In this document: positions 1 to 23,826 of the stretch, piece after piece
How positions within the stretch are numbered: position 1 is the stretch's first letter
How the letters are laid out: each line of letters begins with the position of its first letter
From: a virus
IMG/VR virus record: IMGVR_UViG_3300032285_000147
Location: 1 to 23,826 of that record
Length of the DNA: 23,826 bases
Reading direction: 5' to 3' (one strand)
Translations under genes and position numbers: made by a program
Notes under the pieces: model-generated
Seen by the model: the letters and a program-made list of their open reading frames with translations, nothing else
Told to the model about the DNA's origin: nothing
Databases searched by the model: none

Positions 1-78
1 AGAAGCCTCGGTCAGATTGAAGGCGAAGGGCTTAATGACATTGACAAACCGATTCCTGCTCCGCATTTTGCTGGGTAG
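1..78 (+). CDS. C-terminal end of an upstream phage gene (partial)
   Basis: An open frame runs in from the left edge and stops at TAG (76-78), leaving 25 residues that end in Pro-Ala-Pro-His-Phe-Ala-Gly. It is followed 29 bases later by a gene with a good ribosome binding site, so it is most likely the end of a real capsid-region gene. From its position just before the capsid genes it could be a scaffold, protease or other head protein, but the fragment is too short to recognise. Confidence 0.6.
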   Translation, partial: RSLGQIEGEGLNDIDKPIPAPHFAG

Positions 79-107
79 GGTGTTTAACTAAACAAAGGAG
101 TAAGACT

Positions 108-680
108 ATGTCTTCAACCAATGCTCCGTTTGGTATGCGTCCTTCTTTCCACCCAACGGGTTTGGACAGAGCCGTCGCTTTGCCTAACGGTATCGCCTCT
201 GGTTACAGCACTGGCATTTTGAAAGGTCAGCCTGTAGCCCTCAACACTAGCGGTAACATCATTGCCGCTACTGCTGGTAGTGCCTTCCAAGGCGCTTTCG
301 CTGGTCACGAGTACACCGACTTAACAGGTCGTCGTCTTGTCAGCAACCAATGGATTGCAAACACTGCATACCAAACTGGTTCTGAAGTGACTTATTACTA
401 TTCTGACCCTAACATCGTTTACGACATTCAGGCAGACGGTAGCTTGGCTCAAACATCAATTGGTGACCAAGCAAACTTCACAAACATTAGTGCTGGTTCT
501 ACCACCACAGGTTTGTCTCAATGCACCATCTCTACGAGTTTGGTGGGTTCGGGTAACGTCGGTGATTTGCGAATCATCAACTTGACCCCGGGTGTCGATA
601 ACGCATGGGGTGACGCATACACCGTGGTTCAGGTTCAAGTGAGCCGTAGCCAGTATGTTGCCACCATCAATGCATTCTAA
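108..680 (+). CDS. Conserved phage structural protein, possible head decoration protein
   Basis: This 190-residue protein sits directly before the major capsid gene. It has a good ribosome binding site (AAAGGAG at 94-100, eight bases before the ATG). The N-terminus (Met-Ser-Ser-Thr-Asn-Ala-Pro-Phe-Gly-Met-Arg-Pro) and the mid-region Gly-Arg-Arg-Leu-Val-Ser-Asn followed by a Tyr-rich stretch resemble a family I associate with phage structural loci of aquatic phages, usually annotated only as hypothetical. There is no signal peptide or membrane segment. The sequence is rich in Gly, Ser, Thr and beta-strand formers. Small size, position and probable co-transcription with the capsid gene fit a capsid decoration or head-stabilising protein, but that role is inferred from context. 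An alternative is a minor head protein. Confidence 0.75.
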   Translation: MSSTNAPFGMRPSFHPTGLDRAVALPNGIASGYSTGILKGQPVALNTSGNIIAATAGSAFQGAFAGHEYTDLTGRRLVSNQWIANTAYQTGSEVTYYYSDPNIVYDIQADGSLAQTSIGDQANFTNISAGSTTTGLSQCTISTSLVGSGNVGDLRIINLTPGVDNAWGDAYTVVQVQVSRSQYVATINAF

Positions 681-693
681 GGGGGACTAAAAA

Positions 694-1608
694 ATGGCCG
701 CTCCAATGCGCAGTACGGACTTTAGAAGCATCGTTGAACCAATCCTCAACGAATGCTTCGATGGAGTCTATGACCAACGTACCGATGAATGGTCACGGGT
801 ATTCCGTGAGCAAGAAGGTATTCCACGCAACTACCACGAAGAACCAGTCCTTTATGGATTTGGCGCCGCGCCCCAACTGCCTGACGGAACTCCTGTTTCG
901 TATCAGCAAGGTGGCGTTCTCTTCTTGCAACGCTATGTATACAACGTGTATGGTTTAGCCTTCGCGTTGACCAAAGTGTTGGTTGAAGACGGTGACCACA
1001 TCCGTATCGGTCAAGTTTACGCTCGTCACTTGGCTCAATCATTGATTGAGACTAAAGAGACATTGAGTGCGAACGTGTTGAACCGTGCATTCAACTCTAG
1101 CTACCCCGGTGGCGACGGTGTTGCACTGAACAGCGCTTCACACCCAATCGTGAACGGTACTTTCAGCAACTTGTTAAGCACCGCCGCGAACCTGTCACAA
1201 ACATCCCTCGAACAGATGTTGATTCAGATTCGCCAAGCTGTTGACAACAACGGTAAGAAGATTCGTTTGGTTCCACGTCAATTGATTGTGGCACCGGGCA
1301 ACGTCTTCCAAGCCGAAGTTCTGTTGAAGTCAGTTCTCCGCTCTGGTACAGGTAACAACGACATCAACCCAGTTAAGTCTATTGGCTTGCTGGATGAGGG
1401 CGCCGCTGTGCTGTCACGTTTGACCAACCAAACCGCTTGGTGGGTACAGACTGACGCTCCAGAAGGTATGAAACTCTTGATGCGTCGTAAGCTAGAAAAG
1501 ACTATGGAAGGTGATTTCGAAACCGACTCCATGCGCTACAAGGCTACCGAGCGTTATCAGGTGGGATTCACTGACCCACGCGCCGTTTACGGCACACCCG
1601 GCGTCTAA
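694..1608 (+). CDS. Major capsid protein (Mu gpT-like, HK97 fold)
   Basis: This 304-residue protein most resembles the Mu gpT-like major head subunit family. The N-terminal part (about 1-40) is charged and helical, with Phe-Arg-Ser-Ile-Val-Glu-Pro at residues 10-16. A long middle region holds Ala-Arg-His-Leu-Ala-Gln-Ser and the Ala-Asn-Val-Leu-Asn-Arg-Ala-Phe segment, where such proteins carry the spine helix. The Arg-Gln-Leu-Ile-Val-Ala-Pro motif near 195 is typical of gpT-like capsids. The C-terminus has Arg-Tyr-Gln-Val-Gly-Phe-Thr-Asp-Pro-Arg, which matches the conserved strand and P-loop end of the fold. Length of about 300 residues is normal. GGGGG (682-686) lies upstream of the ATG and the gene ends just before a strong terminator, as expected for the most highly expressed head protein. 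Confidence 0.88.
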   Translation: MAAPMRSTDFRSIVEPILNECFDGVYDQRTDEWSRVFREQEGIPRNYHEEPVLYGFGAAPQLPDGTPVSYQQGGVLFLQRYVYNVYGLAFALTKVLVEDGDHIRIGQVYARHLAQSLIETKETLSANVLNRAFNSSYPGGDGVALNSASHPIVNGTFSNLLSTAANLSQTSLEQMLIQIRQAVDNNGKKIRLVPRQLIVAPGNVFQAEVLLKSVLRSGTGNNDINPVKSIGLLDEGAAVLSRLTNQTAWWVQTDAPEGMKLLMRRKLEKTMEGDFETDSMRYKATERYQVGFTDPRAVYGTPGV

Positions 1609-1619
1609 ACCACGCCACA

Positions 1620-1650
1620 GGGGTTGGGATAAAACCCAGCCCCTTTTTTG
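1620..1650 (+). terminator. Intrinsic terminator after the major capsid gene
   Basis: A nine-base stem (1620-1628 with 1635-1643, one U-G wobble, otherwise all pairs, seven of them G-C) closes a six-base A-rich loop. It is followed by six T (1644-1649). It begins 11 bases after the capsid stop codon. This is a textbook rho-independent terminator and probably reduces read-through from the head genes into the downstream tail genes. Confidence 0.9.
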
Positions 1651-1690
1651 TTAAAACTGTATTTGTCAAACTTTTCAAGGAGCAGACAAA

Positions 1691-2674
1691 ATGCCTCAAT
1701 ATTCAGACGACCTATTTCTAGGCCCAGCGCAAACCTATATGGGTACGGGTATCCGTCCCTACACCACAACCGCAACTGGCGGAACTGGTGGTTCATCTTC
1801 ATCTACCCTGCAAATTACCGCTTTGAACCAAGGCGCTCCAATTGCGTTGGGTATGTATGTTGACGGTACAAGTGTTACTGACGGAACCTATATCACTGCC
1901 TTTGGCACTGGTACAGGTGGTATTGGTACTTATACCCTCAACCAAGCAATCAACATTGCAAACACTACCGCGTTGACTTTGCACGGTAATATTGCTTTTG
2001 ATAACCCATCTCCAATGGACTTGGGTGTTGGCCCGTTGGGTCGCGTCTACATTTGGGACGTGATTCCACAAGCCAAGGTTGCAAACAACCTCGCTACCGC
2101 TCAATCACCAACTAGCGCGTTCACTTTGACCGCTGGTACTTCCGTGAAATCGGTAACTCTCAAAGACGGTTCGATTGGTTATGCTCTTGACCTGCCTCGC
2201 GCACTCATCATCACCATCGGTACTGGAACTATTACCAACCGCAACATCACAATCAGTGGTTTTGACTACTACGGTCAAGCTATGAGCGAAGTGATTGCAA
2301 CTGGTACAACTCAGTCAACCACTGTTAGCGGTGCAAAAGCCTTCTACATCGTAACTTCCATCACCACTTCTGGTGCTGTTGGTGGTACGGTCGCGGTAGG
2401 AACTACTGACATTCTTGGTTTACCAGTTCGCGTATTCAACGTCGCTTACATCACTAGCGTCAAGAGCAACAACACACTAGCGCAAGACGCTGGTACGTTT
2501 GTTCCTGCTGTTACTGCAACCGCTACCACAACAACTGGTGACGTTCGCGGTACATACACACCAGCCACTGCATCGGACGGTATCGTTCGTACAGTAATGA
2601 CCATTGCGTTACCCGGTATCGCTGTTGGCCCTAACGCTACACGCGTTGGCGCTCTCGGCGTAACCCAAGCCTAA
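1691..2674 (+). CDS. Phage structural protein with an inserted Ig-like Gly/Thr-rich domain
   Basis: This 327-residue protein has AAGGAGCAG (1677-1685) in front of its ATG. Residues 1-25 and about 104 onward (Asn-Pro-Ser-Pro-Met-Asp-Leu-Gly-Val-Gly-Pro-Leu-Gly-Arg) look like one conserved phage virion protein. Residues about 38-98 are a different, Gly/Thr/Ser-rich beta segment containing Gly-Thr-Gly-Thr-Gly-Gly-Ile-Gly-Thr-Tyr-Thr, a pattern common in Ig-like or lectin-like repeats of phage fibres. The rest alternates short beta motifs with no membrane segment. It follows the capsid terminator and is four to five genes upstream of the adaptor, so a head-surface or head-completion role is likely. 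I do not recognise an exact function. No enzyme motif was seen. Confidence 0.72.
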   Translation: MPQYSDDLFLGPAQTYMGTGIRPYTTTATGGTGGSSSSTLQITALNQGAPIALGMYVDGTSVTDGTYITAFGTGTGGIGTYTLNQAINIANTTALTLHGNIAFDNPSPMDLGVGPLGRVYIWDVIPQAKVANNLATAQSPTSAFTLTAGTSVKSVTLKDGSIGYALDLPRALIITIGTGTITNRNITISGFDYYGQAMSEVIATGTTQSTTVSGAKAFYIVTSITTSGAVGGTVAVGTTDILGLPVRVFNVAYITSVKSNNTLAQDAGTFVPAVTATATTTTGDVRGTYTPATASDGIVRTVMTIALPGIAVGPNATRVGALGVTQA

Positions 2675-2685
2675 AGGAGACTGAC

Positions 2686-4035
2686 ATGGGTCAATTTAAA
2701 CCAATGGTCAAAATGATGACCACAGAGCCTACAGTAGAGTTAAAACTCGCTAAAGGCGGTCATGTGAACATGAAAAAAGGCGGTAAAGCCGAATCTGGTC
2801 ACAAGAAAATGGCTATGGGTGGTGGCGCTTTAGGCGCTTTGGAGGGTACGCCTGCTTTGATTGGTCGTCCTGCTGTCAATGCTCCTGTTCGCGCCCCCGG
2901 CAAACCCTCGATGGCTATGCGCCGTAAAGCGATGATGGCAAAACCTGCCGTCACGCCGTCTGGCCCTTCCATGTCAATGCCCCCAATGAAAAAAGGTGGC
3001 AAAGCCGAAGGCGGTAAGTCTGACATGGCTCAAGACAAAGCCATGATTAAGAAAGCCTTCAAGCAACACGATATGCAAGAGCATAAAGGTGGCAAAGGTA
3101 CTTCATTGAAGCTGAAAAAAGGCGGAATGAAGAAGTTTGCTACTGGCGGAAAGATTGTCTCTGAGACAACTTCTGGTTCTTACGACACCACTTTGATGCA
3201 TGGCGCTCGTCCTGACAATTCACCTGCCAAAACTGGTGGCGTGAAAAACGGAAACGCTGGTGGTTTCAAAATGGGTGGTAAAGCCAAGAAGTACGCTACT
3301 GGTGGCGTGACTAAGTCAAACGCTGGTGGTTTTGCTTCAGGTGGTGCAATTCCTTCTGAAAGTATGTCTGGCTCCTATGACACTACTCTTGTTGATACAG
3401 CACGTCCTGACCGCGCTCCAGCTAAAACTGGTGGCGTAAAGATGGGTAATGCTGGTGGATTCAAGAAGGGCGGTTCAACAAAAAAAGCCTACGCGACGGG
3501 GGGTACTGTTAATTCAGGCAAACCCGTCGCGATGCCCCAAGGTCGCAAACCCGTTCCATCACCTGTAAGAATTAGCCAATTGGCTGGTACTTACAAGAAT
3601 GGTGGTCGCGCAACTCCTGCTGAGGCTCGTTTGTTGAAAAACAATAAAGCCGAAAATGCAACCGCGATGCGTGATTCCAAACGTGATAGCAACCTGAAAT
3701 ATGGTTCGCCTAAGCGTATGGCTGGCGGTGGTGCTACTTCCGACAGGGAGTTGCAAGATATGTCCAATGGCGCGTATGACGCTCACTATGCCAACGAAAA
3801 GGCAGAGAATGAGGCAGACCGCAACTTGATTCCCAACGCCGTAAAACGCTTTGGTAATTTTGTAGCTGAGACTTTTTCGCCTAGCAATATCTCGAAATCG
3901 TTTTCAGTTCAAGGACATTTTTCTCCAGAAGAGCGGAAACAAAATTCCGCTACTGATGCACGAATTGAAACCGCAAAGCGGATAAAGGATATGCGTCAAT
4001 CTACTGGCAAAAAACGGGGCGGACGCGCTTGTTAA
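2686..4035 (+). CDS. Highly basic Lys/Gly-rich repeat protein
   Basis: This 449-residue protein is dominated by Lys, Gly, Ala and Met, with many Lys-Lys-Gly-Gly and Ala-Thr-Gly-Gly motifs. It starts at ATG 2686 with AAAGGAG (2674-2680) upstream. Two near-identical tracts of about 48 residues occur at about 160-207 and 225-273: Ser-Gly-Ser-Tyr-Asp-Thr-Thr-Leu, then Ala-Arg-Pro-Asp, Pro-Ala-Lys-Thr-Gly-Gly-Val-Lys, and Gly-Asn-Ala-Gly-Gly-Phe-Lys. A partial third copy of the Asn-Ala-Gly-Gly-Phe part lies between them. A segment near 110-150 (Met-Ala-Gln-Asp-Lys and Lys-Lys-Gly-Gly) recalls Lys/Gly proteins I associate with aquatic phages. The C-terminal 100 residues are more ordinary and charged, ending Arg-Gly-Gly-Arg-Ala-Cys. 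No cleavage site, signal or membrane segment is evident. It may bind nucleic acid or act in head assembly; the function is unknown. Confidence 0.8.
   Translation: MGQFKPMVKMMTTEPTVELKLAKGGHVNMKKGGKAESGHKKMAMGGGALGALEGTPALIGRPAVNAPVRAPGKPSMAMRRKAMMAKPAVTPSGPSMSMPPMKKGGKAEGGKSDMAQDKAMIKKAFKQHDMQEHKGGKGTSLKLKKGGMKKFATGGKIVSETTSGSYDTTLMHGARPDNSPAKTGGVKNGNAGGFKMGGKAKKYATGGVTKSNAGGFASGGAIPSESMSGSYDTTLVDTARPDRAPAKTGGVKMGNAGGFKKGGSTKKAYATGGTVNSGKPVAMPQGRKPVPSPVRISQLAGTYKNGGRATPAEARLLKNNKAENATAMRDSKRDSNLKYGSPKRMAGGGATSDRELQDMSNGAYDAHYANEKAENEADRNLIPNAVKRFGNFVAETFSPSNISKSFSVQGHFSPEERKQNSATDARIETAKRIKDMRQSTGKKRGGRAC
3163..3306 (+). repeat. Repeat unit 1 of the Lys/Gly-rich protein
   Basis: This stretch encodes residues about 160-207, from Glu-Thr-Thr-Ser-Gly-Ser-Tyr-Asp through Ala-Thr-Gly-Gly. 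It matches unit 2 (3358-3504) in order and in most residues. The shared pattern is Ser-Gly-Ser-Tyr-Asp-Thr-Thr-Leu, Ala-Arg-Pro-Asp, Pro-Ala-Lys-Thr-Gly-Gly-Val-Lys, Gly-Asn-Ala-Gly-Gly-Phe-Lys. Confidence 0.8.
3358..3504 (+). repeat. Repeat unit 2 of the Lys/Gly-rich protein
   Basis: This stretch encodes residues about 225-273 and mirrors unit 1, with small changes such as Ala-Arg-Pro-Asp-Arg-Ala in place of Ala-Arg-Pro-Asp-Asn-Ser. The two units differ at many third codon positions, which suggests an old duplication kept under protein-level selection rather than a recent slippage event. Confidence 0.8.
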
Positions 4036-4039
4036 AAAT

Positions 4040-4063
4040 AGGTGGGGGTTAACACCCCCTCCT
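4040..4063 (+). terminator. Intergenic GC hairpin, possible weak terminator
   Basis: A G-run at 4044-4048 pairs with a C-run at 4055-4059, with a T-A pair closing a four-base loop. Three more pairs lie outside a T-T mismatch. The trailing sequence is pyrimidine-rich but has no clean T run, so it may be a weak or leaky terminator or an mRNA processing hairpin. It lies just 5' of the ribosome binding site of the next gene. Confidence 0.4.
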
Positions 4064-4079
4064 TTCTTTGGAGATTTAT

Positions 4080-4859
4080 ATGAGTAACGGAATCGTTTCG
4101 TCAATCACGCGTAGTGGCGCAACTGAACCATTTGATTTGCAAGTGTCCCGCAACCAAATTTTGGGTCATTCAACATTGAGTTTGTTTGGTTATCAAACAT
4201 CTGTAACTACAACATCAATCCCAGTTTGGGAAAATGCATCAACATATACCTATCCAACATCAGCAACAACGCTGACTGTTGTAAGCACTTCCGCATCGGA
4301 TGTGTCTCCTGCTAAAGTTTTAATTAGCGGTCTTGATGCAAACTTTGACCCAATTTCTGAAACTGTTGTTTTGACAGGCACATCTGGTGTTACAACGACA
4401 AACAGTTATTTGCGCGTAAATAGTTTGCTGATGACTGGTGTTGCATCAGGTCAAACATCTAACGCAGGCGTAATTACTGCAAAACAATCAAGCAATACAT
4501 TGGCTCAAATCAATGCTGGTATTGGAAAATCGCAAAGCACGGTTTATACAGTACCTAACGGATACCAATTTTATTTAACTTTGGTTGAAGTAAATACCAC
4601 AAATTCATATGGTTCAGGAACTCTAATCACTTACAAAGTTGTTACAAAAAACAATACAACTGGTGTAACTTTGACTGTATTGCAACAACCATTTATTGCT
4701 ACATATTCAGTTAATCGGTCAGATACGCCGTTTTTGTATGACCAAAAAACTGATATTCAATGGCAATTGGGTACAAATACAGGAACAATTGCCGCTGGAA
4801 TTATTGTTGCTGGCAAGTTGATTCAAGCAAATAACAACGTAGTTGGTTCAGGTACTTAA
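4080..4859 (+). CDS. Phage structural protein, tail- or head-associated
   Basis: The best start is ATG 4080, six bases after GGAG (4070-4073). A TTG 12 bases upstream is in frame but overlaps that binding site. The 259-residue protein opens with Met-Ser-Asn-Gly-Ile-Val and contains Phe-Asp-Leu-Gln-Val-Ser-Arg-Asn-Gln-Ile near residue 20. A mid-region Gly-Leu-Asp-Ala-Asn-Phe-Asp-Pro-Ile-Ser-Glu-Thr-Val follows, and later Tyr-Thr-Val-Pro-Asn-Gly-Tyr. I associate this combination with conserved structural proteins of unknown role in aquatic phages. It is beta-rich and Thr/Ser-rich with no membrane segment. By eye it is more AT-rich than the capsid genes, so it may have a separate recent history. 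The exact virion location is not known. Confidence 0.75.
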   Translation: MSNGIVSSITRSGATEPFDLQVSRNQILGHSTLSLFGYQTSVTTTSIPVWENASTYTYPTSATTLTVVSTSASDVSPAKVLISGLDANFDPISETVVLTGTSGVTTTNSYLRVNSLLMTGVASGQTSNAGVITAKQSSNTLAQINAGIGKSQSTVYTVPNGYQFYLTLVEVNTTNSYGSGTLITYKVVTKNNTTGVTLTVLQQPFIATYSVNRSDTPFLYDQKTDIQWQLGTNTGTIAAGIIVAGKLIQANNNVVGSGT

Positions 4860-4861
4860 CC

Positions 4862-5401
4862 ATGCCAAGCAAATCACCTTCACAACATAGATTGATGGAG
4901 GCGGTCGCACATAACCCTGCGTTCGCTAAGAAAGTTGGCATCTCTCAAAAGGTTGGTAAAGAATTTGCCAAAGCCGATGAGGGTAAAAAATTTAAAGGAG
5001 GCGGTCTTTATGACAATATCCATAAAAAGCAAGAGCGTATTGCTCGTGAAAAAGCTGAAGGAAGACCTGTTGAACATATGCGCAAAGTTGGTAGCAAAGG
5101 TGCGCCAACTGCTCAAGCGTTCGTAGAGTCTGCTAAAACAGCAAAACACAAAGATGGCGGGGTAAGTCTCGCTGTTGGACGTGGTGAAAAACTTCCTACA
5201 AAACAAGGCGCAGGTCTTACGGAAAAGGGAAGAGAGAAATACAATAGAGAGACGGGAAGTCATTTAAAGGCTCCTCAACCACAAGGTGGGTCGCGAAAAG
5301 ATTCTTTTTGCGCTCGTATGTCTGGAGTTGTCGAACACGCAAAAGGAGATGCGCCACGAGCAAAAGCCTCGCTAAAGCGTTGGAATTGTTCTGGCTGGTA
5401 A
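4862..5401 (+). CDS. DUF6321-type Lys-rich phage protein
   Basis: This 179-residue basic protein starts two bases after the previous stop. The N-terminus (Met-Pro-Ser-Lys-Ser-Pro-Ser-Gln-His-Arg-Leu-Met then Asn-Pro-Ala-Phe-Ala-Lys-Lys-Val-Gly-Ile) is a motif seen at the front of many small phage proteins. The C-terminal 60 residues have Gly-Leu-Thr-Glu-Lys-Gly-Arg-Glu-Lys-Tyr-Asn-Arg-Glu-Thr-Gly-Ser, Lys-Ala-Pro-Gln-Pro, Ser-Phe-Cys-Ala-Arg-Met-Ser and a final Lys-Arg-Trp-Asn-Cys, which fits what I know of DUF6321. The function of that domain is not known to me. The gene lies between structural genes and shares a basic, Gly-Gly-containing style with the Lys/Gly protein upstream. A nucleic-acid-binding or assembly role is possible but not shown. 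Confidence 0.8.
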   Translation: MPSKSPSQHRLMEAVAHNPAFAKKVGISQKVGKEFAKADEGKKFKGGGLYDNIHKKQERIAREKAEGRPVEHMRKVGSKGAPTAQAFVESAKTAKHKDGGVSLAVGRGEKLPTKQGAGLTEKGREKYNRETGSHLKAPQPQGGSRKDSFCARMSGVVEHAKGDAPRAKASLKRWNCSGW

Positions 5402-5404
5402 AAC

Positions 5405-6475
5405 ATGGCGTACTCTGACACATACGGACAAACATATAACGTACAAACGTTGATTGACCACGGCGCTCGCCGATGCGGGAAACTTGCTGAAGAATTGACT
5501 TCTGAGCAAGTTCTGTCTGCTCGACAGTCTCTTGGGTTCTTGCTCTCTAACCTCATCAACCGCGGTATCCAATACTGGTGCATCAGCAAAGAGGTTATAG
5601 GGCTTACGCCAGACAAATACCGTTACACCCTACCTGATGGTGCTGTAGACACTTTAAACGTGCTGTACCGCACTATGACGCGTCCTGACGGGTCTTATTC
5701 ATCGTCCGCTGGTGGAGTTGTCGCAAACCTCTATGACGGTAATGTAAACACCTATTGCCAACAAAGTAGCGCAAACGGGAACTTCACGGTCAATTACGGT
5801 ACATCAAACCCTATCTACGCTGGTTCTATTGGGTTTTTACCCTATATCGCTGGTGGTGGGTCAGCTACTTGGAATATTTCGCTCCAATACTCGACTGACG
5901 GGTCAACTTTTACGACTTTGCAAAACCTTGGTGCGGTAGCTGTAACCGACAACACATGGGTGTGGACGGATATTGACCCCGGTCAAAACGTCGCTTTTTA
6001 CCGAATCGTCGCTTCTGGCGGGACTACTTTAGCCCTGCGCGAGTGGTATATCGGCGATAACAGCACTGAAGTGATGATGTCTCGCTTAAACCGTGACGAT
6101 TACACCAATCTTCCAAACAAAAACTTTACAGCGAACCAACCCTATCAGTTTTGGTTTGACCGTACGATTCCGAACCCCACGATTTATCTTTGGCCTACCC
6201 CAAGCAACGCATTTGTGCAAATGACGGTGTGGTATTCCACCCAAATCATGGATGTCGGGTCATTGACTAACGAGTTGCAGATACCTCAGCGTTGGTATGA
6301 GGCGGTTATTTTCATGCTGGCTCACCGTATGAGCCTCGAACTACCGTCTATTGGGTTAGACAGAATCAACTATCTTGAAAAGATGGCTGATAAATATTTG
6401 TACGAAGCGGAACAAGAAGAACGCGACAAGTCACCGATTTACTTCGCCCCTAACATTTCCGTCTACACGAGGTAA
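5405..6475 (+). CDS. Head-tail adaptor (P22 gp4-like) with an inserted discoidin-like domain
   Basis: This 356-residue protein starts at ATG 5405, three bases after the previous stop. Residues 1-95 (Gln-Thr-Leu-Ile-Asp-His-Gly near 14 and a helix with Ser-Ala-Arg-Gln-Ser-Leu near 38) and 226-356 (Pro-Gln-Arg-Trp-Tyr-Glu-Ala near 294, helical C-terminus) resemble phage head-tail adaptor or tail accessory proteins of the P22 gp4 type. Residues about 97-218 interrupt it with a Gly/Ser/Trp-rich beta domain (Asn-Leu-Tyr-Asp-Gly-Asn-Val-Asn-Thr-Tyr at 108-117, Leu-Gln-Tyr-Ser-Thr-Asp-Gly-Ser at 160-167) like an F5/8 type C (discoidin) carbohydrate-binding domain. The likely role is sealing or extending the portal. 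The inserted domain might bind sugar at the virion surface. An ordinary tail component is an alternative. Confidence 0.72.
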   Translation: MAYSDTYGQTYNVQTLIDHGARRCGKLAEELTSEQVLSARQSLGFLLSNLINRGIQYWCISKEVIGLTPDKYRYTLPDGAVDTLNVLYRTMTRPDGSYSSSAGGVVANLYDGNVNTYCQQSSANGNFTVNYGTSNPIYAGSIGFLPYIAGGGSATWNISLQYSTDGSTFTTLQNLGAVAVTDNTWVWTDIDPGQNVAFYRIVASGGTTLALREWYIGDNSTEVMMSRLNRDDYTNLPNKNFTANQPYQFWFDRTIPNPTIYLWPTPSNAFVQMTVWYSTQIMDVGSLTNELQIPQRWYEAVIFMLAHRMSLELPSIGLDRINYLEKMADKYLYEAEQEERDKSPIYFAPNISVYTR

Positions 6476-6478
6476 TAG

Positions 6479-6853
6479 ATGCCTATTTTCTTGGACACAA
6501 CGGGGATGACATCACTTGCCATCGCGGTATGCGATAGGTGCAAGATGAAGAAACCGTATGTGGACTTGCGACCCGATGGGAATTCACCGGGTCTGCGCGT
6601 GTGTGGGGACGGATGCTGGGACACGCTTGACCCGTACCGATTGGCGGCGCGGAAAACCGAAAGGATTAACCTTCGGTTTGCGCGTCCTGATGTGAGTGTC
6701 GCCGCGACCGACAACTTCCTGATGACGGGAAGCCAAAACTTGGACGGTTCAAGCCAGTTCCAGATTTCCACGGAACAAAATACTCAAACTCCTACTAACA
6801 CAGGGAACAAGGACACGATTGCACCGAACCCTCCAGACAATACGAGTACATAA
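6479..6853 (+). CDS. Small four-cysteine (zinc-ribbon-like) phage protein
   Basis: This 124-residue protein starts three bases after the previous stop and ends one base before the next ATG. Cys18-x2-Cys21 and Cys42-x3-Cys46 flank a short basic loop (Lys-Met-Lys-Lys-Pro-Tyr, then Arg-Pro-Asp-Gly), suggesting a single structural zinc site. A conserved Asp-Pro-Tyr-Arg-Leu follows near 51. From about residue 85 it is Asn/Thr/Gln/Pro-rich and probably disordered. The position between the adaptor and the first fibre gene suggests a virion or assembly role. No DNA-binding or enzyme family was recognised. Confidence 0.7.
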   Translation: MPIFLDTTGMTSLAIAVCDRCKMKKPYVDLRPDGNSPGLRVCGDGCWDTLDPYRLAARKTERINLRFARPDVSVAATDNFLMTGSQNLDGSSQFQISTEQNTQTPTNTGNKDTIAPNPPDNTST

Positions 6854-9298
6854 ATGTCAGCACAAGTAACCATCTCCCAACTCCCCGCCGCTGGCACGAT
6901 TACTGGCGCTGAATCGGTTCCTATCGTCCAAAACGGGGTGACGGTACGCACAACTACGGGAGCGATTGCTTCCGCTCCATCGCAGACATACCAATATCTA
7001 ACGCTTGTCCAGACCCCTCAGTTGCCCAACAGTCGCTACATTGGCGTCACAAACGGTTTGACTACGACCGACGGTGGTGCGCAGGGACTCTTCAACATCA
7101 GCACCACAGGCGCTTTGTTGTCGCTGGTGAACTCTAGTGCTGGCATACAGGTTAAAACGAACGCTACGACCCTTGTGAACCGTTCTATTGCGGTTACAGG
7201 CGCTGGCTTGGGAATTACCAACGGTGACGGTATTGCTGGCAATCCAACAATTGGGTTGACTGGACAGGCGCTCAATCTTGCAAATGCCAGTTTCAATGGG
7301 TTCATGATTCTCAAAACCGATGGCTCGGTTACCAACACTACGTTGGTGGGAACATCAAACCAAATTAGCATTACCAACGCGAATGGTGTTGGAAATCCAA
7401 ATATTTCGATTGCGGACAACGCAATCATGCCGGGTACAGGGGCGATGACCGTTCCCCAAGGAACAACCTCCCAACAACCCGTCGCTCCTCAAGTCGGTAT
7501 GTTCCGTTACGACACGACTTTTGGCGCGTTCTACGGTTATTCTGGCGGTTCATGGAGGCAGTTCTCTCTCTCTGGTGGTGTCACCGAAGTTGATACGGGA
7601 ACTGGACTCACGGGAGGGCCAATCTTTGGCACGGGAACCATCTCCATCGCCAACACAACAGTTACCGCAGGAACTTATGGCAACTCTACCAACGTCGCCC
7701 AGTTCACCGTAAACGGTCAAGGTCAATTGACCTTTGCTGGGAACGTCGCCATAAGCGCATCTTCCATCGGCGCGGTGACCACAATCAATGGAACCGCTAA
7801 CGAAATAACCGCAACAGGAACAACGACTGTTACGTTGTCTTTGCCTACCGCTCTTACCTTTACTGGTAAAACTGTTACTGGCGGTACGTTTAGCAACACA
7901 ACCGTGTCTGGCGCGACTCAAACTGGCGGAACCATCAACAACACCCCAATTGGTGGTTCAACCGCTAGTTCTGGTGCATTTACTACCCTGACAGCTTCTG
8001 TAAGCGCGAGCGTGGGTGGCGACACTGTAACGACCAATACAGCTACTCAAACATTGACCAACAAGTCAATCAGTGGCTCAACCAATACGCTGACCAATAT
8101 TCCAAACAGCGCATTGACAAACAACTCAATCACGATTGGTACAACCACTGTAGCGCTTGGTGGCACTACTTTGACCCCTGCTGGATTGACATCCGTTACG
8201 GTAACGCAAGACCCGTCAACCGCTTTGCAATTGGCGACTAAGCAATATGTTGACAACGTAGCTCAAGGATTGGACGCCAAGGCATCAGTGCGAAACGCTT
8301 CTACTGTTGCGTTTACTGTAACTTACAGCAACGGAACTGCTGGTGTTGGCGCTACTTTGACCAATGCTGGTTCTTTGGTGGCGTTCTCTGCTGACGGGGT
8401 AAGCAACTCTGTTGGCGACCGAGTGCTGATTAAAAACCAAGCAAGCGCCTTTCAAAACGGTATTTACACCGTAACGACTGTTGGTTCTGGTTCTGTTGCA
8501 TGGGTGTTGACTCGCGCAACCGACATGGACACATGGGCTGAAGTTCCAAACTCCTTTGTCTTTGTTGAAGACGGTTCTACGCAAGCTGACACTGGTTGGG
8601 TATGTACATCCAACGCTGGCGGTACTATGGGTACAACCGCTATCACTTGGGTGCAATTCTCTGGTGCAGGTACATATTCAGCAGGTACAGGGTTAACCCT
8701 TACTGGCACTCAATTCAGCATTACCAACACCGCGGTGACTGCTGGTTCATACGGTTCTGCTACTCAAGTCGGTACGTTTACCGTCAATGCTCAAGGTCAA
8801 TTGACTCTTGCAGGTAACACTACGGTAACTCCAGCGGTTGGTTCAATCACTGGTTTGGGTACTGGTGTAGCGACTGCTTTGGCGGTCAACGTAGGTTCTG
8901 CTGGCGCTTTTGTGACCTATAACGGTGACTTGGGTACTCCAAGCGCTGGTGTGGTTACAAACTTGACTGGAACCGCGTCAATCAACATCAACGGTACTGT
9001 TGGAGCAACAACTCCAACAACTGGTCGATTCACCACGATTTCAGCATCAGGACAGATAACTTCAACGGTTGCAACTGGTACTGCACCATTTGTGATTGCG
9101 TCAACGACTGCTGTAGCTAACTTGACGTCTACAAACACCGTCAACGTGGGTGTCACGGCAAACTCTACCAATGCAACAAATTACTTAACTTTTGTGTCTG
9201 CAACTAGTGGAAACTTGCCTGAATTGGTAAACTCATCAATAACTTGCAATCCCTCAACTGGCGCGTTAACAGGCGGGATTACTGGAGGAACATTCTAA
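6854..9298 (+). CDS. Large tail fibre or tail spike-like protein
   Basis: This 814-residue protein is dominated by Gly, Thr, Ser, Asn and Val, with repeating beta motifs such as Gly-Gly-Thr-Ile-Asn-Asn-Thr-Pro-Ile-Gly-Gly near 357 and Ala-Phe-Thr-Thr-Leu-Thr-Ala-Ser. Residues about 205-240 carry a Gly-Met-Phe-Arg-Tyr-Asp-Thr-Thr motif seen in fibre knobs. Residues about 455-605 form a domain beginning Ala-Thr-Lys-Gln-Tyr-Val-Asp-Asn, also common in phage fibres. Two units of about 50 residues (247-297 and 610-655) are duplicated. No catalytic motif was seen, so a depolymerase role is not supported. It is the first and largest of the adhesin genes. Its stop codon overlaps the ATG of the next gene. 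Confidence 0.85.
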   Translation: MSAQVTISQLPAAGTITGAESVPIVQNGVTVRTTTGAIASAPSQTYQYLTLVQTPQLPNSRYIGVTNGLTTTDGGAQGLFNISTTGALLSLVNSSAGIQVKTNATTLVNRSIAVTGAGLGITNGDGIAGNPTIGLTGQALNLANASFNGFMILKTDGSVTNTTLVGTSNQISITNANGVGNPNISIADNAIMPGTGAMTVPQGTTSQQPVAPQVGMFRYDTTFGAFYGYSGGSWRQFSLSGGVTEVDTGTGLTGGPIFGTGTISIANTTVTAGTYGNSTNVAQFTVNGQGQLTFAGNVAISASSIGAVTTINGTANEITATGTTTVTLSLPTALTFTGKTVTGGTFSNTTVSGATQTGGTINNTPIGGSTASSGAFTTLTASVSASVGGDTVTTNTATQTLTNKSISGSTNTLTNIPNSALTNNSITIGTTTVALGGTTLTPAGLTSVTVTQDPSTALQLATKQYVDNVAQGLDAKASVRNASTVAFTVTYSNGTAGVGATLTNAGSLVAFSADGVSNSVGDRVLIKNQASAFQNGIYTVTTVGSGSVAWVLTRATDMDTWAEVPNSFVFVEDGSTQADTGWVCTSNAGGTMGTTAITWVQFSGAGTYSAGTGLTLTGTQFSITNTAVTAGSYGSATQVGTFTVNAQGQLTLAGNTTVTPAVGSITGLGTGVATALAVNVGSAGAFVTYNGDLGTPSAGVVTNLTGTASININGTVGATTPTTGRFTTISASGQITSTVATGTAPFVIASTTAVANLTSTNTVNVGVTANSTNATNYLTFVSATSGNLPELVNSSITCNPSTGALTGGITGGTF
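7592..7744 (+). repeat. Fibre internal repeat, copy 1
   Basis: This stretch encodes residues about 247-297 of the large fibre protein. Shared features with copy 2 are a Gly-x-Gly-Leu-Thr opening, Ser-Ile-x-Asn-Thr, Val-Thr-Ala-Gly-x-Tyr-Gly and a closing Gln-Gly-Gln-Leu-Thr-x-Ala-Gly-Asn. Confidence 0.75.
8681..8818 (+). repeat. Fibre internal repeat, copy 2
   Basis: This stretch encodes residues about 610-655 of the same fibre protein. It repeats the copy 1 pattern about 315 residues later, on the far side of the 455-605 domain. The copies differ at many codons, so the duplication is not recent. Confidence 0.75.
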
Positions 9299-10533
9299 TG
9301 TCAGCAACAGGCTATACACCAATTCAGCTTTACTACAGCACGACTGCATCAGCAGTCCCTGTAAACACGAACCTAGCAAACGGTGAGTTGGCTATCAACA
9401 TCACCGACGGTAAGCTGTATTACAAAGACAACGGTGGAACTGTTCGTTTATTGGCGTCTAATGCTGGTTCTACGCCTGTGACTTCATTCCAGACTTCTTT
9501 GTCTGGCTTGACTCCAAACACCTCCACAACTGGTGCGATTACCCTCGCAGGAACGCTTGGCGTCCCTTCTGGTGGTACTGGATTGACTACCTTGACCGCT
9601 GGATACATTCCTTACGGTAACGGTACAAGCGCTTTATCTAGTTCATCTACCCTTAATTACAGCGGTTCTTTGTTGTCATCGACCGCCTACACCGCATCTG
9701 GAACCATTACAGGTTCTTCTAATGTGGGTGTCTATGCATACGGCACACTGGGTTACTCAGATGTAAACCACATCTTGACGATGGCATCAAGCCAAAACGG
9801 TTACATCCAGATGGAGATTCAGAACACCAATACGGGTTCTTCTGCATCATCTGACGTAGTTGTAGGAAACAACAATACGACCGCAAGTACCTATTACGGT
9901 GACTTCGGTATGAACAGTTCTGGCTGGGCTGGAACTGCTGGAACAAACAGTTTTGGCGCACCGAACATGGTGTACTTGACTGCAACGACTAGCGACTTGT
10001 TGCTGGGTACTACAACTGCAAACGCAATTCGTTTTGCTGTTGGTGGTGGTGCTGATGCGATGAAAATCGACGGAACGACTAGCATTGTGTCTTTCCCAAC
10101 GACTGGAGCGATTACCCTACCAAACGGAACGACAGGACAGCAACCAACTGGTGTAGCTGGTATGTTGCGCTTCAACAGCACAACGACTCAATTTGAGGGT
10201 TACAACGGTACTTCTTGGGCTTCTGTGGGTGGCGCGGCGATTAGCAACGACACCTCAACATCTTCTTTCGAGTACCCATTGTTTGCATCCGCAACCTCTG
10301 GTACTGCTCTGACCATCTACACAAGTAATGCAAAATACTTGTACAAACCAAGCACTGGTGAATTGCAAGCCTATGAGTTGAATGCGACCAACGGTTTGTT
10401 GTTGAACAACGCAACAGTGAGTGCAAGTTACTCAATCGCATCTGGAACCAACGCTTTCTCGGTTGGCCCAATCACCGTAGCAACAGGTCAATCAGTAACA
10501 GTCGCCAGCGGTCAACGCTGGCTCGTTCTCTAA
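9298..10533 (+). CDS. Tail fibre-like protein 2
   Basis: The true start is ATG 9298, which overlaps the TAA (9296-9298) of the large fibre. The longer reading starting upstream at TTG 9244 would lie inside the previous gene. The 411-residue protein opens Met-Ser-Ala-Thr-Gly-Tyr-Thr-Pro-Ile-Gln-Leu-Tyr-Tyr and has Leu-Ala-Asn-Gly-Glu-Leu-Ala-Ile-Asn near 29, an N-terminal motif typical of phage adhesins. Ser/Thr/Gly-rich beta repeats follow, then Gly-Met-Leu-Arg-Phe-Asn-Ser-Thr-Thr, Gly-Tyr-Asn-Gly-Thr-Ser-Trp, and a C-terminal Val-Ala-Ser-Gly-Gln-Arg-Trp-Leu-Val-Leu end. No catalytic motif is seen. It probably forms part of the receptor-binding apparatus. Confidence 0.82.
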   Translation: MSATGYTPIQLYYSTTASAVPVNTNLANGELAINITDGKLYYKDNGGTVRLLASNAGSTPVTSFQTSLSGLTPNTSTTGAITLAGTLGVPSGGTGLTTLTAGYIPYGNGTSALSSSSTLNYSGSLLSSTAYTASGTITGSSNVGVYAYGTLGYSDVNHILTMASSQNGYIQMEIQNTNTGSSASSDVVVGNNNTTASTYYGDFGMNSSGWAGTAGTNSFGAPNMVYLTATTSDLLLGTTTANAIRFAVGGGADAMKIDGTTSIVSFPTTGAITLPNGTTGQQPTGVAGMLRFNSTTTQFEGYNGTSWASVGGAAISNDTSTSSFEYPLFASATSGTALTIYTSNAKYLYKPSTGELQAYELNATNGLLLNNATVSASYSIASGTNAFSVGPITVATGQSVTVASGQRWLVL

Positions 10534-10545
10534 GGATAAAAAATG
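10531..10545 (+). promoter_or_regulatory. Translation leader TAAGGATAAAAAATG, copy 1
   Basis: This 15-base string combines the stop of the upstream gene, an AAGGA ribosome binding site and the ATG of the next fibre gene. It is identical to the string at 11293-11307. Both copies sit at the boundaries of the same fibre gene, which suggests a portable gene-cassette boundary. Confidence 0.65.
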
Positions 10546-11295
10546 GCATCAACAATCAATGCTTCAACTTCAGGCTCTGGAGGTTTAATTTCTTCAGGAG
10601 ATGCTTCTGGTGTATTGCAACTTCAAACCAACGGGACAATCGCTGTTACTGTTGCTACAACTGGTTACATTGGATTGGGTACTACAACTCCCAGTTCAAA
10701 TAATGGTGCTGTAAGTAATATTTTAAATATTGCTGGTACTAATAATGTTATTTTTAACGGAACAACAACAACATCAACAAATGGTTTAATTATTGAGGCT
10801 AACCAAACAGGAAGAAGCACAATTTCTCGTTTTGCTCAAATGGTCTTAAACCAAGACGGAAGTAGCAATGGTGCTTTCACTTTGCAATTAGCAAGTTCAG
10901 GTGCTGATGTTTCAGCGGTAATGTCAGTTCAAAGTAACGGCAATTTGCAATTCAACTCAGGTTATGGCTCTGTTACAACTGCTTATGGTTGCCGTGCCTA
11001 CGCTAGTTTTAATGGAAGTGGTGGTGTAACTTATTACGCTCAAAAAGGCGTAAGTTCAATTACCAGAAGTAGCACTGGTATTTATGTTGTTTCTTTGTCT
11101 TTCACAATGCCTGACACAAATTATGGAATAGTTATGGGTGGTGGTAAATTAACAGCGGCATCTGACTATTCAGGAAATACATCAAATATGTCTCCATATA
11201 GCATAGGAACATCTGGATTCAATATTGTTGTGAATTGTCCAACTCAAGGCACATCACAAGATAGCCAATACATTGCTTTCGCTTGTTTCAGATAA
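10543..11295 (+). CDS. Tail fibre-like or receptor-binding protein 3
   Basis: This 250-residue protein has an AAGGA binding site 7 bases before its ATG. It opens Met-Ala-Ser-Thr-Ile-Asn-Ala-Ser, has a Gly-Val-Leu-Gln-Leu-Gln-Thr-Asn-Gly segment near 24 typical of phage tip or collar adhesins, and a C-terminal half from about 155 (Gly-Cys-Arg-Ala-Tyr-Ala-Ser-Phe) with alternating Tyr/Gly beta motifs. By eye the gene is AT-richer than the two preceding fibre genes, with many TTT, AAT and TCA codons. This is consistent with exchange of a fibre tip module. The exact receptor or partner is unknown. Confidence 0.75.
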   Translation: MASTINASTSGSGGLISSGDASGVLQLQTNGTIAVTVATTGYIGLGTTTPSSNNGAVSNILNIAGTNNVIFNGTTTTSTNGLIIEANQTGRSTISRFAQMVLNQDGSSNGAFTLQLASSGADVSAVMSVQSNGNLQFNSGYGSVTTAYGCRAYASFNGSGGVTYYAQKGVSSITRSSTGIYVVSLSFTMPDTNYGIVMGGGKLTAASDYSGNTSNMSPYSIGTSGFNIVVNCPTQGTSQDSQYIAFACFR

Positions 11296-11307
11296 GGATA
11301 AAAAATG
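11293..11307 (+). promoter_or_regulatory. Translation leader TAAGGATAAAAAATG, copy 2
   Basis: Exact copy of the 15-base string at 10531-10545, again joining a stop codon, an AAGGA binding site and an ATG. The downstream gene here is the small 135-residue companion gene, not a fibre. Confidence 0.65.
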
Positions 11308-11712
11308 CAAGTAATTATTTATACAAATGAAAATGGCAATGTGTCTGTTTGCTATCCTTCTGATGAATCTGCAATCAATGAAGTAAAAGCCAAAGACACG
11401 CCAGAACATTCAATTATTGTTGACTCGTCAACTTTGCCAACAGGGTCAGATGATGCGTTTTTTGATGCATGGGAATTGAACGGTTCAACAATCACCGTCA
11501 ACATTCAAAAAGCCAAAGCAATCAAACTTAACCAATACAACGCTAATGCTTTGCAAGTTGCTCAAAAGCGCCAGTTGAACACATTGGCAGGGATTGCAAA
11601 CACGATTGACGATGCTACATGGCAAGAGAGCCTAACAGCAGGTCGTGCAAGCATTGAATCTGCAACAACAACAGCGGAATTGGTTGCTATTGCCAACCCA
11701 ACAGGAGCATAA
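11305..11712 (+). CDS. Small fibre-associated protein, possible chaperone
   Basis: This 135-residue acidic protein opens Met-Gln-Val-Ile-Ile-Tyr-Thr-Asn-Glu-Asn-Gly-Asn and has Asp-Ala-Trp-Glu-Leu-Asn-Gly near 51-57, a motif seen in small genes next to phage fibre genes. The C-terminal half is a helical Ala/Gln-rich segment. It lies between two fibre genes, three bases before the next ATG. Small acidic genes in this position are often fibre assembly chaperones or fibre-tip accessory proteins, but this role is inferred from context. Confidence 0.65.
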   Translation: MQVIIYTNENGNVSVCYPSDESAINEVKAKDTPEHSIIVDSSTLPTGSDDAFFDAWELNGSTITVNIQKAKAIKLNQYNANALQVAQKRQLNTLAGIANTIDDATWQESLTAGRASIESATTTAELVAIANPTGA

Positions 11713-11715
11713 AAC

Positions 11716-12825
11716 ATGGCATACGGAACAGTGGTCGCTGACCAAATTCAAACAAGCGTATCCAACGCCAGCCTTGGTGCGGGGAATGCTTCTGCCTTCA
11801 AAAATCGCATCATCAATGGGGCGCAAGTTATTGACCAACGTAATGCGGGGGCTAGTGTTACAGGTTCAACATCAGACCCTTATGTAACTGACAGATGGAA
11901 GACACCAGCAACACAAAGCAGTAAATTTACATTTCAACAGAATGCTGGTTCAGTCACGCCCCCAGTAGGCTTTACAAATTATTTAGGTGCAACATCTTCA
12001 TCTGCTTATAGTTTGCTTGCGGGAGACTATTTCACAATACAGAAAATTATTGAGGGTTTTAACACAGCAGATTTAATGTGGGGAACTGCAAATGCAAAGA
12101 CAGTTACTTTGTCTGCTTGGGTATACAGTTCTTTAACAGGTACTTTTGGTGGTTCTATTGTTAATGGCGCACAAAACTATTCATACCCATTTACATTTAC
12201 TATTTCATCGGCAAACACTTGGACACAAATTTCTGTAACCATTGTTGGACCTACTGCTGGAACTTGGGTTGGTGCAACAAACGGAAATGGTTTAAGAGTT
12301 TCATTTAGTTTGGGTGCTGGTTCTACTTATGGAAGCGGAACTGCTGGCGCATGGGCGGCAAGTTTGTCCTATGGTGTAACTGGTCAAGTCAATGTTGTTT
12401 CTACAAATGGAGCAACCTTCTACATCACAGGCGTACAACTCGAAGTAGGCTCAATAGCCACTGGCTTTGACTATCGTTCGTATGGCACTGAGTTGGCTTT
12501 GTGCCAGAGGTATTATCAACAATTAGGTTCAGCAGTTGGCTGTGCGTCTGGTGCTACTCAATATACAGGTGCAATTCAATACTTTGTCCCAATGAGAACT
12601 ACGCCTACAGTTTCTGTATCTGCGGCGATGAGCATCACAGACACCAATGCTATAGATGCAACGCAATCTAGTGCTAGCGTAACAATTGTAAATGGCAATA
12701 GAGCAAATCAATTAGGCATGAATTTTAATCTTCCAAACTTTAGCGGTTTAACATCAAACAAACTTTATATAACAATACCTGCTGTTTATTCAAACGGGAT
12801 TATTCTTGTTTCTGCGGAGTTATAA
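11716..12825 (+). CDS. Tail fibre-like protein 4 with carbohydrate-binding-like module
   Basis: This 369-residue protein has Phe-Lys-Asn-Arg-Ile-Ile-Asn-Gly-Ala-Gln-Val-Ile-Asp-Gln-Arg near residues 28-42 and Thr-Asp-Arg-Trp near 55, a signature I associate with phage adhesins. The middle region (about 100-240) is a Ser/Thr/Gly-rich beta sandwich. The motif Leu-Glu-Val-Gly-Ser-Ile-Ala-Thr-Gly-Phe-Asp-Tyr-Arg-Ser near 241-254, then Cys-Gln-Arg-Tyr-Tyr, is a conserved module of fibre proteins that I would call carbohydrate-binding-like. The C-terminal part resembles other fibre tips. No catalytic motif was noticed. It is likely a host-recognition protein. Confidence 0.78.
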   Translation: MAYGTVVADQIQTSVSNASLGAGNASAFKNRIINGAQVIDQRNAGASVTGSTSDPYVTDRWKTPATQSSKFTFQQNAGSVTPPVGFTNYLGATSSSAYSLLAGDYFTIQKIIEGFNTADLMWGTANAKTVTLSAWVYSSLTGTFGGSIVNGAQNYSYPFTFTISSANTWTQISVTIVGPTAGTWVGATNGNGLRVSFSLGAGSTYGSGTAGAWAASLSYGVTGQVNVVSTNGATFYITGVQLEVGSIATGFDYRSYGTELALCQRYYQQLGSAVGCASGATQYTGAIQYFVPMRTTPTVSVSAAMSITDTNAIDATQSSASVTIVNGNRANQLGMNFNLPNFSGLTSNKLYITIPAVYSNGIILVSAEL

Positions 12826-12996
12826 ATGTATAAACAATACAAAAATTTTGACGGCACTATAGTGAGTTCAGCAATCATTCGCACAACAGACGGTGCTTGC
12901 ATCCCATTTGACCCAGACAACACAGACTACCAAGCCTACCTAAAGTGGGTAGCCGAAGGTAACACTCCACTCCCTGCTGATGAGGTGACACAATGA
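12826..12996 (+). CDS. Small fibre-companion protein (56 residues)
   Basis: A 56-residue frame starts at ATG 12826, immediately after the TAA of fibre 4, and ends at TGA 12994-12996, overlapping the next ATG by four bases. The sequence contains Ile-Pro-Phe-Asp-Pro-Asp-Asn-Thr-Asp-Tyr near 27-36 and Leu-Lys-Trp-Val-Ala-Glu-Gly-Asn near 40-47, which resembles short proteins found beside phage fibre genes. The tight stop/start coupling on both sides and the coherent sequence support a real gene. Role unknown, perhaps fibre attachment or assembly. Confidence 0.7.
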   Translation: MYKQYKNFDGTIVSSAIIRTTDGACIPFDPDNTDYQAYLKWVAEGNTPLPADEVTQ

Positions 12997-13553
12997 CATT
13001 TATCGTAGATGGAACGAATGGTCTAACATTCGCTGATTCAACAACACAAGCATCAACTGCTACTAATGCGTCTAACATTTCTAGCGGTACTTTAGGTAAG
13101 GCTAGATTGCCTACGGGGTCTGTGTTGCAAACGGTAATGACCACAAATAATACGACGCTCTCATTATCAAATGGCTCATACTATAGTCAACTAGACACCT
13201 CTATTACACCAACATCTTCTACAAGTAAAATTTTAATAATGGTTACTTTGGGGTTTGTTGGCGCAGATACGAATGCTGATGTTGGTATAAATATAACAAG
13301 GGGCGCAACTGCTTTGCAACAAGGAACTGGTGGAAGCACAAATTCAACATATTCGCCAACAATGAATGTGGACGCAACACATGGAAATGTTGGAACATTT
13401 GTTTTGCTTGACTCTCCATCTACAACATCTTCAACTACATATCGAATTCAAGCATTGCCAAACAGTCCTAGAGCTATGTATATCAACAGAAGGGGTGCTG
13501 ATACAACTATTTGCACATCTAGCACAATGATTCTTATGGAGATTGCGGCATGA
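12993..13553 (+). CDS. Tail fibre-like protein 5
   Basis: This 186-residue protein starts at an ATGA overlap with the small gene before it. It opens Met-Thr-Phe-Ile-Val-Asp-Gly-Thr-Asn-Gly-Leu-Thr-Phe-Ala-Asp-Ser-Thr-Thr, a common N-terminus for phage tail proteins, and has Ile-Ser-Ser-Gly-Thr-Leu near 29. The rest is a Thr/Ser/Asn-rich beta region with Gly-Asn-Val-Gly-Thr-Phe-Val-Leu-Leu-Asp near 130. It is short for a fibre and may be a tip or accessory adhesin. No catalytic motif is apparent. Its stop overlaps the ATG of the next gene. Confidence 0.75.
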   Translation: MTFIVDGTNGLTFADSTTQASTATNASNISSGTLGKARLPTGSVLQTVMTTNNTTLSLSNGSYYSQLDTSITPTSSTSKILIMVTLGFVGADTNADVGINITRGATALQQGTGGSTNSTYSPTMNVDATHGNVGTFVLLDSPSTTSSTTYRIQALPNSPRAMYINRRGADTTICTSSTMILMEIAA

Positions 13554-13852
13554 TTTTTACTAAATTTGATGCAGTTTCATCTTTGCGACAAGGTTGTAAT
13601 TTTGGTTTAAACGCTAATGATGAAATTGAATGGTATGAAAATACCCAAGAGCGACCAACAGATGCAGAAATAGACGCGGAAGTTATTCGTCTTCAAACAG
13701 AATATGATGCTAAATCGTATCAGCGCAAGCGTCAGTCTGAGTACCCATCTTTCATCGACTACTTAGACGGTGTGGTCAAGGGCGACCAAGCGCAGATTGA
13801 CAAATACATAGCCGACTGCCAAGCGGTCAAGGCAAAGTACCCAAAAGGGTGA
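13550..13852 (+). CDS. Conserved small phage protein downstream of fibre genes
   Basis: This 100-residue charged helical protein starts at an ATGA overlap with fibre 5. It has Ile-Glu-Trp-Tyr-Glu-Asn near 26-31. The C-terminal half has Tyr-Pro-Ser-Phe-Ile-Asp-Tyr-Leu-Asp-Gly-Val-Val-Lys-Gly-Asp then Ile-Asp-Lys-Tyr-Ile-Ala-Asp-Cys, which resembles small proteins commonly placed just after fibre genes in aquatic phages. A fibre assembly or trimerisation helper is plausible, but the function is not established here. It is followed by a hairpin that may end this transcript block. Confidence 0.7.
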   Translation: MIFTKFDAVSSLRQGCNFGLNANDEIEWYENTQERPTDAEIDAEVIRLQTEYDAKSYQRKRQSEYPSFIDYLDGVVKGDQAQIDKYIADCQAVKAKYPKG

Positions 13853-13853
13853 A

Positions 13854-13881
13854 CCGCTGACCCATAACAGCGGAAATTTTT
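13854..13881 (+). terminator. Hairpin with T run after the fibre block, probable terminator
   Basis: A perfect six-base inverted repeat CCGCTG (13854-13859) and CAGCGG (13868-13873) with an eight-base loop is followed after AAA by five T (13877-13881). It begins one base after the stop of the last fibre-region gene. The three-base offset of the T run makes it a weaker terminator than the one at 1620. Confidence 0.55.
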
Positions 13882-13894
13882 AAGGAAAATGGCA

Positions 13895-14050
13895 ATGGAA
13901 AAACTACAAATCTCAGCACAACTTCTTAATGCAGTCATTGGCTATCTCGGCACTCGTCCATACCAAGAAGTATTTCAGTTGGTAGAGGGCTTGCAAGCAG
14001 AGGCTAAGAATCAACCTCAACCACAACCTACTGAGGTTCAAAATGGCTGA
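13895..14050 (+). CDS. Small conserved phage protein (51 residues)
   Basis: Start ATG 13895 is chosen because AAGGA (13882-13886) is eight bases before it. An in-frame ATG at 13889 is too close to that site. The sequence Met-Glu-Lys-Leu-Gln-Ile-Ser-Ala-Gln-Leu-Leu-Asn, then Tyr-Leu-Gly-Thr-Arg-Pro-Tyr-Gln-Glu-Val, recalls short proteins I associate with the lysis or tail region of aquatic phages. It is helical with a Gln/Pro-rich tail and no membrane segment. Its stop overlaps the ATG of the next gene. Function unknown. Confidence 0.65.
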   Translation: MEKLQISAQLLNAVIGYLGTRPYQEVFQLVEGLQAEAKNQPQPQPTEVQNG

Positions 14051-14216
14051 AAAATGGATACAGAACGCAATCAAACATAAAGGTGCATTGCGTGAATCTT
14101 TGGGTGTACCTGAAGGTAAAAAAATTCCTGCTAAAAAGTTGAACGCCGCCGCCAAGAAAAGCGGGGTTACTGGTCAACGCGCTCGTTTAGCTAAAACTTT
14201 ACGAGGGTTTGACTAA
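14043..14216 (+). CDS. Small basic conserved phage protein (57 residues)
   Basis: ATG 14043 lies within the end of the previous gene and the frame runs 57 codons to TAA 14214-14216. The sequence (Met-Ala-Glu-Lys-Trp-Ile-Gln-Asn-Ala-Ile, Gly-Ala-Leu-Arg, Ile-Pro-Ala-Lys-Lys-Leu, Gly-Gln-Arg-Ala-Arg-Leu-Ala-Lys-Thr-Leu-Arg) is a recognisable short phage family with unknown function. It is strongly basic, so nucleic-acid contact is possible. The stop shares its last base with the next ATG. Confidence 0.7.
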   Translation: MAEKWIQNAIKHKGALRESLGVPEGKKIPAKKLNAAAKKSGVTGQRARLAKTLRGFD

Positions 14217-14431
14217 TGAGCGATACGCACGAACTCGCTACGGAAACCGACAAACGTCTTTCAGTTCACGAAGCGGTTTGTGCGCAACGCTATGAACGTA
14301 TTCAAAGTCGATTTGATGACGGTTCCAAGAGGATGCAACGTATTGAGTACATCTTGTACGCAATCGCTGGTATGACTTTTCTTGGAACTGGTTCTGTCGC
14401 TGAACTTTTGATGAAACTTATTGTTCGATAG
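14216..14431 (+). CDS. Small membrane protein, XhlA-like, near the lysis genes
   Basis: This 71-residue protein has a polar helical N-terminus (residues 1-43, Glu-Thr-Asp-Lys-Arg-Leu-Ser-Val-His-Glu near 10-19) that looks like a coiled coil, and one hydrophobic segment at about 44-66. This layout is like XhlA-type phage membrane proteins. It starts at a TAATG overlap with the previous gene. It lies at the front of the lysis region, so a holin or holin-partner role is a reasonable guess. It could instead tether another protein to the membrane. Confidence 0.6.
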   Translation: MSDTHELATETDKRLSVHEAVCAQRYERIQSRFDDGSKRMQRIEYILYAIAGMTFLGTGSVAELLMKLIVR

Positions 14432-14443
14432 AGGTGAGTCATT
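14431..14443 (+). promoter_or_regulatory. Ribosome binding site and probable ATT start codon
   Basis: GAGG (14431-14434) is followed after six bases by ATT (14441-14443), which opens the same frame as ATG 14465. The codons after ATT encode Asp-Pro-Leu-Ser-Leu-Phe-Leu, which matches the Met-Asp-Pro-Leu start I associate with related phage proteins. ATG 14465 has no comparable binding site upstream. Confidence 0.6.
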
Positions 14444-15142
14444 GACCCTCTTAGCCTCTTCCTCATGGCACAAAGTGCCTATGGTGTCATCAAACAGGGG
14501 TGCGCTCTCCTTCACGAAGGGCGCATGGAGGTCGAATCAGCTAAAAAGACAGTTGAGCAAGCTATTGACGACGCCAAAGCCCTCAAGGGACTGTGGGGTT
14601 GGTTCCTCGGTTTTTTCAAACCATCCAACACGCCAACCACGCCCAAGCCTGTGGCGAAAGCGAAAGCAACCAAACAATCCTACGAACAACTTGAAACCAA
14701 ACTTATCTCAGATATTGGTACAAGCCTCGGAATTTTGTTTGACGCGCAACGACAGATTACCAACCATTATGTTGAACTAGAAGAGGAATCAAAGAACAAG
14801 TACAACCCTGACCAAAACACCTCAAAGAAAGCGACGGAACGCGTACTAATCGAACTTCAAATGGAGAAGTTGATGGAACAAACCCGTGAGGTCATGGTGT
14901 ACGCACCCTCTGAACTTAAAGACTTGTATAGCCGATTCCTCAAGATGCACGCCAAGATTGAACGCGAACAGGAGTGGGCTAGGTCAGAGATGATTCGTAA
15001 AGCTAGACAAGCTAGATGGGAAAAGGAACAAGAGGAAATTCGGGTTATTGAGATAACAAGTGGGGTGGTTGCTGTGATGTTCATATCTATGTTTTTTGGG
15101 TGGTTAATGTGGCAACTACGAAACTTGTCTGGTGGGTTTTGA
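14441..15142 (+). CDS. Phage protein with long helices and a C-terminal membrane segment
   Basis: I start this protein at ATT 14441 (233 residues) rather than ATG 14465 (225 residues), for the reasons given under the start site. It opens Asp-Pro-Leu-Ser-Leu after the initiator. The N-terminal half has a Trp-Gly-Trp-Phe-Leu-Gly-Phe-Phe amphipathic or hydrophobic patch near 57, then a Pro/Thr/Lys linker. Long charged helices (Glu-Gln-Leu-Glu-Thr-Lys and Lys-Ile-Glu-Arg-Glu-Gln-Glu-Trp) follow. A hydrophobic stretch at about 207-226 (Val-Val-Ala-Val-Met-Phe-Ile-Ser-Met-Phe-Phe) ends the chain. This is the layout of a C-terminally anchored membrane protein. It may belong to the lysis set or be an injected or structural protein. 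Function unknown. Confidence 0.65.
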   Translation: MDPLSLFLMAQSAYGVIKQGCALLHEGRMEVESAKKTVEQAIDDAKALKGLWGWFLGFFKPSNTPTTPKPVAKAKATKQSYEQLETKLISDIGTSLGILFDAQRQITNHYVELEEESKNKYNPDQNTSKKATERVLIELQMEKLMEQTREVMVYAPSELKDLYSRFLKMHAKIEREQEWARSEMIRKARQARWEKEQEEIRVIEITSGVVAVMFISMFFGWLMWQLRNLSGGF

Positions 15143-15276
15143 TTGGGGTAGCGATATGCATCATTGTTGGAGCCACATCAATGGCGTATGTGGAAACCCT
15201 ATATATGAAAGCGCAACTCAAACAAGAAATCAAAGAATTGCGTAAGTTAAAACGTGAGTTGAAGGAAACAAAATGA
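15109..15276 (+). CDS. Small membrane protein with a Lys/Glu-rich tail, spanin-like
   Basis: A 55-residue frame starts at GTG 15109, inside the end of the previous gene (34-base overlap), and ends at TGA 15274-15276, overlapping the holin ATG at 15273. Residues about 5-27 are a clear membrane segment (Leu-Val-Trp-Trp-Val-Leu-Ile-Gly then Ile-Ile-Val-Gly). The remaining tail is a Lys/Glu/Leu coiled-coil-like helix. This layout is that of the small inner-membrane partner (Rz-like) in some phage lysis cassettes, and its place right before holin and endolysin supports that. GTG is chosen because it gives the full membrane segment, although its binding site is weak. Alternative starts are less convincing. 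Confidence 0.55.
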   Translation: MATTKLVWWVLIGVAICIIVGATSMAYVETLYMKAQLKQEIKELRKLKRELKETK

Positions 15277-15773
15277 ATGAATTACTTGGGCTTCTTAAAG
15301 GGATTGCGCCTGCTCTTGCTACTGCTGTTGCTGGGCCTTTGGGGGGAGCCGCTGTTAGCGCTATTGCTTCTAAGCTGGGCGTTGGTGATACTGTTGAGGC
15401 GGTAGCGCAAGCAATCGCAGGTGACCCCCAAGCAGTTCAAAAACTCCAAGAGCTTGACCTTGAGTACGCCAAAATGGACGCTCAAGACCGTGATTCCGCT
15501 CGCAAAGCCTACGCAGAAGTCGCTACAAGCGCTAACGCTACCAAGTTAGACAAGTTGGTTGTACCTATCCTAGCCCTTGGCGTAGTTGGCTTGGCGTTTG
15601 TTTTAATCGGCGCGCTGATGTTCACCAACGTCCCAACCGACCAACAACAAATCATTATCTTTGCACTAGGGTTTATCACTAGTTCAGCAGGACAAGTCTT
15701 ATCGTTTTACTTTGGTTCTAGCCAAGGCTCCAAAGACAAAACAGAAGAAATAAAAGGGATGCTTAAAAAATGA
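15273..15773 (+). CDS. Holin, three-segment type (GTA_holin_3TM-like)
   Basis: This 166-residue protein has an N-terminal hydrophobic/amphipathic stretch (about 5-35, Ala/Gly/Leu-rich), a charged middle with Gln-Glu-Leu-Asp-Leu-Glu-Tyr and Asp-Ala-Gln-Asp-Arg-Asp-Ser-Ala-Arg-Lys near 59-78, and two clear membrane segments at about 96-117 and 127-148. The C-terminus is Lys-rich. This matches the holin family of three membrane segments first named in gene transfer agents. It is expected to permeabilise the inner membrane at the time of lysis and let the endolysin out. It starts at an ATGA overlap with the small membrane gene and ends at an ATGA overlap with the endolysin gene. Confidence 0.82.
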   Translation: MNELLGLLKGIAPALATAVAGPLGGAAVSAIASKLGVGDTVEAVAQAIAGDPQAVQKLQELDLEYAKMDAQDRDSARKAYAEVATSANATKLDKLVVPILALGVVGLAFVLIGALMFTNVPTDQQQIIIFALGFITSSAGQVLSFYFGSSQGSKDKTEEIKGMLKK

Positions 15774-16237
15774 ACTTAACTCCACACTTTACTTTTGAGG
15801 ATTTAACCCATACCGACCATCGTGAATTGGATAACACCCCAACCACAATGGAAAAGTGCGTGGTCGATGGGAAAGAGGAAATCATCAACGCAATCAATAA
15901 CTTGCCACGTCTGGCTGATTTCTTGGAGCAGGTGCGCGTAATATTGGGAAACAAACCAATCATCGTGAACAGTGCGTTTAGGTCGGAGGCTGTCAATACA
16001 TCAGTTGGTTCGAAAAATACGAGTGACCATCGCCGTGGGTGCGCCGCGGACATTCGCGTCTCTGGCATGACTCCAGACGAGGTTACGCGTGCCATCATCG
16101 CAAGCGAGTTGCCCTATCAACAGGTTATCAGAGAATTTGACCGCTGGACACACGTTTCTATCGTCACCCATGTTGGCGACATCCCCAAGAAATCCAAGCT
16201 GATTATTGACAAAACAGGTACTCGTCCGTTTGCCTAA
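15770..16237 (+). CDS. Endolysin, peptidase M15-type (D-Ala-D-Ala carboxypeptidase-like)
   Basis: This 155-residue protein has the M15_3 signature. Ser68-Ala-Phe-Arg-Ser is followed by Val-Gly-Ser near 79-81 and then Ser85-Asp-His87 with Gly-Cys-Ala-Ala-Asp94. His128 lies in Trp-Thr-His-Val-Ser-Ile. His87, Asp94 and His128 are the likely zinc ligands, and Glu122 is a candidate catalytic base. Length matches single-domain phage M15 endolysins, and there is no signal peptide, so export depends on the holin upstream. It would cut peptide cross-links in the host cell wall. An alternative is a virion-bound peptidase, but the holin next to it favours lysis. Confidence 0.9.
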   Translation: MNLTPHFTFEDLTHTDHRELDNTPTTMEKCVVDGKEEIINAINNLPRLADFLEQVRVILGNKPIIVNSAFRSEAVNTSVGSKNTSDHRRGCAADIRVSGMTPDEVTRAIIASELPYQQVIREFDRWTHVSIVTHVGDIPKKSKLIIDKTGTRPFA

Positions 16238-16287
16238 TCAGGGTTCGGGGAATACAATGAGACATACCACATTTTTGGAGAAATAGG

Positions 16288-16926
16288 GTGACTACAGCCG
16301 TTGTAATGACTTATGACTCTTTAGTCAACAATATCCAAACTTACTTGGAACGGAACGACCCCACCACGGTGGCGTACATCCCTACCTTCATCATGTTGGC
16401 GGAGCAGAGCATCGCCGCGGAGATTAAATTCCTTGGTAACCTGACAGTCGCCAACAGCACAATGGTTTCAGGTAACGCTGTCATTGAGAAACCAGCCCGT
16501 TGGCACAAGACGGTTTCCATGAACGTGACTGACTCAGACGGTAACCGCCAACCCATTTTGCTCAGAACGTATGAGTATTTGAGGGAGTATTGGCCTAACT
16601 CCAGCCTGACTGGATTACCCGCCTATTACGCCGACTATGACTACACCCACTGGTTAGTCGCCCCTACACCCTCTACAACTTTCTCCTACGAGGTTTTGTA
16701 CTACGAACGAGTGCAACCCCTCGACACGACGAATCAGACCAACTGGTTTACGGTTTACGCTCCACAAGCGTTGTTGTATGGTTCTTTGTTGCAAGCGATG
16801 CCTTACCTCAAGAACGACGACCGCATCCCTATGTGGCAGGCTCAATACACGGCGATTATGAATTCGCTCAAGGCTGAAAACCTACAGCGTATTGGTGACC
16901 GCCAAGCAACGGTACTTGACACATGA
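16288..16926 (+). CDS. Head-tail adaptor (SU10-type, T7 gp11-like)
   Basis: The best start is GTG 16288, which has GGAG (16277-16280) seven bases upstream. ATG 16306 would begin at Met-Thr-Tyr-Asp, as some relatives may do, but has no binding site of its own. The protein (212 residues from GTG) has Tyr-Leu-Glu-Arg-Asn-Asp-Pro-Thr near 18-25, Met-Leu-Ala-Glu-Gln-Ser-Ile near 35, Arg-Trp-His-Lys-Thr-Val near 71, Thr-Tyr-Glu-Tyr-Leu-Arg-Glu-Tyr-Trp-Pro near 89, then Gly-Leu-Pro-Ala-Tyr-Tyr-Ala and Ala-Pro-Thr-Pro. These match the phage adaptor family of podophages. It joins portal and tail nozzle. It is encoded right before the fibre-like and nozzle genes, as expected. Confidence 0.8.
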   Translation: MTTAVVMTYDSLVNNIQTYLERNDPTTVAYIPTFIMLAEQSIAAEIKFLGNLTVANSTMVSGNAVIEKPARWHKTVSMNVTDSDGNRQPILLRTYEYLREYWPNSSLTGLPAYYADYDYTHWLVAPTPSTTFSYEVLYYERVQPLDTTNQTNWFTVYAPQALLYGSLLQAMPYLKNDDRIPMWQAQYTAIMNSLKAENLQRIGDRQATVLDT

Positions 16927-18158
16927 GTTTCACCAGCCCATTTACTGGCGACGTCATCCAACCAACGGACGTCAGTTACGCTTCCTACAACCTGACTGCA
17001 AATTTGCAGTTGTACTGGGCTGGTCTTGCGACGGGGACGGAGAGTCCCGCGGCTCGAATCATGGACGTTTACCAAAACGGTTCCTACACCCTTTCCATGC
17101 CTGACGCGACCCAAGTATCGGTCGGTGAAGACGCTCTCATCCGTAATACTAGTGGTAGTTCTGTCAGTGTTTTGAACTTTGCTGGAAGCGTTATTTGCAC
17201 CGTCGCAGGCGGAACCGCTCAATACATCTACTTGACAGCTAATACCACCGCAGGGGGTAACTGGGGTGTTATCGCTTTTGGTTCCACAACCTCTACAGCC
17301 AACGCTTCCCAGCTTGCTGGGCTTGGTTTGGTGGCGATTACCAACACCCTGAATCAAAGCCACCCAGTGGCTTCTTTTTCGACTGGTTACACTTTTACCG
17401 CAAATGACCGCGCCCAAACCAAGTTGTGGACAAGCGGAACTGGTACGGCTATCCTTCCTTTGGCGTCTACCCTTGGGAACAACTGGTTCTTCATATTTAA
17501 AAATGGAGCAACTGGAACTCTCACATTGACTTGTTCTGGGTCAGACACCATCGACGGCTTGTCTACCAAGATGTTCAATCCAGATGAATCCGCGTTCATC
17601 ATTTGTGACGGTACAAACTATTACTCAATTGGTTACGGTCAAAGCAATACGTTCTTTTTTACAGCTTTGGTTTACCCAGTAACGGGTGGTTCTTACACCC
17701 TGACGACTTACGACATCCAGTCAATCATTCAGGAGTACGTTGGAAACCTGACTTCTAACGTAACCGTTTACTACCCACCAGTGGTGAACCTTTACGTCAT
17801 CTCAAATCAGGTGACGGACAACGGTCATACGTTGACGGTAACGACTGGTATTACGGGAAGCGCGACGGCGATTATCCCCCCCGGGCAACAAGCAACCCTT
17901 GTCTGCGACGGAACTAACTTCTTCAACGCTAACACCGTTCAAGCTGGTGCGACCTCTTTGAACTTGGTCAACGGTACGGTAGGAACGCCTGCAATTAACT
18001 TTGCCTCTGAAACCAGTACAGGTATTTGGCGTTCTGGTTATGGATTATTTGACATTTCCATTCTTGGAACAAACCGATTTGAGTTGTCTCCAACTGGTTT
18101 GACCATTACTGGAACTGGAACATTCACTGGTGGTATCTCTGGGGGTACGTTTACATGA
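16923..18158 (+). CDS. Fibre-like structural protein between adaptor and nozzle genes
   Basis: This 411-residue protein starts at an ATGA overlap with the adaptor gene and ends at an ATGA overlap with the nozzle gene. It opens Met-Ser-Phe-Thr-Ser-Pro-Phe-Thr-Gly-Asp-Val-Ile-Gln-Pro. Residues about 20-120 and 165-240 carry beta-sandwich-like Ser/Thr/Gly motifs (Leu-Tyr-Trp-Ala-Gly-Leu near 30, Asn-Asn-Trp-Phe-Phe-Ile-Phe-Lys near 185). The C-terminus Gly-Gly-Ile-Ser-Gly-Gly-Thr-Phe resembles the end of the large fibre protein (Gly-Gly-Ile-Thr-Gly-Gly-Thr-Phe). It is likely a tail-attached fibre or tail spike base. It has no catalytic motif that I can see. Confidence 0.72.
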   Translation: MSFTSPFTGDVIQPTDVSYASYNLTANLQLYWAGLATGTESPAARIMDVYQNGSYTLSMPDATQVSVGEDALIRNTSGSSVSVLNFAGSVICTVAGGTAQYIYLTANTTAGGNWGVIAFGSTTSTANASQLAGLGLVAITNTLNQSHPVASFSTGYTFTANDRAQTKLWTSGTGTAILPLASTLGNNWFFIFKNGATGTLTLTCSGSDTIDGLSTKMFNPDESAFIICDGTNYYSIGYGQSNTFFFTALVYPVTGGSYTLTTYDIQSIIQEYVGNLTSNVTVYYPPVVNLYVISNQVTDNGHTLTVTTGITGSATAIIPPGQQATLVCDGTNFFNANTVQAGATSLNLVNGTVGTPAINFASETSTGIWRSGYGLFDISILGTNRFELSPTGLTITGTGTFTGGISGGTFT

Positions 18159-20155
18159 CGCAAAAGGTTTTTGCTTTAGATACCCAAGCAGGAGTTCAAC
18201 GCGACGGTACGGTATTTGACCGAAATTTTTACAACGACGGAAGATGGGTAAGGTTCCAAAGAACACGCCCACGAAAGATTCTTGGGTATCGTGAGATTAC
18301 GGCGAACTTGGCTGGCCCGTCCCGTGGTATTTACGTCAACCCTCAGAACGCTTTTTCCTACGTCTACAGCGGTTATTCTGATGGGTTGCAAGTCCTTCCA
18401 ATCAACAACGACGGTGTTGGTTCAGCGCTTCAAGACTATACGTTGACTGGTTTTACAGCAAGCGCAAATAACCTTTGGCAATTCGATTCGCTTTTCGATT
18501 CGCAAGGGACTGGATATGAGACGTTGTTGGCACACCCGGGGCAAAACCTCGCAGACATCAACAGCCAAGTAAACACCCCAGTCCTTGGTGGTTCGACAAG
18601 CGGAACCTCTTTATCCCCTATCGGTGTGTTTACCGCTACCGCTACCACGGTAAATACAAGCGCGACCATTACTCTATCTGTAGCGAATGCTTTGGTTGGA
18701 GCGGGTCAAACCGTTACTGGAACTGGTATTCCAGCCAACACAACTGTTGTATCTGTCAGCACCACAAGCGTAGTCATATCTAATCCAGCAACCGCAAGCG
18801 GTACGGTTACAGTCACTTTCAACAACAACATCAGCGTTTCTGGTGGTGTGGTTGTTTTGCATCCTTACATCTTTGTGTTTGGGAATAACGGACTCATCAA
18901 GAACAGTGGAGCAGGTAACCCTAGCGATTGGGTATCCGCGGACTCCAACGAGACCAACGTAGCGTCTACTAAGGTGGTTCAAGGTCTACCAGTGCGTGGT
19001 GGTTCTAACGCTCCATCTGGTCTGTTTTGGACGTTAGATTCTTTGGTAAGGGTTTCCTATACCCCAACCACCGTAACAGTGGCAGGAACTCCTCAGACGT
19101 TCTATTGGCGTTATGACATCATCTCTAGCCAATCATCCATCCTTTCTAGCCAATCTGTAATTGAGTACGACGGTATTTACTACTGGTGTGGTGTCGACCG
19201 CTTCTTGCTCTATAACGGTGTGGTTAAGGAAATCCCTAATACATTCAATCAGAACTACTTTTTTGACAACCTCAACTACGCTCAACGTCAAAAAGTCTAT
19301 GTGACCAAAGTTCCTCGTTATGGCGAGATTTGGTGGTTCTTCCCCAAGGGAGATTCGACTGAATGTAATGACGCAATCATCTACAACATCCGCGAACAAT
19401 GTTGGTATGACTCAGGTACAGCTTTGGGTGCGCGTCGTTCCGCTGGTTACTTCTCTCAAGTTTTCCACTATCCAATCAATGCAGGTTGGGAACCAAACGC
19501 AACTGGTGGAGTCAACGCTGTAACGATTTCCAACCAAGGTTCTGGATATACCAATGGTTCGTATCCACTTACCCCGTTAACTGGTGGTTCTGGAACTGGA
19601 GCATATGCCAATATAACCGTAGCTGGTGGAAAGGTAACGGTATGCACAATTGTCGCTCGTGGGACTGGATATACAACTGGAAATTCTTTATCCGCTTCCC
19701 TTCCCGCTGGAGCAGGATTTGTGTTGACAGTCAACTCAACCATGACCTTTGTATCCCTGTGGCAACACGAGACAGGGGTTGATGCGGTTAAGGGAAGTAA
19801 CGTAGTCGCGATTGAGAGTTACTTTGAAACAAGTGACTTGGGTTTTGTGGCTGGTGGGCCTGCCCAGCCAGCGATGATGGGTGACAACAAATGGGTTCGC
19901 GTGGAACGTGTGGAACCTGATTTTGTTCAGACTGGAACCATGTCTGTACAGATTACTGGTCGCCCATTTGCGCAATCCCAAGACGTGACATCTGACCCTT
20001 ACTACTTTGACCCAGATACGGGTAAGGTGGATATGAGGGAACAACGCCGTGAGATTAGATTGAAATTCACTAGCAATACGTCTGGTGGAAATTACCAAAT
20101 GGGTCGTGTAATGCTTGACGCTGAGTTTGGCGATACTCGTCCTTACGGAAGCTAA
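18155..20155 (+). CDS. Tail nozzle-like protein (T7 gp12 / P22 gp10-like) with two inserted domains
   Basis: This 666-residue protein has the pattern of the podophage nozzle or packaged-DNA stabilisation protein. The N-terminus has Asp-Gly-Arg-Trp-Val-Arg-Phe-Gln near 28-35, the middle Leu-His-Pro-Tyr-Ile-Phe-Val-Phe-Gly-Asn-Asn-Gly near 235-246, and the C-terminus Asp-Pro-Asp-Thr-Gly-Lys-Val-Asp-Met-Arg-Glu-Gln-Arg-Arg-Glu near 619-633, then Tyr-Gln-Met-Gly-Arg-Val-Met-Leu-Asp near 647-655. Two regions look foreign to this core: 157-223, an Ig-like Thr/Val segment, and 452-527, Gly/Thr-rich with two Gly-Tyr-Thr motifs. It would form the distal tail tube that seals and then guides DNA ejection. 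It follows the adaptor and fibre-like genes. Confidence 0.8.
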   Translation: MTQKVFALDTQAGVQRDGTVFDRNFYNDGRWVRFQRTRPRKILGYREITANLAGPSRGIYVNPQNAFSYVYSGYSDGLQVLPINNDGVGSALQDYTLTGFTASANNLWQFDSLFDSQGTGYETLLAHPGQNLADINSQVNTPVLGGSTSGTSLSPIGVFTATATTVNTSATITLSVANALVGAGQTVTGTGIPANTTVVSVSTTSVVISNPATASGTVTVTFNNNISVSGGVVVLHPYIFVFGNNGLIKNSGAGNPSDWVSADSNETNVASTKVVQGLPVRGGSNAPSGLFWTLDSLVRVSYTPTTVTVAGTPQTFYWRYDIISSQSSILSSQSVIEYDGIYYWCGVDRFLLYNGVVKEIPNTFNQNYFFDNLNYAQRQKVYVTKVPRYGEIWWFFPKGDSTECNDAIIYNIREQCWYDSGTALGARRSAGYFSQVFHYPINAGWEPNATGGVNAVTISNQGSGYTNGSYPLTPLTGGSGTGAYANITVAGGKVTVCTIVARGTGYTTGNSLSASLPAGAGFVLTVNSTMTFVSLWQHETGVDAVKGSNVVAIESYFETSDLGFVAGGPAQPAMMGDNKWVRVERVEPDFVQTGTMSVQITGRPFAQSQDVTSDPYYFDPDTGKVDMREQRREIRLKFTSNTSGGNYQMGRVMLDAEFGDTRPYGS

Positions 20156-20156
20156 C

Positions 20157-20417
20157 ATGGCACTGGCTCTTGTATATGACCCTCGCAATCACGACTTCCA
20201 GTCATGGGCGTCGTTGATGTGTGAGGCGTATGCAGGGCAACAACTGTCTATTCCGAACCAGCAAACAGACTGGAAGGAGTGGGGCGCGGGGCTAAAAGCC
20301 ATCGACGTCTTTGTAAACGAGGGCATTCCAGCCCCGTATATATATGAGAACTGGCAAGACTGGGCGGAAGCCTTAGTCGGAGCGGTCAATCAACCTACAG
20401 AGAGAACGGCAACATGA
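20157..20417 (+). CDS. Small Trp-rich phage protein after the nozzle gene
   Basis: ATG 20157 is preferred over an upstream in-frame TTG inside the nozzle gene. The 86-residue product has Trp in Phe-Gln-Ser-Trp-Ala near 14-18, Trp-Lys-Glu-Trp-Gly near 38-42 and Asn-Trp-Gln-Asp-Trp-Ala near 64-69. It looks like a small helical structural or assembly protein. The next gene starts at an ATGA overlap. It is the last gene before the acyl carrier protein. I do not recognise the function, though small genes near the end of the nozzle region often encode virion or ejection parts. Confidence 0.65.
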   Translation: MALALVYDPRNHDFQSWASLMCEAYAGQQLSIPNQQTDWKEWGAGLKAIDVFVNEGIPAPYIYENWQDWAEALVGAVNQPTERTAT

Positions 20418-20695
20418 ACTTCATAGAAATATTTAACTATGTGGCTAAGGTAGCGCGTCCAGCGCACTCCGTGCCAAGCATCGCTAAGGCGATGGAAGAT
20501 ACCTTTCAAGACATTGGACTTGACAGCCTTGACGGGTTAGTCATGCTTATGTATTTTGATGAACTTTACGGTATCGCTGATGAGGTAAGCAAAGAATGGA
20601 CACCAGCATCCGTTCAAGAGTTGCATGACCTTGTGATGGCAAACAAGACCAAAGAACCTGCTTCGATGGAAGAAGTCAAAGAGGTGTGCAAATGA
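20414..20695 (+). CDS. Acyl carrier protein (phosphopantetheine-binding)
   Basis: This 93-residue protein is an acyl carrier protein by sequence. The core motif Asp-Ile-Gly-Leu-Asp-Ser38-Leu-Asp near 33-40 is the phosphopantetheine site. A hydrophobic helix follows with Met-Leu-Met-Tyr-Phe-Asp-Glu-Leu-Tyr-Gly-Ile near 44-54, as in helix 2 of the family. Length (about 80-100) and acidic, helical character fit. Ser38 would carry the 4'-phosphopantetheine arm that holds growing acyl chains. It overlaps the ketosynthase gene by ATGA, and no phosphopantetheinyl transferase is seen in the window, so a host enzyme would be needed to activate it. It is expected to work with the adjacent ketosynthase. 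Confidence 0.88.
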   Translation: MNFIEIFNYVAKVARPAHSVPSIAKAMEDTFQDIGLDSLDGLVMLMYFDELYGIADEVSKEWTPASVQELHDLVMANKTKEPASMEEVKEVCK

Positions 20696-21804
20696 TATTT
20701 TTGACACACTACCGTACGGCTTGCACGCAAACCGTAGAGTTATTTGACGACATCATCTACCCCCAAAAGGTAAATTGGTTCCCAGACACCTACAACCGAA
20801 CCAAATCTGGTTTGGTCTACGTCCCCCACAAACTGGCGGAAAAAGTCCTTGACCCTGAACTGTTGACGTATCTAAGGGAAAACCCTGTAGGTAAGACAGC
20901 GTTCATTCTTGCTGGTGGAAACGCGCACTTTGCTGGCATCGGTCAACGTGAGTACAACTCTCGTCTGACCTACACCTACAAATTCTTGCCATTCACGTTG
21001 ACGCAAGTCTATGCAGGTCGTATCGCTCAATCCTTTGGGGATATGGATATGGTCACCACCGATGCCAGCGCCTGCGCTTCTAGCCTCAAGGTGATGATGG
21101 ATGTGACCAACCTAATTGATTTTTACGATTACAAACGTGTAATCGTTCTGACGGTAGAGGATGGGGTGTCAAACGCGGTTCTAGAGTTCTTTGGCGACTC
21201 CAAGGCGGTTTTGACTGAAAAACAAGAACAAGAGGGAATAAAGCCATCCGCTTTCGACTCGACAAACTTTGGGTTTCGTGTGGGGCAGGGGGCGGCGCTC
21301 GCTGTCTTTGAGTCCCTCGACGCTACACGCCAACAAAAGATTGACCCTCACGCTCGTCTAGTGGGCGCATATAGCGCTTCAGAACGCTCTACAAACGCTA
21401 TTGGGCAATGTGAGGATGGTGAGGGGTTCATTAAAGCCATAGAAGGCGCTATTCACTATGGCAATATTTCCCCTGATGAGATTAAAATAGTCAAAACCCA
21501 CGGTACTGGAACGGCGTCCAACAACAAAGCTGAAAAGAATGCTTTGAACCAAACGCTAAAAGCATTCGTTGCTACATCGTATAAACAAAAAATTGGTCAT
21601 ACGATGGGAAGTAGCGGATTGCTCGAAACACTTTTATTGTTAGATAACATTAAGTCAGGTGTTGTTCCAGCGATTGAGAATCGAACCGAAACCGACTCGG
21701 TATTCCTTTCGGAATCGACAACACCACCCAATGGCTTGATAATGAGTTTGGCGGCAGGGATGGGCAACATCTACTCCGCCGCAATCTTTAAGGGGATGTG
21801 GTGA
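20692..21804 (+). CDS. Beta-ketoacyl-ACP synthase (KAS I/II-like)
   Basis: Start ATG 20692 is preferred, six bases after a GAGG site, giving 370 residues. Residues Asp124-Ala-Ser-Ala-Cys128-Ala-Ser-Ser hold the active-site cysteine. Thr269-His270-Gly-Thr-Gly-Thr holds the first catalytic histidine and Gly302-His303-Thr-Met-Gly the second, with Lys298 five residues before it. Gly194-Phe-Arg-Val-Gly-Gln-Gly-Ala also matches the family. Spacings (Cys to His 142, His to His 33) fit KAS enzymes. The N-terminus is about 35 residues shorter than in FabF, and the family's Gly-Phe-Gly-Gly-Thr-Asn loop is replaced by Ala-Ala-Gly-Met-Gly-Asn near 354-359. It would condense malonyl-ACP (or a similar extender) onto an acyl thioester. 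No other fatty acid synthesis gene is seen in this window. Confidence 0.88.
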   Translation: MIFLTHYRTACTQTVELFDDIIYPQKVNWFPDTYNRTKSGLVYVPHKLAEKVLDPELLTYLRENPVGKTAFILAGGNAHFAGIGQREYNSRLTYTYKFLPFTLTQVYAGRIAQSFGDMDMVTTDASACASSLKVMMDVTNLIDFYDYKRVIVLTVEDGVSNAVLEFFGDSKAVLTEKQEQEGIKPSAFDSTNFGFRVGQGAALAVFESLDATRQQKIDPHARLVGAYSASERSTNAIGQCEDGEGFIKAIEGAIHYGNISPDEIKIVKTHGTGTASNNKAEKNALNQTLKAFVATSYKQKIGHTMGSSGLLETLLLLDNIKSGVVPAIENRTETDSVFLSESTTPPNGLIMSLAAGMGNIYSAAIFKGMW

Positions 21805-22253
21805 TGCTGGTCGATAGCAAAAAGAAACAATTGAGTGAGCAAGCAATCCTGATGATTGCCGCTCAGGAGACCAAGTCCCCTCATCCAGCTTCTACCGTCT
21901 ACGCTACCCTCATCAAAGAGATGAACATGGTTGGCGTGTCTGTCGTTCGTGACGGTAACACTTTATTTGTTGTCCACAGTGTAGAAGGTCGTGTAGGTTA
22001 TTTCCGCGCTCTCAATGCTGACACCCCTCGTAACTATTTAGAAAACTCGTACGCGTTCATCCAAGGCGCTTACAAGATGGGATTTGACACTCTTGTGAGT
22101 GAGTTTGAAGACCCAACGATTATGAATATTTTTAAAGCAATCTCTCGCAACCCTCCTCAAGATGACATGGGGTATCGCGCCGAGAAGACCGACAAGGGGT
22201 TCCGCGTTACGGTCAAGTTAGGGCCAAAACGCCCTGAAAGGGAAGAGCAATGA
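21804..22253 (+). CDS. GNAT-like small protein, T7 gp13-like
   Basis: ATG 21804 is chosen because AGGGG (21791-21795) is eight bases before it. The ATG shares its first base with the ketosynthase TGA. The 149-residue protein has a strand pattern ending in Val-Gly-Tyr-Phe-Arg-Ala-Leu near 64-70, a helix Glu-Asn-Ser-Tyr-Ala-Phe-Ile-Gln-Gly-Ala-Tyr near 80-90, the next strand Phe-Asp-Thr-Leu-Val-Ser-Glu-Phe near 94-101, then Asn-Ile-Phe-Lys-Ala-Ile-Ser near 108-114. This looks like the GNAT fold. A clear acetyl-CoA binding motif (Gln/Arg-x-x-Gly-x-Gly/Ala) is not evident. In T7-type phages the gene after the nozzle gene encodes a GNAT-like internal virion protein (gp13), and this may be its counterpart. 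It could instead be an acyl-ACP-using acyltransferase. Confidence 0.6.
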   Translation: MLVDSKKKQLSEQAILMIAAQETKSPHPASTVYATLIKEMNMVGVSVVRDGNTLFVVHSVEGRVGYFRALNADTPRNYLENSYAFIQGAYKMGFDTLVSEFEDPTIMNIFKAISRNPPQDDMGYRAEKTDKGFRVTVKLGPKRPEREEQ

Positions 22254-23758
22254 GTGCTGTAGTTGAAGCCGTATCGAACGTAGTTAGCAGTGTCGTTGAC
22301 ACTGTTGGTAGCGCTGTCGATGCGGTGGGTGACGCTGTTACCACGGTTGTAAACAAAATTGGTGACGTTGCACAAAAAGTAATTGATAACCCTGTACCCG
22401 TATTGTTAGCGGTCGCTGGTCAAGCGGTTGGTATTCCTGCACCGTTGACTATGGGGATGATTACCGCCGCTCAGGGCGGAAGCCTCGAAGACATCGCTCT
22501 ATCCGCTGGTACTGCTTATCTTGCTCCATCCGTCGGAAGTTCTTTGACGACTACTTTCTCTGAAACCCTTGTCGACGCTGGTTTGAGCCAAACTACTTCT
22601 GACGTTGTCGCTTACTCAACTAGCAAAGGATTGGTCAACGGAGCAATCGCTGAAGCTAAAGGTGGTAGTTTTGATGATGGATTTGCTGGTGGATTTACTG
22701 GTGGTGTTGTTGGTAGTGGCGTAGGAGCGGTAACCGACTATGTTAAACCTGACGTCATCCAAATGGCTCAAGACAATGGTGTTGACCTCAAAGACGCTAA
22801 TACAGCGTTCAATTCCGCTACTAAAGCATTGTCCGCAGGTGTAACCGCAGGCGTTACAGGAAAAGACTTTGCTACAGCATTTACCAATAGCGCAATCGGT
22901 TCTACGGTTGACGCTGGTGGTCGTTCTGTTAACTCCGCTATTGATACCCAGTTTGCTGACGCAACTCAAAAGTGGAATGAAAAAGACCCAGAGAACCCAA
23001 TTCCACCAACTCCTACTTCTGGTGCTGGTGTACCAAGCGACATAGTCAATGCAGTCAAAGTATCTGACACTGGAGTTGATTCCAAACCAGTTGACACACC
23101 TCCTGAGAATGTCGCAGACGTCAAAGTTCTTCCAGAGGTAGCAACTCCTAATCCTACGGTTTCCTCAGACGCAATCATGGCTCAGGCTCCAAAAGCCGAG
23201 ACGGTAACTGACATTGCTAAACCTGATGTTGCTCCCACAGATGTGACTCCTCCTGCACCACCTGTTGGTGGGTTAGCGTCTACAACTGATACAGATAAAC
23301 CTGTTGACTTGTCTAGTATTACAAGTCCTATCGTCGCTTCAACCCCAGATGCTCCTGTAATTTCTGAGGCTCCAGTTGCAACTAACTTGTTGCAAACCCC
23401 TGATAGCCAAACCCCACCTGCTGGTGGTTTGAATACTGTCAAGACGGCTGATGACAAGTTAGCTGAAGCGCAGGGATTAAAAGCTACTGACGTCACCAAA
23501 CCTTTGGTTGCGACCGTTGGAAGTATGTTGAAGTCAGCGTTGACTCAAAAGGCTCCTACTAAACCCGCTGGCGGTTTGCAAATCGCGAGCGCTAAACCTC
23601 GTATGCCTACTCCACCTCCAGCGAGGATGGATGTATCCAAGTTGATTCCAATCCAAAGGGCTGGTGCTATGCCTCCAAAGAGTTTGCCTAGCACCGCAAA
23701 ATTAAGTCCTGTGACCAATATCGCAGGGTTGTCCGCATTGTTGAAAAAGACTGGGTAA
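22250..23758 (+). CDS. Putative internal virion / DNA ejection protein
   Basis: This 502-residue protein starts at an ATGA overlap with the GNAT-like gene. The first 70 residues are Val/Ala/Gly-rich amphipathic repeats (Val-Ser-Ser-Val-Val-Asp-Thr-Val-Gly, Val-Asp-Ala-Val-Gly-Asp-Ala-Val) that could insert into a membrane. Residues about 75-240 contain Gly-Gly-Ser-Leu-Glu-Asp-Ile-Ala-Leu-Ser-Ala-Gly and Gly-Gly-Phe-Thr-Gly-Gly-Val-Val, like small ejection-type phage proteins. From about 245 onward it is Pro/Thr/Ala-rich and likely disordered. It lies where T7 places gp14, the internal core protein gene. A channel or ejection role is inferred from position and composition, not from a family match. 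Confidence 0.68.
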   Translation: MSAVVEAVSNVVSSVVDTVGSAVDAVGDAVTTVVNKIGDVAQKVIDNPVPVLLAVAGQAVGIPAPLTMGMITAAQGGSLEDIALSAGTAYLAPSVGSSLTTTFSETLVDAGLSQTTSDVVAYSTSKGLVNGAIAEAKGGSFDDGFAGGFTGGVVGSGVGAVTDYVKPDVIQMAQDNGVDLKDANTAFNSATKALSAGVTAGVTGKDFATAFTNSAIGSTVDAGGRSVNSAIDTQFADATQKWNEKDPENPIPPTPTSGAGVPSDIVNAVKVSDTGVDSKPVDTPPENVADVKVLPEVATPNPTVSSDAIMAQAPKAETVTDIAKPDVAPTDVTPPAPPVGGLASTTDTDKPVDLSSITSPIVASTPDAPVISEAPVATNLLQTPDSQTPPAGGLNTVKTADDKLAEAQGLKATDVTKPLVATVGSMLKSALTQKAPTKPAGGLQIASAKPRMPTPPPARMDVSKLIPIQRAGAMPPKSLPSTAKLSPVTNIAGLSALLKKTG

Positions 23759-23761
23759 GAC

Positions 23762-23826
23762 ATGGCTATCCTACAAAAACGCACATCTAAAAGACAGATA
23801 CCTGAAGCGCAGGGATTTAGTCGCAC
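23762..23826 (+). CDS. Start of another late gene (cut by the window edge)
   Basis: ATG 23762 lies three bases after the previous stop and the frame stays open to the window edge (21 codons). The start Met-Ala-Ile-Leu-Gln-Lys-Arg-Thr is basic. Its location suggests another internal virion or ejection gene, but the fragment is too short to identify. Confidence 0.5.
   Translation, partial: MAILQKRTSKRQIPEAQGFSR

Follow-up and report, generated by a model that had tools for sequence, protein, structure and literature searches.

The window, meaning the whole stretch of DNA analyzed here, corresponds to an IMG/VR virus record, 23,826 bases long, and carries genes for major capsid, adaptor, tail, and hub proteins. 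Its hub gene, for a hub/nozzle-like tail virion protein (18155..20155, + strand; phrog_3287), is directly followed by a conserved small gene of 86 aa (20157..20417, +), an acyl carrier protein (ACP; 93 aa, 20414..20695, +), a ketosynthase of the KAS I/II type (KAS; 370 aa, 20692..21804, +), a conserved 149-aa protein (21804..22253, +), and a 502-aa protein (22250..23758, +). The 86-aa gene forms the left border of the slot that holds ACP and KAS, and in the lineage of the window the 149-aa gene forms its right border. The 502-aa protein, encoded after the slot, is by position a putative ejection or internal virion protein, with a weak match to the tape-measure family phrog_1272 (0.014).

Every joint within the chain from the 86-aa gene through ACP and KAS to the 149-aa gene is an ATGA or a TGATG. 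The ACP start lies in an ATGA overlap with the preceding 86-aa gene, the KAS start codon (ATG at 20692) overlaps the ACP stop (ATGA, 20692-20695), and the final A of the KAS stop (TGA, 21802-21804) is common to the ATG of the 149-aa gene (TGATG). A sequence-only reading of the window had placed an ACP and a KAS with these overlaps at these positions, and we recovered both open reading frames and both kinds of overlap. Its label of "gp13-like" for the 149-aa gene, on the other hand, was unsupported: comparison with the T7 gp13 profile (hhalign) gave a probability of 0.2%, and Pfam and the PDB yielded no significant match. We also set aside the 149-aa gene as a GNAT acyltransferase, which would have completed a route to virion acylation, given that no GNAT match was found in Pfam, PHROGs, or the PDB and that the gene also occurs without ACP-KAS.

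Elsewhere in the window, two genes (5405-6475 and 16288-16926) gave matches to PF24175, the SU10 adaptor family, slightly below the cut-off in the first case; the product of 5405-6475 also carries an F5/8 type C (discoidin-like) segment. Residues ∼446-549 of the hub protein match parts of many tail and virion families (phrog_5342, 6005, and 438).

The Ketosynthase and Its Carrier Protein

The KAS scored above the Pfam cut-off for both ketoacyl-synthase domains (PF02801, 1e-14; PF00109, 2e-8), and its AF2 model (pLDDT 91.9) has a thiolase fold. The nearest solved folds by Foldseek were the actinorhodin ketosynthase and many FabF structures, with TM scores of 0.7-0.8, and the AntDE ketosynthase was also among them. 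Against the NCBIfam fabF equivalog TIGR03150 the protein reached 109.7 bits, short of the curated cut-off of 493.75, and a further sub-cut-off profile match was to the acyltransferase-type KAS AmcF. In the alignment, phage residues C128, H270, T272, T274, K298, H303, and E312 correspond to C163, H303, T305, T307, K335, H340, and E349 of E. coli FabF. The catalytic residues named in the sequence-only reading, ACP Ser38 and KAS Cys128 (codon 21073-21075), His270 (21499-21501), Lys298 (21583-21585), and His303 (21598-21600), were the right ones. On this alignment the phage KAS retains the whole decarboxylating set of FabB/FabF-type KAS I/II enzymes, with the activity itself predicted.

The protein nevertheless differs from its cellular counterparts. 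Phage KAS and FabF/FabB have in common the thiolase fold, the Cys-His-His-Lys set, the Thr pair, and a partner ACP, but E. coli FabF is only ∼21% identical to the phage KAS, and FabF and FabB are 406-430 aa long, as against 370 aa for the phage enzyme with its own, shorter N-terminal region. These N-terminal ∼95 residues could not be aligned to cellular KAS, for which matches begin near residue 73-106. The gate loop (G356-M357-G358-N359 in the window) reads GMGN in all 110 phage KAS, whereas it is GFGG (GFGGTN in FabF/FabB) in 40 of the 41 cellular KAS compared, that is, in all for which the loop was readable.

By sequence the ACP is a weak match to its family, at 13.8 bits (E 0.07) against a curated cut-off of 20.8 for Pfam PF00550, which it therefore did not reach; it gave 0.0017 against TIGR00517 and a weak match (E 0.003) to the phage-ACP family phrog_5934. 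Features of the ACP class are present, namely a helical bundle and a DSL-motif serine at the start of helix II (Ser38, codon 20525-20527, within DSLD). The predicted structure (pLDDT 92.6) is an ACP-like bundle of helices, extended at the C terminus by a further helix (residues 85-92), and its best PDB matches were nearly all acyl carrier proteins, with modest E-values of 0.02-0.2.

Distribution, Pairing, and Genomic Context

Relatives of the KAS are encoded by 387 viral contigs, and further scans extended the family down to 49% pairwise identity. The sequence-only reading had suggested a check of related phage genomes for the same gene pair at the same place; in 80 fetched loci the order 86-aa gene, ACP, KAS, 149-aa gene was kept wherever both flanks were on the contig. 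The ACP lies directly upstream in 128 of the 129 loci with a complete KAS open reading frame; in the sole locus without it (L099) the KAS begins 106 bases from the contig end. ACP and KAS are thus inseparable wherever this could be checked. Misassembly of host and phage DNA can be dismissed, since identical junctions turn up in over 100 contigs that were assembled independently.

Loss of the catalytic cysteine or the ACP serine in relatives had been named as evidence against acyl chemistry, and neither residue is lost in any relative. All 147 ACP loci have Ser38 within DS[LM]D, and C128, H270, T272, T274, K298, H303, and E312 are invariant across 110 distinct KAS. Median dN/dS against close relatives was 0.057 for KAS and 0.074 for ACP, lower than in the genes on either side (0.083 and 0.145); these values are rough because dS is near saturation. 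Both genes of the pair are under strong purifying selection.

Two members of the family are found in public databases under annotation labels only: UOF78413, from the GenBank record MW202545.1 (Caudoviricetes sp. ctpbd312, Manatee Spring), where the ACP is labeled hypothetical, and the BFVD entry A0A6J7X0R1 ("FabB," uncultured Caudovirales phage). They belong to the family with 62 and 65% identity, respectively. The annotated UOF78413 coding sequence (L082, 22437-23381) seems to be ∼52 codons short, with a start near 23537 suggested by homology and by overlap with the ACP.

Taking the hub gene as an anchor, we fetched 79 further hub relatives, only six of which carried ACP or KAS, although some of the others end shortly past the hub and are uninformative. 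Phages such as L247, L211, and L263 have an empty slot, in which the hub and the 86-aa gene are followed by the relative of the 149-aa gene with nothing between. In L247 the identity is 62% for the hub, 66% for the small gene, and 44% for the next gene, and the matches lie 35 bp apart. In other phages the slot holds a metal-dependent hydrolase (PF10118, E 5e-44 in L250; same cluster in L224, L259, L266, and L270), a glycosyltransferase (PF11397, E 4e-54 in L269; same cluster in L257 and L260), or small proteins that match no Pfam family significantly. Eleven hub relatives whose slot lacks the pair, including four of at least 54 kb, contain no KAS elsewhere in the record either. The 86-aa gene also follows the hub in phages without ACP-KAS, and the 149-aa gene is neither required for nor confined to phages that have the pair. 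ACP-KAS is therefore accessory cargo, missing from close relatives in which the site is otherwise conserved. A slot between the 86-aa gene and the ejection genes was seen across a large phage group (L194-L272).

The pair also occurs outside the late operon, in L107, L103, and L108. In L107 and L103 a SNF2-type helicase gene precedes the pair and overlaps the ACP start by an ATGA. Genes for a VRR_NUC nuclease and a D5-type primase (PriCT_2/D5_N) are located upstream, and those downstream encode DUF2800 and an Enc34-type ssDNA-binding protein. ATGA coupling is present in the late-operon and the replication-module contexts alike. L108 and L113 have the same kind of gene 3′ of KAS, for a conserved protein of 98-103 aa in this replication-module lineage (9101-9397 in L107, 2199-2510 in L113) that has no Pfam match. 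ACP and KAS thus travel as a pair that is not tied to virion genes, and the loci L103, L107, L108, and L113 show that it is not found only alongside structural genes, as would be expected of a virion component.

Relationship to Cellular Enzymes and Published Systems

A tree of KAS families, suggested in the sequence-only reading, was built by maximum likelihood. It placed 26 phage KAS in one separate, virus-only group (support 100/100), outside the cellular FabF and FabB clades and at the end of a very long branch. The root of this tree is arbitrary and a neighboring cellular row (L317) carries a long-branch warning, so that the phage KAS are not assigned a sister group. An alignment scan of genome contigs returned no relatives, and in a two-row alignment search the matches were all KAS that did not exceed 29% identity, from actinomycetes among other sources. 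Among 696 sampled genomes from two phyla there were only generic KAS, aligning from residue ∼73-106 onward. Sequence comparison therefore does not point to recent acquisition from a host, with no close cellular homolog in these searches and a clade made up of viruses only. Transfer RNAs and composition gave no informative clue to the host.

KAS matches of 22-30% identity in phage-labeled records from Listeria, Enterococcus, Staphylococcus, Acinetobacter, and others were set aside. One such record (L180; CAKLQF020000022.1, "Acinetobacter phage MD-2021a") carries fusA, rpsG, rpsL, and nadE and is bacterial chromosome, its KAS match being a host gene.

The sequence-only reading had left it undecided whether such pairs have been described in phages. 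Phage ACPs are known and have been called auxiliary metabolic genes (PMC5463345, PMC11705849); the ACPs of Erythrobacter phage vB_EliS-R6L (ORF32; PMC5463345) and Alteromonas phage R22Y (gp30; PMC11705849) are likewise small but were reported without mention of a ketosynthase, whereas the ACP described here is always coupled to KAS. An arrangement fabG-acpP-fabF has been reported from a Rhodobacteraceae prophage (PMC8224337), in the bacterial core-operon order (cf. E. coli) and thus unlike the phage ACP-KAS. Freshwater pelagimyophages have been mentioned to carry fabF (PMC7029224), and fabF calls have been made in viromes (PMC10653327, PMC12783922). These published phage and prophage fabF genes also place a condensing enzyme in a viral context, but none of the descriptions is of a KAS clade that is confined to viruses and paired with a dedicated ACP in a cargo slot. 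We found no paper on ACP-KAS as a family in the open-access literature searched; phage ACPs and fabF calls are thus published, while a virus-only ACP-KAS clade was not found described.

Possible Roles of the Pair

We searched 20 long relatives for partner enzymes and found no phosphopantetheinyl transferase (PPTase, PF01648), ketoreductase-type SDR (PF00106), or malonyl/acyl transferase (PF00698), although positive controls were detected; these records may be incomplete. A PF00583 match occurred in one of the 20, away from the ACP-KAS locus. Since no PPTase, reductase, or acyltransferase of its own was found, loading and reduction are presumably left to enzymes of the host. We favor, at a probability of roughly 0.58, a portable two-gene auxiliary module, in which a dedicated ACP and a decarboxylating condensing enzyme act on the host acyl-ACP pool and are not a required part of the virion. 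This explanation rests on the pairing, the conserved residues, the predicted folds, selection, dispensability, and portability. A host PPTase would add 4′-phosphopantetheine to Ser38 of the phage ACP, and host FabD or acyl transfer would load it with malonyl or acyl groups. Cys128 of the KAS would then accept an acyl chain, and with His270/His303 and Lys298 the enzyme would decarboxylate malonyl-ACP and condense the two to 3-oxoacyl-ACP; the machinery for this step is seen in the sequence and the model. Reduction by host FabG, FabZ, and FabI could lead to extra or altered elongation and a changed acyl or lipid supply during infection.

The substrates may, however, not be ordinary fatty acyl chains, as suggested by the GMGN gate, the novel N-terminus, and the long branch. 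It is conceivable, if unlikely, that the pair makes a phage-specific acyl product outside the ordinary fatty-acid cycle, such as a β-keto acid, a short signal, or a C-N or C-O conjugate. An unusual second substrate would fit the invariant gate and the N-terminal region, no ketoreductase of the phage's own was found, and the nearest folds (actinorhodin KS, AntDE) and the sub-cut-off AmcF match noted above lean the same way; yet both His, the Lys, and the Thr pair of the decarboxylation set are all retained, like those of fatty-acid KAS, and no release or tailoring gene accompanies the pair in both contexts. A broader and equally tentative proposal, which we hold to be a minority possibility, is that of a virus-exclusive condensing subfamily, long co-evolved with its own ACP, that makes a product absent from cellular pathways and serves as swappable cargo in late operons and replication modules. 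If this were true, the product would be an unusual lipid or else an acyl metabolite specific to the phage.

Rather improbable is a role in host takeover, in which the pair draws off or sequesters malonyl, acyl, or phosphopantetheine groups of the host and thereby slows host fatty-acid synthesis. Only one cycle enzyme and a carrier are encoded, and malonyl-ACP would be drained by futile condensation, but the strictly kept catalytic set suggests that a product matters, and takeover genes are usually early, whereas most ACP-KAS copies lie in a late operon. The sequence-only reading had favored late, virion-linked acyl chemistry. Its chemical half stands as plausible, with an ACP and a catalytically complete KAS in a phage late operon making elongation credible; the link to the virion is unsupported. 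That the pair readies an acyl group for a virion or ejection protein, as its position between hub and ejection genes and, in most loci, the translationally coupled gene that follows might suggest, is in our view quite improbable. No acyltransferase was identified in the 20 long relatives (PF00698 absent, the single PF00583 match off-locus) or in the next gene, and most related phages make the same structural genes with the slot empty or otherwise filled; the main evidence against it is the one lineage whose pair sits in a replication module. The structural-gene neighborhood and the high divergence of the KAS could be cited for reuse without catalysis, in a structural or scaffolding role. This is scarcely credible, given that the catalytic residues of both partners are invariant even where KAS share as little as 49% pairwise identity.

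Phage lipid genes are usually discussed as host-derived. ACP-KAS is instead a deep virus-only enzyme clade that has kept its active-site residues, brings its own carrier, and is spread over hundreds of environmental contigs, and its locus marks a cargo slot that holds other enzymes in related phages. Why a phage would want its own acyl condensation is directly testable with two small proteins. The portable-module reading implies that these phages probably supply the infected cell with a carbon-chain-joining step of their own and do not build it into the particle.
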